A DNA stretch of 64,000 bases from Mesorhizobium sp. WSM4313 (lineage in GTDB: Bacteria; Pseudomonadota; Alphaproteobacteria; Rhizobiales; Rhizobiaceae). The stretch lies in contig NZ_NSFT01000001.1 in NCBI RefSeq assembly GCF_002294725.1, positions 806,001 to 870,000 on the forward strand, in the 5' to 3' direction. A model generated the notes under the pieces. That model searched no databases and was not told the origin of the DNA. It saw only the letters and a list, made by a program, of their open reading frames with translations. Shown here in pieces: positions 1 to 64,000 of this stretch. Position numbers and translations under genes: made by a program. Position 1 is the stretch's first letter. Each line of letters starts with the position of its first letter.

Positions 1-301
1 GATCCAGCAGCGCATTCCGGTTGCGCTGGACGGCACGGCGATGCCGCAAGGCATGGCCAAGGGCGACAGCTTCTTCTGGTTCCGCGGCGGCGCCACGATC
101 ATCATTGATCCGCGCGATGGCTTCGAGGAAATCCGCTACTCGATCATCAAGAACACCGGCAGCGCGGACCGGCAGAAGCGTCAGGCCGGGACGATGGCGG
201 CCAACTATCTCTCGCCGCTGCGAGCGCTCTATTTCGGCGGCGAAGTATCGGAGCCTTTTGCGTTGTTGCATGCCAGCGACGGAGACGACGACCATGTCTA
301 G
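1..301 (+). CDS. Unknown protein, C-terminal fragment (5' end outside window)
   Basis: An open frame enters from the left edge (first full codon at base 2) and stops at 299-301, giving about 99 visible residues. I do not recognise the family. The visible tail has a hydrophobic patch (FFWFRGGATIIIDP), a basic helix-like stretch and an acidic end (DGDDD). An internal ATG at 41 is unlikely to be the start because the frame is open upstream of it. The stop overlaps the start of the next gene by 8 bases, so the two are probably translationally coupled and functionally linked. The function cannot be inferred without the upstream sequence. Confidence 0.65.
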   Translation, partial: IQQRIPVALDGTAMPQGMAKGDSFFWFRGGATIIIDPRDGFEEIRYSIIKNTGSADRQKRQAGTMAANYLSPLRALYFGGEVSEPFALLHASDGDDDHV

Positions 302-1817
302 AAAACCGGCGGCAAGAACAAGGCCGGCAAAATCGGCTCCCGCGGCGACGCCGGCATCGGGCATTACTGTCAGGCACTACTGCCAAGGCATCGGCGACTG
401 CCACTTGCTGACGTTCAAGAAGCCGGACGGCAAGCCGTTCCGCATTCTCATCGATTGCGGCATTCATGTCTCGATCAAGAGTGGCTCGGCGCTGGTCTCC
501 GACATCGTCGCCGACCTCAAGAAGGAGACCGGCGGCAAGATCGACATCCTCGTCGTCACCCACGAACACTGGGATCATGTCTCCGGCTTCCTGACCGCGA
601 AGGACCTCTTCAAGGATTTCATCGTCGGCGATGTCTGGATGGCGTGGACCGAAAATCCCGCCGACGCCGAGGCGGTGGAGATCGACAAGTTCAAGGGCCA
701 GGCGCTGGCGGCCTTGCAGGGCGTGGGCCAGAAGCTCGACGGAATGCAGGGGCTCAGTTCTTACATGGCCGGGGTGCGCGATGGCCTGCAGTCAGTGCTC
801 GGCTTCCAGTTCGGTGCCGCCGGCGAGCGGGTGCGCTCGGCCCGCGACTCAGCGGCAAAGCTGTCGCAAAAACCGTCGCCGACCTATTTCGAGCCTGGCG
901 GGCCGCCAGTGACGATCGACGCATTGCCCAACCTGCGCGTCTATGTGCTCGGTCCGCCGCGCGACAAGGCGGCGCTTCGCCTCGAGGAAAAGGCGAGCGA
1001 GATGTTTCCGCTGGCCAGCGGCGGTCCGTACGCGCGGGCGCTGGCGAGCGGCCTCAAGATCAACGAGGCGGCCGATGCCGGTTACGTCGACGAGCTCAGT
1101 CCGTTCGAGCGCAATGTCGGCACGCCGCTCTCCGCGGCGCTCGCCGGCGACAAGGGGAGCGACCCGGCCATCGATATCGCCGCCTATGTGCGCAAGCATT
1201 ATTCCGGGCCGGTTTCGGCCGCGGCATCCATGGAAGACCGCGACCAGTCCTGGCGGCGCATCGACGCCGACTGGATGGGGATCGCCGCTGATCTGGCCTT
1301 GCAGCTCGACCGCGGCGTCAACAACACCAGCCTGGTGCTTGCCTTCGAGTTCATCGATAGCGGCCGGGTGTTGCTGTTCCCCGGCGACGCCCAGATCGGC
1401 AACTGGCTAAGCTGGAAGGACCTGAAATGGCCGGTGGGGCAGGGCACCGTCACATCGGCCGATCTTCTGGCGCGCACCGTCTATCTCAAGGTCGCGCATC
1501 ACGGCAGCCAGAACGCCACGCCGCAGAAACAGGGTTTCGATCTGCTGACGAGCTCGGACCTGTCGGCCTTCATCCCGACCAACAAGGTCGATGCGCTGAA
1601 AGTGCACTGGGGCGAGATGCCCTATGACGGCATCCTGACCGCGCTCGAGACGAAGGCCAAGGGCCGCGTCATCCGCGCCGATGATCCGTGGCTGGCGGAC
1701 AAGAACGGCAAGCCGGCCTTTGCCGCGCCGTCCGGTTCGATCCAGGCGGTGCGCAGCGCCCCCCGCGATGCGGCACGCGGGCCGGGCGGACTGTGGGTGG
1801 AAGTGGATCTGGTTTAG
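294..1817 (+). CDS. MBL-fold metallohydrolase, ComEC-like
   Basis: A 507-residue protein with the metallo-beta-lactamase metal motif THEHWDH near residue 88. Later come a GDA motif (LLFPGDAQ) and KVAHHGSQ near residue 400, an arrangement like the periplasmic hydrolase domain of ComEC/Rec2. There are no membrane segments and no signal peptide, so it is probably a cytosolic hydrolase acting on a phosphodiester or similar substrate. A long insert of about 270 residues separates the first motif from the GDA motif. The frame is open further upstream, but ATG 294 is chosen because the preceding residues are low-complexity Arg/Ala/Ser sequence antisense to nothing known, and because it overlaps the upstream stop by 8 bases. 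Substrate and role are unknown; stand-alone MBL proteins of this kind often sit in small accessory cassettes. Confidence 0.8.
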   Translation: MSRKPAARTRPAKSAPAATPASGITVRHYCQGIGDCHLLTFKKPDGKPFRILIDCGIHVSIKSGSALVSDIVADLKKETGGKIDILVVTHEHWDHVSGFLTAKDLFKDFIVGDVWMAWTENPADAEAVEIDKFKGQALAALQGVGQKLDGMQGLSSYMAGVRDGLQSVLGFQFGAAGERVRSARDSAAKLSQKPSPTYFEPGGPPVTIDALPNLRVYVLGPPRDKAALRLEEKASEMFPLASGGPYARALASGLKINEAADAGYVDELSPFERNVGTPLSAALAGDKGSDPAIDIAAYVRKHYSGPVSAAASMEDRDQSWRRIDADWMGIAADLALQLDRGVNNTSLVLAFEFIDSGRVLLFPGDAQIGNWLSWKDLKWPVGQGTVTSADLLARTVYLKVAHHGSQNATPQKQGFDLLTSSDLSAFIPTNKVDALKVHWGEMPYDGILTALETKAKGRVIRADDPWLADKNGKPAFAAPSGSIQAVRSAPRDAARGPGGLWVEVDLV

Positions 1818-1952
1818 GACCACCGGAACGCCGCCGCGCGGCAGGCGCCGATCAGTCCGGCCTCAAAGCCGATTGCGAAAAATCGAAAACCGATTTATGG
1901 AGCGAGCGGCTGAATGAGGGCGGCCACTCAACACATTGCACAAGGTCGCCCC

Positions 1953-2123
1953 ATGCCCGATGCATTCTCCCGCGTCATCGCCTTCCTTGCCGTGGTCACG
2001 GCCCTGCTGTTTGCCGGGCTGCATTTCCATCAAGGACACATCATCGCCACGCTCTATTTCATGACCGGCGCCGTTCTGGTGACAGCGGTGACGCATATGA
2101 ATGTGCGCAGAGGGCTGATCTAG
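1953..2123 (+). CDS. Small two-helix membrane protein, unknown function
   Basis: A 56-residue product starting MPDAFSRVIAFLAVV, with two hydrophobic segments (about residues 6-21 and 30-46) and a short basic tail. An in-frame ATG at 1914 would add 13 polar residues; the later ATG is preferred because the hydrophobic segment then begins near the N terminus. The ribosome binding site is weak for both. It lies alone between the MBL gene and the acyltransferase gene. I do not recognise a family, and its reality rests only on the helix pattern and clean frame. Confidence 0.45.
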   Translation: MPDAFSRVIAFLAVVTALLFAGLHFHQGHIIATLYFMTGAVLVTAVTHMNVRRGLI

Positions 2124-2168
2124 AATCCGGTTGTCGGGCCATCCAAGCAGGTCGAATAGACGGTGCGT

Positions 2169-2185
2169 GGATTGAATCTGAGACC
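2169..2185. repeat. Partial copy of the tRNA-Val T-arm (attachment-site-like)
   Basis: Seventeen bases match bases 3517-3533 inside tRNA-Val at 15 of 17 positions, in direct orientation. Extending 10 bases to the left gives 21 of 27. The copy lies 8 bases beyond the stop of the acyltransferase gene, while the tRNA lies at its other end. This is the pattern left when an element integrates into a tRNA 3' half, but no integrase is present. Confidence 0.4.
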
Positions 2186-2193
2186 TTCTGTGT

Positions 2194-3342
2194 TCACCCA
2201 CGCTGGACGGCGGCGGGCTGAAGCTTCGAGCGGAGGCGCCATGCCATTGCGTGGCCCAATCGAACGCCTGGACGTTCGACTGCCGTATGCTGCATGTGAG
2301 CCAGCGGAGTGATGACGAGGACCGAAAAGGCAAACGAGGCGAGTGCCAGTGTGATAGGAGAAACTCCTGCATTGACGGCCTTTGCGAGTAGCTCAGGCAT
2401 GTTCCAAAGAGCGATCAGCACCAATGGGTGCAACAAGTAGAAGCTGAAAGAGATGCGGCCGAAATACCTGGCCACAGCCATCAGACGACCTTTCCGCAAC
2501 GGAACGCCATAGGCGATCAACGCCGAGATAAAACCCGCGAAAGCCGTCTCGAAAATCACGGACCAGTTGGACCACCATCCAAGCAAGGGGCGCGAGAGTG
2601 CGAACCCGGCGACCGCGAGGGCGAGCGACAGGGCCGGACGAGGAAGGCGAGCGACTATCTTCCTTCCATAGGCACAAGCGATCATTCCGGACACGAAGGA
2701 GTAGAGGTTCCCTAACGAAACGCCCTTTCCGGGCGTTCCAGACCACTGCCCGCTGAATGACAGGCCGAGCAAGATGAGGGCGGGCAGAACCAGAGCGACA
2801 GCGCCCCATCGCCGCCAGGACCAATAGAGCAAAAAAATCAGTGGGGCCGCGATCATTTCGGTTTGGAGCGACCACATCACGCCGTTGATGTCGGTACGTA
2901 GCAACAGCGCATTGGCCATCACATTCCTGGTCGTGTAGACCTCAGCCGGCCCAAGCGACATGCCGGTCAGCAGAAACAGTCCGACGAAGATCGCGATGGT
3001 TGAAAAGATGGCAGGGTAGATGCGCAGAACGCGTCCTATGAAAAATGGGCCGGCGCTGGCCTTGAGGTCATCCGTCTGCCGACTGAGCATCATCATGAGA
3101 ACGAAGCCGCTCAGGACAAAGAAAAATACGACGGCGCCGTGGCCGTTCCCGGCGATGCGGAAAGCCGCATCAAGGTAGCTTTGGCTTCGATACGAGCCCT
3201 GCACCAAAGAGACCGCTTGCCGCGTCGCATCATAATATGTCGCCTGACCGCAATGAAAGAGCGCGACCATCAGCGCGGCGACGCCGCGAGCTGCTTCGAG
3301 GCCAGGTACGAATTCACGGCGCGAGATAGCGATATCCCCCAT
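2194..3342 (-). CDS. Membrane acyltransferase, acyltransferase-3 family
   Basis: A 382-residue integral membrane protein with about ten hydrophobic segments. The N terminus FVPGLEAARGVAALMVALFHCG is the usual first helix of the acyltransferase-3 (NodX/OafA) family, with the conserved R and the H of the ALFH motif thought to serve in catalysis; GAVVFFFVLSGFVL follows near residue 67. Such enzymes O-acylate sugars of surface polysaccharide or lipid. The frame is open to 3537 but runs into tRNA-Val, so ATG 3342 is chosen; GGGGGA precedes it. The gene is visibly less GC-rich than its neighbours and is bounded by tRNA-Val and a partial tRNA copy, suggesting acquisition. The acceptor is unknown. 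Confidence 0.88.
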   Translation of the reverse strand: MGDIAISRREFVPGLEAARGVAALMVALFHCGQATYYDATRQAVSLVQGSYRSQSYLDAAFRIAGNGHGAVVFFFVLSGFVLMMMLSRQTDDLKASAGPFFIGRVLRIYPAIFSTIAIFVGLFLLTGMSLGPAEVYTTRNVMANALLLRTDINGVMWSLQTEMIAAPLIFLLYWSWRRWGAVALVLPALILLGLSFSGQWSGTPGKGVSLGNLYSFVSGMIACAYGRKIVARLPRPALSLALAVAGFALSRPLLGWWSNWSVIFETAFAGFISALIAYGVPLRKGRLMAVARYFGRISFSFYLLHPLVLIALWNMPELLAKAVNAGVSPITLALASFAFSVLVITPLAHMQHTAVERPGVRLGHAMAWRLRSKLQPAAVQRG

Positions 3343-3501
3343 GTCGCTGACGTTTCCCCCGCAATCTCCTCTTGATGCGCTCGGACGGCACCGGGCGGCA
3401 TCCCCCGAAACCGACTGTGCCCAATTCGAGCCGCATAAGCTCCATTCCCTACGCGCATTTGCGCGGAGGTCGTCATAAGAACTGTGGAAAACCAAGGGAA
3501 A

Positions 3502-3576
3502 TGGTGGGCGATGCAGGGATTGAACCTGCGACCCCACCCGTGTGAAGGGTGTGCTCTCCCGCTGAGCTAATCGCCC
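3502..3576 (-). tRNA. tRNA-Val (CAC)
   Basis: Read on the minus strand this folds as a 75-base tRNA with encoded CCA: acceptor stem GGGCGAT/ATCGCCC, D-arm with AGCTCAGCGGGAGAGC, anticodon stem CACCC/GGGTG around loop TTCACAC (anticodon CAC, reading GUG), and T-arm GCAGG-TTCAATC-CCTGC. All stems pair cleanly. Confidence 0.96.
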
Positions 3577-3702
3577 GCCTTAGGCCCGAAGACCGAAGCG
3601 AGCCGCGATATAAGGGAGGCGGGTGCGCGAAGTCAAGGCGATGTGCCAAGCTTCTCGCTCGGACCAGTTTCCGGTTTGTCAACCGTCCGATCCGAGTCCC
3701 GC

Positions 3703-4383
3703 TCAGCGTGCCGCCGCGATCAACCGCTCGGCCAGTTGCGGCGTCAGCGTGTCGAAATGCGAGATCACCAGAGTTGGCTCGAATTCGCGCACATGGCGGT
3801 CGGTGTAGCCAAAATCGACCGCGACCACCGGAATGCCAGCTGCCTTGGCGGTGTCGATGTCGGTCTGCGAATCGCCGATCATCAAGGCGTTCTCCGCATC
3901 GCCGCCGGCCAGCCTGATTGTCTCGGTGAGATGGCGCGGATCGGGTTTGCGGAAGGCGAACGTGTCCTGGCCGCAGATCGCGGCAAAATAGTTTGACATA
4001 CCAAGCGCGCCGATCAGCGTCGCGGAATTCGCTTCGTATTTATTGGTGCAGACCGCCATCAGATAGCCGGCGGCCTGGAAACGGTCGAGCGCGGCGACGA
4101 CGCCGGGATAGGGGCGCGACTTGCCGGGAATGTTCAACGTGTAATGGTCGAGGAACAGCTTCAGCAGCCGGTCGTGCTCCTCCGCCATCAGCGCCTTGTT
4201 CTGCGCAGCATGCGCGCGTTCGATCATGACGCGGCCGCCATGGCCGACGAAGCGTCTGAAGCCGGCTTCGTCGACAGCGGCGAGGTCGCTCGCCGCCAGG
4301 CTGTGGTTGAGGCTGTCGAGCAGGTCGGGCGCGGTGTCGATCAGCGTTCCATCCAGGTCGAAGACGATGATCGGGCGAGTCAT
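3703..4383 (-). CDS. gph: Phosphoglycolate phosphatase
   Basis: A 226-residue HAD-superfamily hydrolase. Motif I is DLDGTLIDTAPD at residues 8-19, motif III is the FRKPDP stretch near 165, and motif IV is GDSQTDIDTA near 190. The DTAPDL sequence after motif I is typical of Gph, which removes phosphate from 2-phosphoglycolate produced by repair of 3'-phosphoglycolate DNA ends or by oxygenase reactions. The start at 4383 gives the family's normal N terminus (MTRPIIVFDLDG); the longer open frame upstream runs antisense through rpiA and is not coding. It is divergent from rpiA with a 160-base gap that should hold both promoters. Confidence 0.93.
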   Translation of the reverse strand: MTRPIIVFDLDGTLIDTAPDLLDSLNHSLAASDLAAVDEAGFRRFVGHGGRVMIERAHAAQNKALMAEEHDRLLKLFLDHYTLNIPGKSRPYPGVVAALDRFQAAGYLMAVCTNKYEANSATLIGALGMSNYFAAICGQDTFAFRKPDPRHLTETIRLAGGDAENALMIGDSQTDIDTAKAAGIPVVAVDFGYTDRHVREFEPTLVISHFDTLTPQLAERLIAAAR

Positions 4384-4543
4384 GGGTGGATCCTGCGGCA
4401 ATTGCGTTGCCGCAGCCGATACAGGCTGGCCCAAGTTCAAGCAAGAAGCCTCGATCGGTCCACAGAGCCTTTGAGGGCGAGCCTTTGACGGGACAGGCAA
4501 AAATGCTAGGAGGCGCGCGAAACCGGCGAAATCGGGGCTTCCC

Positions 4544-5239
4544 ATGGATGCAAGGCAGTTGAAGGTCGAGGCCGCGCGGGCAGCGCTCGCCCATGTCGGC
4601 AGCGGCATGCGGCTTGGCATCGGCACCGGCACCACGGCGGAAGAATTCGTGCGGCTGCTGGCCGAGAAGGTTGCGACCGGCCTCAAGGTCATTGGCGTGC
4701 CGACTTCCGAGCGCACCGCAGCACTCTGCCGCGAGCTCGGCGTGCCGCTGTCTACACTGGAAGAAACACCCGAGCTCGACCTCACCATCGACGGCGCCGA
4801 CGAGGTCGACCCTGAGCTGACCCTGATCAAGGGCGGCGGCGGCGCGCTGCTGCGCGAGAAGATCGTCGCGGCGGCGTCCGAGCGCATGATCGTGATTGCC
4901 GACAAATCCAAGATGGTCGGAACCCTCGGCCGGTTCCCGCTGCCGATCGAGGTCAACAAATTCGGCCTGCGCGCCACCGAGATCGCGGTACGCGCCGCCG
5001 CGGCAGGGCTAGGCCTTTCCGGCCCGGTTACATTGAGGATGACGGGAAGCCAGCCATTTGTTACAGACGGCGGCCACTTTATCCTCGATGCATCTTTTGG
5101 CCGCATTCCGGATACAAGAGCGCTGTCGAATGCTCTCTTCGCCGTTCCAGGCGTTGTCGAGCACGGTCTATTCATCGGGCTGGCGTCAACGGCCATCATC
5201 GCCGGCGGCGACGGTATCGAAACCGTCCATGCAGCCTGA
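4544..5239 (+). CDS. rpiA: Ribose-5-phosphate isomerase A
   Basis: A 231-residue protein with the RpiA signature: [13 protein letters not shown] near residue 25 (phosphate loop), [14 protein letters not shown] near 80 with catalytic Asp residues, and [15 protein letters not shown] near 92 containing the catalytic Glu and Lys. It interconverts ribose 5-phosphate and ribulose 5-phosphate in the pentose phosphate pathway. Length is normal for the family. It is followed 21 bases later by the DUF2059 gene and then by gor, all in one direction. Confidence 0.96.
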
Positions 5240-5260
5240 AACCAGGGAGTTCTACCGACT

Positions 5261-5860
5261 ATGATTTTGCCTAAACGAGTTCGCCGCTTTTCGACGCTTC
5301 TGGCGGCCTCGGCCGTCCTTGCGCTGTCGTCACCGGTGTTTGCTCAGGACATCAGCGAATCGCATCTGAAGGCCGCGCGCGCGGCTGTCGCGGCGATCCA
5401 TGCCACGGACTCGTTCGACAACATCCTGCCGCAGGCGGCCGGCGCGCTGGAATCGCAGCTCATCCAGAAAAACCCCGACATGCAGGAACTGATCGGCAAG
5501 ACCGTGACCGAGAAGGCGCTTGGCATGGCCTCGCGGCGCGCCGACCTGGAAAAGGAGGCGGCCATGGCCTATGCTAAGGTGTTCTCCGAGAAGGACCTCA
5601 ACGATATCGCCGCCTTCTACAGCTCCGAGGCCGGCAAGAAGCTGCTGGATAGCGGCCCCGCGGTGACGCGCGACCTCGTCAAGGCTGCCGACATCTGGCA
5701 AAATGGCGTTGCCCGCGATCTCGCCCAGCAGGTCGGCGAGACGCTTGCGGCCGCCGCCAAGGCCAAGGCGCCGGCAGCGCCGGCTCCGGCCGCCACCGCG
5801 CCCGCCGATGGTTCCGCTCCGGCGGACAATTCGGCTCCGGCTGACGATTCGCAGAACTGA
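5261..5860 (+). CDS. Exported DUF2059-domain protein
   Basis: A 199-residue protein with a Sec signal peptide (basic MILPKRVRRF, then a hydrophobic stretch, cleavage probably after SPVFA). The central part (about residues 80-150) carries the DUF2059 pattern with EKDLNDIAAFYSSEAGKKLL. The last 35 residues are Ala/Pro-rich with APADxSAPADNS repeats, a likely disordered tail. DUF2059 proteins are periplasmic and of unknown function. It follows rpiA by 21 bases and is closed by a hairpin terminator. Confidence 0.85.
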   Translation: MILPKRVRRFSTLLAASAVLALSSPVFAQDISESHLKAARAAVAAIHATDSFDNILPQAAGALESQLIQKNPDMQELIGKTVTEKALGMASRRADLEKEAAMAYAKVFSEKDLNDIAAFYSSEAGKKLLDSGPAVTRDLVKAADIWQNGVARDLAQQVGETLAAAAKAKAPAAPAPAATAPADGSAPADNSAPADDSQN

Positions 5861-5893
5861 TCGCTGTCAATCCGCCGACAGCGGCTGGACCAC

Positions 5894-5923
5894 AAAGCCC
5901 GGGTTTGCCCGGGCTTTTCTTTT
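5894..5923 (+). terminator. Rho-independent terminator after the DUF2059 gene
   Basis: A 10-base-pair stem AAAGCCCGGG/CCCGGGCTTT with a four-base loop is followed by a T-rich run. It ends the rpiA-DUF2059 transcript 33 bases after the stop, so gor at 5980 probably has its own promoter. Confidence 0.88.
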
Positions 5924-5979
5924 GCCGCTCGGCAGCCTACCTCTGAGCCCCGTCTTTCTCATTCGCAGGAGCCCAAGCG

Positions 5980-7368
5980 ATGGCCGCTTATGACTATGAT
6001 CTGTTCGTCATCGGCGGCGGCTCCGGCGGGGTAAGGGCGGCCCGGGTGGCGGCGGCTCTCGGCAAGCGCGTGGCCATCGCTGAGGAATACCGCTTCGGCG
6101 GCACCTGCGTCCTTCGCGGCTGCGTGCCGAAGAAGCTCTATGTCTATGCTTCGCAATTTCCCGAGCATTTCGCCGATGCCGCCGGCTATGGCTGGACGGT
6201 GCCCGAGGCGAGCTTCGACTGGCCGACGCTGGTCGCCAACAAGGACAAGGAGATCGCGCGGCTCGAAGCGATCTACAAGAAGAATGTCGAAGGCTCCGGC
6301 GGCGAGACCTTTCATTCACGCGCAGTGCTCGTCGACACGCACAGCCTCTATCTGGTTGCCGAGGACCGCACGGTCAGCGCCGACCAGATCCTGATCGCCA
6401 CCGGCGGGCGTCCGGCGCCGCATCCGGCGCTGCCAGGCCATGAATATTGCATCTTCTCCAACGAGGCCTTCGATCTCAAGGAGCTGCCGAAGGCGATCAT
6501 GATCGAGGGCGGCGGCTACATCGCCGTCGAATTCGCCAACATCTTCCACGGCCTGGGCGTCGACACCACGCTGGTCTATCGCGGCCAGGAGATTCTGAGC
6601 CGCTTCGACATGGATCTGCGCCGCTCGCTGCACGAGACAATGGAGAGGAAAGGCATCAGGATTCTTTGCCACGCGGTTTCGGAATCGGTGCGCAAGACAC
6701 CGGAGGGCAAGCTGGACGTGCTGCTGTCTTCCGGCCAAACGCTGACGGTCGACCAGGTGATGCTGGCGATCGGACGTCTCCCCAATACCGAGAATATGGG
6801 CCTGGAAGGCGTCGGCGTCGAACTCGGCAAGACGGGCGCGATCGTCGTGGACAAATATTCGCGCACCAATGTCGATAACATCTGGGCGATCGGCGATGTC
6901 ACGCATCGCGTGCAACTCACGCCGGTGGCGATCCACGAGGCGATGTGCTTCGTCGAGACGGCCTTCAAGGACAACCCGACAGCGCCGGACCACGACACCA
7001 TTCCGACGGCTGTATTCTCGCAGCCGGAAATCGGCACTGTCGGCCTGTCGGAAGACGACGCGATCAAGCGCTTCCCCGACGTCGAGATCTACCGCGCATC
7101 CTTCCGTCCGATGCGCCACACGCTGTCCGGCCGCGACGAGAAGACGCTGATCAAGCTGGTGGTCGACGGCGCATCCAGGAAGGTGATCGGCGCCCATATT
7201 CTGGGCCCCGATGCCGGCGAGATGGCGCAGCTTCTCGGCATTCCGCTGAAGGCTGGCCTGACCAAGGAGGACTTCGACCGCACCATGGCCGTGCATCCGA
7301 CCGCGGCCGAGGAGCTGGTGACGATGTACAAGCCGACCTATCGCGTGAAGAACGGCGAACGGGTCTGA
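5980..7368 (+). CDS. gor: Glutathione-disulfide reductase
   Basis: A 462-residue FAD/NAD(P)-dependent disulfide oxidoreductase. It has the FAD-binding GGGSGGVRAARVAA at residues 12-25, the redox-active pair in GGTCVLRGCVPKK near residues 44-56, the NADPH-binding GGGYIAVEFANIFHGLG near 175, and the C-terminal active-site AVHPTAAEE. RGCVPKK is characteristic of glutathione reductase rather than lipoamide dehydrogenase, which has NWGCIPTK as seen at 59690-61156. It regenerates reduced glutathione in the cytosol. Confidence 0.95.
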   Translation: MAAYDYDLFVIGGGSGGVRAARVAAALGKRVAIAEEYRFGGTCVLRGCVPKKLYVYASQFPEHFADAAGYGWTVPEASFDWPTLVANKDKEIARLEAIYKKNVEGSGGETFHSRAVLVDTHSLYLVAEDRTVSADQILIATGGRPAPHPALPGHEYCIFSNEAFDLKELPKAIMIEGGGYIAVEFANIFHGLGVDTTLVYRGQEILSRFDMDLRRSLHETMERKGIRILCHAVSESVRKTPEGKLDVLLSSGQTLTVDQVMLAIGRLPNTENMGLEGVGVELGKTGAIVVDKYSRTNVDNIWAIGDVTHRVQLTPVAIHEAMCFVETAFKDNPTAPDHDTIPTAVFSQPEIGTVGLSEDDAIKRFPDVEIYRASFRPMRHTLSGRDEKTLIKLVVDGASRKVIGAHILGPDAGEMAQLLGIPLKAGLTKEDFDRTMAVHPTAAEELVTMYKPTYRVKNGERV

Positions 7369-7384
7369 CCGGATCGTGGGATGC

Positions 7385-7413
7385 GACGGCCGCCGGCGAT
7401 GCCGGTGGCCGTC
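7385..7413. terminator. Hairpin between convergent gor and mgtE
   Basis: GACGGCC and GGCCGTC enclose a second stem CCGGC/GCCGG around GAT. It is very stable and sits between two convergent genes, but has no clear T-run on either side. A terminator role is inferred from position. Confidence 0.5.
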
Positions 7414-7422
7414 AAGATGCTT

Positions 7423-8787
7423 CTACAGAAGCGTGCCGCGCAGGATCATCAGCGCCACCGAGAAGTAGATGACCAGCCCGGTGACATCGACCAGCGTGGC
7501 GACGAACGGCGCCGAAGCGCTCGCCGGGTCGAAGCCGATGCGCTTCAGCGCGAAGGGCAGCATCGATCCCGACAGCGAGCCGAAGGTGACGATGCCGACG
7601 AGCGCCGCTCCTACCGTCGCCGCGATCAGCATCCAGTGCGGGCCGTAGTCGTAGAAGCCGAAATACTGGCAGAGCGCGATGCGGCAGATGCCGACGATGC
7701 CGAGGATCGAGCCGAGCACAAGGCCGGTCGGCAGCTCGCGCAAGGCCACCCGCCACCAGTCGCGCAGCCCGATCTCGCGCAGCGCCAGCGCGCGGATGAC
7801 GAGCGAGGTCGCCTGCGAGCCGGAGTTGCCGCCGGAGCTCATGATCAGCGGGATGAACAGCGTCAGCACGATCGCCTTCTCCAGCTCGCCTTCGTAGCTC
7901 TGCATGGCGTTGGCCGTCAGCATCTCGCTGAGGAACAGCGCGCAAAGCCAGCCGGCGCGCTTCTGGATCATGGCGAGGAAGCTCATCTTCATATAGGGCT
8001 CGTCCAGCGCCTCCATGCCGCCGAAGCGGTGCACATCCTCGGTCGTCTCCTCGATCATCGTGTCGATGATATCGTCGATGGTGACGATGCCGAGGAGCTT
8101 GCCGTGGTCGACGACAGGCAAGGCGAGCAGGTCGTATTTGGAGATTGTCTGCGCCAGGGTCTCGCGATCGGTGAGCGGCGTCACCGTCACCGGCATGCGA
8201 TCGGGCGCCACCGACAGGATCGAATCCTCCGGATTGCCGGTGATCAGCCGGCGCAATCCGGTCGCCCGCAGCAGGAGATGCGTCTCCGAGTCGACGATGT
8301 AGATGGCGTAGATGGTTTCGCGGCTGCGCTCGACCTTGCGGATGTAGTCGAGCGTGCGCCCAACGGTCCAGTCGGAAGGCACGCTGACGAATTCCGTCGT
8401 CATGATCGAGGCGGCGCTGCCTTCCGGATATCCCAGAATGGACAGCAGCGTCGCGCGCAGCGGGGGCGCCAAGGCGCCGAGTAGCTCCGAGCGGGCCGGC
8501 TCGTCCAGCTCGCGCAGGATGTCGGCGGCCCGGTCGACCGACATGGCAGTCAGGAGCTTGCTCGCCTTCGAGCGCGGCAGGGCCTCGGCAAGCTCGGGTG
8601 CTGCTTCGAGCTCCGGCTGGTCGAAAATGTCGACCAGCCGCTCGAACGGCACGGCGCAGAGCAGCTCGATCGCCATCTCGCGGGATTCATGGTTGAGGGC
8701 TTCAACGACGTCGGCGACGTGATCGTTGGCAAAAACACGGGCGACGGCGATTGCTTCGTCGTCCAGTACGGGTGCGAATTCGTTCAT
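7423..8787 (-). CDS. mgtE: Magnesium transporter MgtE
   Basis: A 454-residue protein with the full MgtE layout: an N-terminal helical domain (about residues 20-125), a tandem CBS region (about 130-255, with GIVTIDDIIDTMIEETTED at its end), and a C-terminal channel domain of about five membrane helices containing SSGGNSGSQATSLVIRALAL, the hallmark of the pore. MgtE is a magnesium-gated magnesium channel of the inner membrane. The ATG at 8787 is preceded by AAGGAG, and immediately before that lies a strong hairpin, suggesting control at the mRNA leader. Confidence 0.95.
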   Translation of the reverse strand: MNEFAPVLDDEAIAVARVFANDHVADVVEALNHESREMAIELLCAVPFERLVDIFDQPELEAAPELAEALPRSKASKLLTAMSVDRAADILRELDEPARSELLGALAPPLRATLLSILGYPEGSAASIMTTEFVSVPSDWTVGRTLDYIRKVERSRETIYAIYIVDSETHLLLRATGLRRLITGNPEDSILSVAPDRMPVTVTPLTDRETLAQTISKYDLLALPVVDHGKLLGIVTIDDIIDTMIEETTEDVHRFGGMEALDEPYMKMSFLAMIQKRAGWLCALFLSEMLTANAMQSYEGELEKAIVLTLFIPLIMSSGGNSGSQATSLVIRALALREIGLRDWWRVALRELPTGLVLGSILGIVGICRIALCQYFGFYDYGPHWMLIAATVGAALVGIVTFGSLSGSMLPFALKRIGFDPASASAPFVATLVDVTGLVIYFSVALMILRGTLL

Positions 8788-8799
8788 GGCTCACTCCTT

Positions 8800-8846
8800 G
8801 CCGTCCGGCAGGACGTGAGCCGTCAGGTCACGTCAGGGCGGACGGC
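8800..8846 (-). promoter_or_regulatory. mgtE mRNA leader hairpin
   Basis: An outer stem pairs 8800-8807 with 8839-8846 (eight perfect pairs, GCCGTCCG/CGGACGGC). An inner perfect stem pairs 8813-8818 with 8828-8833 (ACGTGA/TCACGT). In the mRNA the 3' base of the structure touches the AAGGAG ribosome binding site (8794-8799) of mgtE. It does not resemble the M-box consensus as I know it. There is no T-run, so control of translation is more likely than termination. Confidence 0.5.
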
Positions 8847-9067
8847 GGTTGCGTTCGACTGTGACTGTCGCCAGGCATGGCGGGCTGACCTTTCTGCTCG
8901 CGGGGTTCGAGTTTGAATTTGGCGAGCGGGCGCAACATAGGAGCGGTTTTTGCCGAGTCAATCGCGAAGAGCGCTGAAAATCGATGCGGGGACGCCGGAT
9001 CGCGAGACTGTGATCGAAGGCAGCCCGAGCCGGGCCACCGTCGCCGGTCAAATGCTTGGTATGACTG

Positions 9068-11056
9068 CTATTTCTGCTTCAGCCGGCGGAAGCGCAGCCA
9101 CTTTTCCTCGACCGGCCGGGGCTGGGCGAGAATGGTCGTGAGCTCGCGCGGCAAGCTGGGCGCAAGCGGCTTCTTGGTGGCGACGCCGTCGGCGATCGAT
9201 ACCACGCTGTGGTAGAACTCCTCGCCGGACAGCGAGCGCGGCGCCACCGCCTCGTGCATGACGCTGATGACGGTGACGTTCGGGCAATTGTCCTTGATCG
9301 CCTGGTGGAAGGCGATCTTACCTTCGGGATCGAGCGCGCCGGTCGCTTCGTCGAGGAACAGAAGTCCCGGCTGCTGCAGGATGATGCGCGCGACCACCAG
9401 CTTCTGCTTCTGGCCGCCCGAAAGCACCTGGTCCCAGATCTTGCCCTCGCGGCTCTCGTCGGCCAGCTGCCCGATGAAGTCGCCGAGGCCGGCCTTGTGC
9501 AGGGCCGCGGCAACCTGCGTGTCGCTGTGATCGCTCTCTGAACCCGGCAGGCAGACGAGCTGCTTCAGCGAGACCTGCTGCAGCTTGACCTCCTGAGCGG
9601 CGTAGAAGCTCGTCACGCCCTCCGGGAAGACGATGGTGCCGCGGCCATATGGCCACAGGCCGTTGATCGCCTTGATCAGCGAAGTCTTGCCGCAGCCGGA
9701 TTCGCCCTTGAGGAAGGTCCATTCGCCGCGGCGGAAGCGCAGATTGGCGGCGCTGAGGAAAGGCGTCGCGTCCTCGCCCTGATGCGCCAGCTCGAGCTTC
9801 TGGATGGTCAGGCCGAACACCGGGTTCTGGGTGGCGTAGCCGAAGTCGGAGCGGCCGGTCTGCTGATAGAATTCGCGCGGGTGCTGGACGTTCTCGATGG
9901 CGTCGGCGAGCTCGGTGACGCGCTGGCTGTTGGCCCTGAGCGTCGCGATCGCCGGCATCACATGGATGAACCACGAGCACTGGCTGATCAACTGGGCGAC
10001 CATTTCGGAGCCGGTGATGTAGCCTTTGTAGTCGAGACGGTTGTGGATGAACGACACGAGGCCCGGGGCGTAGGCAACGATTCGGGCGCCGACGAAATTG
10101 TAGATCAGCTCGAACGACGTGTAGCTGGTGTTGACGATATTGAGTCGCCCCCACGTCTTGTCGATGTCGACATAGAGCCTGTCATGCATCGACTTTTGCA
10201 CGCCCTCGCCATGCGAGGCGGCGACGTGAAAGCTGCGGCGCAGGAATGTCGTCAGTTCGCTGCGGTAGCTGCCCTCGGCCTGCTGCATGCGCACGTTGAG
10301 CCGCTCGAGCAGCCGCCCGAGCTTGACGGCGATCCAGGTGTTCAGCGGCACGTAGATGGCGACGGCGAGGAAAGCCAGCACCGCGGTGCCGTAGCCGCCG
10401 AGGAATTCCAGGCCCTTGACCTCGACGGAGGACCCGATCAGGTTCTCGCCGATGAAATAGAGCGAAGTCGCGACACCCAGCACGCCCATGGCAAGCCCGA
10501 TGGCGCCGCCGGTCATGTCCTTGATCGATTCCTGGATGCGCTGGTCGATGTTGTCCGGAGCGACGATGCCGCCGGCCGCCGAACCGTGCTGCGCATGAAA
10601 ATGGGTATGGTTGCCGTCGAGCAGCGCCTGGTTGAACTGGCTGTTCAGCCAGCCCCGCCATTTGCGGTGCAAGGTCGTTGAAACGAGATTGCGCACGCCG
10701 GTGAAGCCGGCATCCTTCAGCACGACCAGCAGCACCAATATGCCGGCATTGGTCAGAATGGTCTGCAACGGGTGGGTGTTGGCGGCGTCGTGGAGGAAGG
10801 CGATCGAATTGCCCAACTCGCCCAGTGCCAAGGCGAACCAGACGCCAGCCTTGCTGGACAACGCCGTCAGCAGCGCGATGACGAATGTGAGGGTCCAGGC
10901 TTCCTTCCACCGGTCGGAGAACCAGTAGGCTCGCATCAGCCCCCAGAATGTGCGCATCGACGATACCGGCGTCAGCGACGAGGTCTTCGCCTCGTTGGAT
11001 GTTTGCTCCGGTACTGTTCGTTGCGGTCTACCGACCCCAGTCACGATCCCGCCCAA
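9068..11056 (-). CDS. ABC transporter, fused membrane and ATPase domains (BacA/SbmA-like, ExsE/BclA type)
   Basis: A 662-residue half-transporter. The N-terminal part (about residues 35-380) is a six-helix membrane domain of the SbmA/BacA-ABCD type, including APDNIDQRIQESIKDM, where the family has a DNPDQRI-like motif. The C-terminal ATPase has Walker A GESGCGKTS (about 449-457), signature LSGGQKQK (about 544) and Walker B LLFLDEATGALD. Relatives include rhizobial ExsE and Bradyrhizobium BclA, which take part in fatty-acid or peptide transport and bacteroid development; the substrate here is not shown. The first codon is TTG with AGAAAGG just upstream; a GTG at 11044 is an alternative. A perfect palindrome lies 15 bases before the start. 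Confidence 0.82.
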   Translation of the reverse strand: MGGIVTGVGRPQRTVPEQTSNEAKTSSLTPVSSMRTFWGLMRAYWFSDRWKEAWTLTFVIALLTALSSKAGVWFALALGELGNSIAFLHDAANTHPLQTILTNAGILVLLVVLKDAGFTGVRNLVSTTLHRKWRGWLNSQFNQALLDGNHTHFHAQHGSAAGGIVAPDNIDQRIQESIKDMTGGAIGLAMGVLGVATSLYFIGENLIGSSVEVKGLEFLGGYGTAVLAFLAVAIYVPLNTWIAVKLGRLLERLNVRMQQAEGSYRSELTTFLRRSFHVAASHGEGVQKSMHDRLYVDIDKTWGRLNIVNTSYTSFELIYNFVGARIVAYAPGLVSFIHNRLDYKGYITGSEMVAQLISQCSWFIHVMPAIATLRANSQRVTELADAIENVQHPREFYQQTGRSDFGYATQNPVFGLTIQKLELAHQGEDATPFLSAANLRFRRGEWTFLKGESGCGKTSLIKAINGLWPYGRGTIVFPEGVTSFYAAQEVKLQQVSLKQLVCLPGSESDHSDTQVAAALHKAGLGDFIGQLADESREGKIWDQVLSGGQKQKLVVARIILQQPGLLFLDEATGALDPEGKIAFHQAIKDNCPNVTVISVMHEAVAPRSLSGEEFYHSVVSIADGVATKKPLAPSLPRELTTILAQPRPVEEKWLRFRRLKQK

Positions 11057-11070
11057 ACCTTTCTTAGTTT

Positions 11071-11087
11071 TGTTACACAGGGTAACA
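11071..11087. promoter_or_regulatory. Operator-like palindrome before the BacA-like transporter gene
   Basis: TGTTAC-N5-GTAACA is a perfect six-base inverted repeat, 15 bases before the TTG start and in an AT-rich stretch likely to contain the promoter. A related half (GGTTAC) occurs near 11134. The spacing suits a dimeric regulator; which one is unknown. Confidence 0.45.
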
Positions 11088-11635
11088 CCAATTGATCATT
11101 TTCCATTAATTTTCTGCCAACGAATGTGAACAGGGTTACTCGCCGTGGCATCAGGGCAACAGAAAGGCTGCGCCGGGCGATCGCTACTCGCAGCGATTTC
11201 GTCTTGTATTTCAGTTTGCTAGAGCTGTTTTTGCCAGCCGGCGGCAACCTTCCCTAAGGGAAGTGGAAAACACGGGTTTGTGAATGAAAAAGAGGTGTCC
11301 GCAGGCCGCGATGACTACTGGCGGTGACCGGAATGACCGAAAATTTGCCGCCCGTGGGCTACTCAGGGTTTACCCGATTCGTCCTTTCCGGAGGCGCTGA
11401 AATGGCCGGAAATGGTCTTGTCGGCAGCGTCGTATCTGTCGAAGACGATCTCGCCGCTGCCGAAACGGACATGGCCCTCCCGGCGATCACGGCTGTTGCG
11501 GCGAGCTGACCAAGCTTGGCTACGGCAACAGCTTCTTCCTGAGCAAAGCCAAAGCGACCGCGAAAACAGGAGCACAATTTTCAGGAAAGCGCGTGGCGGT
11601 CAGGTCGGCGGCTACGGATCGCGCTGACGGAACAT
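11088..11635. other. Intergenic stretch without a convincing gene
   Basis: About 550 bases between the ABC transporter and the DsbA-like gene. The left part is AT-richer and likely regulatory. A plus-strand frame starting with GTG at 11324 (ATG at 11333) gives about 58-61 residues and lacks a good ribosome binding site. The codons after it, in another frame (11500-11600), read as plausible protein (ELTKLGYGNSFFLSKAKAT), so a decayed gene is possible. I cannot support a functional call. Confidence 0.3.
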
Positions 11636-12316
11636 TCAGTTCGCGGTTTCGAGCTCGCCGCGCGCCTTGGCCTGGGCCACCTGGCGGATGGCGTCGGCAA
11701 GCGTGTCGGCATCCTGCGCGCCCATCACGGCATATTTGCCTTCGAGCAGGAAGCAGGGCACGCCGGTGATGCCCATGCGCGAAGCGGTGGCGATCTCGTT
11801 GCGGACGGCCTCAACGTCGGCGTCGGTCGGCAGCAGCGTCTCGACCACCGACGCATCCATGCCGGCCTCGCCGGCGGCCGTAACCAACACCGCATGGTCG
11901 CCGATATTCACGCCTTCCTCGAAATTCAGCTGGAAGAGGCGGCGCACCAGCCGGTTCTGCACGTCCTCGCCGGCTGCGCCCGCCCAGCGGATGACGCGGT
12001 GCGCGTCGAGGGTGTTCGGCGCGACCTTGATGGCGCCAAAGGCAAAGCTGATGCCCTCGGCTTCGCCGAGCGGCTCGATGCGCGCGTGGATCTGATGGAT
12101 ACGCTCCTCGCTGCCGAACTTGCCGAGCATGTATTGGCGGCGATCCATGCCGGCTGGCGGGATGGTCGGATCGAGCTGGAATGGCCGCCAGCGCACGCGC
12201 ACGTCGATGTCGCTTGCAGAAGCGATGGCCTTGTCCAGCCGCCTCTGGCCGATGAAGCACCAGGGGCAGACGACATCGGACACCACGTCGACGGTGATGG
12301 TGTTCTTGGCGCTCAT
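11636..12316 (-). CDS. DsbA-family oxidoreductase (FrnE-like)
   Basis: A 226-residue thioredoxin-fold protein without a signal peptide. The active site is CPWC in VVSDVVCPWCFIGQRRLDKA (about residues 18-21), the helical insertion follows, and the cis-Pro loop is GITGVPCFLLEGKYAVMGAQ near residue 190. This is the cytosolic FrnE/2-hydroxychromene isomerase-like branch, typically a thiol oxidoreductase with roles in redox or stress. The open frame upstream is antisense to nothing known and overlaps the 12355-14175 gene in the same direction, so ATG 12316 is chosen. It starts 38 bases after the upstream solute-binding protein gene ends and is probably cotranscribed. Confidence 0.88.
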   Translation of the reverse strand: MSAKNTITVDVVSDVVCPWCFIGQRRLDKAIASASDIDVRVRWRPFQLDPTIPPAGMDRRQYMLGKFGSEERIHQIHARIEPLGEAEGISFAFGAIKVAPNTLDAHRVIRWAGAAGEDVQNRLVRRLFQLNFEEGVNIGDHAVLVTAAGEAGMDASVVETLLPTDADVEAVRNEIATASRMGITGVPCFLLEGKYAVMGAQDADTLADAIRQVAQAKARGELETAN

Positions 12317-12354
12317 GCTCGTCTCCTGTTTGGTCTCAGCCGGTCGGGCCTGCC

Positions 12355-14175
12355 TCAGTTGGGCTTTCGCCACCAGGTCGGCAGCTGGTAGCCGAATATG
12401 GGGGTCTTTTGCGGATGTTCCAGATAGCTCCAGTAAGCGACCCATTGCTGCGTGTTGTACTGCATCGGCACCATGTAGCTGCCTGAGATCAGCAGCCGGT
12501 CGAGCACGCGCACCGCGGCGACATAGTCTTCTTTGGTGCGGGCGTTCAGCATCGCGTCGATCGCGTCGTCGATCGCCGGATCGGCGACGCCGGCGAGGTT
12601 GAACGATCCTTCCGTTTTCGCGGCGACCGATCCCCAGCGGCCGACCTGCTCGCTGCCGGGCGACAGCGAATTGCTGAAGCCGCTCGTCCCGATCAGAACC
12701 TCGAAGTCGAAGCGCTGCTTGCGCGACTGGATCTGGTCGCCGTCGAGGGTGCGGATGCCGACGTCGATACCGATCTTTTCCAGTGTGCGCTGATAGACGG
12801 CCGCCAGCCGCTCTTCGTCCTGCGACGAGGTCAGGATCTCGAAGCCGAACGGGTTTCCTTGCGCGTCGAGCATCTTGCCGTCCTGCACATGGAAGCCGGC
12901 GCTCTTCAGCAATTCGAAGGCGGTTTTGAGCACCTTGCGGTCCTGGCCTGAACCATCCGTCACGGGTGGGCGCCAGGTGCCGTCCATCACGTCCGGCGGC
13001 ACGCGGCCGGGGTAGGGCGCGAGCAGCGCCTTTTCGCGATCGTCCGCAGGGTGGCCGAGCGCCGAAAGCTCGGAATTCTGCCAATAGCTCATGGTGCGGT
13101 TGAACTTGCCGCCGAACAGATTCTTGTTCGTCCATTCGAAATCGTAGAGCATGCCGAGCGCGCGGCGGACGACGGAATCGGCGAATTTGGGCAGCCGGGT
13201 GTTGAACAGAAAGCCGGTCACAACCGGGGGAATGCCGGTGGTGAAATATTCTTCCTTCACATCACCCTTTCGGAAGGCTGGAAAGTCGATGTCGCGCTCA
13301 CGCTTGACCGGATCGGTCTCGTCATCGAGAGCGCAAATTCCTTTCTTGAATGCTTCCGTCTTGGCGTTGGCGTTGAGAAAATACTCGATCGTGACCTGAT
13401 CGAAATTGTCGAAGCCGCGCTTCGACGGAATGTCTTTGCCCCAGTAATGCGGATTCCGCTTGAAGACGATACGCTGCCCCGGCAGCACCTTGTCCACGGT
13501 GTAGGGGCCGCTGCCGATCAGCGGCTTCAGCGTGGTCTTGTCGAACGTGTCCTTGTCGAAGGCGTGCTTGGGGACGATCGGCGTCAACGCGACGATCAGC
13601 GGGAATTCGCGATTGGCCTTGTCGTTGAAGGTGAACTTCACGCTGTGCTCGCCGGTCTTCTCCAGCTTGGCGATCATGCTCATGCGGTCGCTGTAGGGCG
13701 GGCGGCCCTTCGCGGCGAAGACGTCGTAGGTGAACAGCACGTCCTCCGGCGTCACCGGCTGGCCGTCCGACCATTTTGCATTGGGGTTCAGATGGAACTC
13801 GATGCTCTTTCGCTCCGGGTCCATATCGGCGCTATCGGCAAGCAGCCCGTAGAGGCTGAAGGGCTCGTCATAGTTTCGCTGCATCAGCGGCTCGAAGACG
13901 AGATTGCCGTAAACCGTATCGATCATCCCGCGCGCTGTGGTGCGCAGGCTTTTCAGGATAAAGGGATTGAGGTTGTCGAAGGAGCCGACGACGCAATAAG
14001 TGACGCTGCCGCCTTTCGGCGCGTCCGGATTGACGTAGTCGAAATGCTGGTAGTCGGGCGGCAGCGCCGGCTCGCCTTGCATGGCTAAGCCGTGCTTCGG
14101 CTCCGACTGTGCAGGAAGGAGCGAAAGAGCCAGAAACGAGGTCGCGGCGATCAGCCGGACGAGAACGCGGTCCAT
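12355..14175 (-). CDS. Extracellular solute-binding protein, family 5 (YejA-like)
   Basis: A 606-residue periplasmic binding protein with a signal peptide (MDRVLVRLIAATSFLALS..., cleavage near SLLPAQS). HGLAMQGEPALPPDYQHFDYVNP, with the repeated PDAPKGG motif just after, is typical of YejA, the microcin C/oligopeptide binding protein; KWSDGQPVTPEDVLFTYD is the family-5 signature. It probably delivers peptides to an ABC permease, but no yejB, yejE or yejF gene lies next to it; downstream is only the DsbA-like gene. It must use a permease encoded elsewhere or have another role. Confidence 0.9.
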   Translation of the reverse strand: MDRVLVRLIAATSFLALSLLPAQSEPKHGLAMQGEPALPPDYQHFDYVNPDAPKGGSVTYCVVGSFDNLNPFILKSLRTTARGMIDTVYGNLVFEPLMQRNYDEPFSLYGLLADSADMDPERKSIEFHLNPNAKWSDGQPVTPEDVLFTYDVFAAKGRPPYSDRMSMIAKLEKTGEHSVKFTFNDKANREFPLIVALTPIVPKHAFDKDTFDKTTLKPLIGSGPYTVDKVLPGQRIVFKRNPHYWGKDIPSKRGFDNFDQVTIEYFLNANAKTEAFKKGICALDDETDPVKRERDIDFPAFRKGDVKEEYFTTGIPPVVTGFLFNTRLPKFADSVVRRALGMLYDFEWTNKNLFGGKFNRTMSYWQNSELSALGHPADDREKALLAPYPGRVPPDVMDGTWRPPVTDGSGQDRKVLKTAFELLKSAGFHVQDGKMLDAQGNPFGFEILTSSQDEERLAAVYQRTLEKIGIDVGIRTLDGDQIQSRKQRFDFEVLIGTSGFSNSLSPGSEQVGRWGSVAAKTEGSFNLAGVADPAIDDAIDAMLNARTKEDYVAAVRVLDRLLISGSYMVPMQYNTQQWVAYWSYLEHPQKTPIFGYQLPTWWRKPN

Positions 14176-14468
14176 GACCGTCTCCTTGCCGGACGGCTTT
14201 GTGATTCGCCATGCACCCTAGAGCATTTCGCTATCCGATTGAATCGGCGCGCCAATGGGAATCGGGTTCCGCCGCTCCAGCGCCGATCGACGCTTGCCCT
14301 GGACATCGAACCGCGAAGAAATCGCGGAAACCGGGCTGGATTCGATGTCGCTGGCAGTGTAACACGCGCTCCGAAGTCATCCTGTTGCCTCATTTGGGCA
14401 ACAGGTAGCTGGACCACACGGCACGAAGAAGCCGGTCCCCGGGATCATTTGAGAGGAAAGTGCACCAT
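14176..14468. other. Intergenic region between the YejA-like gene and ialB
   Basis: The divergent promoters for the YejA-like gene and ialB should lie here. Near 14220 it contains AGAGCATTTCGCT, the start of a common rhizobial intergenic repeat, and near 14310 further short inverted matches. No credible reading frame is present. Confidence 0.4.
14381..14405 (+). promoter_or_regulatory. Perfect 9-base inverted repeat upstream of ialB
   Basis: CCTGTTGCC and GGCAACAGG are separated by seven bases and end 63 bases before the ialB start. This could be an operator or a leader hairpin; there is no T-run and no gene ending toward it, so a terminator is unlikely. Confidence 0.4.
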
Positions 14469-15089
14469 ATGACGATCAACGCGTACCGCCTTTCGGTGCT
14501 GGCCGCAGGCGTGGTCGGCGTTCTGGGCGCCGGGCTTTTCACCGCCTCGGCCCAACAGCAGCCGCAGATCCCGCAGGGCTGGTTCAAGGCCTGCACCAAG
14601 CAGGAAGACGTTGACATTTGCAATGTGCAGAACATCGTCACGGCCGGCAACGGCCAGCTCGTCACCGGCGTCAGCCTGATCGAGCTCAAGGGCAAGGTGA
14701 ACCGCAAGGTCTTCCAGGTCACGGTGCCGACCGGCCGCCTCGTGCCTCCCGGAATTGCGCTGCAGATCGATGCCGGCAAGGCGCAGAAGCTGGACTATGT
14801 GATCTGTTTCCCGGATCGTTGCGTGGCGGAAGTGCCGCTGAGCGACCAGCTCGTCGCTTCCTTCAAGAAGGGGCAGGGCATCACGCTCACCTCGATCAAC
14901 TTCCAGAACCAGCCGAATCCGATCAAGATCGCGCTCACCGGCTTCAGCGGCGCCTATGACGGCCCGCCGCTGCAGCAGTCGGACATCGAGGACCGGCAGA
15001 AAAAGCTGCAGGACTTCGTCGCCAAGAACAATCAGGACTTCGCCAAGAAGCTCAAGGACGAGCAGGACAAGGCCAAGACCGCAAACTGA
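14469..15089 (+). CDS. ialB: Invasion-associated locus B family protein
   Basis: A 206-residue exported protein with a signal peptide ending near TASAQQ. It carries the IalB-domain pattern: GWFKACTKQEDVDICNVQN near residue 37, and a second Cys pair in ICFPDRC near 117, with SLIELKG and FQVTVPTGRLVPPGI between. The last 50 residues are charged and helical (coiled-coil-like). IalB proteins were named from Bartonella and are widespread periplasmic or surface proteins in Hyphomicrobiales; the molecular role is not settled. GTG 14460 is possible, but ATG 14469 sits at correct distance from GAGAGGAAAG. It is closed by a strong terminator. Confidence 0.87.
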   Translation: MTINAYRLSVLAAGVVGVLGAGLFTASAQQQPQIPQGWFKACTKQEDVDICNVQNIVTAGNGQLVTGVSLIELKGKVNRKVFQVTVPTGRLVPPGIALQIDAGKAQKLDYVICFPDRCVAEVPLSDQLVASFKKGQGITLTSINFQNQPNPIKIALTGFSGAYDGPPLQQSDIEDRQKKLQDFVAKNNQDFAKKLKDEQDKAKTAN

Positions 15090-15115
15090 TCGCGCAAGCG
15101 CGTTTCTCGGAAACA

Positions 15116-15144
15116 AAAGCGGGGCAAATGCCCCGCTTTTTTTT
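15116..15144 (+). terminator. Terminator after ialB
   Basis: The stem AAGCGGGGC/GCCCCGCTT with loop AAAT is followed by eight T. The complementary A-run on the left also lets it serve hspQ from the other side. Confidence 0.93.
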
Positions 15145-15183
15145 GTCCCGCGCCGCGCGCCCTGGGCGACGTTCGTTAGCGCT

Positions 15184-15507
15184 TCAGTGCTTAGACTGGC
15201 GCTTCGGCTCGTAGCGGCCGTCCGGCAGCTTGTCGAACATCTCGCCGATCTGCGGATGCCGCACCGGCTCGCCCGACCGGTCCTCGAGCAGGTTCTGCTC
15301 GGACACATAGGCGATGTACTCAGTCTCCGAATTTTCCGCCAGAAGATGGTAGAAAGGCTGGTCCTTGCGCGGACGCACGTCAGCCGGAATAGCCTCGTAC
15401 CATTCCTCTGTGTTGGCGAATTCGGGATCGACGTCAAAGATCACGCCGCGGAATGGAAACAGCCTGTGGCGAACCACTTGCCCGATCGAGAATTTGGCCG
15501 TTTTCAT
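15184..15507 (-). CDS. hspQ: Heat shock protein HspQ
   Basis: A 107-residue protein of the HspQ/YccV-like family: KFSIGQVVRHRLFPFRGVIFDVDPEF at the N terminus, then DQPFYHLLAE and AYVSEQNLL. HspQ is a hemimethylated-DNA-binding, Lon-specificity-enhancing heat shock protein in enterobacteria. The frame extends to a GTG at 15519, but ATG 15507 (MKTAKFSIGQ) matches the usual N terminus and has GGTGA upstream. It is convergent with ialB and shares the terminator between them. Confidence 0.92.
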   Translation of the reverse strand: MKTAKFSIGQVVRHRLFPFRGVIFDVDPEFANTEEWYEAIPADVRPRKDQPFYHLLAENSETEYIAYVSEQNLLEDRSGEPVRHPQIGEMFDKLPDGRYEPKRQSKH

Positions 15508-15746
15508 CACATTCACCACTTAGGGTCCGAGGCGCCTGTCGTGGCTGCGCGCAAGGCGCCTAAGGCCTTGAATTTACACATCACCGGACCAAAAATCGAC
15601 CCCGACTTTCGGCTGGTGCCTATTTGGCGCAGACGCGGCCGCAGTTCAATAGCCAACTGCTTGATCTTGGCTGAAGCAACGGGTTAGCCCGCGCGGGAGT
15701 TTTCCCGCCTGAGCGAAAAAATTCCGGCATCATCGGCCTTGGAATA

Positions 15747-16973
15747 CTACCGGCCGACCTCTTTTCTTAGGCCGCCGGCAATGGCGCGAAAGCCGCTGCC
15801 CGGCCGCAGCCCCTCGCGCATGAAGAAGGCGCGCAGCGGCGCGAAGCCGCCAAGCGCACTAAGGCCGGCGCTGCGCGCCAGCTGCGCCGGCAGCATGTCG
15901 GACAAGAGCGACATGTTGAGCAGGTTCACGGCGCCGCTGCGCGCCCAAATGTCAGGCCGGCGCCTCGTGTCATAGGCGGCAAGGCTTCGGCGCGATCCTG
16001 GATCATTGCTGTTTTCACTCGCGATTCCAATCAGATCGTCGATGTCCCTGATGCCGAGGTTGAGGCCTTGCGCGCCGATCGGCGGAAACACATGCGCTGC
16101 CTCGCCGACCAGGGCTACGCGGTTTTGCGCGAAGCGACCGGGCGAGGCGGCCGACAAAGGATAGATCTGGCGGCCCGGCTCGACAGAGACCCGGCCAAGC
16201 ATCGATTGCATCTGCTCCTCGATACGCCCCGACAAGGTTGCATCGTCGAGCGCGGCAAGCTCCCGCGCGGTCTCCGGCCTCACCACCCACACAAGGCTCG
16301 AGCGCCTGCCGGGCAGCGGCACCTGCGTGAACGGCCCTGTCTCGGTATGGAACTCGGTTGAAACGAAGCCGTGCTCGCTGCGGTGGCCGAAATTGAGCAC
16401 AAGCGCCGACTGCGGATAGGGACGCGCAAAGGCGCGAATGCCGGCGGCTTCCCGCGCCAGCGACAGGCGTCCGTCGGCGGCGACAGCAAGCGATGCTGAG
16501 AGTTCGCTGCCGTCGGCCAGCCGGGCATGCGCCCGATCGGCGTCCAGGCGCCATGACTCGACGGTGGATTTCAGCCAGTGAATGCGATGATGAGCTGAAA
16601 CCGCCTTGGCAAGAATGGTGATCAGGGCCTTGTTCGGCAGGTTGAGCCCGAATTGTTCCTCGCCGATCTCGCTGGCGCGAAAGGTCACGGTTGGGCTTCG
16701 GATCAGCCGCCTTGTGGCATCGACGATGCGCATCACCTTGAGCGCCGCGGCCTGCGGCCTCAGTTCGCCAAGGATGCCCAGTCGTTCAAGGACTTTCAGG
16801 GCGGGGTTCATGAGGGCGGTGGTGCGGCCGTCGGCGGTGTTGGCCTCAGGGCCGACCAGCGTCACTTCGAAGCCGGCCTCGGCGAAGCCGAGCGCGGCGA
16901 TCAAGCCGGCCGGACCGCTGCCGGCAACCAGGATGCGGGCTTTGTCGTTGTGCTCCACGCCAGGCTTCCACAA
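15747..16973 (-). CDS. UbiH/UbiF-type FAD-dependent hydroxylase
   Basis: A 408-residue flavoprotein monooxygenase. It has the dinucleotide-binding motif VAGSGPAGLIAALGFAEAG near residue 16 and the second FAD motif VALVGEAAHVFPPIGAQGLN near 287, which is the UbiH/COQ6 signature. The family adds hydroxyl groups to the ubiquinone ring at the inner membrane. Which ring position it acts on cannot be told from sequence alone, as alphaproteobacterial UbiL/UbiM/UbiH types share these motifs. It is divergent from the DUF2182 gene across 86 bases. Confidence 0.85.
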   Translation of the reverse strand: MWKPGVEHNDKARILVAGSGPAGLIAALGFAEAGFEVTLVGPEANTADGRTTALMNPALKVLERLGILGELRPQAAALKVMRIVDATRRLIRSPTVTFRASEIGEEQFGLNLPNKALITILAKAVSAHHRIHWLKSTVESWRLDADRAHARLADGSELSASLAVAADGRLSLAREAAGIRAFARPYPQSALVLNFGHRSEHGFVSTEFHTETGPFTQVPLPGRRSSLVWVVRPETARELAALDDATLSGRIEEQMQSMLGRVSVEPGRQIYPLSAASPGRFAQNRVALVGEAAHVFPPIGAQGLNLGIRDIDDLIGIASENSNDPGSRRSLAAYDTRRRPDIWARSGAVNLLNMSLLSDMLPAQLARSAGLSALGGFAPLRAFFMREGLRPGSGFRAIAGGLRKEVGR

Positions 16974-17059
16974 TGCGAGGCGACCCGTCGGGCCTTTGTC
17001 CGGATATAGGGCAGATTGGCCGGCTTGATCAACGCGGCGATTCAGCCCATTCGATTGCC

Positions 17060-17950
17060 ATGAGCGGCGAGCAGCATGATTTCAGCCATCTCGACCGCGC
17101 CGGCCGCGCCACGGCTGGCGTGGCGCGCAGCCCGCGCCTCGCAGTCATGCTCACGATCGGTATCGGCATCGCCCTTGCGTGGTTGCTTCTCGGCGCAATG
17201 GCGATACGCGGCGCTGAAGGCAACCCCGTCGGCGCCCCCGGCGATATGCTGCTGAAAAATCTGCCGGGCCTGCCGTTGCCGGATTTTCTCGACCGGTTCT
17301 TCGCTCTTTGCCTCGCGCCGGCGCCGCTTGCCGGCCTGGCCGGCCTGCAAGCGGCGGCGCTTGTGCTGATGTGGTTCCTGATGGCCGTGGCGACGATGTT
17401 GCCTTCGGCGGCGCCGCTGATCCGCACCTATTGCGAAATCGCCGACACGGCGAGGATCAAAGGCGAACCAGTCGTTCATCCGTTGGTGCTTGTCGCCGGA
17501 TACCTCGCCACATGGCTCGGCGCATCCGTGGGTTTCAGCGTGCTGACGCTCGCGGTGTACGCATTTGCCGGTTCCGGCCGGATGCTCGACCCCGCCGTCG
17601 GGCTTGCCGGCGCTATCGCGCTGCTTGTCGCCGGCCTCTATCAATTCAGCGGCCTGAAACAGGCATGCCTGGAAAAGTGCCGCAATCCGTTCTCGATCCT
17701 GTTCGCCAGGTGGAGCGCGAAACCAGGCCGCATCTTCCGGCTCGGCCTGGAACAGGGCGTCTGGTGCCTCGGTTGCTGCTGGGCGCTGATGCTGGTGATG
17801 TTTGCGGTCGGGGCGATGAACGTCTTCTGGATGGCACTGATCGGCCTGTTCACGCTGATCGAAAGACAGACCGCCGGCAGGGTGGCCAGCCGTGTTGCCG
17901 GTGCGATACTGCTTGTGTGGGCGGCTGCCCTGCTATTAGTTTCGGCGTGA
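17060..17950 (+). CDS. DUF2182 multi-pass membrane protein
   Basis: A 296-residue protein with six to seven membrane helices. Two Cys-containing signatures of DUF2182 are present: YQFSGLKQACLEKCRNP near residue 195 and EQGVWCLGCCWALM near 233. The Cys pairs suggest metal or redox chemistry in the membrane; no function is established that I know of. ATG 17060 is chosen over a longer frame starting inside the divergent gene. It is followed 11 bases later by a DUF1326 gene, a common partnership that points to a joint function. Confidence 0.85.
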   Translation: MSGEQHDFSHLDRAGRATAGVARSPRLAVMLTIGIGIALAWLLLGAMAIRGAEGNPVGAPGDMLLKNLPGLPLPDFLDRFFALCLAPAPLAGLAGLQAAALVLMWFLMAVATMLPSAAPLIRTYCEIADTARIKGEPVVHPLVLVAGYLATWLGASVGFSVLTLAVYAFAGSGRMLDPAVGLAGAIALLVAGLYQFSGLKQACLEKCRNPFSILFARWSAKPGRIFRLGLEQGVWCLGCCWALMLVMFAVGAMNVFWMALIGLFTLIERQTAGRVASRVAGAILLVWAAALLLVSA

Positions 17951-17961
17951 GGGAGAATTCG

Positions 17962-18576
17962 ATGACCGACCAAAGCTGGGCAATGAAAGGGGAGCTGGTA
18001 CTCTCTTGCAATTGCACGGTTTTCTGTCCCTGCGTGCTGTCGCTTGGCAGCCATCCGCCGACCGAGGGCTATTGCCAGACATGGGCAGGCTTCCGCATCG
18101 ATGCGGGCCATTTCGGCGAGGTCGAATTGTCGGGCCTCAATCTCGGCCTGATCATGGAAATTCCCGGCTATATGAGCCGCGGCAACTGGACGGCCGGCCT
18201 GTTCATCGACAAGCGCGCCTCGATCTATGCGGCGAAGGCGCTAACCAAGATCTTCACCGGCAAGGCCGGCGGCACCACCTCGCTGTTGTCGATCCTCGTC
18301 GGGAAATTCCTCGGCGTCGAGCAGGTGCCGATCACCTACGAGACGCGCGACAAGACGCGCGTTTTCCAGATTCCCAAGATTATCGACGGCGCAGTGACGC
18401 CCATTCCCGGCAAGGACCGTGAGAAAGATACGGTGATCGCCAATTCGGAATATTGGATCGCGCCGGAAATCATCGTGGCGAAGTCCGACAAGAGCAAGAT
18501 GCGCGCCTTCGGCCGCAACTGGAATTTCGCCGGCCGCTCGGCCGAAATCTGCAAGCTGGACTGGCGGGGACCGTGA
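17962..18576 (+). CDS. DUF1326-domain protein
   Basis: A 204-residue soluble protein beginning MTDQSWAMKGELVLSCNC. The DUF1326 signature is a Cys-rich N terminus, here CNCTVFCPCVLSLGS followed by GYCQTW, giving five Cys within about 25 residues and a likely metal site. DUF1326 and DUF2182 genes are often adjacent, as here. A GGGAG ribosome binding site precedes the ATG. Its stop overlaps the GTG start of pcs by four bases (GTGA), so translation is coupled to phosphatidylcholine synthase. Confidence 0.85.
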   Translation: MTDQSWAMKGELVLSCNCTVFCPCVLSLGSHPPTEGYCQTWAGFRIDAGHFGEVELSGLNLGLIMEIPGYMSRGNWTAGLFIDKRASIYAAKALTKIFTGKAGGTTSLLSILVGKFLGVEQVPITYETRDKTRVFQIPKIIDGAVTPIPGKDREKDTVIANSEYWIAPEIIVAKSDKSKMRAFGRNWNFAGRSAEICKLDWRGP

Positions 18577-19391
18577 GCAAGAACACAAGGGCCGGCAAGG
18601 CAGCAAAGAAGATCGCGCAACGGATCCCATTGCCGAAGAAGAAGGTGACGTGGCCGCAGGCGCGCGCGTTCTCCGTGCATCTGCTCACTGCGTCGGGATC
18701 GTTCCTTGCCTTCCTGTCGCTGGTCGCGGCGAGCGAGCAACGCTGGACGGCGATGTTCTGGTGGCTGGGGCTGGCGCTGTTCGTCGATGGTATCGACGGT
18801 CCGATCGCCAGGAAGCTCGAGGTCAAGGAAATCCTGCCGACATGGTCGGGCGAACTCCTCGACAACATTATCGACTACGTCACTTACGTGCTCATCCCGG
18901 CCTTCGCGCTCTATCAGCGCGGCTTCATGGGCGAGAATCTGTCCTTCCTGTCGGCGGCCATCATCGTCGTCTCCAGCGCGATCTACTATGCCGACACCGG
19001 CATGAAGACGAAGGAGAACTTCTTCAAAGGGTTTCCCGTCGTCTGGAATATGGTGGTGTTCACGCTCTTCGTCATTGAGCCTGGGCAATGGGTGTCTTTC
19101 GCCGTGGTGGTGGTTGCCGGCATTTTGACCTTCGTGCCGATCAACTTCATTCATCCGGTGCGTGTGGTGCGGCTGAGGCCGGTCAACCTCTTTATGACGC
19201 TTTTGTGGTGCGCCTTTGGCGCGCTGGCGCTGGCGCAGGCAGCACTTGCCGCCTTCTATGACAAGATCGGCGTGCTGGGAGAGCAGGTCAGCAACTTCAC
19301 CAAGATCGGCATCACGATCACCGGCCTCTATCTCGCCTGCATCGGAGGCATCATGCAGATGTTTCCCAATCTGGGCGCCAAGAAGTCCTGA
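18573..19391 (+). CDS. pcs: Phosphatidylcholine synthase
   Basis: A 272-residue membrane enzyme that makes phosphatidylcholine from CDP-diacylglycerol and choline, the rhizobial Pcs pathway. The CDP-alcohol phosphotransferase motif is present in its Pcs form: DGPIAR, then G, D and D in WSGELLDNIIDYVTYV. About eight membrane helices follow, with AIYYADTGMKTKENFFKGFP and NFIHPVRVVRLRP conserved in Pcs. The N-terminal 25 residues are basic (KAAKKIAQRIPLPKKK) and longer than in Sinorhizobium Pcs as I recall it. GTG 18573 overlaps the previous stop; the longer upstream frame lies inside the DUF1326 gene. Confidence 0.95.
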   Translation: MSKNTRAGKAAKKIAQRIPLPKKKVTWPQARAFSVHLLTASGSFLAFLSLVAASEQRWTAMFWWLGLALFVDGIDGPIARKLEVKEILPTWSGELLDNIIDYVTYVLIPAFALYQRGFMGENLSFLSAAIIVVSSAIYYADTGMKTKENFFKGFPVVWNMVVFTLFVIEPGQWVSFAVVVVAGILTFVPINFIHPVRVVRLRPVNLFMTLLWCAFGALALAQAALAAFYDKIGVLGEQVSNFTKIGITITGLYLACIGGIMQMFPNLGAKKS

Positions 19392-19412
19392 TCCTGGATC
19401 AGGATATTTTTG
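19386..19412 (+). terminator. Terminator overlapping the pcs stop
   Basis: TCCTGATC-CTG-GATCAGGA is a perfect eight-pair stem followed by TATTTTTGG. The stop codon of pcs is inside the left arm. Confidence 0.7.
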
Positions 19413-19446
19413 GCTGAATGGTCATCCTGGCCCTAGCTGTATATCG

Positions 19447-19490
19447 GCGCATGATTTTCCGAAAATCGGTTCTCCCTTTCGCAATCATGT
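19447..19490. repeat. Rhizobial-type intergenic palindromic repeat
   Basis: The block begins GCGCATGATTTTCCGAAAAT and ends CGCAATCATG, with ATGATT/AATCAT arms. From memory this type occurs many times in Mesorhizobium and related genomes; that number cannot be checked here. A shorter related piece with GCGAAAAATCGAAAACCGAT lies near 1875. Confidence 0.5.
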
Positions 19491-19528
19491 TTCCAGATTT
19501 GTGCACTTACCCTTCAGAGAGTTGAGCG

Positions 19529-20506
19529 ATGTCTAAGGCAATCCGCATCCACGCCCATGGCGGCCCCGAAGTCCTGGCCTATGAAGACGCCGACCCCGGC
19601 CAGCCGGGAGAAGGTCAGATCCTGGTCGGGCACACGGCAATCGGCCTCAACTTCATCGACGTCTACTATCGCTCCGGGCTTTATCCGCCACTTGGCGGTT
19701 TTCCGCTGATCCCAGGCGGCGAGGCAGCGGGCGTCGTGCTGGCGCTCGGCCCCGGCGTCGACTGGCTGAAGCCCGGCGACCGCATCGCCTATGCCGTCAA
19801 TGTCGGGGCTTACGCTGAGCAACGGGTGATCGCGGCCGACCGTGTGGTTAAAGTGCCGGACGGTATCGGCGACGAGCAAGCGGCGGCGATGATGCTGAAG
19901 GGCATGACGGCCGAATACCTCTTGCGCCGCACCTTTCCCGTCAAGGCGGGCGACACGATCCTCTACCATGCAGCCGCAGGCGGCGTCGGCCTGATCCTCG
20001 GGCAATGGGCAAAGCATCTCGGCGCGACCGTGATCGGCACCGCGAGTTCCGCCGACAAGATCGAACTTGCGCGGGCGCATGGGTTCGATCACGTCATCAA
20101 CTACAAAGAGCAGGATTTCGTCGCCGGCGTCGAGGCGCTGACGGGCGGGAAGAAATGCGACGTCGTCTACGATTCCGTCGGCGCCGACACTTTTCCGGCA
20201 TCGCTCGATTGCCTGCGGCCGCTCGGCATGTTCGTCAGCTTCGGCCAGTCGTCGGGGCCGATCCCGCCTTTCTCGATATCGCTGCTGGCGCAGAAAGGCT
20301 CGCTCTATGCGACCCGGCCGACGCTCTTCGTCTACAATGCCAGGCGCGAGGATCTGGTGAAGTCGGCCGAAGCGCTTTTCGACGTGGTCAAGAGCGGCGC
20401 CGTCGAGATCAAGATCAACCAGCGCTATGCGCTGAAGGATGCTGCAAAGGCGCAAGCGGATCTCGAGGCCCGCAAGACGACGGGAACGACCGTCCTCATT
20501 CCCTAA
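19529..20506 (+). CDS. NADPH:quinone oxidoreductase, zinc-independent MDR family
   Basis: A 325-residue medium-chain dehydrogenase/reductase. The substrate domain has NFIDVYYRSGLYPP near residue 45, a QOR hallmark, and PGGEAAGVV. The nucleotide fold has AAAGGVGLILGQWAKHLGA near 150, and YDSVGADTF follows. The zinc-binding residues of alcohol dehydrogenases are absent. It reduces quinones with NADPH in the cytosol. It stands alone, with repeats on both sides and its own promoter likely in 19413-19528. Confidence 0.92.
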   Translation: MSKAIRIHAHGGPEVLAYEDADPGQPGEGQILVGHTAIGLNFIDVYYRSGLYPPLGGFPLIPGGEAAGVVLALGPGVDWLKPGDRIAYAVNVGAYAEQRVIAADRVVKVPDGIGDEQAAAMMLKGMTAEYLLRRTFPVKAGDTILYHAAAGGVGLILGQWAKHLGATVIGTASSADKIELARAHGFDHVINYKEQDFVAGVEALTGGKKCDVVYDSVGADTFPASLDCLRPLGMFVSFGQSSGPIPPFSISLLAQKGSLYATRPTLFVYNARREDLVKSAEALFDVVKSGAVEIKINQRYALKDAAKAQADLEARKTTGTTVLIP

Positions 20507-20570
20507 AGCGCTTCACGGAAGCGGCGTACCGCTCTATCGCAAATTCCGGACGGAAAACCGCTTTACACCC
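20507..20570. repeat. Diverged copy of the intergenic repeat seen at 27973-28075
   Basis: Directly after the quinone reductase stop. It shares TTCACGGAA, ACCGCTCTATC and ATTCCGGACGG blocks in the same order as the longer copy, with the middle shortened. Confidence 0.6.
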
Positions 20571-20802
20571 TTCGGCACGGTGCTCTTTCGGGCTGCCTTG
20601 TTTTTCAGCGGCTTGCCGAGCCCGAAGGCACGGCTTGCCTGAAAAGGGATGCGGATTTTGCCGTTGTTCTCAAGAGATCTATCTTAGCCCTTGAGTTTCC
20701 GCTGAAATTCTTGAAGCTCTTTCAAGTCGGGTGCTGCTTTCCGACTGGAGCCGGCCGCGCATACCATGCTTTCGGGAACACAGAACATATCTGGGAAGCC
20801 GG
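20571..20802. other. Intergenic region before the nucleoside ABC transporter operon
   Basis: It holds an eight-base inverted repeat TTCGGGCT/AGCCCGAA (about 20587-20626) flanking a GC-rich loop, then an AT-richer stretch that should include the operon promoter. No credible reading frame. Confidence 0.35.
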
Positions 20803-22380
20803 ATGGGAGGCACTGTGAGTGCAAATCATGACAGGGCGAACCTGCTCGAGGTTCGCGGCCTAACCAAGATATTCGGCACGCTGACGGCGTGCGATCACAT
20901 CGATCTCAACATCGCAAAAGGCGAGATCCACGCGCTGCTCGGCGAGAACGGCGCCGGCAAGTCGACGCTGGTCAAGATGCTGTTCGGATCGCTCGAGCCG
21001 AACTCAGGCGAGATCTTCTGGGACGGCAAGCCGGTCAAGATTACCAGCCCGGGCGCGGCCAAGAAGCTCGGCATCGGCATGGTGTTCCAGCATTTCTCGC
21101 TGTTTGAAGCGCTGACGGCGGCCGAGAACATCGCGCTTTCGCTCAATGACGGCTCGCCGATCAGCAGCATCGCGGCGAAGGCGAGGGCATTGTCCTACAG
21201 CTACGGCCTGCCGCTCGATCCGGACTCGCTGGTCGGAGATCTTTCCGTCGGCGAACGCCAGCGCATCGAGATCATCCGCTGCCTCCTGCAGACGCCGCAG
21301 CTCATCATCCTCGACGAGCCCACCTCGGTGCTGACGCCGCAGGAGGCCGACAAGCTGTTCGAGACGCTGGAGCGCCTGCGCTCGGAAGGCAAATCGATCC
21401 TCTACATCTCGCACCGGCTGGAAGAGGTCAAACGCATCTGCGACCGCGCCACGGTGCTTCGCCACGGCAAGGTCGTCGGCCACTGCAATCCACGTGAGGA
21501 GACGGCCGCATCGCTTGCCCGCATGATGGTCGGAAGCGAGGTGAAGGCGGTGGTGCGTGCGCCGGCGGAAGGCATCGAAACGGCGCCGGCGCTGCTGGAA
21601 ATCCGCAGCCTCAGCCGCAAGCCGGCGACGCCGTTCGCCATCCCACTGAGGAACATCAATCTCACCGTACGTGCCGGCGAAGTGATCGGCATCGCGGGTG
21701 TGGCCGGCAACGGCCAGGGCGAGTTCTTCGAATCCGTCTCCGGCGAAGTGCTGCAGCAGGATACCGGTTCCGTGCGCATTCGCGGCAAGGACGCCGGCGG
21801 CCTTTCGATCACCGGCCGGCGGCTGATGGGAGCCGCCTTCGTGCCGGAAGAGCGTCTCGGCCATGGCGCAGCACCCCGCATGAAGCTTTCGGAGAACCTG
21901 CTTCTGTCTCGTCACGCCACCGACGGCAAGGCTTTCGTCGGTTCGGGCGGCACGGTGAAGAACGGCGCGGTTTACAGCGCTGCCCAGCGCATCATTAAAG
22001 CCATGGACGTGCGCAAGAGCGCGCCCGATCCGGAGGCCGCCGCATTGTCGGGCGGCAATCTGCAGAAATTCATTGTCGGCCGCGAGCTCGACCGCAAGCC
22101 GAGCGTCATGATCGTCAACCAGCCGACCTGGGGCGTCGACGCCGGTGCTGCCGCTCATATCCGCCAGGCCCTGATCGAGCTTGCCCGCAGCGGCTCCGCT
22201 GTCTTGGTCATCAGCCAGGACCTCGACGAATTGTTCGAGCTGTCGGACGCAATCGCCGTCATGCACAACGGCGAATTGTCGACGCCGCTGCCGATTGCCG
22301 AGGCAACTTTCGAGAAGGTCGGCCTGTTGATGGGCGGCGCCGAGCCCGGCCATGCCGAACACAGCTTGGAGGTCGCATGA
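20803..22380 (+). CDS. ABC transporter ATP-binding protein, BMP/nucleoside type
   Basis: A 525-residue double ATPase of the sugar/nucleoside importer class. The first half has Walker A GENGAGKSTLVKML near residue 47 and signature LSVGERQRIEI; the second half has the usual degenerate Walker A region GVAGNGQGEFFE and signature LSGGNLQKF. This layout, with the partners downstream, matches nucleoside importers such as NupA/YufO. The ATG at 20803 and the GTG at 20815 (after GGGAGG) are both plausible starts. Its stop overlaps the permease start (ATGA). Confidence 0.92.
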   Translation: MGGTVSANHDRANLLEVRGLTKIFGTLTACDHIDLNIAKGEIHALLGENGAGKSTLVKMLFGSLEPNSGEIFWDGKPVKITSPGAAKKLGIGMVFQHFSLFEALTAAENIALSLNDGSPISSIAAKARALSYSYGLPLDPDSLVGDLSVGERQRIEIIRCLLQTPQLIILDEPTSVLTPQEADKLFETLERLRSEGKSILYISHRLEEVKRICDRATVLRHGKVVGHCNPREETAASLARMMVGSEVKAVVRAPAEGIETAPALLEIRSLSRKPATPFAIPLRNINLTVRAGEVIGIAGVAGNGQGEFFESVSGEVLQQDTGSVRIRGKDAGGLSITGRRLMGAAFVPEERLGHGAAPRMKLSENLLLSRHATDGKAFVGSGGTVKNGAVYSAAQRIIKAMDVRKSAPDPEAAALSGGNLQKFIVGRELDRKPSVMIVNQPTWGVDAGAAAHIRQALIELARSGSAVLVISQDLDELFELSDAIAVMHNGELSTPLPIAEATFEKVGLLMGGAEPGHAEHSLEVA

Positions 22381-23507
22381 TGCGCATCGAACTTGTCAAA
22401 CGCCCGCAGCGCTCGGCGCTGTTCTCGATGCTGTCGCCTTTCATCGCCTTCGCGCTGACGATCATTGCCGGCGCCATCATGTTTGCGCTGCTCGGCGTCA
22501 ATCCGCTCAACGCCTTCGAGATCTATTTCGTCGAGCCGATCAGCCAGGTCTGGCAGTTGCATGAGCTCGCGATCAAGGCAGCGCCGCTGATCCTGATCGC
22601 GGTCGGCCTGTCGGTCTGCTACAAGGCCAACATCTGGAACATCGGCGCCGAAGGCCAGTTCATTTTCGGCGCGATCTTCGGCTCGATCATCCCGGTGCTG
22701 TTCCCGCAATTCGAAGGCCCGCTGGTGATCCCGCTGATGCTTTTGCTGGGCATGTTCGGCGGCGCCTTCTACGCATCGATCCCGGCGCTTCTGAAGACGC
22801 GCTTCAGCACCAATGAGATCCTCACCAGCCTGATGCTGGTCTATGTCGCGCAGCTTTTCCTCGACTGGCTGGTGCGCGGCCCCTGGCGCGATCCGCAAGG
22901 CCACGGCTTCCCGCAAACCATCCAGTTCGGCGATTCCGCCGTGCTGCCTGAGTTGATGCCGGATGCCGGCCGCGCCAATTGGGGTTTCGTCTTCGCGCTG
23001 GTCGCCGCGGTAGCAATCTGGCTGATGATGAGCCGCATGCTGAAAGGGTTCGAGGTCCGCGTGCTGGGTTCAAGCCCAAGGGCAGGGCGCTTTGCCGGCT
23101 TCGGCTTCAACAAGATGGTGTTCTTCGCCTTCCTTCTGTCCGGGGCGCTGGCCGGTCTGGCAGGCATCTCGGAAGTCTCCGGCGCCATCGGCCAGTTGCA
23201 GCCGGTGATCTCGCCCGGCTACGGCTTCACCGCCATCATCGTCGCCTTCCTTGGGCGCCTCAATCCGCTGGGCATCGTCGCGGCGGGCCTGGTGCTGGCG
23301 CTGACCTATCTCGGCGGCGAGGCGGTGCAGAGCGCGCTCGGCATCTCCGACAAGGTGGCGCGCGTCTTCCAGGGCATGCTTCTGTTCTTCGTGCTCGGCT
23401 GCGACACGCTCATCCACTACCGCATCCGCCTGATCGGCATGGCGCTGACGAAGTCGAAGGGCGCGGCGCAGCTCGAAGCAGCGCCCAAGCTCGGGGAGGC
23501 CCGCTGA
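22377..23507 (+). CDS. ABC transporter permease, nucleoside type (first subunit)
   Basis: A 376-residue inner-membrane protein with about nine hydrophobic helices and the BPD_transp_2 pattern: NIWNIGAEGQFIFGAIFGS near residue 83 and GFTAIIVAFLGRLNP near 282. It pairs with the next gene to form the channel of a BMP-family importer. The start overlaps the ATPase gene by four bases and its stop shares a base with the next start. Confidence 0.92.
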   Translation: MMRIELVKRPQRSALFSMLSPFIAFALTIIAGAIMFALLGVNPLNAFEIYFVEPISQVWQLHELAIKAAPLILIAVGLSVCYKANIWNIGAEGQFIFGAIFGSIIPVLFPQFEGPLVIPLMLLLGMFGGAFYASIPALLKTRFSTNEILTSLMLVYVAQLFLDWLVRGPWRDPQGHGFPQTIQFGDSAVLPELMPDAGRANWGFVFALVAAVAIWLMMSRMLKGFEVRVLGSSPRAGRFAGFGFNKMVFFAFLLSGALAGLAGISEVSGAIGQLQPVISPGYGFTAIIVAFLGRLNPLGIVAAGLVLALTYLGGEAVQSALGISDKVARVFQGMLLFFVLGCDTLIHYRIRLIGMALTKSKGAAQLEAAPKLGEAR

Positions 23508-24427
23508 TGGACATCACCATCAACATCCTTTTGACCATCGCGACCGCGGCGACGCCGCTTCTGATCGCGGCGATCGGCGAGCTGGTTGTCGAGCGCTCGG
23601 GCGTGCTCAATCTCGGCGTCGAGGGTATGATGATCATGGGCGCCGTCGGCGGCTTCGGCGCCGGCTATCTCACCGGGTCGCCGTGGATCGGCCTGCTCGC
23701 GGCTATCATCGTCGGCGCGCTGTTCTCGCTGCTGTTCGCCGTCATGACGCTGTCGCTCGCGACCAACCAGGTGGCGACCGGCCTGTCGCTGACGCTGCTC
23801 GGCCTCGGTCTCTCCGGCATGATTGGCACCAGCTTCGTCGGCCAGCCGGGTGTGAGATTGCCTAATTTGGACATCCCGGGGATCAGCTCGATCCCGGTGG
23901 TCGGCAAGCTGGTCTTCGGCCAGGACCCGGTCTTCTACATCTCGATCGCGCTGACCGCGGCGGTGATGTGGTTCCTGTTCAAGACGCGCACGGGCCTGAC
24001 GCTGCGCTCGATCGGCGACAGCCATACCTCGGCGCATGCGCTCGGCATCAAGGTCATCCGCTACCGCTATCTCGCAGTGATCTTCGGCGGCGCCTGCGCC
24101 GGCCTTGCCGGCGGGCACCTGTCGCTGGTCTACACGCCGCAATGGGTGGAGAACATGAGCGCGGGCCGCGGCTGGATCGCGCTGGCGCTGGTGGTGTTCG
24201 CTTCCTGGCGTCCGTGGCGGGTGCTGGCCGGGGCCTATATCTTCGGCGCGGTATGGATCGGCCAGCTTCATGCACAGGCTTTTGGCATTCCGGTGCCTTC
24301 GCAGTTTCTTTCTTCGCTGCCCTATCTGGCAACCATCGTGGTTCTCGTTCTAATCTCGCGCAACAAGCGGCTGACGATGATGAACACGCCGGCTTCGTTG
24401 GGGCAGCCATTTGTTCCGGATCGTTGA
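23507..24427 (+). CDS. ABC transporter permease, nucleoside type (second subunit)
   Basis: A 306-residue permease with the conserved GVLNLGVEGMMIMGAVGGF near residue 32 and about eight helices. ALGIKVIRYRYLAVIFGGACAGLAG is the family's C-terminal coupling region. TGATG overlap with the first permease sets the start at 23507. The longer open frame is antisense-like arginine-rich sequence and not coding. Confidence 0.92.
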   Translation: MDITINILLTIATAATPLLIAAIGELVVERSGVLNLGVEGMMIMGAVGGFGAGYLTGSPWIGLLAAIIVGALFSLLFAVMTLSLATNQVATGLSLTLLGLGLSGMIGTSFVGQPGVRLPNLDIPGISSIPVVGKLVFGQDPVFYISIALTAAVMWFLFKTRTGLTLRSIGDSHTSAHALGIKVIRYRYLAVIFGGACAGLAGGHLSLVYTPQWVENMSAGRGWIALALVVFASWRPWRVLAGAYIFGAVWIGQLHAQAFGIPVPSQFLSSLPYLATIVVLVLISRNKRLTMMNTPASLGQPFVPDR

Positions 24428-24478
24428 CAACAACAAAAAGACGGGAAGCTCCAAGGCTTAACTCAGAGAGGTAACACA

Positions 24479-25546
24479 ATGAAAAAACTGCTTATTGCGT
24501 TGATGACCACGGCCGCGGCCATGTCCCTGGCGGCAACCGCCCAGGCCGCCGACAAGCTCAAGGCCTGCTGGGTCTACACGGGTCCGATCGGCGACTTCGG
24601 CTACTCCTATCAGCACGACCAAGGCCGGCTCGAAGTCGAGAAGGCGCTCGGCGACAAGGTCGAGACCGCCTATCTCGAAAACGTCTCGGAGGGTCCCGAC
24701 GCCGACCGCGCTTTCGAACGCCTGGCGCGCGAGAAGTGCAAGATCATCTTCGGCACCTCCTTCGGCTTCATGGATGCAGAAGTGAAGGTCGCCAAGAAGT
24801 TTCCCAAGGTGATGTTCGAGCATGCTACCGGCTTCAAGACCGGCGACAATCTCGGCATCTACAACGCCCGCTTCTATGAAGGCCGCTATGTGCTCGGCCA
24901 GATCGCGGCCAAGGAATCGAAGAAGGGCCTCGCCGGCTACATCGTTTCCTTCCCGATCCCGGAAGTGGTGATGGGCATCAATTCCTTCATGCTCGGCGCG
25001 CAGTCGGTCAATCCCGACTTCAAGGTGAAGATTGTGTGGGTGAATTCCTGGTTCGATCCCGGCAAGGAAGCCGACGCCGCCAAGGCGCTGTTCGACCAGG
25101 GCGCCGATATCATCGTCCAGCACACCGACTCGACCGCCGCTCTGCAGGTCGCGGAGGAGCGCAAGCTGCACGGCTTCGGCCAGTCATCCGACATGATCAA
25201 GTTTGCACCGCACGCGCAGCTGACCTCGCTGACCGACGAATGGGGCCCGTATTACATCAGCCGCGTCCAGGCGGCGCTCGACGGCACCTGGAAGCCTGAC
25301 AATGTCTGGCTCGGCATCAAGGACGGCGCCGTCAAGCTCGCCCCCTACACCAACATGCCTGACGACGTGAAGGCGATGGCCGAGGCGACCGAGAAGAAGA
25401 TCGCCGGCGGCTGGAACCCCTTCACCGGACCTGTCTCCAAGCAGGATGGTTCGCCCTGGCTGAAGGACGGCGAGGTCGCCGACGACGGCACGCTGCTCGG
25501 CATGAATTTCTACGTCAAGGGCATCGACGACAAGCTGCCGCAGTAA
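24479..25546 (+). CDS. BMP-family ABC substrate-binding protein
   Basis: A 355-residue periplasmic protein with a Sec signal (MKKLLIALMTTAAAMSLAATAQAA, no lipobox Cys at the cleavage site). It has the Bmp/PnrA pattern: GPIGDFGYSYQHDQG near residue 36, IFGTSFGFMDA near 94, and QHTDSTAALQVAEE near 213. Members bind nucleosides or related purine compounds. GAGAGGT precedes the ATG. The 51-base gap after the permease contains TTGACA at 24424, so this abundant component may have its own promoter. A bidirectional terminator follows. Confidence 0.93.
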   Translation: MKKLLIALMTTAAAMSLAATAQAADKLKACWVYTGPIGDFGYSYQHDQGRLEVEKALGDKVETAYLENVSEGPDADRAFERLAREKCKIIFGTSFGFMDAEVKVAKKFPKVMFEHATGFKTGDNLGIYNARFYEGRYVLGQIAAKESKKGLAGYIVSFPIPEVVMGINSFMLGAQSVNPDFKVKIVWVNSWFDPGKEADAAKALFDQGADIIVQHTDSTAALQVAEERKLHGFGQSSDMIKFAPHAQLTSLTDEWGPYYISRVQAALDGTWKPDNVWLGIKDGAVKLAPYTNMPDDVKAMAEATEKKIAGGWNPFTGPVSKQDGSPWLKDGEVADDGTLLGMNFYVKGIDDKLPQ

Positions 25547-25570
25547 GCGGCAAATCGCTGAACCGAAACG

Positions 25571-25598
25571 AAAAAGGGCGCCCCAGGCGCCCTTTTTT
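25571..25598. terminator. Bidirectional terminator between the binding-protein gene and rimO
   Basis: GGGCGCC-CCA-GGCGCCC is flanked by AAAAA on the left and TTTTTT on the right, so it ends transcripts arriving from both strands. Confidence 0.95.
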
Positions 25599-25623
25599 AA
25601 GCTGCGTGGGTACGCGTGGGCTG

Positions 25624-26937
25624 TCAGACCGCCGAGCCGTAAAGGTCGTAAGCATCGGCGCGGTCGATCTTGACGGTGACGATCTCGCCGGCGCGCAGCG
25701 GCCGCCGCGACTGGATGTGCACGGAGCCGTCGATCTCCGGCGCGTCGTATTTGGTGCGGCCTTTGCCGGATGTGCCATGCGCCTCGTCGATCAGCACCGG
25801 CAGGCGCTTTCCGACTTTCTTGGCGAGCTGCGTTGCCGAGATCTTCTGTTGGCGCTGCATGAAGCGGTGCCAGCGCGCTTCCTTGACCTCCTGCGGCACC
25901 TGCTCCAGTCCGAGATCGTTGGAGCGCGCGCCCTTGACCGGCTCATATTTGAAACAGCCGGCGCGGTCGATTCTGGCTTCGTCCAGCCAGTCGAGCAGCA
26001 TCTCGAAATCGTCCTCGGTCTCGCCGGGGAAGCCGACGATGAAAGTCGAGCGGATGGCGAGATCCGGGCAGACCTCGCGCCAGCCGCGGATGCGGTCCAG
26101 CGTCTTTTCGCCATGTGCGGGCCGGCGCATGTTCTTCAGCACCTGCGGCGAGGCGTGCTGGAAGGGAATGTCGAGATAGGGGAGGATCTTTCCCTCCGCC
26201 ATCAGCGGAATGACATCGGCGACGTGCGGGTAGGGGTACACATAATGCATGCGTATCCAGATGCCGAGCTTGCCGAGCTCCTCGGCGAGGTCGAGGAATT
26301 TCGCCCGCACCTCGCGATCGCCAAACATCGACGTCTGGTACTTGATATCAATGCCGTATGCGCTGGTGTCCTGCGAGATGACCAGGATCTCCTTGACGCC
26401 GGCCTTGGCGAGCTTTTCGGCTTCGCGCAGCACGTCCGCGGCCGGGCGCGAGACGAGATCGCCGCGCAACGCCGGGATGATGCAGAAGGTGCAGCGGTTG
26501 TTGCAGCCCTCGGAAATCTTCAGATAGGCGTAGTGGCGCGGCGTCAGCTTCACGCCCTGCGGCGGCAACAGGTCGACATAGGGATCGTGGCTGGGCGGCG
26601 CCGCCTCGTGCACCGCCGCCATCACGCTTTCATAGGCCTGCGGGCCGGTGATCGCCAACACGTTGGGATGCTTTTCGCGGATGACCTCCGGCTCGGCGCC
26701 GAGGCAGCCGGTGACGATGACGCGGCCGTTTTCGGAAAGCGCGGAGCCGATGGCGCTGAGCGATTCGTCGCGGGCGGAATCGAGAAAGCCGCAAGTGTTG
26801 ACGACGACGAGGTCGGCGCCGTCATGCTTGCGTGCGATCTCGTAGCCCTCGGCGCGCAGCCGCGTGATGATGCGCTCGGAATCGACGAGCGCCTTCGGGC
26901 ATCCAAGACTGACGAAACTGACGCGTGGGGCGGACAT
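25624..26937 (-). CDS. rimO: Ribosomal protein S12 methylthiotransferase RimO
   Basis: A 437-residue radical-SAM enzyme that methylthiolates an Asp of ribosomal protein S12. The N-terminal domain carries the auxiliary cluster Cys residues ([12 protein letters not shown] at 10-21, NTCGFLDSA near 48, TGCLGAE near 77). The radical SAM motif is CNNRCTFC near 146, and a TRAM domain forms the C terminus. [12 protein letters not shown] distinguishes RimO from MiaB. ATG 26937 gives the standard N terminus ([13 protein letters not shown]); the upstream extension is not family-like. Confidence 0.95.
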
Positions 26938-27115
26938 AAATTTGTTTTCCAAGAGATGAGGGCGAGATCGAGGAGCTTCAGGCTCCGAAGATCGATCTAC
27001 GGCGCGCGGCTTTGAGCCATTTCGCGCGGCGCAATAGCACGCTTCGGCACAGAAGCAAACCTGCCAGCCGGCCATGACAAGGGGCGAGGCGGCAGATGCT
27101 CGCCTTGAAAGAGCG

Positions 27116-27802
27116 TCAGTGGCCGTCCGATCCGAACCAGGGCGCCAGGAAAGCAAAATGGTCGGGAAATTGCTGCACGGCGCCTCCCAGAAGCATGTTC
27201 ACCGCGACATAGAGGATGATCAGCAGGCCGACATAGGCGATCCAGCGGTATTTGTGCAGCAGGCGCGCGACGAAGGATGCGGCAAAGCCCATCAGCGCGA
27301 TCGAAAGGACCAGTCCGATAATCAGCACCGTGGGATGCTTCATGGCTGCGCCGGCGACGGCGAGCACGTTGTCGAGCGACATCGAGACGTCGGCGATGAC
27401 GATCTGCCAGGCAGCCTGCGAGAAGGTCTTGCGCGGGCCTTTGCCGGCGATTTTGCCGTCCTTGTTATAATCGCCGTTCGACAGCGCTTCTGTCGCGTCG
27501 CGCTCATCCTCGTGGCTGACGCGCAGCTCGCGCCACATCTTCCAGCATACCCACAGAAGCAGGAGCCCGCCGGCGATGAGCAGCATCGGGCCGATGCTCA
27601 GCAGCCATTGCGTGATCAAGGCAAAGACGATGCGCAGGACGGTGGCCGCCGCGATGCCGACCAGGATGGCGCGCTTGCGCTGATCGACGGGAAGGCCGGC
27701 TGCCGCGAGGCCGATCACAATTGCGTTGTCGCCGGCAAGCGCGAGATCGATTGCAACGACTTGGAGAAGAGCCGAAAGGCCTGCGGCAGTGAATATTTCC
27801 AT
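27116..27802 (-). CDS. TerC-family membrane protein (YjbE-like)
   Basis: A 228-residue membrane protein with about seven helices and the TerC signature residues [13 protein letters not shown] (residues 20-32) and [13 protein letters not shown] (about 140-152). TerC/YjbE/Alx proteins are linked to metal (manganese) export or protein metalation. A hydrophilic loop near residues 95-128 contains DYNKDGKI (111-118), which looks like the first two thirds of an EF-hand/dockerin calcium loop. Monocistronic, opposite to nothing; the promoter should be in 27803-27972. Confidence 0.85.
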
Positions 27803-27972
27803 CGACTAGAAATCCTTGCCTGAAATGAGCGTAGCCCTTTACCGGGACGGGCCTAAAGGCACGGTCCATCGGCGTCAAGACGCAGGGTTGGACATCGCCG
27901 GAAAACAAGGCCGGCAGCGCAAGTCCCCAAGGATCTAGGGTGATCGCCGGCAAGCTGGCGAGGCCGAAAACC

Positions 27973-28075
27973 AGAGCGTTTCACCGTTTCACGGAAACGG
28001 CGAACCGCTCTATCTCTTTGTTTTGACGCAATTCCGGACGGGAAACCGCTACGCACTTTTCCTGGAATTGCTCTA
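27973..28075. repeat. Intergenic repeat, long copy
   Basis: It starts AGAGCGTTTCACCGTTTCAC and ends GGAATTGCTCTA, giving AGAGC...GCTCT ends. A shorter diverged copy lies at 20507-20570. The last bases supply the stop codon of the DUF930 gene, so the repeat reaches into a coding end. Confidence 0.65.
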
Positions 28076-28462
28076 GTCGTAGAGATTATATTTGGCCCAG
28101 TCGGATTCCGGGATTTCGTCGCCGATCTTGTAGCGGAACTGCAGCACTTGCATATGGTCCGGCGCGGTCTGGCATTTGAACTTCAGCCGGTACCATTGGC
28201 CATTGCTGCGGAAGGCGGCGCCCGAGCTCTTGATGGCATCGGCGCTCATCTGCGGCGTGGCGAAGGCGTAGGCCACGACGCGGTCGGCCTTGTAGTTGCG
28301 ATCGTCGTGGCTGATCCGGTCGAGCACCTCGGCGTCGCAGCGCTGCTCGAGGCGAGTCTGCGGATCGAGTTTCATCAGGCCGGCGCGCAACGCATTGTCC
28401 ATCGCCTTGGCCGGGAAGACCGGCGTCAGCGACGCCAGAACCGTCAGGCAGAGCTTTTTCAT
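28073..28462 (-). CDS. Exported DUF930-domain protein
   Basis: A 129-residue protein with a signal peptide (MKKLCLTVLASLTPVFPAKA). The mature part has MKLDPQTRLEQRCDAEVLDRI, VVAYAF and KFKCQTAPDHMQVLQFRYKIG, the DUF930 pattern common in Hyphomicrobiales. Two Cys (in EQRCDAE and KFKCQT) may form a disulfide. An ATG at 28480 would add six residues; neither start has a strong ribosome binding site. The function is unknown. Confidence 0.8.
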   Translation of the reverse strand: MKKLCLTVLASLTPVFPAKAMDNALRAGLMKLDPQTRLEQRCDAEVLDRISHDDRNYKADRVVAYAFATPQMSADAIKSSGAAFRSNGQWYRLKFKCQTAPDHMQVLQFRYKIGDEIPESDWAKYNLYD

Positions 28463-28708
28463 GGGCGCGACAAGCAGCATATTTTGTCCGATAAATCAAA
28501 TAAACGGTACTTTACCAACGGTTGACCGTCATGCCTCGGCGTTCAGGAACCGCTTCGGTCCAAATGGGGTTCGAACACCTCCATGTTCGCAGCCTTCGAC
28601 GGCAAGTTCGGCGACAGCTTGCAGAGCTATGGCGCTGATGTTGGTTCAAGCTGAACCGGTGAGAAGCGCGGAGAGGCCGAGATTCGCTCGAAAGCCGGCA
28701 ACAGCATC

Positions 28709-28798
28709 TGGCGGAGGGAGTGGGATTCGAACCCACGGTGAACTTGCGCCCACGCCGGTTTTCAAGACCGGTGCCTTAAACCGCTCGGCCATCCCTCC
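28709..28798 (-). tRNA. tRNA-Ser (TGA)
   Basis: A 90-base class II tRNA with encoded CCA on the minus strand: acceptor GGAGGGA/TCCCTCC, anticodon stem CCGGT/ACCGG around loop CTTGAAA (anticodon TGA), a long variable arm typical of tRNA-Ser, and T-arm GTGGG-TTCGAAT-CCCAC. The UCA-reading serine tRNA. Confidence 0.96.
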
Positions 28799-29018
28799 AT
28801 CATGGTCCCGTTGGCAGCGATTGCCATGCCGGTACGACTGCGAGCCATGCTCTAGTGCGTCGCGCAAAGACCGTCAATCGCAAGGAACCAATCAGGCGCG
28901 AGGAACCGCTCGGTGGGAGCCTCGAGAACCGCGAGCATTCCATGGACCGGAGCTGCATTGACAATTCGGCGAAAGGTCGGTCAATCTCGGATTGCTAATA
29001 TTCAAGCAGGGGGAAATC

Positions 29019-29123
29019 GTGAAGAAGAGCTATGAGAAGCCGATCCTGACGAAGCGCGAGATCCTGTCGCGCGCGACGGCGCAGCAGGTTTCGTCCGAAC
29101 CACCACCGCCACCGCCGTCATAA
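29019..29123 (+). CDS. Small RiPP-precursor-like peptide
   Basis: A 34-residue frame starting with GTG and preceded by an excellent AGGGGGA ribosome binding site. The leader reads MKKSYEKPILTKREIL, matching the pattern of lasso-peptide leaders and of the short 'putative RiPP precursor' peptides of alphaproteobacteria (MKKxYxKPxLxxRxxL). The C-terminal part is RATAQQVSSE followed by six Pro and Ser. A consensus TTGACA lies at 28958-28963. No cyclase, protease or transporter gene of a RiPP pathway is adjacent; the neighbours are tRNA-Ser and rlpA. The gene is supported by ribosome binding site and motif, not by length. Confidence 0.6.
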   Translation: MKKSYEKPILTKREILSRATAQQVSSEPPPPPPS

Positions 29124-29379
29124 CGGATTTGTCGGCTGATCGCGAACTTAGCGTGCCGATAATCCCTTCCGTCGGCGTTGATGCCGCCGGCAAAGCCTGT
29201 GATAGCAGCTTGCAGGGCGTATGGACGGGCATATGCCACAATCTCGCCCTGTTGTGGCCATAATCGATTAACATCGTGATAAGCAATTCCTGTGCAAAAG
29301 GGATTGGGGATCAAGGTGTTGGCCTGGCGGGCGACTTCTGGCCCCGTCTGGTGACAGCACGGTAGGGGACAATCGAGAC
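29124..29379. other. Intergenic region before rlpA
   Basis: No credible reading frame. It should contain the rlpA promoter; an AT-richer patch with ATCGATTAACATCGTGATAA lies near 29260-29282, including an ATCGAT/ATCGT near-palindrome. Confidence 0.3.
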
Positions 29380-30642
29380 ATGCAGACCCTGACGCGCCCG
29401 CGTCTTCGTCGCGCTTCCGCTTTCGCCCTGTGCGCCCTTTCGGGCCTGCTGCTGGCTGCCTGCGCCTCGCAACCCGAACCGAAGGGAATGGTCTACAAGA
29501 AGGCCCGCTCCAAGGAATATTTCGCCGAATCCGAATATGGCGTGAAGGCGAGCCCGCGTGTCCAGTTCATGCGGCGCGGCGGCGGCCGCGACCAGCTCGG
29601 CAAGCCCTATCAGGTGCGCGGCAAGTGGTACTATCCCAAGGAAGACAAGGGCTACGCCAAGGTCGGCCTGGCTTCCTGGTACGGCGATGCGTTTCATGGC
29701 CGCCTGACCGCCAATGGCGAAGTCTATGACATGACGCATCTTACGGCAGCGCATCCGACGATGCCGCTGCCGAGCTATGCCCGCGTCACCAATCTGGAGA
29801 CCGGCAGCTCGGTGATCGTTCGCGTTAACGACCGCGGCCCCTATCACGAAGGCCGCATCATCGACGTTTCCGAACGCGCGGCGCAGATGCTCGATTATGC
29901 CAAGGTCGGCACGGCCAGGGTGAAAGTGGAGTATGTCGGCCGCGCGCCGCTCGACGGCAATGACGACCAGTATCTGGTGGCCTCCTATCATCCCGGCAAC
30001 AACCGGCCGGATCCTTCGGACGGCCTGCCGACCGGCGTGATGGTGGCCATGAACGGCCCGTCGCCGAGCGTGCCGGTCGCGGCGTCTCCGGCCGCCGCGC
30101 CGTTTCCGGGCGAGTTGACCAATTCGGGGCGGGCCTTTGCAGCGCAGCCGGGGCTTTCGGATCAGCCGGCCGTGCAGCCGGCCGCATTCGCCGTCCAGGG
30201 CGCCAGCGATGTCGCGCTGCCGGATTTCGGTCCAATCGTGCCGGAACGGCCGGATTTCACGCTTCCGCCGAACTCGCCCTTCGCCATGGCCTCCCTGTCT
30301 TACGCGGATGAGCGGGTAGAGCGCGCCGATGTCTTTGCCGCGCTCGATTCCGGCGGCATGTCGCCGGCCGATATCCTGCGTTCATGGAAGAAATCGAACC
30401 GAGAGCTACAGACGCCTGCGTCCGACTATGTCGCCGCCGGTTCCTTCGACGAGGCCGCGAAGGCAAAGCGTGTGGCCGCAGCGCTCGAGCCGTTCGGCCG
30501 GACCGAGATCCAGCGCACCGAGCTCGACGGCAATGACTGGTATGCGGTCAATGTCTATCCAGACGGCCATGGCAGCGTCGACGACCTGCTCCAGGCAGCC
30601 TGGTCGCATGGCGCGCCGGACGCGCTTGTTGTGCGTAACTGA
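29380..30642 (+). CDS. rlpA: RlpA-family septal lytic transglycosylase with SPOR domain
   Basis: A 420-residue lipoprotein: the lipobox LLLAAC puts the lipidated Cys at residue 28. The double-psi beta-barrel spans about 95-187, with GLASWYGDAFHGRLTANGE and RVNDRGPYHEGRIIDVS containing the RlpA catalytic Asp and His region. A Pro/Ala-rich linker follows (about 200-340), then a C-terminal SPOR domain (about 345-420) that binds denuded septal glycan. It cleaves peptidoglycan during daughter-cell separation at the outer membrane. It is followed 122 bases later by the dacF-like gene. Confidence 0.93.
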   Translation: MQTLTRPRLRRASAFALCALSGLLLAACASQPEPKGMVYKKARSKEYFAESEYGVKASPRVQFMRRGGGRDQLGKPYQVRGKWYYPKEDKGYAKVGLASWYGDAFHGRLTANGEVYDMTHLTAAHPTMPLPSYARVTNLETGSSVIVRVNDRGPYHEGRIIDVSERAAQMLDYAKVGTARVKVEYVGRAPLDGNDDQYLVASYHPGNNRPDPSDGLPTGVMVAMNGPSPSVPVAASPAAAPFPGELTNSGRAFAAQPGLSDQPAVQPAAFAVQGASDVALPDFGPIVPERPDFTLPPNSPFAMASLSYADERVERADVFAALDSGGMSPADILRSWKKSNRELQTPASDYVAAGSFDEAAKAKRVAAALEPFGRTEIQRTELDGNDWYAVNVYPDGHGSVDDLLQAAWSHGAPDALVVRN

Positions 30643-30764
30643 TCAAATTCGCGCTGCCCGTTGATCCGGCCGGAAAAACCCTGATAGCTTGGCCGTGGGG
30701 TAGTCTTTGCGCATTCTGGAGTGGCTCTGCGCTTTCCGGGTTGCTCAGATCGGGTCGACATTTC

Positions 30765-31943
30765 ATGCAGTTCCGCATTTTTCTGCCTTTCGCCAGCCTT
30801 CTGGGATTGGCGCTGGTGTTGCTTTGCGCCGCCCCGGCGAGCGCGCAGCTCTTCGAGACCAAGGCGGCGCAGGCGTTCATGATCGATGCCGACACCGGCA
30901 CGGTGCTCTTCGCCAAGGACCCCGACAAGCCAATCCCGCCGGCCTCAATGGCCAAGCTGATGACGATGGAAATGGTCTTCAACGCCATCAAGTCGAAGCG
31001 GATCACGCTCGACGACACTTTCGTCGTCAGCGAAAACGCCTGGCGCACCGGCGGCGCGCCGTCCGGTACCTCGACCATGTTCGCCAAGCTCAAATCCGAG
31101 GTCCGCGTCGAGGATCTGATCCAGGGCGTCACCGTGCAGGCCGCCAATGACGGCTGCATCGTGCTCGCCGAGGGAATGGCGGGCTCGGAAGCGAATTTCG
31201 CCGCGCAGATGACGGATCGCGCCCGCCAGCTCGGCCTCTCGAAATCGACCTTCGTCAATTCGACAGGCCTGCCGGCCGACGGGCAGCAGACGACGGTACG
31301 GGAGCTGACGATGCTGGCACTGCATCTGTGGCGCGACTATCCGGAGTTCTTCCACTATTACGGCCAGCCGGACTTCACCTGGAATAAGATCTCGCAGAGG
31401 AACCGCAATCCGCTGATCGCCATGGGCATCGAGGCCGATGGCTTCGTGGCAGGTGCCAGCGAGCAGGCGGGCTTCGGCTTGGTCGGCACCGTCAGTCACA
31501 ACGGCACGCGTGTGATCGCCGCGCTCAGCGGATTGGCCAATGACCGCGAGCGCTCCGAAGAGGCGCGCAAGCTGCTCGAATGGGGCTCGCGGTCATTCCA
31601 GAAGACCGAGATCTTCGCCAAGGACGAGGTGGTCGGAGAAGCACAGGTTTTCGGCGGCGCCAAGTCCGGCCTGGCCTTGAAAGCCAAAGGCCCCGTGGAC
31701 ATCTTTCTGCCGATAGCCAACCGCGACAAGCTGACCGTCAGGATCGTCTACCAGGGTCCGGTGTCGGCGCCGGTCGAGGAGGGGCAACCGGTCGGGGAAT
31801 TGCGCGTTTGGATAGGCGAGACGCTGAGCCAGCAGACGCCGCTCTATGCCGCAGAATCGGTGAAGGTGGGCACGGTGCCGCAGCGCGCGTTGGACGCGGC
31901 CAAGGAACTCGCTGTCGGCTGGCTGCGTCAGAAACATTTGTGA
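30765..31943 (+). CDS. D-alanyl-D-alanine carboxypeptidase family protein, altered motifs
   Basis: A 392-residue exported protein (signal peptide to about residue 27) of the DacF/DacC penicillin-binding family, with a C-terminal PBP5-like domain. The nucleophile motif SxxK is intact (S61-M-A-K64). The second motif reads AAN (126-128) where the family has SxN, and the third reads DGFVAG (225-230) where the family usually has DGxKTG, so the Lys is missing. Fold and the flanking sequence (VQAANDGCIVLAEGMAGSE) are otherwise normal. It may be a weak carboxypeptidase or a non-catalytic wall protein. ATG 30765 is preferred over TTG 30741. It begins the run to tmk. Confidence 0.87.
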   Translation: MQFRIFLPFASLLGLALVLLCAAPASAQLFETKAAQAFMIDADTGTVLFAKDPDKPIPPASMAKLMTMEMVFNAIKSKRITLDDTFVVSENAWRTGGAPSGTSTMFAKLKSEVRVEDLIQGVTVQAANDGCIVLAEGMAGSEANFAAQMTDRARQLGLSKSTFVNSTGLPADGQQTTVRELTMLALHLWRDYPEFFHYYGQPDFTWNKISQRNRNPLIAMGIEADGFVAGASEQAGFGLVGTVSHNGTRVIAALSGLANDRERSEEARKLLEWGSRSFQKTEIFAKDEVVGEAQVFGGAKSGLALKAKGPVDIFLPIANRDKLTVRIVYQGPVSAPVEEGQPVGELRVWIGETLSQQTPLYAAESVKVGTVPQRALDAAKELAVGWLRQKHL

Positions 31944-32015
31944 TCGGGCAAGTTCGTGGACCTTTTGTCGGACGGGAGCTATGACAGCGGCCAGCGCGAG
32001 CAGAGGCAATCTCGA

Positions 32016-32690
32016 TTGGCGAGCGGATTTTTCATCACCTTCGAGGGCGGCGAAGGAGCAGGCAAGTCGACGCAGATCGAGCGGCTGGCGCGGCGCATGC
32101 GCGCCAAGAAATACGAGGTCCTGGTCAGCCGCGAACCGGGTGGATCGCCCGGCGCCGAAGCCGTAAGGCATGTGCTTCTGTCCGGGGCGGCCGAGCCGTT
32201 CGGCCCGAAGATGGAGGCGATCCTGTTCGCCGCCGCGCGCTCCGACCATGTCGAGCAGGTCATCCGGCCGGCGGTCGAGCGCGGCTCGATCGTGCTGTGC
32301 GACCGTTTCATCGATTCCTCTCGCGTCTACCAGGGCGTCACCGGCGGGCTCGATGCCGATTTCATGAAGGCGCTGGAGGCGGTGGCCATCAACGGCATGA
32401 TGCCCGACATGACCCTGATCTTCGACATCGATCCCGCTGAGGGCCTGAAACGGGCCGCCGCGCGGCGCGGCGCCGGTGATACCGCCGACCGCTTCGAGAA
32501 GGAGACCCTGGCCATCCACCGGCGGCGGCGCGAGGCTTTCCTGGCCATCGCCGCGGCGGAGCCGGAGCGCTGCATCGTCATCGACGCTTCCGCCGATCCC
32601 GATACGGTGGAGAACGTCGTCACCGCCGCCGTCTTCGCAGCGCTGGAAGAGCGGATGCCGGCGCAAAGGATTGAGACGGCGCCGGCATGA
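32016..32690 (+). CDS. tmk: Thymidylate kinase
   Basis: A 224-residue P-loop kinase converting dTMP to d[18 protein letters not shown] carries the P-loop; [14 protein letters not shown] and [12 protein letters not shown] are the dTMP-kinase motifs. TTG 32016 gives the short N terminus usual for the family ([12 protein letters not shown]); an in-frame GTG at 31956 would add 20 non-conserved residues. Its stop overlaps holB by four bases. Confidence 0.93.
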
Positions 32691-33742
32691 TCTTCGAACG
32701 CATCGCCCCCGAACAGCACGACACGCTGGACGGCGTGCCCGAGCCCGCCGAAACGCCGCGGCTGATCGGCCACGCGACGGCGGCAGGGATGCTTGCCAGC
32801 GCCTACCGCACCGGCAAGCTGCCGCATGCGCTGATTTTCGCCGGGCCCCAAGGTATCGGCAAGGCGACGCTGGCGTTCCACATGGCGCATCATCTTCTGA
32901 GATATCCGGATTTCAAGACGGCGCCCGACACGCTTGCCGTTCCCGATCCGGCCTCCTCGCTGTTTCGCCAGATCGCCACCGGCGCGCATCCTTCGGTGCT
33001 GCACCTCACCCGTCCGGCCAATGACAAGACCAAGAGCTTCAAGACGGTGCTGACCGTCGACGAGATCCGCAAGGTCAGCCGCTTCCTGTCGATGACCTCG
33101 CATGACGGCAGCTACCGCGTCGTCATCGTCGATCCGGCCGACGACATGAACACCAACGCCGCAAATGCCTTGCTCAAGAATCTCGAAGAGCCGCCGGCGC
33201 GCACCCTGTTCATTCTGGTGGTGCATGCGCCGGGCAGCCTGTTGCCGACGATCCGCTCGCGCTGCCAGATGGTGCGGCTGGCGCCTTTGGCCGCCGACGA
33301 ACTGATGGCGGTGCTGGAGAATGTCGAGCCGCCGCCGCCGGACGATCCGGGCGCGCGCGCGGCGCTCGCCGAGCGGGCAGGGGGCAGCGCCCGCAACGCG
33401 ATCCTGCTCACCCAATATGGCGGGCTGGAGATCGCCGGCGCGCTCGACACGCTGGTGGCGGCCAGGAGGCCCGATATTGCCGGCGCCCACCGTCTGGCCG
33501 AGGCCGTGGCGGGACGCGACCAGGCGATCCAGTTCGACATCTTCAACCGCCGCGCGCTCGACCTGCTTTCGGCCGCCGCCAGCGAAGCGGCGCTGGCCGG
33601 CGATCTCGCCCGGGCCAAAACCCTGTCCGAGGCTTGGCACGAGGCGCTGAACACGATATCTGAGGCTGAGACCTACAACCTCGACAAGAAGCAGCACGCC
33701 CTGACGATGATCGACCGCCTGAATTCTGCGATGCGAATGTGA
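32687..33742 (+). CDS. holB: DNA polymerase III subunit delta'
   Basis: A 351-residue clamp-loader subunit. The N-terminal AAA+ region has [24 protein letters not shown] and the P-loop-like [12 protein letters not shown] near residue 46. [19 protein letters not shown] and TIRSRCQ are the delta'/gamma signature. The start ATG overlaps the tmk stop (ATGA), the normal arrangement tmk-holB. It loads the sliding clamp with DnaX and HolA, encoded elsewhere. Confidence 0.93.
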
Positions 33743-33869
33743 CGGCTCGTTCGATGCATGCCGTTGGCCCAGTTTTGGGCGGCATGCATTGGCCTCGGGA
33801 TGGCAATCGACGTCCCGATGCGATATCCACCGCCACAACTCACATTCAGACATTCATGACGGTTCATTC

Positions 33870-35420
33870 ATGTCACGCGACACATTCTACATCACGACCG
33901 CGATCTCCTACCCGAACGGCAAGCCGCATATCGGCCATGCCTATGAGCTGATTGCCACCGACGCGCTTGCCCGCTTCCAGCGCCTCGACGGCAGGCAAGT
34001 CTTCTTCCTGACCGGCACCGACGAACACGGCATCAAGATGCTGCAGACGGCCCGCAAGGAAGACATCACGGCGCGCGAGCTCGCCGACCGCAACTCGGCC
34101 GAGTTCAGGCGCATGGCCACCGCGCTCAACGCTTCCAACGACGATTTCATCCGCACCACCGAGGAGCGGCATTATGCATCCTCCCAGGCGATCTGGAAGG
34201 CGATGGCGGCCAATGGCGACATCTACAAGGGCGGCTATGCCGGCTGGTATTCGGTGCGCGACGAAGCCTATTACGGCGAGGAGGAGACCGAGGTTCGCCC
34301 CGACAATGTCCGCTACGGGCCGCAGGGAACGCCGGTGGAATGGGTCGAGGAAGAGAGCTATTTCTTCCGGCTTTCGGCCTACCAGGACAGGCTGATCGCG
34401 CTTTACGAGAGCCGGCCCGATTTCATCGGTCCGGCCGAGCGCCGCAACGAGGTGATGAGCTTCGTCAAATCGGGGCTGAAGGATCTGTCGGTCTCGCGCA
34501 CCACTTTCGACTGGGGCGTGCCGGTGCCGGGCGACGAAAAGCACGTGATGTATGTATGGGTCGACGCCTTGACCAATTACATCACCGGCGTCGGCTATCC
34601 CAATGAAAACGATGAGAAATGGCGGTTTTGGCCTGCCGATGCGCACATCATCGGCAAGGACATCGTGCGCTTCCACGCCGTCTATTGGCCGGCCTTCCTG
34701 ATGTCGGCGGGAATCCCGTTGCCGAAGCGCGTCTTCGGCCATGGCTTCCTGTTCAACCGGGGCGAGAAGATGTCGAAGTCGGTCGGCAACGTCATCGACC
34801 CGTTCACCATGGTCGAGCACTACGGTGTCGACCAGGTGCGCTATTTCTTCCTGCGCGAGGTGCCGTTCGGCCAGGACGGCAATTACAGCCATGAGGCGAT
34901 CGTCAACCGCACCAATGCCGATCTTGCCAACGGCCTCGGCAATCTGGCGCAGCGCTCGCTGTCGATGATTGCCAAGAACTGCGGCGGCAAGGTGCCGGCG
35001 CGCGGCGACCTTACCGAGGCCGACACGGCGATCCTCGACGAGGCGGTCGAAGCGCTGGCCGTTTCTCGTCGGGCGATGGCGGAGCAGGGCATCCATCTGG
35101 CGCTGGCGGCGATCTTCGGCGTTGTTGCCGAAGCCGACCGCTATTTCGCCTCTCAGGAGCCGTGGGCGCTGCGCAAGACCAATCCGGAGCGCATGGAAAC
35201 CGTGCTGTGGACGACGGCCGAGCTGGTGCGCCGGGTGACGCTGCTTTGCCAGCCTTTCATTCCCGGATCGGCGGCCAAGCTGCTCGACCTGTTGGCCGTG
35301 CCCGCTGACAGCCGCGCTTTCGAGCACGTCCATGCCAACCACGCGCTGGAGCCAGGCACTGCCTTGCCGGCGCCGGAGGGCGTATTTCCGCGCTATGTCG
35401 AGCAGGATGGCAATAGCTGA
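33870..35420 (+). CDS. metG: Methionyl-tRNA synthetase
   Basis: A 516-residue class I synthetase. HIGH is at residues 20-23 and KMSKS at 300-304. [15 protein letters not shown] and [10 protein letters not shown] are MetRS motifs. The zinc-knuckle insertion of E. coli MetG and the C-terminal dimerisation domain are lacking, the short form usual in alphaproteobacteria. ATG 33870 gives the standard N terminus [17 protein letters not shown]. It overlaps tatD by one base. Confidence 0.95.
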
Positions 35421-36214
35421 TGCTGGTCGACAGCCATTGCCATCTCGACTTCCCGGACTTCGCCGAGGAGCGGACGGCTGTCGTCGCCCGCGCTCTCGCC
35501 GCCGGAATCGGCCGCATGGTGACGATCTCGACGCGGGTTAAGCGATTTCAGCAGGTCCTTGAAATTGCTGAATCTTTCAATGAGGTCTATTGCTCGGTCG
35601 GCACCCATCCGCACAATGCGGCGGAAGAGCTCGACGTCACCACTGACGAGCTGGTGCGGCTTTCCGGCCATCCCAAGGTGGTGGCGATCGGCGAGGCCGG
35701 GCTCGATTATTACTATGACAAGGCGCCGCGCGATGCGCAGGCGCAAGGCTTTCGCACCCATATCGCGGCCGCGCGCCGCACCGGCCTGCCGCTGGTCATC
35801 CATGCACGCGATGCCGACGACGACATGGCGTCGATCCTCGAGGACGAAACAGGGAAGGGCGCCTTCCCCTTTATCCTGCACTGTTTTTCGTCGGGACGCA
35901 GGCTGGCTGAAGTCGGCGTGGCGCTGGGCGGCTATGTCTCCTTCTCCGGCATCCTTACCTTCAAGAACTCCTCCGAACTGCGCGCCATCGCCGCCGACGT
36001 CCCCCGCGACCGGCTGCTGGTCGAAACCGACGCGCCCTACCTTGCGCCGGTCCCACATCGCGGCAAACGCAACGAACCGGCCTATGTCGCGAACACGGCC
36101 AAGGTGCTCGCCGAGACCATCGGCGTCAGCGAGGCCGAGATCGCCGATATCACCACCGGGAACTTCTTCAGGCTGTTCACCAAGATGCCGCGTCCCGAAA
36201 CGGCTGCGGGCTGA
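35420..36214 (+). CDS. TatD-family metal-dependent hydrolase
   Basis: A 264-residue TIM-barrel hydrolase with TatD motifs: DSHCHLDFPDF at the N terminus (first metal site), AIGEAGLDYYYD near residue 92 (Glu ligand), LHCFSS near 154 and ETDAPYLAPVPHRGKRNEP near 203. Family members have 3'-5' exonuclease/DNase activity. The TGATG overlap with metG and the 3-base gap to the next gene place it in the metG operon. Confidence 0.93.
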   Translation: MLVDSHCHLDFPDFAEERTAVVARALAAGIGRMVTISTRVKRFQQVLEIAESFNEVYCSVGTHPHNAAEELDVTTDELVRLSGHPKVVAIGEAGLDYYYDKAPRDAQAQGFRTHIAAARRTGLPLVIHARDADDDMASILEDETGKGAFPFILHCFSSGRRLAEVGVALGGYVSFSGILTFKNSSELRAIAADVPRDRLLVETDAPYLAPVPHRGKRNEPAYVANTAKVLAETIGVSEAEIADITTGNFFRLFTKMPRPETAAG

Positions 36215-36217
36215 GGC

Positions 36218-37039
36218 ATGAGCGACCGGCTGCGCTTTACCGTTCTTGGCTGCGGCTCATCGCCCGGCACGCCGCGCATCACTGGAGATTGGGGCAATTG
36301 CGACCCCAAGAACCCGAAGAACCGGCGCATGCGCACGGCCGCGCTGGTCGAGCGGATTGCCGCCAATGGCGCGCGCACCACGGTCGTCATCGACACCGGG
36401 CCGGATTTCCGCGAGCAGATGCTGCTGGCCTCCGTCAAGCGCATCGATGCGGTCGTCTACACGCATCCGCATGCCGACCACATCCACGGCATCGACGATC
36501 TGCGCGGCTATGTGCTCGAGCAACGCCATCGTATCGACATCCATGCCGACGAGCCGACCATGCTGCGGCTGCGCCAGGCGTTCGGCTATTGCTTCGAGAC
36601 GCCGCCAGGCAGTTCCTATCCGCCGATCGTCAAGGCTCACATCATCGATCACGCCAGGCCGGTCGTGATCGAAGGCGAGGGGGGTCCCCTCACCCTCGAG
36701 CCGCTGCCGCAGTTCCATGGCGACATCGTCTCGCTCGGCTTCCGCATCGGCGGGCTTGCCTATTGCCCTGATATCAGCGGCTTCCCAGACGCCACCGTTG
36801 AGCGTTTGCGCGGCCTCGACACGCTGGTCATCGATGCGCTGCAGTACAACACCCATCCCAGTCATCTGTCGCTTGGCCAGGCGCTGGAATGGATCGAAAA
36901 GCTGACGCCGAGGAACGCCGTGCTGACCCATATGCATGTGCCGCTCGACTACGCCGTCGTGATGGCCGAGACGCCGGAGCATGTCGTGCCGGCCTATGAC
37001 GGCATGGCGATCGAAATTCCTTACGAGTCAGAGCGATAG
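36218..37039 (+). CDS. MBL-fold metallohydrolase (PhnP-like)
   Basis: A 273-residue metallo-beta-lactamase-fold protein with THPHADHIHGIDDLR near residue 85 (metal ligands), PDISGFPD and a late LTHMHVPLDY supplying the last His. The N terminus (VLGCGSSPGTPR) is like PhnP and related phosphodiesterases. It follows tatD by three bases, a conserved metG-tatD-MBL order. It probably hydrolyses a cyclic or linear phosphodiester; the substrate is not known. Confidence 0.9.
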   Translation: MSDRLRFTVLGCGSSPGTPRITGDWGNCDPKNPKNRRMRTAALVERIAANGARTTVVIDTGPDFREQMLLASVKRIDAVVYTHPHADHIHGIDDLRGYVLEQRHRIDIHADEPTMLRLRQAFGYCFETPPGSSYPPIVKAHIIDHARPVVIEGEGGPLTLEPLPQFHGDIVSLGFRIGGLAYCPDISGFPDATVERLRGLDTLVIDALQYNTHPSHLSLGQALEWIEKLTPRNAVLTHMHVPLDYAVVMAETPEHVVPAYDGMAIEIPYESER

Positions 37040-37378
37040 AGACAGCTGTTCAGTCGGGGCTGCAGTTCGTCCGTCGAAAGCTTCGCTGCGGTCTCGAAGC
37101 CGAAGCGCTGCCGCGGAGCTTGTCGCCGGCAGGGAAAGCCGCAGCAATTCCTGGACGTGCCCGCCACGCCTCAGTTCCATAATCTATCTTATGCGACTTT
37201 CCGATATGGCAACGGAGATGCCGACAGCGTGATGTCACACAGCCCTGCTCGCCAGCCGCACGGAGCTGTTGCGCCTTGACGGGTACGCACAGGAGTCGTC
37301 CTTCGTTGTGGCAGCAAGTGCTCGGAACTCAACCCCGGACCTCGCGTTGGCCTGGTTGAGCGGTTTGAGGACTTTTGC
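37040..37378. other. Intergenic region, no gene seen
   Basis: It separates the metG operon from the alpha/beta hydrolase. The only structure noted is CATAA-N6-TTATG at 37178-37193, a possible operator about 185 bases before the hydrolase start. GAGGAC before the hydrolase ATG is its ribosome binding site. Confidence 0.35.
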
Positions 37379-38221
37379 ATGCGTTCACGGCTTGAGTTGG
37401 CAAGCGGCACGGAATTGTCTTTCCTCACGGCTGGAGAGCGCTCCAAACCGGCTCTGCTGCTTCTTCACGGTTTTCCGAGTTCCTCCAGGACCTTTCGCCA
37501 CGTCATTCCCGCATTGTCGAAGGTGGCTTATGTGGTTGCTCCCGACATGCCGGGGTTCGGCATGTCGGATGCTCTGCCAGAGCCGTCCTTCGATGGTTTT
37601 GCCGATGCGGTCTCGGAGTTGCTCGGCCACCTCTCGGTCGGCCCCCGCTACATCTACCTTCATGACTTTGGCGCGCCGGTCGGGCTGCGGACAGCCATGC
37701 AGGCTCCCGATGCGGTGTTGGGCTTGATCATCCAGAACGCCAACGCGCATCGGAGCGGAATGGGGCCATCCTGGAAGGCGACGCAGGACTTTTGGGCCAA
37801 TCCGAACCCAGACAACGAAGCGAAAGCCACCGCGCATCTGACCTTCGAGGGCACGCGAGACCAGTATGTGGCAGGTGTTCCCGACGATGTGGCCGCACAA
37901 ATTCCGGACGAGAACTGGGAGGAAGACTGGCGCGTGATGCAGCGACCCGGAGGCATGGAGACGCAGCGCGCGCTCATTGCGGACTATGGCAATTACGTCG
38001 CTCGCTTCGACGCGATTGCCGACTATCTGCGGCGCAGGCAGCCACGCGCCCTGATGCTGTGGGGCCGGCATGACGCGTTCTTCGACCTGACAGAGACGCT
38101 GTCATGGATGCAGGCCCTGCCGAGGATGGAAGCACATATTCTCGACGGGCCTCATTTCCTGCTGGAAACGCATGCCAACCAAGCTGCGTCGTTGATGGTC
38201 GACTTCCTGAAACGGCAATAG
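37379..38221 (+). CDS. Alpha/beta hydrolase with Asp nucleophile
   Basis: A 280-residue alpha/beta-fold hydrolase. The oxyanion-hole motif is LLHGFPSSS near residue 28, and the nucleophile elbow is LHDFGAPVG near 98, with Asp where esterases have Ser. DGPHFLLETH near 260 supplies the catalytic His. An Asp nucleophile is typical of haloalkane dehalogenases and epoxide hydrolases. Composition is a little less GC-rich than the operons around it. It appears monocistronic; the physiological substrate cannot be told. Confidence 0.85.
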   Translation: MRSRLELASGTELSFLTAGERSKPALLLLHGFPSSSRTFRHVIPALSKVAYVVAPDMPGFGMSDALPEPSFDGFADAVSELLGHLSVGPRYIYLHDFGAPVGLRTAMQAPDAVLGLIIQNANAHRSGMGPSWKATQDFWANPNPDNEAKATAHLTFEGTRDQYVAGVPDDVAAQIPDENWEEDWRVMQRPGGMETQRALIADYGNYVARFDAIADYLRRRQPRALMLWGRHDAFFDLTETLSWMQALPRMEAHILDGPHFLLETHANQAASLMVDFLKRQ

Positions 38222-38374
38222 AACAGTCCTTGAGGTCTGGCCGACCAGAACGCGGCGGACCCTGAGGACTACATTGTCCGGCATCAAAGTTCTGGCTGCT
38301 GCCCTGTCAGTCCATTTCCGCTCGGCGTCGTCTCTCGCTTGCCTGGCGCAGGCCAGGTTGGATAATTTATTTTC

Positions 38375-38818
38375 ATGGCTGCCGGAATCTCAGATCGGAT
38401 ATCCGCCTTCGTCGAAGCGCTTCCATTGAAGCCGGGACTTCGCGTCCTGGAGATCGGATGCGGTCCCGGCGTTGCCGCTCGCGATGTCGCTCGCCGCATC
38501 GACGGCGGCTTCATTCTGGCCATCGACCGCTCGGAGAAGGCAATCCGATTGGCGCGGGCGCGATCGGCTGATGAGATGGCTCGGGGCTGCCTCGATTTCA
38601 GGCATGCGGCAATCGAAGACTTCGCATTGAATGCTGACGAGGCTCTTTTTGACATCGCCTTCGCCATGCGGGTCGGCGCGCTCGACGGGCGTCACCCCGA
38701 GGCCAACCGTGCGGCCCTGACGCGGATCAAGGCGGCGCTGCAGCCGCATGGCAGGCTTTTCATCGACGGCGGCGATCCGCTGAAAGAGATAGATTTGGTT
38801 CGTGGCTTGCCGTCCTAA
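38375..38818 (+). CDS. Class I SAM-dependent methyltransferase, short form
   Basis: A 147-residue protein containing only the core of a Rossmann methyltransferase: motif I VLEIGCGPGVAARDVA near residue 24, ILAIDRSEKAI (motif II) near 47 and FDIAFAMRVGALDG. It lacks a substrate-binding C-terminal region, so it is small for the family, but it has intact start and stop. The substrate is unknown. It is flanked by single unrelated genes and is probably transcribed alone. Confidence 0.75.
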   Translation: MAAGISDRISAFVEALPLKPGLRVLEIGCGPGVAARDVARRIDGGFILAIDRSEKAIRLARARSADEMARGCLDFRHAAIEDFALNADEALFDIAFAMRVGALDGRHPEANRAALTRIKAALQPHGRLFIDGGDPLKEIDLVRGLPS

Positions 38819-39078
38819 AAAACACCGAGAAACGTCGCCAGGATATTTCAGGCATTCGGCAAGCGCATCTTGTCCGAAGCGCATAGTTTTTCCCCGGCCA
38901 CCGCAGGCGAGATGGCGGCAGGGAGCAAAGCACAAACCCCCGGCATCAGAACGCTTTTCGTTGCTATAACCCACTGTGTTGCGCGAGATGCGAATTGTCG
39001 CAAAACTCCGGGCCGAAGCAATTACCTGCCCCCCGAGCTGCCATAGCGCCGCGGCGCAACAATGAAAGCCTCCAGAAA
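38819..39078. other. Intergenic region before the ureohydrolase gene
   Basis: No credible frame. An AT-richer stretch near 38958-38985 (TTTCGTTGCTATAACCCACTG) could carry the promoter of the next gene. Confidence 0.3.
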
Positions 39079-39993
39079 ATGACCGCTTCGCCTTCCTTTC
39101 TCGGCTTTCCCGGTCGCCTCGCCGACGGGCGCATGCCGCGAGCCGTGATCTTCGGGGCGGGTCATGGAAGCACCTATCGCGGCCAGGACAGCAGCGGCCA
39201 TGCCTCGGCCGCCGGCGCCATCCGAGCCGCAAGCCAAGATGACATTCCGCTGGTGGAGCACTGGGATTTCGACCTCGGCGGCCCGCTGTTCCATGGCGGG
39301 CCGGTCTGCTGCATCGATAGCGGCGACATCGCGACCACCATGCATGACAACGCCGACAACCGGGCCCGCATCGAGGCGAAGACACGCGAAGCTCTGTCCT
39401 TGCCCGCCGTACCGATCCTGCTTGGCGGCGATGATTCCGTCGTCATTCCCTTCCTCGCCGGCTTTGCTGATCACGGGCCAATCTGGATCCTGCAGATCGA
39501 CGCCCATATCGACTGGCGCGACGAGGTGCATGGCGAACGCTACGGCTACTCGAGCCCGATGCGCCGGGCGAGCGAGATGGCGCATGTCGCCGGCATGGTG
39601 CAGGTCGGCCTGCGCAGCGTCGGCAGCGCACGCATCGGCGAAATTGAAGCGGCGCGGCGCTACGGCAGCCGCTTCGTCACGGCCCGCGAGGTTCACGCCC
39701 AGGGAGTCGAAGCCGCTTTGCGGCATATTCCGGAAGACGCGCATGTCGTCGTCACTTTCGACTGCGACTGCCTCGATCCCTCGATCATGCCCGGCGTCGC
39801 GGCGCGCACGCCCGGCGGCCTCACCTACACGCAGGCGATTGACCTGATCGCGGGCCTCGGCAAGCGGGCGAGGATTGCGGGATTCGACCTTGTCGAGCTT
39901 TATCCTCCCGCCGACATTGACGGTCTGTCGGCCATCACCGCGTCGCGGCTTCTTGTCAACGTGATCGGCGCCATTGTCCGGCAGACCGGCTAA
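39079..39993 (+). CDS. Ureohydrolase (agmatinase/arginase family)
   Basis: A 304-residue manganese hydrolase of the arginase/agmatinase family. Metal motifs are LGGDDSVVIP near residue 114, IDAHIDWRDE near 141 and FDCDCLDPSIMPG near 229. The first motif has GGDD where arginases and E. coli agmatinase have GGDH, removing one usual His ligand; other family members of the guanidino-acid type show this too, as far as I recall. ATG 39079 is chosen for its family-like N terminus; the open frame upstream is not similar to anything. Substrate (agmatine, guanidinobutyrate or other) is uncertain. Confidence 0.85.
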   Translation: MTASPSFLGFPGRLADGRMPRAVIFGAGHGSTYRGQDSSGHASAAGAIRAASQDDIPLVEHWDFDLGGPLFHGGPVCCIDSGDIATTMHDNADNRARIEAKTREALSLPAVPILLGGDDSVVIPFLAGFADHGPIWILQIDAHIDWRDEVHGERYGYSSPMRRASEMAHVAGMVQVGLRSVGSARIGEIEAARRYGSRFVTAREVHAQGVEAALRHIPEDAHVVVTFDCDCLDPSIMPGVAARTPGGLTYTQAIDLIAGLGKRARIAGFDLVELYPPADIDGLSAITASRLLVNVIGAIVRQTG

Positions 39994-40009
39994 GATGCGA
40001 TCGGGTGGT

Positions 40010-40420
40010 CTAGAAAAAGCTGTTCAGAAACGCCGATGCCTCGTCTGAAATACCAACGATCTTGTTGGTCGCCTGACGGTAGAATTTGAAGTTGAGCTCG
40101 GTCTCGGGCCGGCCGTCCTTCCAATCCTTGAAGCGCTTGAGCTCATCGCGACCCAAACGTTTCGTCGCCAAGGCGGTCCGGCGGACGGCAACGCTGACGC
40201 GCGGCGTCTGCCGTTCGATATCCGGACGCTTGGGGGTGGCCTCGGAGGACGTCACGATGCCGCGCGCGACAAGCCCCTGCCCGCCTTCGTTCTCGCTGGC
40301 GAACAGGAAGATGACGTCGCCCTCGGCGATGCGCTTGCCGCCATACATGGTTTTCTGGGCGGCGAACACGAATCTCTCCGCCGCTGGGTCCTGGATTTGG
40401 GTCTTGATGGCGTATGCCAT
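40010..40420 (-). CDS. Conserved small protein, possibly PUA/EVE-like
   Basis: A 136-residue protein I do not firmly recognise. GDVIFLFASENEGGQGLVARGIV near residue 38 resembles the strand pattern of PUA/EVE domains, which bind modified bases; that is weak inference. The C-terminal half is basic (KRLGRDELKRFKDWK). It ends convergent to the ureohydrolase and starts 3 bases after the aldose epimerase-like gene stops, so these two are probably cotranscribed. Confidence 0.7.
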   Translation of the reverse strand: MAYAIKTQIQDPAAERFVFAAQKTMYGGKRIAEGDVIFLFASENEGGQGLVARGIVTSSEATPKRPDIERQTPRVSVAVRRTALATKRLGRDELKRFKDWKDGRPETELNFKFYRQATNKIVGISDEASAFLNSFF

Positions 40421-40423
40421 GCC

Positions 40424-41299
40424 CTACGGTTCCCGGCTGAGGCCGATCCGGTAACTCAGCACGCGCCGGCCGGCCGGCTCGATCAGCATGACGCCCGGCT
40501 TGTCGGCGAATTCGCCGTCGAAATTGATGGCGCTGGCGATGCCGTGCCAGTGCTCGATGCACAGGAAGGGCGCGCCGCCAGGCTTGGACCAGATGCCCAG
40601 CTCATTGAATCCCTGCCACGACATCTCGATCGCCGGCCCGCGGCCGGCGGCGTAGCGCACGCTCTTGCTCACCGGCTTGTCGAGGATGACGGCATCGTCG
40701 TCGAACAGTCTTTCGGATAGCGGCAGCGTCCTGCCCTCGATGGGCGTCGGCTGCGGCGCCGGCAACAACAGGCCGTCCTTCAGGCGGCGGATCGGCGCCG
40801 GCTCATTTTCGGCGAAGGTCACCCGATAGGCTTCCTTCGGCAGCTCCGGGAGCAGCGGCCAGTTGAACGCCGGATGCGCGCCGATCGAGGCGGGCAGAGG
40901 CTCGTCGCCGGTATTGGCGATCTCGAAGGTCACGCCGAGTTGCCGTGGTTTCAACTCGTAGCTGATGGCGAGACGAAAGGCGAAGGGATAGTGCGTTCGC
41001 GTCTCGGCGTCGTCCGTCAGGACCAATGTGCAGGAGGCCGGCCCCTGCTCCGCCCAGGCAAAGCGCCGGTCGCGGGCAAAGCCGTGCTGCGTCATCGGAT
41101 AGATTTGGCCGCGATGCCGCAGCTGATCGCCTTTGAGCCGGCCGACGATTGGGAACAGCACGGGCGAATGACGACGCCAGGCGGGGCCTGCCTGCCACAG
41201 AAGCTCGGTGCCTTCGCCATCGCGCAGCGAGACCAGTTCGGCCCCCTGCCCGACGATGGTCGCCGAAATGCCGTCAGCGTGAAGCGTCAGCTGGTCCAT
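40424..41299 (-). CDS. Aldose 1-epimerase family protein
   Basis: A 291-residue protein of the galactose mutarotase superfamily, LacX-like branch. Visible family features are LFPIVGRLKGDQ, the HGFARDRRF His region near residue 73, and IGAHPAFNWP near 141 with the second catalytic-type His. It interconverts anomers of an aldose or sugar phosphate. Upstream of the 40010-40420 gene by 3 bases. A specific sugar cannot be assigned. Confidence 0.88.
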   Translation of the reverse strand: MDQLTLHADGISATIVGQGAELVSLRDGEGTELLWQAGPAWRRHSPVLFPIVGRLKGDQLRHRGQIYPMTQHGFARDRRFAWAEQGPASCTLVLTDDAETRTHYPFAFRLAISYELKPRQLGVTFEIANTGDEPLPASIGAHPAFNWPLLPELPKEAYRVTFAENEPAPIRRLKDGLLLPAPQPTPIEGRTLPLSERLFDDDAVILDKPVSKSVRYAAGRGPAIEMSWQGFNELGIWSKPGGAPFLCIEHWHGIASAINFDGEFADKPGVMLIEPAGRRVLSYRIGLSREP

Positions 41300-41478
41300 T
41301 GCGTCCTCGCGGCTGGCAGGTTTGGCCGGCAGGCTAGCAAAAGGCCGCGCGTGAACTCAAGCGCGGCAGGCAGATCGCCCCTTGGTCGTCAACGCTTGGT
41401 GCGCAGTCGACAAAAAAGTGGCCGGAGGTTTCCCTCCGGCCGTGGCGAGGTCAGCAGTGTTGCCTGCTGCGGTCCGGC

Positions 41479-42195
41479 CTATTCGCGCTCGCCGGTGAAA
41501 TTCAGCAGCAGCTGGAAGATGTTGATGAAGTTCAGATAGAGCGAGAAGGCGCCGAAGACGGCAAGCTTCTGCTGCGATTCCGCATCGAAGTTCTCGGCAT
41601 ATTGCTCCTTGATCGTCTGCGTGTCCCAGGCGGTCAGGCCGATGAAGACGGCGATGCCGATCACCGAGATGGCGAACTGCAGCGCGGTCGAGCCGAGGAA
41701 CAGGTTGACCAGGCTGGCGATGACCACGCCGATCAGGCCCATGATCAGGAAGGACGAGAACTGCGTCAGGTCGCGCCTGGTCGTGTAGCCGTAGAGGCTG
41801 GTGGCGCCGAACATCGTGGCGGCGATGAAGAAGGTGCGCGCGATGCTGGTCGAGGTGAAGACCAGGAATACCGAGGCGAGCGACAGGCCCATGACGGCGC
41901 AGAAGGCCCAGAACATCGCCTGCGCGCTCGCGGCCGACATGGTCTGCATCCTGAACGAGAACAGCATGACGAAGGCGAGCGGCGCCAGCATCACCACCCA
42001 TTTCAGCGGGCTGGAGAAGATCGGTACATAAAGCGCCGGCGTCGAGGCCACGAAGAAGGCGACGAGGCCGGTAACAACGAGACCGAGGCCCATATAATTG
42101 TAGACGCGCAGCATGTGCTTGCGCAGGCCCTCGTCATAGACGGCTCCGGCCTGGACGCCGGTGCCCATTCGGTATCCCAGATTGGGGCTGTTCAT
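41479..42195 (-). CDS. Bax inhibitor-1/YccA-family membrane protein
   Basis: A 238-residue protein with seven membrane helices. The family pattern is visible in the LAPLAFVMLFSFRM and GLSLASVFLVF helices and in the C-terminal ITAWDTQTI-like segment (GLTAWDTQTIKEQY near residue 180). Bacterial members form pH-sensitive calcium leak channels or interact with FtsH. AAGGAG precedes the start. It lies 36 bases beyond the anti-sigma gene and may belong to the sigma/anti-sigma transcript. Confidence 0.92.
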   Translation of the reverse strand: MNSPNLGYRMGTGVQAGAVYDEGLRKHMLRVYNYMGLGLVVTGLVAFFVASTPALYVPIFSSPLKWVVMLAPLAFVMLFSFRMQTMSAASAQAMFWAFCAVMGLSLASVFLVFTSTSIARTFFIAATMFGATSLYGYTTRRDLTQFSSFLIMGLIGVVIASLVNLFLGSTALQFAISVIGIAVFIGLTAWDTQTIKEQYAENFDAESQQKLAVFGAFSLYLNFINIFQLLLNFTGERE

Positions 42196-42231
42196 TCGGT
42201 TGCTCCTTGGTTATCGGTAGAGGGTTTGTTT

Positions 42232-43005
42232 TCAATAGAGAGTTCTGGCGAGTTTCTCGGCGGCACGGTCGAGGCTGCCGGCGTCGCCGCGTCCGACCAC
42301 CGCATAGGCGACCTCGCCGATCTGGAAATACGCGGTTGAGATGTCGTCGGAGGGCGCGATCGTCGGCTTCACCACATCGAACCTGCCCGGCCTGATGGCG
42401 AACAACGAGACAAGACCGAGGTCCTTGGTGTCGACCGCTACCTCGACGCTCGGCCCGAATTGCGAGGGATAGACCTGGACGTCGCGAATCTTCCAGTCGT
42501 CAGGCAGCGACGGCATGACGATCGCGGTGGCGGCGCGAATCTCGTCGGGATCGTAGCCCGGAGCCTCTTGCTGCGACGGCATCGTCTCGCGCACCAAGGT
42601 CGTCCTGTGCGCCCGGACCGCATCCTCGACATAGGCCGGCGGCTGCGTCGAGGCGACCACCTTGGTCACGGCGATCGGCCCGAAGGCGCCGTTGGCAAGC
42701 CAGCCTGCCGCGACCAGGACGGCCGCGGCCGCCGCACGCTGCAGCACGGCAAGCATGCGTCCCCTGGCAAGGCCTCTTTCCAGCCGGCGCGCCGCTTCTG
42801 TCGTGGCCGGACGCGCCCTGCCGACAGGGCCGGCAAGCGCGACGCGCAGTTCGTCGCGCGTCCTCAGATCGGACATCACGCGCGCGGCCACTTCCGGGCG
42901 CGCGGCGAGGTGCGCCTCGACCTCGATGCGGCGGGCGACATCCAGCTGATCGTCGACATAGGCGTCGAGATCGGCATCGGTCACGGGGTCGACAATAGCG
43001 GTCAT
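42232..43005 (-). CDS. Transmembrane anti-sigma factor
   Basis: A 257-residue single-pass membrane protein: an N-terminal cytosolic helical part (DADLDAYVDDQLDVARRIEVEAHL), one membrane helix near residues 88-105, and a periplasmic C-terminal domain of about 150 residues. The HxxxCxxC zinc motif of ZAS anti-sigma factors is absent. Its start overlaps the ECF sigma stop by four bases (ATGA), so it is almost certainly the cognate regulator that holds the sigma factor at the membrane. Confidence 0.85.
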   Translation of the reverse strand: MTAIVDPVTDADLDAYVDDQLDVARRIEVEAHLAARPEVAARVMSDLRTRDELRVALAGPVGRARPATTEAARRLERGLARGRMLAVLQRAAAAAVLVAAGWLANGAFGPIAVTKVVASTQPPAYVEDAVRAHRTTLVRETMPSQQEAPGYDPDEIRAATAIVMPSLPDDWKIRDVQVYPSQFGPSVEVAVDTKDLGLVSLFAIRPGRFDVVKPTIAPSDDISTAYFQIGEVAYAVVGRGDAGSLDRAAEKLARTLY

Positions 43006-43535
43006 TGATCGTCTCCCACGATCCTGAGATGAGGCCTGGCCTTCGGCGCCGCGCCCTCTTCCATCTCGCGCAGCGCGGCACGCGCGCGGCCGATGCGCGA
43101 CATCAGCGTTCCGAGCGGCACGCCGACGGCTTCGGCGGCCTGCTGATAGGAAAGCCCTTCGATGGCGACGAGGTGCAGCGCGGAGCGCTGTTCCTCCGGC
43201 AGCGAAAGAAACGCTTCCCGGACCTGCGACAGGCGAACCGAATGGTCCTGCGACGCCGGCACGCTCTGGTCGGCGACAAGGCCGGCCTGTTCGATGCGCG
43301 CCGCCTCGGAGCGGCGCGAGCGCATGCGGTCGATGAAGACGTTGTGCACGATCGCCAGCAGCCAGGCGCGCAGATTGCCGCTTGACCGAAAGGTCGCGCG
43401 CCGCTCATAGGCGCGCACCAGCGCGTCATGGACGAGATCCTCGGCCTCAGTGCTGTCGCGCGTCAGCGAGCGCGCATAGCGCCGCAGCGAACCCAACTGC
43501 CCGACGATATCGAAGCGTGCCATCGACCGTTTCAT
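43002..43535 (-). CDS. ECF-type RNA polymerase sigma factor
   Basis: A 177-residue sigma-70-family protein with region 2 (RRYARSLTRDSTEAEDLVHDALVRAY near residue 22, including the DLVHD motif) and region 4 (LPEEQRSALHLVAIEGLSYQQAAEAVGVPLGT near 115). It lacks region 3, so it is extracytoplasmic-function type. The frame has ATG at 43553, 43535 and 43523; 43535 is taken. It is cotranscribed with its anti-sigma factor. The regulon is unknown. Confidence 0.9.
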   Translation of the reverse strand: MKRSMARFDIVGQLGSLRRYARSLTRDSTEAEDLVHDALVRAYERRATFRSSGNLRAWLLAIVHNVFIDRMRSRRSEAARIEQAGLVADQSVPASQDHSVRLSQVREAFLSLPEEQRSALHLVAIEGLSYQQAAEAVGVPLGTLMSRIGRARAALREMEEGAAPKARPHLRIVGDDQ

Positions 43536-43668
43536 GCCCTGTTTACGGAGCATGTAGGGGTTTTAATCCCCTGCCCGACATTTCTTTTCGTGTCGCCGCC
43601 ACAGCGGAAACCGCTGGCGCGACAGGATCGATTTGCGTATCACTCCGCCGCCATTGGAGTCCTTTTCG

Positions 43669-44853
43669 ATGTTCGAGACCCTGCAGCCCGCGCCCGCCGA
43701 CAAGATCCTTGCCTTGATCGGCCTTTATCGCAACGACCCACGGCCCGGCAAAGTCGACCTCGGCGTCGGCGTCTACAAGGATATCGACGGCAAGACGCCG
43801 GTGATGCGCGCGGTGCGCGAGGCCGAGAAGCGGCTGCTGGCGAGCCAGGACACCAAAACCTATCTCGGCCTTGCCGGCGACACCGGCTTCAACGCCGCCA
43901 TGATCAAGCTCGCCTTTGGCGAGAAGGCCGACCATTCGCGCATCCGCGCGGCACAGGCGCCGGGCGGATCGGGCGCGCTCAGGCTGGTGGCCGAGCTCGT
44001 GCAGCGCACGCGCCCCGGCGCGACGGTTTGGCTGTCCGATCCGACCTGGCCGAACCATCTGCCGGTGATGCGCGCCGCTGGTCTGCAGGTTCGCGACTAT
44101 CCCTATTTCGATGCCAGATCGGGCGCTGTCCGCTTCGACGAGATGCTAGCGGCGCTGAAAGTTGCCAACAGCGGCGATGTCGTGCTCCTGCATGGCTGCT
44201 GTCACAACCCGACCGGCGCCAACCTCGATATCGCGCAGTGGGCCAAGGTCGCCGATGTGCTTTTGGAGCGCGGCTTGCTGCCTTTCGTCGACATCGCCTA
44301 TCAGGGCTTTGGCGAAGGCCTCGATGCCGACGCCGCCGGTCTGCGGCTGCTGGCCGGCAAGGTGCCGGAAATGGTCGTCGCCTCGAGCTGCTCGAAGAAT
44401 TTCGCCGTCTATCGCGACCGCGTGGGCGCGGCGATGATCATGGCCAAGGACGGCGCGCAGGCAGATGTGGCGATGAGCCAGATGCTGGCGGCGGCGCGCG
44501 CGCTGTATTCGATGCCGCCGGATCACGGCGCGGCGGCGGTGCGGATGGTGCTCGAAGACGCCGGCCTGAAAAAGGACTGGGAGACGGAGCTCGAGGAGAT
44601 GCGGCTGCGCATGCTTCGGCTGCGTGTCGCGTTCGCCGAAGCGTTGCGCCGGCAATCCAATTCCGACCGCTTCGATTTCGTCGCCAGCCATCGCGGCATG
44701 TTTTCGAGGCTTGGGTTGACTGAGGCGCAGGTCGAACGCCTGCGTGCCGAGCACGCCGTCTATATGGTTGGCGACAGCCGCATCAATGTGGCCGGCCTGC
44801 CGGAGGACGGCATGGACGATCTCGCCAAGGCGATCGTCTCAGTGCTTGACTGA
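43669..44853 (+). CDS. Aromatic amino acid aminotransferase (class I)
   Basis: A 394-residue PLP enzyme of the AspC/TyrB subfamily (I-alpha). DLGVGVYKDIDGKTPVMRAVREAEK is its start region, CCHNPTGANLD near residue 180 is the N-P-T-G motif, and SSCSKNFAVYRDRVGA near 243 carries the PLP-binding Lys. It transfers amino groups between aromatic or dicarboxylic amino acids and 2-oxoglutarate. ATG 43669 has TTGGAGTCC upstream; an ATG-like start at 43633 is less likely. Confidence 0.92.
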   Translation: MFETLQPAPADKILALIGLYRNDPRPGKVDLGVGVYKDIDGKTPVMRAVREAEKRLLASQDTKTYLGLAGDTGFNAAMIKLAFGEKADHSRIRAAQAPGGSGALRLVAELVQRTRPGATVWLSDPTWPNHLPVMRAAGLQVRDYPYFDARSGAVRFDEMLAALKVANSGDVVLLHGCCHNPTGANLDIAQWAKVADVLLERGLLPFVDIAYQGFGEGLDADAAGLRLLAGKVPEMVVASSCSKNFAVYRDRVGAAMIMAKDGAQADVAMSQMLAAARALYSMPPDHGAAAVRMVLEDAGLKKDWETELEEMRLRMLRLRVAFAEALRRQSNSDRFDFVASHRGMFSRLGLTEAQVERLRAEHAVYMVGDSRINVAGLPEDGMDDLAKAIVSVLD

Positions 44854-44923
44854 GGCTGTGGACAACTCGTTTCGGTGTCCGGCCAGGATTGGTCGGACGC
44901 AGGCCGCGGGATAGGCTCAATTC

Positions 44924-45748
44924 ATGAAGCCCTCCAAGGACATTTCACGCCTGATCGAGATCATGGCGGCGCTGCGGGCGCCGAAGACCGGCTGCCCTTG
45001 GGATATCGAGCAGAATTTCGCTACCATCGCGCCCTACACGATCGAAGAAGCCTATGAAGTGGCCGACGCGATCGCGCGCGGCGATCTCGACGATCTGCGC
45101 GAGGAACTGGGCGATCTGCTGCTTCAGGTCGTCTATCACGCGCAGATGGCTGAGGAGATCGGCGAGTTCGCTTTCGGCGATGTCGTCGAGGCCATCACCA
45201 CCAAGATGATCCGCCGCCATCCGCACGTCTTCGGCGACGAGAAGGCGCGCAGCGCCGGCATGGCCAAGGGCATGTGGGAGAAGATCAAGACGGTTGAAAA
45301 AACCGAGAAGCGCGATGCCCGCATCGCCCGTGGTCTCGACCCGGAGGATCACGGCAAGGGCTATCTCGACAGCGTGCCGGTAGCGCTCCCTGCCCTGACG
45401 CGTGCCCTGAAACTGCAGGAAAAGGCGGCACGCGTCGGCTTCGACTGGAGCGAGGCAGCTCCCATCCTCGACAAGATAGAGGAAGAGATCGCCGAATTGC
45501 GCGAGGCGCTCGCCACCGGTGACGCCGCACCTATCAAGGACGAGTTCGGCGACATGCTGTTTGCTATCGTCAATCTCGGCCGCCACCTCAAGCTCGATTC
45601 CGAAGCCGCGCTCAGCGGCACCAACGAAAAGTTCCGTTCGCGATTCCACTATGTCGAGCGGGCTCTGGAGGCCTCGGGCAAGTCGCTGGAGAAGGCAACG
45701 CTCGACGAGATGGAGGCGCTCTGGCAGCAGGCCAAAAGCACCAAATAA
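44924..45748 (+). CDS. mazG: Nucleoside triphosphate pyrophosphohydrolase MazG
   Basis: A 274-residue all-helical enzyme with two MazG domains. The first has CPWDIEQNFATIAPYTIEEAYEV and EELGDLLLQVVYHAQ; the second has EEEIAELREAL and DEFGDMLFAIVNLGRHL, with the ExxE and ExxD metal motifs. It hydrolyses NTPs to NMP and pyrophosphate, cleaning abnormal nucleotides and lowering (p)ppGpp effects. Its stop is 8 bases from the hflX stop on the opposite strand, leaving almost no room for a terminator. Confidence 0.95.
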   Translation: MKPSKDISRLIEIMAALRAPKTGCPWDIEQNFATIAPYTIEEAYEVADAIARGDLDDLREELGDLLLQVVYHAQMAEEIGEFAFGDVVEAITTKMIRRHPHVFGDEKARSAGMAKGMWEKIKTVEKTEKRDARIARGLDPEDHGKGYLDSVPVALPALTRALKLQEKAARVGFDWSEAAPILDKIEEEIAELREALATGDAAPIKDEFGDMLFAIVNLGRHLKLDSEAALSGTNEKFRSRFHYVERALEASGKSLEKATLDEMEALWQQAKSTK

Positions 45749-45756
45749 ACAGCCGG

Positions 45757-47145
45757 TTAGCTGCCGCTCTTGCGATGCAGGCGGTTCTCTATCTCTTGCC
45801 TGGCGCTGTGCGTGGCTGTCAGCGAGAGCGTGACGCTGCCGTCTTCATTGTCGGTGCGCGAAACGACGTCGCCGTTGCGGTAGAGCCAGTCGACCTGGCC
45901 AAGCTGGGCGGGGCTCAACGTCACCGTCATCTTTTCCAGCTCGCCCGACACGCGCGTCTCGATGAGCGCTTTCAGCGCGTCGATTCCTTCGCCGGTGACG
46001 GCCGATATCGCGATCGGCGGCGCCTTGCCGCTGGCGCTCTCGGCAAGCAGTCGCTCGCGATTGCCTTCGTCGAGCAGGTCGACCTTGTTCCAGACCTCGA
46101 TCACGCGGTTCGCATCGGCAGCGTCGACGCCGAGATCGCCGAGGATGCGTTCGACGTCCTCGGCCTGGGCGGCGGTGTCCGGATCGGAGATGTCGCGCAG
46201 ATGCAGCACCAGATCCGCCTCGACGACTTCCTCCAGCGTTGCCCGGAAGGCCGCCACCAGATGCGTCGGCAGGTCGGAAATAAAGCCCACCGTGTCCGAC
46301 AGGATAACCGGCGTGCCGTGCGGTAGCCGCACGCGCCGCAGCGTCGGATCGAGCGTTGCGAAGAGCATGTCCTCGGCCAGCACCCCTGCCCCGGTAAGCC
46401 GGTTGAACAGCGTCGACTTGCCGGCATTGGTGTAGCCGACGATCGCTACGACCGGGAACGGCACCTTCTTGCGCTTGGCGCGGTGCAGGTCGCGCGTGCG
46501 CCGAACCGTCTCCAGCTCGTGCTTCAGCTTGGTGATCTTGTCCTGCAGGATGCGCCTATCGGATTCGATCTGGGTTTCGCCCGGACCGCCGAGGAAGCCG
46601 GCGCCGCCGCGCTGCCGCTCGAGGTGGGTCCAGCTCCGCACCAGACGACCCTTCTGATAGTTGAGATGCGCAAGCTCGACCTGCAGCGTGCCTTCCTTGG
46701 TGCGCGCCCGCTCGCCGAATATCTCGAGAATGAGCCCGGTGCGGTCGAGCACCTTGGCGTTCAGTTCCTTTTCGAGATTGCGCTGCTGCACCGGCGTCAG
46801 CGGATGGTCGACGATGACCAGCTCCGCCTTGCGCTCCTTCACGATATCTGCGAACTCGGCCACCTTGCCGCTGCCGAGCAGGGTGGCCGGCCGCGGATCG
46901 GCAACCGTCACCACCGCGGTGTGAACCGGGTTGAGATCGATGGCGCTGGCAAGCCCGACCGCTTCGTCGTGGCGTGCATCCGGCGAACGGCTCAGGCGCG
47001 GACGGCTCGACTCGTCGTCGCCGCGGGGCTGCCGGGTAAGCACCGGCACAATGACAACTGCGCGGGTCGGATCCTTGGATTCCGGCCCGAGTTGATGTCC
47101 TTGTTTTCCGCGAACGCTGCGGTCCGCGTCCTTATCACGTGCCAA
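45757..47145 (-). CDS. hflX: GTPase HflX
   Basis: A 462-residue GTPase. An N-terminal HflX domain (GLASAIDLNPVHTAVV to about residue 200, with TLLGSGKVAEFADIV) precedes the G domain: P-loop GYTNAGKSTLFN near 238, DTVGF near 283 and NKVD near 349. It dissociates ribosomes under stress. The start at 47145 is a TTG immediately after the hfq stop; the weak ribosome binding site is in the hfq 3' end, and a later start is possible as the first 30 residues are low-complexity and charged. Confidence 0.92.
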   Translation of the reverse strand: MARDKDADRSVRGKQGHQLGPESKDPTRAVVIVPVLTRQPRGDDESSRPRLSRSPDARHDEAVGLASAIDLNPVHTAVVTVADPRPATLLGSGKVAEFADIVKERKAELVIVDHPLTPVQQRNLEKELNAKVLDRTGLILEIFGERARTKEGTLQVELAHLNYQKGRLVRSWTHLERQRGGAGFLGGPGETQIESDRRILQDKITKLKHELETVRRTRDLHRAKRKKVPFPVVAIVGYTNAGKSTLFNRLTGAGVLAEDMLFATLDPTLRRVRLPHGTPVILSDTVGFISDLPTHLVAAFRATLEEVVEADLVLHLRDISDPDTAAQAEDVERILGDLGVDAADANRVIEVWNKVDLLDEGNRERLLAESASGKAPPIAISAVTGEGIDALKALIETRVSGELEKMTVTLSPAQLGQVDWLYRNGDVVSRTDNEDGSVTLSLTATHSARQEIENRLHRKSGS

Positions 47146-47391
47146 TCAGGCGCCCTGGCTTTCCTCGCCATCGAACATCTGAACCGGCTGGCTCGGCATG
47201 ATCGTGGAAATAGCGTGCTTGTAGACGAGCTGGGAGTGCCCGTCGCGCCGCAACAACACACAAAAATTGTCGAACGACGTGACGACCCCGGTCAGCTTCA
47301 CGCCGTTGATGAGGAAGATGGTAAGTGGATTTTTGCTCTTGCGAACTGAATTCAGGAACAGGTCCTGAAGGTTTTGCGATCGTTCCGCCAT
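47146..47391 (-). CDS. hfq: RNA chaperone Hfq
   Basis: An 81-residue Sm-like protein: [31 protein letters not shown] (Sm1) and the Sm2 motif VYKHAIST with the KH residues. It forms the hexamer that pairs small RNAs with mRNAs, and in rhizobia influences nitrogen fixation control. It heads hfq-hflX. A TTGACA lies 63 bases upstream. Confidence 0.96.
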
Positions 47392-47430
47392 TTTTCTTGT
47401 CTTTCGCCGATCCCCTTCGGTTTACGGGCC

Positions 47431-47459
47431 AATGCGCCAAATTACGAGGCACCTGTCAA
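47431..47459 (-). promoter_or_regulatory. Possible hfq promoter
   Basis: TTGACA (minus strand, 47459-47454) followed by a 17-base spacer and CGCATT. The -35 box is consensus, the -10 box poor. It fits an hfq-specific promoter in the 143-base gap after the transaminase gene. Confidence 0.35.
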
Positions 47460-47474
47460 GCGCGCAAACCCCCT

Positions 47475-47494
47475 CTTGCCGACACAATGGCAAG
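47475..47494 (-). other. Hairpin between the transaminase gene and hfq
   Basis: CTTGCC-N8-GGCAAG, 41 to 60 bases past the transaminase stop. Too short and lacking T to be a sure terminator; it may shape the 3' end of the ntr-dat transcript. Confidence 0.3.
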
Positions 47495-47534
47495 CAGAAT
47501 GAGATAGTTGAGGTTACTTCCAGTTGTGCGGTTA

Positions 47535-48398
47535 TCAGGCTGGACTTTTTTCCGCAACGTGAAAAAAGGCCTGCCGCAACGAAAGTGTCATCGAACCGGG
47601 ATGGCCATTTGCGACCGGCGCCCCGTCGATTTCGACCACCGGCATGGCGATTGTGGTCGCCGAACTGATGAATGCTTCCCTTGCCGCCTTGGCTTCGGCG
47701 ACCGAAAACCCGCGTTCCTCGATCTTGAGGCCAAGCTTGGCGGCGACATCGAAAAGCGTCGTACGAGTGATGCCGCGCAGGATGCCATGCTCGGCCGGCC
47801 GGGTCACAAGGACGCCGTCCCGGGTGACGATCCAGGCGTTGGACGAGCCGCCTTCCTTGACGTTGCCGTCGGTGTCGACGAACCACGCTTCCTGGGCGCC
47901 GGCTTCCTTGGCCTTCTGCTTGGCGAGCACATTGGGCAAGAGGCCGGTGCTCTTGATGTCGACGCGGTCCCAGCGATTCTCCGGGACGGTGATGACCTTG
48001 ATGCCGGTCTCCACCCGCTTCGCGCTCGCGGCCGGATCGGCTTTCCTGGCGGTTATGACCAGGGAAGGCCTTGTGCCCGCGGGCGGAAACACGAACTCGC
48101 GGCTGGCGACGCCGCGGGTCACCTGCACATAGACAAGGCCGTCGACCACGCCGTTGCGATTGACCACTTCGCGCAACAGCATCGGCAGGACGCTTTCCGA
48201 GACCGGCCAGGCGATGGACAGTTCCTTCAGCGAGCGCTTGAGCCTGGCAAGATGGCGCGGCATGTCGACGATATGGCCGCGCGCCACCTCGCAGACCTCA
48301 TAGACCCCGTCCGCGAACTGGTAGCCGCGATCCTCGATGTGGACGCTGGCTTGAGCATGGACGACATAGCGCCCGTTGACATAGGCAATGCGCGGCAT
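47535..48398 (-). CDS. dat: D-amino acid transaminase
   Basis: A 287-residue class IV PLP aminotransferase. Features are RGYQFADGVYEV near residue 23, the PLP Lys in VDIKSTGLLPNVLAKQ near 145, and DGNVKEGGSSNAWIV near 176. It matches bacterial D-alanine transaminases rather than branched-chain IlvE by the N-terminal MPRIAYVNGRYV and by FADGVYE. The second ATG (48398) is taken because TGAGG is correctly spaced from it; 48404 is the alternative. It lies 81 bases after ntrX. Confidence 0.88.
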   Translation of the reverse strand: MPRIAYVNGRYVVHAQASVHIEDRGYQFADGVYEVCEVARGHIVDMPRHLARLKRSLKELSIAWPVSESVLPMLLREVVNRNGVVDGLVYVQVTRGVASREFVFPPAGTRPSLVITARKADPAASAKRVETGIKVITVPENRWDRVDIKSTGLLPNVLAKQKAKEAGAQEAWFVDTDGNVKEGGSSNAWIVTRDGVLVTRPAEHGILRGITRTTLFDVAAKLGLKIEERGFSVAEAKAAREAFISSATTIAMPVVEIDGAPVANGHPGSMTLSLRQAFFHVAEKSPA

Positions 48399-48479
48399 GG
48401 GCATCCTCAGGAAAATGTCCGGCTTTCTTAGGCGATTCCGCCCCTGCCGTAATGAACAATCGCGTGGGCCAAGGGCTCG

Positions 48480-49841
48480 CTACACACCCAGCGACTTCAG
48501 CTTGCGGTGAAGTGCCGATCGTTCCATGCCGATGAACTCGGCGGTCTTCGAGATATTGCCGCCGAAGCGGTTGATCTGGGCGATCAGGTAGTCCTTCTCG
48601 AATTGCTCGCGGGCCTCGCGCAGCGGCAGCGCCATGATGTGCTGGTCCGACTGGTTGGGCGTACGCGGCATGACGTCGCCGATCTCGGACGGCAGAAGGT
48701 CGGCGGTGATCGGCGCATCGGCGTCTTCGCCACGCGCCAGGATCATCAGCCGCTCGACATTGTTACGCAATTGGCGAACGTTGCCCGGCCAGTTGTGCGC
48801 CTGCAGCACGGCCAGCGCATCGTCGCCGATGCGGCGCGGCCTTATGCCGGCCTGGCGCGCGATCTGCTTCATGAAGTTGTCGACGAGGTAGGGAATGTCC
48901 TCGCGCCGCTCAGCGAGCCCCGGCACTATGACCGGAACCACCGCCAGGCGATGGTAAAGATCCTCGCGGAAGCGGCCGTCGGCGATCATTGCTTCGAGGT
49001 TCTGCGAGGTCGAGGAAATGATGCGGACATCGACCTTGACGCGCTTGGTGCCGCCTACCCGCTCGAATTGCTGCTCGACCAGCACGCGCAGGATCTTGTT
49101 TTGCGTTTCGCGCGGCATATCGGCGACTTCGTCGATGTAGAGGATGCCGCGATGCGCCTCCTCCAGCGCGCCGACCTTGCGCTCGGTGCCGTTCGATTCG
49201 GTACCGAACAGCTCGATCTCCATGCGCTCGGGCGTGATGGTGGCCGCGCTCAGCGTGACGAAGGGACCGGACTTGCGCGACGACAGCGTGTGGATGGCCC
49301 GCGCCGTCAGTTCCTTGCCTGAGCCGGAGGGGCCGATGATCATGACGCGGCTGTTGGTCGGCGCGACGCGCTCGATGGTCTGCCGCAGCTGGCTCATCGC
49401 CGACGACATGCCGATCAGGTCGAAAGTCTCGCCGCTGCGCTGCTTGAGGTCGGAGACCTCGCGCCGCAGCTTGGACGTTTCCAGGGCGCGCTCGGCGATC
49501 AGGATGAGGCGATCGGCCTTGAACGGCTTCTCGATGAAATCATACGCGCCGCGCCGGATGGCCGACACCGCCGTTTCGATGTTGCCGTGGCCGGAGATCA
49601 TGACCACCGGCATGTTCGGATGCATGGTCTTGATCTCGTCGAGCAGCGCCAGGCCATCGAGGCGCGAGCCCTGCAGCCAGATATCGAGGAAAATCAGCCG
49701 CGGCGCGCGATCGGCAATCGCCGCAAGCGCGCTGTCGGCATCATGGGCCGTGCGGGTTTCGTGACCCTCGTCGCTCAATATACCGGCGACAAGTTCGCGG
49801 ATGTCTTCCTCGTCATCGACGATGAGAATGTCAGACGCCAT
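48480..49841 (-). CDS. ntrX: Nitrogen regulation response regulator NtrX
   Basis: A 453-residue regulator. Receiver domain residues 1-120 with phospho-Asp D53 in FLDIWLQG; AAA+ domain with GPSGSGKELTAR near 168; C-terminal Fis-type helix-turn-helix NISKTAEFIGMERSALHRKL. The GAFTGA loop that contacts sigma-54 is missing: the region reads ELFGTESNGTERKVGALEEAHRG. Alphaproteobacterial NtrX commonly lacks it, so it probably acts at sigma-70 promoters. It overlaps ntrY by 11 bases. Confidence 0.95.
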   Translation of the reverse strand: MASDILIVDDEEDIRELVAGILSDEGHETRTAHDADSALAAIADRAPRLIFLDIWLQGSRLDGLALLDEIKTMHPNMPVVMISGHGNIETAVSAIRRGAYDFIEKPFKADRLILIAERALETSKLRREVSDLKQRSGETFDLIGMSSAMSQLRQTIERVAPTNSRVMIIGPSGSGKELTARAIHTLSSRKSGPFVTLSAATITPERMEIELFGTESNGTERKVGALEEAHRGILYIDEVADMPRETQNKILRVLVEQQFERVGGTKRVKVDVRIISSTSQNLEAMIADGRFREDLYHRLAVVPVIVPGLAERREDIPYLVDNFMKQIARQAGIRPRRIGDDALAVLQAHNWPGNVRQLRNNVERLMILARGEDADAPITADLLPSEIGDVMPRTPNQSDQHIMALPLREAREQFEKDYLIAQINRFGGNISKTAEFIGMERSALHRKLKSLGV

Positions 49842-52122
49842 TACCGACCTTTTCAGTTTCTCGTTCGTGTTCGCTTCGACCTTCACCGCGTGGCGGCGCG
49901 GCTACGATCGTGGCCGGGGGCAGGATGATCGAGATCATCGCGCCCCGGCCGCCATGAAAATCCGCTGGCGCGTCGTGCAATTCGAGACGGCCGCCATGGT
50001 CCTCCACGATCTTTTTGACGATAGCGAGGCCAAGCCCGGTGCCCTTCTCGCGCGTCGTCATATAGGGCTCGAGAAGCCTTTGACGATTCTCGCGCGGCAG
50101 CCCCTTGCCGTTATCGATAACGTCGATTCGTATGGCGCCATCTTGCCGTCCAGCCTGAATCCGGATTGTGCCGCCCGAACGGTCCTGCGCATCAAGTCCG
50201 TCGATCGCCTCGGCCGCGTTCTTGATGACGTTGCCGAAGGCCTGAGCCATCAGGCGGCTGTCGAAAGTGCCTTTCAACGGCTCACTGCCGAAATCGCGCT
50301 GGAAGGCAATGTCCGAGCGGCTGACCTCGACCAGGAAAGACGCCTCGCGCAACGACTCACGAAGGTCGATCGCCTTCATCTCCGGCTTCGGCATGCGGGC
50401 GAAGGCCGAGAATTCGTCGACCATGCGGCCGATGTCCTCGACCTGGCGGATGATGGTGTCGGTGCACTGGTCGAACACCTCGCGATCCTCGGTGATGACC
50501 TTGCCGTAGCGGCGCCTGATGCGCTCGGCCGAAAGCTGGATCGGCGTCAGCGGGTTCTTGATCTCATGCGCGATGCGCCGCGCCACATCGGCCCAGGCCG
50601 ACGAACGCTGCGCCTGGACGAGATCGGTGATGTCGTCGACCGTCACCACATAGGATTTCTCTTCTTCGCCGTCGTCGCCGGATTCGACCGTTACCTGGAC
50701 ATTGAAGGTGCGCTCCAGACCGGTGCGGAAGAAGGTCACCTGCTCGCGATAGACCGGCTTGCCGGACTGCCGCCCGATCTCGAACACGCGACCGACAAGC
50801 GGCAGGACTGTCGAAAGGTTCTGGCCGAGCGCCGCATTCGCCGAAATCGTCAGCATGGTCTCGGCCGAGCGATTGACGATGGTGATGATGCCGTAGGGGT
50901 CGACGCCGATGACGCCGGCAGTGACGCCGGCAAGCACCGCCTCGGAGAAACGCCGGCGCTCGTCGATCAGATCCTTGGCCGAGAGCAGCTCGTTGCGTTG
51001 CGATTTGAGCTCCAGGATCATGTTGTTGAAGGTCTCGCCGAGCGAGGCGACGTCGCCATCGGACTGGCGCACTGGAACGGCAACGTCGAGATTGCCGGTC
51101 GCCACCTCGTCGGCGGCGCCGATCAGCTGGCGGATCGGCCGCACGATCCGGTCTGCGACCGCGATGCCAGTCCAGATCGCCGAAAGTGTGATGATCAGCG
51201 TGAGCGACAGATAAGGCAACGCGAAGGCGACCTGCGAGGTCCGGCGGTTGTCTTCCAGGTTGCGGTATTCGTCGGTGTTGCCCCTGACGATCTGGCGCGC
51301 CTTGATCACGTCGGGATCAACCAGCCGGATCGTGTAGAGGTAAAGCCCTTCGATCTCGCGCAGCTTGATAATGGCGCCCATGATGTTGCGGGTGCGCGGT
51401 TCTATCAGCACCGGCTTGCCCTCGGCCGCGGTGTCGACAGCGCCCGAGGGCGGCTCGGGCATGGGGAAGTCGGCGTCGGTCTTGGCGTTCATGACGAACG
51501 AGCCGTCCGGCTTGATAAGGGCCGCATGCGCCAGGCCGCGCCCGACGGCCTCCTTGTTCAACAGATCGAGGAAACCGCCCTTGTCGAGACCGTAAAGCGT
51601 GCGCGAGGCATCGAGATCGTATGCCATCGACAATGTCGTGCCCTGCAGGTTACGCGCGTTCTCCTGCACATAGGCGTCGGCGATCGACAGCGACGAGTTG
51701 ACGATCGTCTTGGTGCGGATTTCGAACCAGCGGTCGAGGCCGATGTCGAGCGTGATCGAGGCGATGATCGCCACCATGATGGCCGGAATGGCGGCAACCA
51801 GTGCGAACATGGCGACGATGCGCACATGCAGCCGCGAGGCAGCCCTGCCGTGGCGCCGTGCCAGAACGATGCGACGCACCTCGCGGGCGATCAAGGCGAT
51901 GAGGAACAGCACAAAGACGGCATTGGCCGCGATCAGGGCCCAGGTCGCGTCAGCGGTCGGCGCGATCGGCGTTGCGCCGACCAGGATCGCAAACGATATG
52001 GCCGCCGTGATCACCGCGCCGGCAATGGCGACCACGCCGGGCAACGCCAGCAACCGTCGCCCGTCACGCGTGCCGGTCTGGTTGAAAAGCGGTTGGGTCA
52101 GGGTCGGAGCCTCAGCTGCCAT
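49831..52122 (-). CDS. ntrY: Sensor histidine kinase NtrY
   Basis: A 763-residue membrane sensor. About three N-terminal helices (residues 27-125) and one near 312-332 bracket a periplasmic region, followed by HAMP, PAS (about 370-480), the HisKA box with phospho-His H519 in [13 protein letters not shown], and the ATPase with NVIKNAAEAIDG and GTGLGLAIVKKIVEDHGG. It phosphorylates NtrX and has been tied to redox and nitrogen sensing in related genera. The ntrY-ntrX overlap indicates strict co-expression. Confidence 0.95.
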   Translation of the reverse strand: MAAEAPTLTQPLFNQTGTRDGRRLLALPGVVAIAGAVITAAISFAILVGATPIAPTADATWALIAANAVFVLFLIALIAREVRRIVLARRHGRAASRLHVRIVAMFALVAAIPAIMVAIIASITLDIGLDRWFEIRTKTIVNSSLSIADAYVQENARNLQGTTLSMAYDLDASRTLYGLDKGGFLDLLNKEAVGRGLAHAALIKPDGSFVMNAKTDADFPMPEPPSGAVDTAAEGKPVLIEPRTRNIMGAIIKLREIEGLYLYTIRLVDPDVIKARQIVRGNTDEYRNLEDNRRTSQVAFALPYLSLTLIITLSAIWTGIAVADRIVRPIRQLIGAADEVATGNLDVAVPVRQSDGDVASLGETFNNMILELKSQRNELLSAKDLIDERRRFSEAVLAGVTAGVIGVDPYGIITIVNRSAETMLTISANAALGQNLSTVLPLVGRVFEIGRQSGKPVYREQVTFFRTGLERTFNVQVTVESGDDGEEEKSYVVTVDDITDLVQAQRSSAWADVARRIAHEIKNPLTPIQLSAERIRRRYGKVITEDREVFDQCTDTIIRQVEDIGRMVDEFSAFARMPKPEMKAIDLRESLREASFLVEVSRSDIAFQRDFGSEPLKGTFDSRLMAQAFGNVIKNAAEAIDGLDAQDRSGGTIRIQAGRQDGAIRIDVIDNGKGLPRENRQRLLEPYMTTREKGTGLGLAIVKKIVEDHGGRLELHDAPADFHGGRGAMISIILPPATIVAAPPRGEGRSEHERETEKVGNGV

Positions 52123-52243
52123 GTCGCGGTACAGAGTCGGTCATCGCGTCGGATGTATGCAACGCATTGTGGCGATTATGCAACAAGTGTGGCCGGGAAG
52201 ATAATCTTTCCCAGACAAAATTCACCGGCGGGACGAGGTGACG

Positions 52244-53700
<1,457 letters not shown>

Positions 53701-53704
<4 letters not shown>

Positions 53705-54843
53705 GTGCGGTCTCCTTCAGCTTCATCGCCGGCGCTTGGTGCGGCCTCCTTCCAGGCTGGAAGCAGGATGCGAAACGTCGTCCCGCGCGGCGTCGAATCG
53801 CATTCGATGATGCCGCCATGCTCGCCGACGATCTTGGCGACCAGCGCAAGGCCAAGTCCGGAGCCGTTCGGCTTGGTGGTGATGAACGGATCGAACAGGA
53901 TCGGCAGGATGTCCTCGGAAACGCCTGGACCGTTGTCATGCACGCAGAATTCCAGCGGCAACGACACCCGGTCCTGCGTTCCGGGTACCGAGACGCGGAT
54001 GCCTGGGCGGAAGGCCGTCGACAGCGCGATCTCGCCTTGCGGGTCGGCGCCGATCGCCTCGGCGGCGTTCTTGACCAGGTTGAGGAAGACCTGGACCAGT
54101 TGATCGCGGTTGGCGAAGACCGGAGGCAATGATGGATCATATTCCTCCAAGATCTTGATCCGTCTTGCAAAACCGTTCTTGGCAATCGCCTTCACATGGT
54201 CGAGCACGACATGGATGTTGACCGGATAGCGTTCGATCGGCCGCTCATCGGAGAACACTTCCATGCGGTCGACCAGTGAGACGATGCGGTCGGTCTCGTC
54301 GGTGATCAGGCGGGTCAGCGCGCGATCTTCATCGGAGGCGGAAAGCTCGAGCAACTGGGCGGCGCCGCGGATGCCGGAGAGCGGGTTCTTGATTTCATGC
54401 GCCAGCATCGCGGCAAGACCGGTGACGGAGCGCGCTGCGCCGCGATGCGTCATCTGGCGGTCGATCTTGTCGGCCATCGACCGTTCCTGGAACATGACGA
54501 CGACCGAGCCCGGAAATTCCGGCACCGGCGCGACATAGAGATCGACCATCTTTTCGATGCCGAGGCGCGGCGACGAGACGTCGACGCGGTATTCGTTGAC
54601 CGGCGCGCGGCGTTCGCGCACCTGGTCGACCAGCGTCAGCAACGGACTCCCGAAGGGCACCAGCTTGGACAGCGTGTTGCGGGCGAGCATATTCGCGCTG
54701 GAGCGGAAGAAGTCCTCGGCATCGGCGTTGGCGAATGTGATGAAGCCGTCCGGATCGACCATGATCACCGGGCGGCGGATGGTGTTGAGCACGATGTTGG
54801 CGGCATCCGCCATATCGGCCTGGTGTGGCACGTCCGCCTTCAT
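53701..54843 (-). CDS. ntrB: Nitrogen regulation histidine kinase NtrB (NR-II)
   Basis: A 380-residue soluble kinase: an N-terminal PAS domain (about residues 15-120), the phospho-His H149 in [21 protein letters not shown], and the ATPase domain with [18 protein letters not shown] and [18 protein letters not shown]. It phosphorylates or dephosphorylates NtrC under control of PII protein. Four-base overlaps on both sides (dusB and ntrC) make a tight dusB-ntrB-ntrC unit. Confidence 0.96.
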
Positions 54844-55868
54844 GCCGCGCTCCTCAGGCTGGCCGGGTGCGCGCCATCGGCGAAGACGCGGCCCAGTTCG
54901 GCAACGACTTCACCCGGCTTGAAGGACGTGAGAATGGCTTTGCGCTGCTCGGCTGAGACATCGGAAGCGTGACGGTCGAGATACCAGCCGAGATGCTTGC
55001 GCGCCTGACGCAGGCCGCTTTCGGCGCCGTAGAGCGAGAGCATGTCCTCGTAATGCGACACGACATAGTCGGCGAGCGCCTGCGGCATGTGCGGAATGCC
55101 GGGCGCAGATACACCACCGGCAATTGAGGCGATGCTTCCTGCAATCCACGGCGCGCCGTAATGCGCGCGACCGATCATCACCGCGTCGGCGCCGGACTGT
55201 TCGAGGATTGTCGCCGCCTCTTCCGGCGAGCCGACATCGCCATTGGCCACGACCGGGATCGAGACGGCTTGCTTGACGCGGGCGATGGCGCGCCAGTCGG
55301 CCTTGCCCTGATAGAACTGGCAGCGCGTGCGGCCATGCACGGTCACCATGCTGACGCCGGCCTGTTCGGCGCGGCGCGCCAGCATCGGCGCGTTGAGCGC
55401 GCTTTCGTCCCAGCCGAGCCGCATTTTGACGGTCACCGGCACCGAAACGGCGCCGACCACCGCCTCGATTAGCGACAGCGCATGGTCGAGGTCGCGCATC
55501 AGCGCCGAGCCGGCATAGCCGCCGGTCACCTTCTTCGCCGGGCAGCCCATATTGATGTCGATGATATCGGCGCCCTCGCCCGTCGCGATTCGCGCGCCCT
55601 CAGCCATGTGCGCGGCCTCGCGGCCGGCAAGCTGCACCATATGCACCGGCAGACCGGAATGACGGATGCGAAGGTCGCAGCCTGCCCTGCCCTTGGCCAG
55701 TTCGCCGCTCGCCACCATTTCCGAAACGACCAATCCCGCGCCATGCGCGTGCGCGCGCTGCCGGAACGGCTCGTCGGTGATGCCCGACATCGGCGCCAGG
55801 AAAACCCGATTACGGATTTTCACGCCGCCGACATCAAGAGGCGATGCCAATTTGGTCAGTTCAGCCAT
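54840..55868 (-). CDS. dusB: tRNA-dihydrouridine synthase (NifR3/DusB)
   Basis: A 342-residue FMN enzyme with TIM-barrel motifs: [14 protein letters not shown] near residue 23, the catalytic Cys C109 in [20 protein letters not shown], and [13 protein letters not shown] near 175. It reduces uridines in tRNA. As in other alphaproteobacteria it is the first gene of the ntrBC operon (the nifR3 position). ATG 55868 is used; the frame upstream lies in the promoter gap shared with ispDF. Confidence 0.95.
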
Positions 55869-56008
55869 GCACAAAAACCAAGCATGTTCGATCGTTGCAC
55901 ATTCTCTAGCCAGAAGTGTGGCATTGTGCAACGCGCAATGACGTCACATTAAGGCGCATTTTGGAAAAAGCTGGCCTTCGGCCATCACCCCGACTAGGAC
56001 CGATCGGA

Positions 56009-57238
56009 ATGAGCGAGGCAAGTGAAAAGCAAGCGACAGGCCTGAACGGCGGGATCGGAGTGGTGATCGTTGCCGCCGGCCGTGGCGCGCGCGCCGGACA
56101 GGCGGACGGTCCGAAGCAATATCAGCGCATCGGCGGCCGTGCCGTTATCGCGCATACGCTGGATATCTTCCTCTCCCATCCGATGATCGGTCCCGTGGTC
56201 GTGGCCATCCATGCCGACGATGCCGAACTCTTCGAACGCGCGGCCGAAGCGCATGGCGACCGTCTTGTCGCCGTGATCGGCGGCCCTTCGCGCCAGGCGT
56301 CCGTCCGGCTCGGCCTCCTGGCGCTGAGGGACCAGGCACCGGCAAAAGTGCTGGTGCATGACGCCGTGCGACCCTTCGTCGACGCCGGGCTGATCGACCG
56401 CACCATCGAAGCCATCGGCGAGCGCCAGGGCGCGTTGCCGGCGCTGCCTGTCGCCGACACGCTGAAGCGGGAATCGGCCGCCGGCATGATCGACGAGACG
56501 GTGTCGAGAGCCGGCCTTCATGCCGCGCAGACGCCGCAGGGCTTTCCGTTCTGGCCGCTGCTCGCCGCGCATGAGAAGGCGCATCATCTGGGCAAGACGG
56601 AGTTCACCGACGACGCGGCGATCGCCGAATGGGCACAGATACCGGTCAAGATCGTTCCCGGATCGCCGGACAATGTCAAACTCACCTGGGCAAGGGACAT
56701 CGCATTGGCCGACCAGCGGCTTTCGAGCGCGCAGCAGCGCTTCCCGGATATTCGCACCGGCAACGGCTATGACGTGCACGCGTTCGAGCCCGGCGACCAT
56801 GTAACGCTCTGCGGCGTCTCCATTCCCTATGATCGCAAACTCTCCGGGCATTCGGACGCCGATGTCGGGCTGCATGCGCTGACCGATGCGTTGCTCGCCA
56901 CCTGCGGCGCCGGCGATATCGGCACGCATTTCCCACCGTCCGATCCGCAATGGAAGGGTGCTGCCTCGAAGATATTCGTCGAGCACGCGGCGAAGCTGGT
57001 GCGCGAGCGCGGCGGCCGTATCGCCAATGCCGACATCACACTGATCTGCGAGGCGCCGCGCGTCGGGCCGCATCGCGCGGCGATGACGCAAGCGCTCGCA
57101 GCCATGCTCGGCATCGCGCCCGAGCGCATTTCGATCAAGGCGACAACCAACGAGAAGCTCGGCTTCGTCGGGCGCGGCGAAGGTATCGCCGCGATCGCCA
57201 CCGCCAGTGTCGTCTATCCGGGCGAGGTGCCGGCATGA
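56009..57238 (+). CDS. ispDF: Bifunctional IspD/IspF (MEP pathway)
   Basis: A 409-residue fusion. Residues 1-240 are IspD ([32 protein letters not shown]), which makes CDP-methylerythritol. Residues 250-409 are IspF ([15 protein letters not shown] with Asp/His zinc ligands, [34 protein letters not shown]), which makes the cyclodiphosphate. The fusion is normal in alphaproteobacteria. ATG 56009 is chosen; it is divergent from dusB across 140 bases. Its stop overlaps the next gene (ATGA). Confidence 0.95.
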
Positions 57239-57723
57239 GCAACGCCGAACTCGCAAATGCGCTGCTCCAGGCCTGCCAGCAGCGCGGTGTTATGCTGGCG
57301 ACGGCCGAAAGCTGCACCGGCGGCCTGATCATCGCGGCGCTCACCGATATCGCCGGGTCTTCCGCCGTGGTCGATCGCGGCTTCGTCACTTATTCCAACG
57401 AAGCAAAGATGGAGATGCTCGGCATCTCCGCCGCCACGCTCGACGCGTATGGTGCGGTCTCGCGCGAGACGGTGCTGGAAATGGCGGCGGGGGCGCTGAC
57501 GCATTCGCAGGCAAGCCTGGCGCTCGCCGTCACCGGCATTGCCGGCCCCAGCGGCGGCTCGGCCGACAAGCCGGTCGGCCTTGTCTGGTTCGGGATAGCG
57601 CTTGCCGGACAACCGGTAATCGCTGAGCGGCAGCTGTTCGGTCACAAGGGCCGCGAATTCATCCGGCACGAGACGGTGAGGCACGCGCTGCAACTCGGCT
57701 TGCGCGCGCTGGGCGAACGTTAG
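57235..57723 (+). CDS. CinA-family C-terminal protein (nicotinamide-nucleotide amidase)
   Basis: A 162-residue protein with only the CinA C-terminal domain: [22 protein letters not shown] near residue 22, FVTYSNEAK near 47 and [22 protein letters not shown] near 97. This stand-alone domain deamidates nicotinamide mononucleotide (PncC-type). It overlaps ispDF by four bases and, at the other end, its stop overlaps the stop of the convergent coq10-like gene by three bases. Confidence 0.92.
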
Positions 57724-58175
57724 GCGGGCTTTACACCGTAAATCACGTTTGCCCGTTTCTCGAAGGCTTCCGAGAACATGCGGAAGGCGCGGTCGAACAT
57801 CGTGCCCATCACGGCGCCGAGGATGCGGCTCTTGAACTCGTAGTCGATGAAGAAATGCACCTCGCAGCCGCTGGTCGCGGGATCGAAGCGCCAGATATTG
57901 CTGAGATATTTAAACGGGCCGTCTATGTATTTGACGTCGATCGCTTTCTCGTCGGGCTTCAGCAGCACCTGGGTCGTGAAGGTCTCGCGGATCGCCTTGT
58001 AGCCGATGCTCATGTCGGCAACCAGGATAGTGCGGCCGTCACGCTCCTTGCGCGAGCGCACGGTGAGCGATTCACAGAGCGGCAGGAATTGCGGGTAAGC
58101 CTCGATATCCGCCACCAGCGCGAACATCTCGTCGGGTGAATGCGCGACGCGGCGTGTCGCCTCGAATTTCGGCAT
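57720..58175 (-). CDS. Coq10/RatA-family START-like protein
   Basis: A 151-residue START/SRPBCC protein. MPKFEATRRVAHSPDEMFALVADIEAYPQFLPLC is the characteristic start, and WRFDPATSGCEVHFFIDYEFKS the later part. Relatives are named RatA toxin in E. coli and Coq10 in mitochondria, where they bind ubiquinone; in this lipA-linked setting the Coq10-type lipid-binding role is likelier. It starts 6 bases after lipA stops. Confidence 0.9.
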   Translation of the reverse strand: MPKFEATRRVAHSPDEMFALVADIEAYPQFLPLCESLTVRSRKERDGRTILVADMSIGYKAIRETFTTQVLLKPDEKAIDVKYIDGPFKYLSNIWRFDPATSGCEVHFFIDYEFKSRILGAVMGTMFDRAFRMFSEAFEKRANVIYGVKPA

Positions 58176-58181
58176 TGAAGG

Positions 58182-59147
58182 TCAGCTGGCCTTCGCGAGC
58201 TGCGCCTCGCGCGCAGCGCGCAGCCTGGCGAAATCCTCGCCGGCATGGTGCGAGGAGCGCGTCAGCGGGCTCGACGCCATCAACAGGAAACCCTTGGTCT
58301 TGCCGATGGTCTCGTAGGACTTGAACTCGTCCGGCGGGATGAAGCGGATCACCGGATGGTGCTTCTTCGAAGGTTGCAGATACTGGCCGATGGTCATGAA
58401 GTCGACATTGGCAGAGCGCAGATCGTCCATCAACTGCAGCACTTCGTTCCGCTCCTCGCCGAGGCCGACCATGATGCCGGATTTGGTGAAGATCGAGGGG
58501 TCGAGTTCCTTGACCCGCTGCAAAAGCCGGATCGAATGGAAATAACGCGCGCCGGGGCGAACCGTCAGATAATTCGACGGCACGGTTTCGAGATTGTGGT
58601 TGAAGACGTCGGGCTTGGCGGCAACGACGATCTCCAGCGCGCCGTCCTTGCGCAGGAAGTCGGGTGTCAGGATCTCGATCGTCGTCGAAGGCGTTGCCTT
58701 GCGGATAGCGCGGATGACGTCGGCGAAGTGCTGCGCGCCGCCGTCGGCAAGATCGTCGCGGTCGACGGAGGTGATGACGACATGGCTCAATCCCATCTGC
58801 TTGACGGCATGCGCCACGCGCGCCGGCTCATCCGGATCGAGCGCGGTCGGGATGCCGGTCGCGACATTGCAGAAGGCGCAGGCACGCGTGCAGATCTCGC
58901 CCATGATCATGAAGGTGGCGTGCTTCTTGTCCCAGCATTCGCCGATATTCGGGCAGCCGGCTTCCTCGCACACCGTTACCAGCTTGTGCGACTTCACGAT
59001 CTCGCGCGTTTCGGCATAGCCCTTCGAAACCGGCGCTTTGACGCGGATCCAGTCGGGCTTGCGCAGCACCTCCTGGTCGGGCCTGTGCGCCTTCTCGGGA
59101 TGCCGCGGGCGCGGCCGGTTGGCGATCGTGTCTACGACTGTGACCAT
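58182..59147 (-). CDS. lipA: Lipoyl synthase
   Basis: A 321-residue radical-SAM enzyme inserting two sulfur atoms into octanoyl-E2. The auxiliary cluster Cys are C60, C65 and C71 ([12 protein letters not shown]) and the radical SAM motif is C86, C90 and C93 (CTRACAFC). [17 protein letters not shown] is also conserved. It lies downstream of the pyruvate dehydrogenase genes whose E2 it modifies. Confidence 0.96.
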
Positions 59148-59214
59148 CTCAAACCCTTCGCGGCCGCGATTTCGCCAGCCGCCTGCCTTGCGTCATCTAG
59201 GACTTTTCGGGACA

Positions 59215-59250
59215 AAGAAAAAGGCCGCGGCAGCGCGTGCCGCCACGGCC
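59215..59250 (-). terminator. Terminator after the GlsB-type gene
   Basis: On the minus strand GGCCGTGGCGGCA pairs with TGCCGCGGCC around GCGCG, followed by TTTTTCTTT. It ends 26 bases past the stop of 59276-59533 and separates it from lipA. Confidence 0.8.
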
Positions 59251-59275
59251 ATTTTCGCATAACGGTGGCTTTGGG

Positions 59276-59533
59276 TCAGCGACGCACGAGCCGTCCGACG
59301 AAGATCAGCAGGCAGGCACCGATGAAGCCGGTGATCAGATAGGCGACCCAGCCGACGCCGAATGACTGGATGTTGAGGGCCTGCAGGATCGCGTTCAGCA
59401 CTATGGCACCGACAATCCCCATGATGATGTTCATGAAGATACCAGTGTTGCTCTTCATGACCATCTCGGCCAGCCAACCCGCCAGGCCGCCGACAATGAT
59501 GGCTGCGATCCAGCCGACGCCATTCATATGCAT
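59276..59533 (-). CDS. GlsB/YeaQ/YmgE-family stress membrane protein
   Basis: An 85-residue protein of three membrane helices with Gly-rich segments: IAAIIVGGLAGWLAEMVMKS near residue 9, NIIMGIVGAIVLNAIL and YLITGFIGACLLIFVGRLV. This is the transglycosylase-associated GlsB/YeaQ family, induced by stress; its mechanism is unknown. GAGGAGG precedes the start by nine bases. It is placed between lpdA and lipA but has its own terminator. Confidence 0.9.
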   Translation of the reverse strand: MHMNGVGWIAAIIVGGLAGWLAEMVMKSNTGIFMNIIMGIVGAIVLNAILQALNIQSFGVGWVAYLITGFIGACLLIFVGRLVRR

Positions 59534-59689
59534 GTGCTAATTCCTCCTCGATCAGGTGAAAATGCATCCGGATACGAACCGCCTTGCCGTCAGCTTTCTC
59601 CGGCTGCCGCGTGTGAGTCTCGCCCGACAACGTTAGCACGGATTGGCCGTCGATCACCGGTTGGTGACTTATCACCGATTGGTTGCTCA

Positions 59690-61156
59690 TCAGGCGTTCA
59701 AAGCGCGGCCATAGGCGTCGAGCACGCTCTCCTTCATCATCTCCGACAGTGTCGGATGCGGGAAGATCGTGTGCATCAGCTCTTCCTCGGTGGTCTCCAG
59801 GTTCATCGCCACGACAAAACCCTGGATGAGCTCAGTCACCTCGGCGCCGACCATGTGCGCGCCGAGCAGCTGGCCGGTCTTCTTGTCGAAGATGGTCTTG
59901 ACGAAGCCCTGGTCCTCGCCGAGCGCGATGGCCTTGCCGTTGGCGCTGAAAGGGAAGCGGCCGACGCGGATATCCTTGCCTTCCGCCTTGGCCTTCGCTT
60001 CGGTCAGGCCGACGGACGCGACCTGCGGGCTGCAATAGGTGCAGCCGGGGATCTTCAGCTTGTCGATGGGGTGCACGCCCGGGAAATTGGCTATCTTCTC
60101 GACGCAGACAACGCCCTCATGCTCGGCCTTGTGGGCGAGCATAGGCGGGCCGGCGACGTCGCCGATGGCGTAGATGCCGGGCACATTGGTCTTGCCGTAG
60201 CCGTCGACGACCACGCAGCCGCGATCCGTCTTCACGCCAAGCGCTTCAAGGCCGAGATTCTCGATGTTGCCCTGCACGCCGACGGCCGAGATCATGCGGT
60301 CGGCGGTGATCTTCTCGACCTTGCCGTCCTTCATCTCGACATGCGCGGTGACCGAATTGGCGCCCTTTTCAACCTTGGTCACCTTGGCCTCGAGGAGGAT
60401 CTTCATGCCCTGCTTCTCGAACTGTTTTTGCGCGAATTTCGAGACCTCGGCGTCCTCGACCGGCATTACCGCCGGCAGCAGCTCGACCACCGTCACATCG
60501 GCGCCCATGGTGCGGTAGAACGAGGCGAATTCGATGCCGATGGCACCCGAACCCATCACCAACAGCGATTTCGGCATTTCCTTCGGCACCATGGCCTCGA
60601 AATAGGTCCAGATCAGCTTGCCGTCCGGCTCGATGCCGGGCAGCGCGCGCGGCCTGGCGCCCGTCGCCAGGATGATGTGCTTGGCCGTGTAGGTGCCCTC
60701 GCCCTTGACGCCTTTCGGCACCGGCGGCTGCGGCTCCATCGCCTTCTTCGCGGTCTTTGAGACGACGACCTCGCCCGGTTTGTCACCGGCTGGGGCTTTG
60801 GAAAGCTTGGCCTCGCCCCAGATGACATCGACCTTGTTCTTCTTCATCAGGAAGCCGACACCGGTGTTCAGCCTGAGCGAGACTTTTCGCGAGCGGTCGA
60901 CCACGGCAGCGGTGTCGGGCATAATTTTACCGCCTTCAAGCTTAAGCCCGTAATCCTTCAGATGATCCGAATAATGCATGATCTCGGCCGAGCGCAGCAG
61001 CGCCTTGGTCGGAATGCAGCCCCAATTCAGGCAGATGCCGCCAAGATGCTCGCGCTCGACGATTGCCGTCTTGAAGCCGAGCTGGGCGGAACGCACCGCC
61101 GTGACATAGCCGCCGGGGCCTGAGCCGATGATGATGACGTCGTAGGATTCAGCCAC
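59690..61156 (-). CDS. lpdA: Dihydrolipoyl dehydrogenase
   Basis: A 488-residue FAD enzyme, the E3 of 2-oxoacid dehydrogenase complexes. FAD motif IIGSGPGGYVTAVRSAQLG near residue 10, redox pair C42/C47 in GGICLNWGCIPTK, NAD motif VMGSGAIGIEFASFYRTMG near 208 and the C-terminal HPTLSEMM His motif. It has an insert near residues 115-150 (SKAPAGDKPGEVVVSKTAKK, with PQPPVPKGVKGEG), as seen in alphaproteobacterial LpdA. It lies downstream of pdhC and a GDSL gene. Confidence 0.96.
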   Translation of the reverse strand: MAESYDVIIIGSGPGGYVTAVRSAQLGFKTAIVEREHLGGICLNWGCIPTKALLRSAEIMHYSDHLKDYGLKLEGGKIMPDTAAVVDRSRKVSLRLNTGVGFLMKKNKVDVIWGEAKLSKAPAGDKPGEVVVSKTAKKAMEPQPPVPKGVKGEGTYTAKHIILATGARPRALPGIEPDGKLIWTYFEAMVPKEMPKSLLVMGSGAIGIEFASFYRTMGADVTVVELLPAVMPVEDAEVSKFAQKQFEKQGMKILLEAKVTKVEKGANSVTAHVEMKDGKVEKITADRMISAVGVQGNIENLGLEALGVKTDRGCVVVDGYGKTNVPGIYAIGDVAGPPMLAHKAEHEGVVCVEKIANFPGVHPIDKLKIPGCTYCSPQVASVGLTEAKAKAEGKDIRVGRFPFSANGKAIALGEDQGFVKTIFDKKTGQLLGAHMVGAEVTELIQGFVVAMNLETTEEELMHTIFPHPTLSEMMKESVLDAYGRALNA

Positions 61157-61183
61157 GGGTTTTCTCCCTGATCTTTCTGAGGG

Positions 61184-61822
61184 TTAGAGCGAGAGCATGA
61201 CGCGCACGAGCGGCGCCAGAGCCTTGCCGATGTTTCGCATGTTCTCGGCATCGAGATGGACGCCGTCGAGCGGCGTGGTGGTTGCGACCGTGCCGGCGTC
61301 GAAGAAGCCGCAGCCGGCCTCGTCGGCCAGCAAGGAATACTGCGGCGCAAGACGCTTGGAAGCGTCGTCGCCGCCGGCGAACATTTCCTTGAACTCGGCA
61401 TTGTCGGTGCGTGTCACGACAGGCGGCGCGACAATGAGGATCTGCGGCGCTGGCCAATCGAACGGATAGTCATGGCCGCGCACGATATCGATCAGCCGCT
61501 GCACGCCTTGCTTGGCTGCGACCGGATTGCCGTGAATCCAAGGCTTCATGTCGTTGGCGCCGAGCATGATGATAACGAGATCGAGCGGCGCATGGCTGGT
61601 CAGGATCGTCGGCAGAATGCGGGCGCCGTTGCGATCGGCGCCGGCCAGATGGTCGTCGAAGGCCGTGGTGCGGCCGTTGAGGCCTTCGGCGATGACTTCG
61701 ACATCGTTGCCGAGTTCAGCCCCAAGCACGCTCGGCCAGCGGTCCTCGAGCGCATGGCGGCCGAGATTGGCGGCGTCATAGCCCCAGGTCAGCGAGTCGC
61801 CATAACAGAGAATTGTCTTCAT
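61184..61822 (-). CDS. SGNH/GDSL-family hydrolase
   Basis: A 212-residue esterase-fold protein. The catalytic Ser is S10 in CYGDSLTWGYD, block III is GANDMKPW near residue 87, and the last block is DGVHLDAENMR near 188 with the Asp/His pair. No signal peptide, so it is cytosolic. It lies between pdhC and lpdA in the same direction (27 bases before lpdA), suggesting co-expression with the complex; the substrate is unknown. ATG 61822 gives the standard N terminus MKTILCYGDS. Confidence 0.9.
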   Translation of the reverse strand: MKTILCYGDSLTWGYDAANLGRHALEDRWPSVLGAELGNDVEVIAEGLNGRTTAFDDHLAGADRNGARILPTILTSHAPLDLVIIMLGANDMKPWIHGNPVAAKQGVQRLIDIVRGHDYPFDWPAPQILIVAPPVVTRTDNAEFKEMFAGGDDASKRLAPQYSLLADEAGCGFFDAGTVATTTPLDGVHLDAENMRNIGKALAPLVRVMLSL

Positions 61823-61955
61823 GCGATTGCCCCACCCTTGCCGAAAGCTGGCTGCGAGCGCCTGCCGCGCCGGCATGCGAAGAGCTCGCCGTCGGGATTA
61901 AAAATAATCAGGGTGAAAAGGCTGGTGAAGAATTTCCGCACCGCCTTTTCCCTTC

Positions 61956-63323
61956 TTACACCAGCATGCCCATCGGGTTTTCGATCAAGCGCTTGAAGGC
62001 GCCGAGCAGCTCGGCGCCGAGCGCGCCGTCGACGGCGCGGTGATCGGTCGACAAGGTCACCGACATCACGGTGGCTATTCTGATCTCGCCCTTCTTGACC
62101 ACCGCCCGTTCCTCCCCGGCGCCGACCGCCAGAATCGTCGCATGCGGCGGGTTGATGACGGCGGCAAAGTCCTTGACGCCGAACATGCCGAGATTGGACA
62201 CCGCCGTCGTGCCGCCCTGATATTCTTCCGGCTTCAGCTTGCGGCTCCTGGCGCGGCTGGCCAGGTCCTTCATCTCGTTGGAGATGACCGACAGCGTCTT
62301 TTCGTCTGCATGCCGGATGATCGGCGTGATCAGGCCGCCGGGGATCGAGACGGCAACGCCGACATCGGCGTGCTTGTGCTTGACCATGGCGTTGTCGGTC
62401 CAGGAGGCATTGGCGTCCGGCACCGCCATCAGCGCCATCGCCATGGCCTTGATCACCATGTCGTTGACCGAGAGCTTATAGGCTGGCGCCTCGCCCTTCT
62501 CGGTCTTCCGCATCGGGGCTGCGGCATTGAGCTGCGTGCGCAGCGCAAGCAGCGCATCGAGCTCGCAATCGAGCGTCAAATAGAAATGCGGGATGGTGGA
62601 CTTCGCCTCGACCAGGCGGCGCGCGATGGTCTTGCGCATGTTGTCGTGCGGCACGAGCTCGTAGGAGCCTTCGGCGAACAGCTTCAGCACCTGGTCGTCC
62701 GACATCGGTTTCGGCGCGGGCGCCGGAGCGGATGGGGCGCCGGCGGGCGCCTTCGCAGCCGGAGCGCCACCGGAAGCGATCGCCGCCTCGACATCGACCT
62801 TCACCACGCGGCCATGCGGACCGGAGCCAGTCAGCGCCGTTACGTCGACGCCGGCATCCTTGGCGATGCGGCGGGCCAGCGGCGATGCGAAGACGCGATC
62901 GCCGGGGGCGTGGCCGTTGGCGACGGGAGCAGGCTCGGCCTTCGCCGGCGCGGGCGTCGCGGCGGCTGCTGCCGGCTTGGGCGCTTCCTTGGGCGGCTCG
63001 GCCTTCGGGGCATCCGCTTTCGGCGCTTCGGCCTTGGGCGCGGCGCCGCCGCCGCTCTTGACAGCGGCCGCGGCATCCTCGCCTTCACCGGCCAGGATGG
63101 CGATCAGCGCGTTGACCTTGACGCCTTCGGTGCCGGCCGGAACCACCAGCTTGGCGATTGTGCCTTCATCGACGGCTTCGACCTCCATCGTCGCCTTGTC
63201 GGTCTCGATCTCGGCGATCACATCGCCCGGCGAAACCTTATCGCCTTCCTTGACCAGCCATTTTGACAGATTGCCCTCTTCCATGGTCGGAGAGAGCGCC
63301 GGCATGGTGATGTTGATTGGCAT
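61956..63323 (-). CDS. pdhC: Pyruvate dehydrogenase E2, dihydrolipoamide acetyltransferase
   Basis: A 455-residue subunit. One N-terminal lipoyl domain with the lipoylated K43 in [12 protein letters not shown], an Ala/Pro/Lys-rich hinge (about 85-135), a peripheral-subunit-binding domain ([17 protein letters not shown] near 142), a second hinge, and the catalytic domain ending with [16 protein letters not shown], which contains the HxxxD motif. It forms the core of the complex and transfers acetyl groups to CoA. It follows pdhB by 18 bases. Confidence 0.96.
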
Positions 63324-63341
63324 GATGTCCTCCCGACCGGC

Positions 63342-64000
63342 TCAGCGATAAGTGACGGCTTTGACGGCCTCGACGACTTCGCCGACGTTGGGCAGCGCCA
63401 GCTTCTCGAGGTTCGCCGCGTAAGGCATGGGAACGTCCTTGCCGGCAATGGTGATCACCGGCGCATCGAGGAAATCGAAGGCGCGCTGCGAGACCTGGTT
63501 GGCGATGTGATCGCCGACCGAGTTCTGCGGAAAACCTTCTTCCACCACCACGAGACGGTTGGTCTTCTTCACCGAGGCGATGATCGTGTCGAAGTCGAGC
63601 GGGCGGATGGTTCTCAAATCGATGATCTCGGCGTCGATGCCCATGCCGCGCAACTCGGCTTCCGCCTTGAGCGCATAGGTCATGCCGATGCCGAAGGAGA
63701 CGAGGGTGACGTCCTTGCCCTGCTTGTGGATACGCGCCTTGCCGATCGGCAGCACGAAGTCGTCGAGCTTCGGCACGTCGAAGGAATGGCCGTAGAGGAT
63801 CTCGTTCTCCAGGAAGATGACCGGGTTCGGGTCGCGGATCGCGGCCTTGAGCAGGCCCTTGGCGTCGGCAGCCGTATAGGGCATCACCACCTTCAGGCCG
63901 GGGATATGGCTGTACCAGGCGGCATAGCATTGCGAGTGCTGGGCGGCGACGCGGGCCGCCGCACCGTTGGGACCACGGAACACGATCGGCGCGCCCATCT
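63342..64000 (-). CDS. pdhB: Pyruvate dehydrogenase E1 beta subunit, C-terminal part
   Basis: 219 residues of the transketolase-like beta subunit are visible; the gene continues beyond the window's right end, so the N terminus (with a lipoyl domain in some rhizobia) is not seen. [35 protein letters not shown] is the typical start of this region, and [13 protein letters not shown] and [16 protein letters not shown] belong to the C-terminal domain. The window's first visible residues are not the true start. With PdhA it decarboxylates pyruvate using thiamine diphosphate. Confidence 0.95.

Follow-up and report, generated by a model that had tools for sequence, protein, structure and literature searches.

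A short gene beside rlpA in Mesorhizobium sp. WSM4313 very probably encodes a RiPP precursor whose lasso-type maturation genes lie at a distance and lack a cyclase

The closest described kinds of system are the phosphorylated lasso peptide clusters, with respect to chemistry, and the prochlorosins, with respect to the use of one enzyme set for scattered precursors. In the former, which include bsf of Bradymonas sediminis, paeninodin and pseudomycoidin, B1/B2 recognise a YxxPxL leader together with the residue at -2, and stand-alone B1 and B2 are accompanied by an HPr-kinase-like protein K and a nucleotidyltransferase N (PMC10368454, PMC8498205). The HPr-kinase-like BsfK phosphorylates core Ser3 of BsfA in a reaction that B1 speeds up, and Tyr(-17), Pro(-14), Leu(-12) and residue -2 are the positions tested in BsfA (PMC10368454). 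In pseudomycoidin, hexoses are reportedly attached to the phosphate by the nucleotidyltransferase (PMC8498205). Prochlorosins (ProcA/ProcM), as described in PMC10783134, derive from many genome-scattered precursors with a shared leader and a variable core that are served by one enzyme in trans. The system described here has the leader, B1, B2, kinase and nucleotidyltransferase of the phosphorylated lasso clusters; unlike them, it has no cyclase C in its cassette, no ring acceptor in its cores and many scattered precursors per cassette. It shares the one-to-many arrangement with the prochlorosins but apparently none of their lanthionine chemistry, Nif11 leaders or LanM enzyme; as for lanthionine-forming Cys/Ser/Thr cores, Cys occurs in 5 of 90 cores.

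The gene lies in a window of 64,000 nucleotides (the whole stretch of DNA analysed), in a variable site flanked, as context, by a tRNA-Ser (TGA) gene on the minus strand (28709-28798; ARAGORN) and by an rlpA-like gene on the plus strand (29380-30642) with a DPBB lytic transglycosylase domain (Pfam PF03330, 90.6 bits). On the plus strand, the ribosome binding site AGGGGGA (29008-29014) is read in the sequence ahead of a gene of 34 codons (29019-29123) that starts with GTG at 29019 and ends with TAA at 29121-29123; all these features agree with the first-pass annotation. An alternative, longer frame of 43 amino acids starts at TTG 28992. We prefer GTG 29019 because ten orthologues start at the equivalent GTG or ATG behind a conserved GGGGG box, which is kept ahead of 10/10 same-site orthologues. 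The predicted leader comprises 21 codons (29019-29081, plus strand; MKKSYEKPILTKREILSRATA) and places Y5, P8, L10, T20 and A21 at -17, -14, -12, -2 and -1, provided that cleavage occurs after A21. The predicted core of 13 residues (29082-29120, plus strand; QQVSSEPPPPPPS) has Ser at +4, +5 and +13 and varies between orthologues. A simple scan of 28700-29500 gave neither a sigma-70-like promoter nor a terminator-like site, and a local operon around the gene, considered as a candidate, was not found.

Conservation was followed by a pattern search upstream of rlpA in 61 same-genus genomes, rlpA having been located in 61 of the 62 genomes of the genus; the span was approximately 1.5 kb, shorter at contig ends. 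By this search, an intact orthologue lies between tRNA-Ser and rlpA in 10 of the 61 genomes (G000, G004, G008, G015, G023, G026, G036, G037, G040 and G058), and the site is without a copy in 51. G045 has a decayed same-site copy upstream of rlpA (L090), in which the N-terminal MKKxYEKP is gone and VLTKREMLSRATAQQLPSNVQPQ is still open. With the window peptide as a single-sequence query, two further genomes of the genus gave copies (E 7e-15 and 7e-14). When the ten same-site copies are compared in all pairs, pN/pS is 0.25 in the leader and 0.87 in the tail, the latter with pN inflated by the ungapped comparison of cores of unequal length. The window leader differs from that of G026 by three synonymous and no non-synonymous changes and from that of G036 by five and none. 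The codon changes among the same-site copies led us to reject a chance open frame. The small unannotated gene at 29019 is real, and these codon comparisons indicate that its leader is under purifying selection and its tail is not. The first-pass annotation had held that a lack of in-frame homologues, or codon-level decay in close relatives, would speak against its reading; both points came out in favour of the gene, with the exception of the decayed copy in G045.

Searching with the single window peptide uncovers many relatives, some of them in tandem arrays. The 90 distinct precursors gathered from the fetched loci, after one chance match was dropped, have the consensus MKKTYEKPxLxKRxKLSxVTA followed by a tail of 5-16 residues, that is, the conserved leader and variable core of a RiPP precursor. 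Tyr(-17), Pro(-14) and [LIVMF](-12) are present in all 90 and Ala(-1) in 88, and position -2 is Thr in 64 and Val in 21. The window peptide itself carries the lasso leader pattern YxxPxL with Thr at -2, in the numbering used for BsfA. Scored against curated lasso precursor models, it reaches 12.1 bits with NF033528 (cut-off 33) and 11.4 with DUF5972 (cut-off 22.6), and no NCBIfam or Pfam model exceeds its cut-off. A precursor profile (A1) made from 40 of the 90 precursors finds, at E<=0.001, 4-19 mostly scattered copies per genome in 45 of the 62 genus genomes, matches that arise partly by construction because the positive genomes themselves supplied the precursors for the profile. The own genome has seven matches: C1:835022 (the gene at 29019), C1:497520, three in tandem at C45:164 kb, C12:633816 and a fragment at C45:94296. 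The three tandem precursors (L042:9200-9540) are flanked on one side by a WD40-repeat protein and on the other by a protein that resembles SdrD_B weakly. Similar short Mesorhizobium peptides presumably bear the name 'putative RiPP precursor' in RefSeq. The name is absent from two plasmid regions, where one copy lies inside a 'hypothetical protein' and the other is unannotated in PLSDB's incomplete table. On a plasmid of Mesorhizobium sp. AR02 (L082:5686-6096), the RefSeq 'hypothetical protein' WP_258589692.1 spans an in-frame precursor, MKKTYEKPILTKREKLSAVTAAVQSSKPVIT, at 6001, and the true start probably lies downstream of the annotated one.

The variable cores have a common feature. Ser or Thr is found at +3 to +5 of 85 of the 90 precursors (shuffle maximum 66), and Ser at +5 of 64, a share to be compared with a top single-position share of 0.35 in 2000 shuffles. 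In other genera, Ser/Thr at +3 to +5 is found in 29 of 29 precursors (shuffle maximum 24), and Ser at +5 is rare (4/29). Asp or Glu at 7-9, as needed for ring closure, occurs in only seven of the 90 family members, and the core of the window peptide has Glu at 6 only. Paeninodin, in which the C-terminal Ser is the site, differs in this respect: the window peptide ends in Ser, but it is the only one of 90 family members to do so, and we rejected phosphorylation of a C-terminal Ser as a family rule.

Candidate maturation genes lie elsewhere in the same genome, where two loci of lasso-B2 type score above the Pfam cut-off. The first, L038 on contig C7 (L038:4577-10372), is a full lasso-type cassette that comprises a precursor (MEQNVEKHEYETPSLTVHGSIETITQGGAGTTALDASFPAHTPVGELTFS; L038:4577-4726, 33.2 bits with NF033528), B1, B2, an asparagine-synthase cyclase, an HPr-kinase-like protein and an ABC transporter. 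The second, L040 on contig C12, encodes a PqqD-type B1 (PF05402, 42.6 bits), a B2 protease (NF033537, 66.3 bits vs a cut-off of 33), an HPr-kinase-like protein (PF07475, 21.5 bits, below the cut-off of 33.3), an NTP_transf_5 protein (95.5 bits) and a formyltransferase-like protein (Formyl_trans_N, 76.6 bits), together with a family precursor of its own, MTKKKYEAPLLRKAGKLSSVVAVASKTL. No Asn_synthase cyclase is present among the L040 cassette genes, and no transporter was identified in the L040-type cassette. The B1 recognition protein and B2 leader peptidase of a lasso pathway are thus available to the window peptide in trans, on C12 and not in the window, and the association with it is one of co-occurrence. 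Cys and His are invariant in 14/14 aligned B2 proteins. In the kinase, H135, G155, G157, K158, D175 and D176 are invariant (12/12 aligned) and residue 159 is Ser or Thr, in line with the His, Gly-rich P-loop with Lys-Ser and Asp pair of BsfK-type lasso precursor kinases, the first Gly of BsfK (G163) not being matched residue by residue. The kinase stays below the HPr kinase family cut-offs also with TIGR00679 (20.1 vs 240) and matches the HprK-related kinases A and B (NCBIfam TIGR04352 and TIGR04355) weakly, with 32.6 and 29 bits (both cut-offs 200). A predicted structure of the kinase (pLDDT 88.3) is closest in fold to PEPCK (E 2e-9), followed by HPr kinase (1ko7, E 1e-7). In sequence searches of the PDB, the kinase weakly matched both HPr kinases and replication factor C, and B2 and the NTP protein had no matches.

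The precursors and the cyclase-less cassette are inherited together. Two classes of B2 were split by score band, the first at 66-83 bits and the second, that of the cyclase-less cassette, at 42-50 bits, and the split was checked in full on 19 loci (L040 and L062-L079, of which L071 ends inside the kinase gene). Second-class B2 is present in 45 of 62 genus genomes, exactly the 45 with precursors at E<=0.001, and the other 17 have neither (Fisher p 1.4e-15, with kinship not corrected for). The window peptide alone, at E<=0.1, has matches in 44/44 cassette genomes and in 0/17 others. On a tree of RlpA and DacA from 61 genomes, the precursor and cassette traits change five times, together; a treekit pair test on this two-gene tree found four of four supported independent pairs concordant (p 0.125, where n=4 cannot reach 0.05). 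G035, G046 and G059, which are nested among positive genomes, represent joint losses of the precursors and the second cassette; in all three the cyclase-bearing lasso cassette is retained (L188, L190 and L081, 64-78% identity); G040 has second-class B2 and six precursors without first-class B2. Remnants of precursors in seven cassette-less genomes, sought at E<=10, were fragments only (best E 0.044), and gradual decay after enzyme loss was not seen. In wider searches, in which scoring covered only a portion of the first-look candidates and own-genus genomes are common to both sets, the family draw (247 genomes) gave the kinase profile in 15 genomes, precursors (E<=0.01) in 16 and both in 13, with three precursor-only genomes (weak fragments) and two kinase-only, and the order draw (297 genomes) gave 13, 20 and 11, with nine weak precursor-only matches (E 8e-4 to 9e-3) and two kinase-only. 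Over both draws, precursor-only matches range from E 7e-4 to 9e-3, and the genomes with a kinase and no precursor are G323, G342, G379 and G575.

In other genera, precursors and enzymes can be neighbours. All four loci examined in three further genera (L191-L194; 33-49% identity) have precursors beside B1, B2, kinase and NTP genes. By coordinates, adjacency is also found in G126 and G139, and the two are apart in G185 and G312 and mostly apart in G263. A kinase scan of named genomes found at least 36 loci; among the matches listed, 33 of 36 have B1, B2, kinase and NTP, the kinase and NTP genes being present in 33/33 loci with B1/B2, and none of the 36 matches the cyclase of the own genome by tblastn. 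A pattern search found precursors in 15 and none in 18 of the 33 named cassettes listed, and a formyltransferase is present in eight of the 33 listed. Aquibium sp. ELW1220, Devosia sp. Root413D1 and a Bauldia litoralis MAG are examples in which precursors adjoin the cassette. L194 and L259, as well as some other loci with G-handles and named loci, lie on contigs of identical length, are probably from the same genomes and are not independent. The arrays of L191 and L194 (G276, G333) have cores with a VT[VLM]IW[VT]P-like motif that are far more uniform than the Mesorhizobium cores. Genes for an AMP-binding ligase and for a phosphopantetheine carrier protein in the L192 cassette (L192:8258-10480) hint at acyl or aminoacyl modification.

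Combining these data, we conclude that the gene at 29019 very probably encodes a RiPP precursor whose maturation genes are of lasso type, lie elsewhere in the genome and include no cyclase, and we consider it likely that it is one of several substrates of a cyclase-less system that acts in trans and that its core is probably phosphorylated. In this model, (i) PqqD-type B1 would bind the leader via Y(-17)xxP(-14)xL(-12), (ii) the transglutaminase-like protease B2 would cut after T(-2)-A(-1) and release the core as a short linear peptide of about 5-16 residues (QQVSSEPPPPPPS for the gene at 29019), (iii) the HPr-kinase-like protein would transfer phosphate to a Ser or Thr at +3 to +5 of the core, which is Ser4 or Ser5 in the window peptide, and (iv) the NTP_transf_5 protein may attach a further group to the core phosphate, with the formyltransferase-like gene of the own genome possibly adding another mark. 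Without a cyclase, no lasso ring would form. The order of the steps and their action in trans are part of the proposal, and binding, cleavage, phosphorylation and the NTP step are proposed by analogy with the Bradymonas and pseudomycoidin systems; phosphorylation is somewhat favoured as the main mark. The RiPP nature inferred in the first-pass annotation is well supported by the conserved leader, the variable core, the lasso-leader register, the co-inheritance with the cassette and the adjacency in other genera, and the resemblance to lasso leaders noted there extends to the exact register Y(-17), P(-14), L(-12). It was also right that no modifying enzyme lies nearby: when the 64 kb were searched by tblastn with the proteins of the cassette, the only matches below E 1e-3 were to generic ABC transporters. 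The search it proposed for lasso B and C genes elsewhere in the genome located B2 at L038 and L040 and a cyclase at L038. The comparison with lasso peptides themselves is not supported, as the partner cassettes lack an asparagine-synthase cyclase and all but a few cores lack the acidic residue at 7-9, and 'orphan precursor' is misleading given the likely partner genes on contig C12.

Alternatively, the B1/B2 cassette could mature the peptide in trans by a chemistry other than phosphorylation, either by leader removal only or by glycosyl, nucleotidyl, acyl or formyl transfer. The kinase scores below the curated HPr kinase cut-offs, the PEPCK fold and the variation in accessory genes, with a formyltransferase in a minority of the listed cassettes and the ligase and carrier protein in L192, would fit this scheme; the constant company of kinase and NTP genes with B1/B2, the invariant P-loop, His and Asp pair of the kinase and the enrichment of a hydroxyl residue at +3 to +5 speak against it, and we regard it as unlikely. 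Far less probable is cyclisation by the separate L038 cassette, which would make the peptide a true lasso precursor. The leader is in the register of lasso precursors and a full cassette is available on C7, but that cassette has its own precursor, three genomes keep a lasso cassette without any precursor of the family, G040 has six precursors without a lasso cassette and the window core lacks Asp/Glu at 7-9; we rejected this candidate because of the missing cyclase, the make-up of the cores and the three nested genomes with a lasso cassette and none of these precursors.

That the peptide is a small non-RiPP protein or a regulatory leader peptide, its likeness to lasso leaders being due to chance or to another binding role, is a slim prospect. 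The peptide has no known product and no family model above cut-off, and it sits beside rlpA and tRNA-Ser without enzymes of its own, but such a role is hard to reconcile with the exact leader register, the strict co-occurrence with the cassette and the adjacency to it in other genera. A spurious frame or a decayed, functionless copy, to which the many sites without a copy and the decayed copy in G045 might point, is next to negligible against the low leader pN/pS and the purely synonymous leader differences from G026 and G036. Whether these precursors and cassettes represent an undescribed RiPP class of the Hyphomicrobiales, in which a lasso-type leader, B1/B2 without cyclase and scattered, fast-diversifying precursors would give a library of linear phosphorylated, possibly further substituted peptides from one enzyme set in trans, as with ProcM, is evenly balanced in our judgement. 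A description of this system was not found among the open-access papers searched; most subscription papers lie outside that search, so that unpublished status is not proven.

If the model is correct, the leader-recognition and cleavage machinery of lasso peptides also serves non-lasso products, and rhizobia have a trans-acting RiPP system of the one-to-many kind. Genome mining based on clusters is expected to miss most of the precursors, because the Mesorhizobium genes are remote from the enzymes and so short that routine gene calling passes over them. The system also offers a testable substrate rule, namely which natural cores, of the roughly ten in each genome, a given set of B1, B2 and kinase accepts. 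As for their role in the organism, the rhizobial peptides might act in competition or symbiosis.
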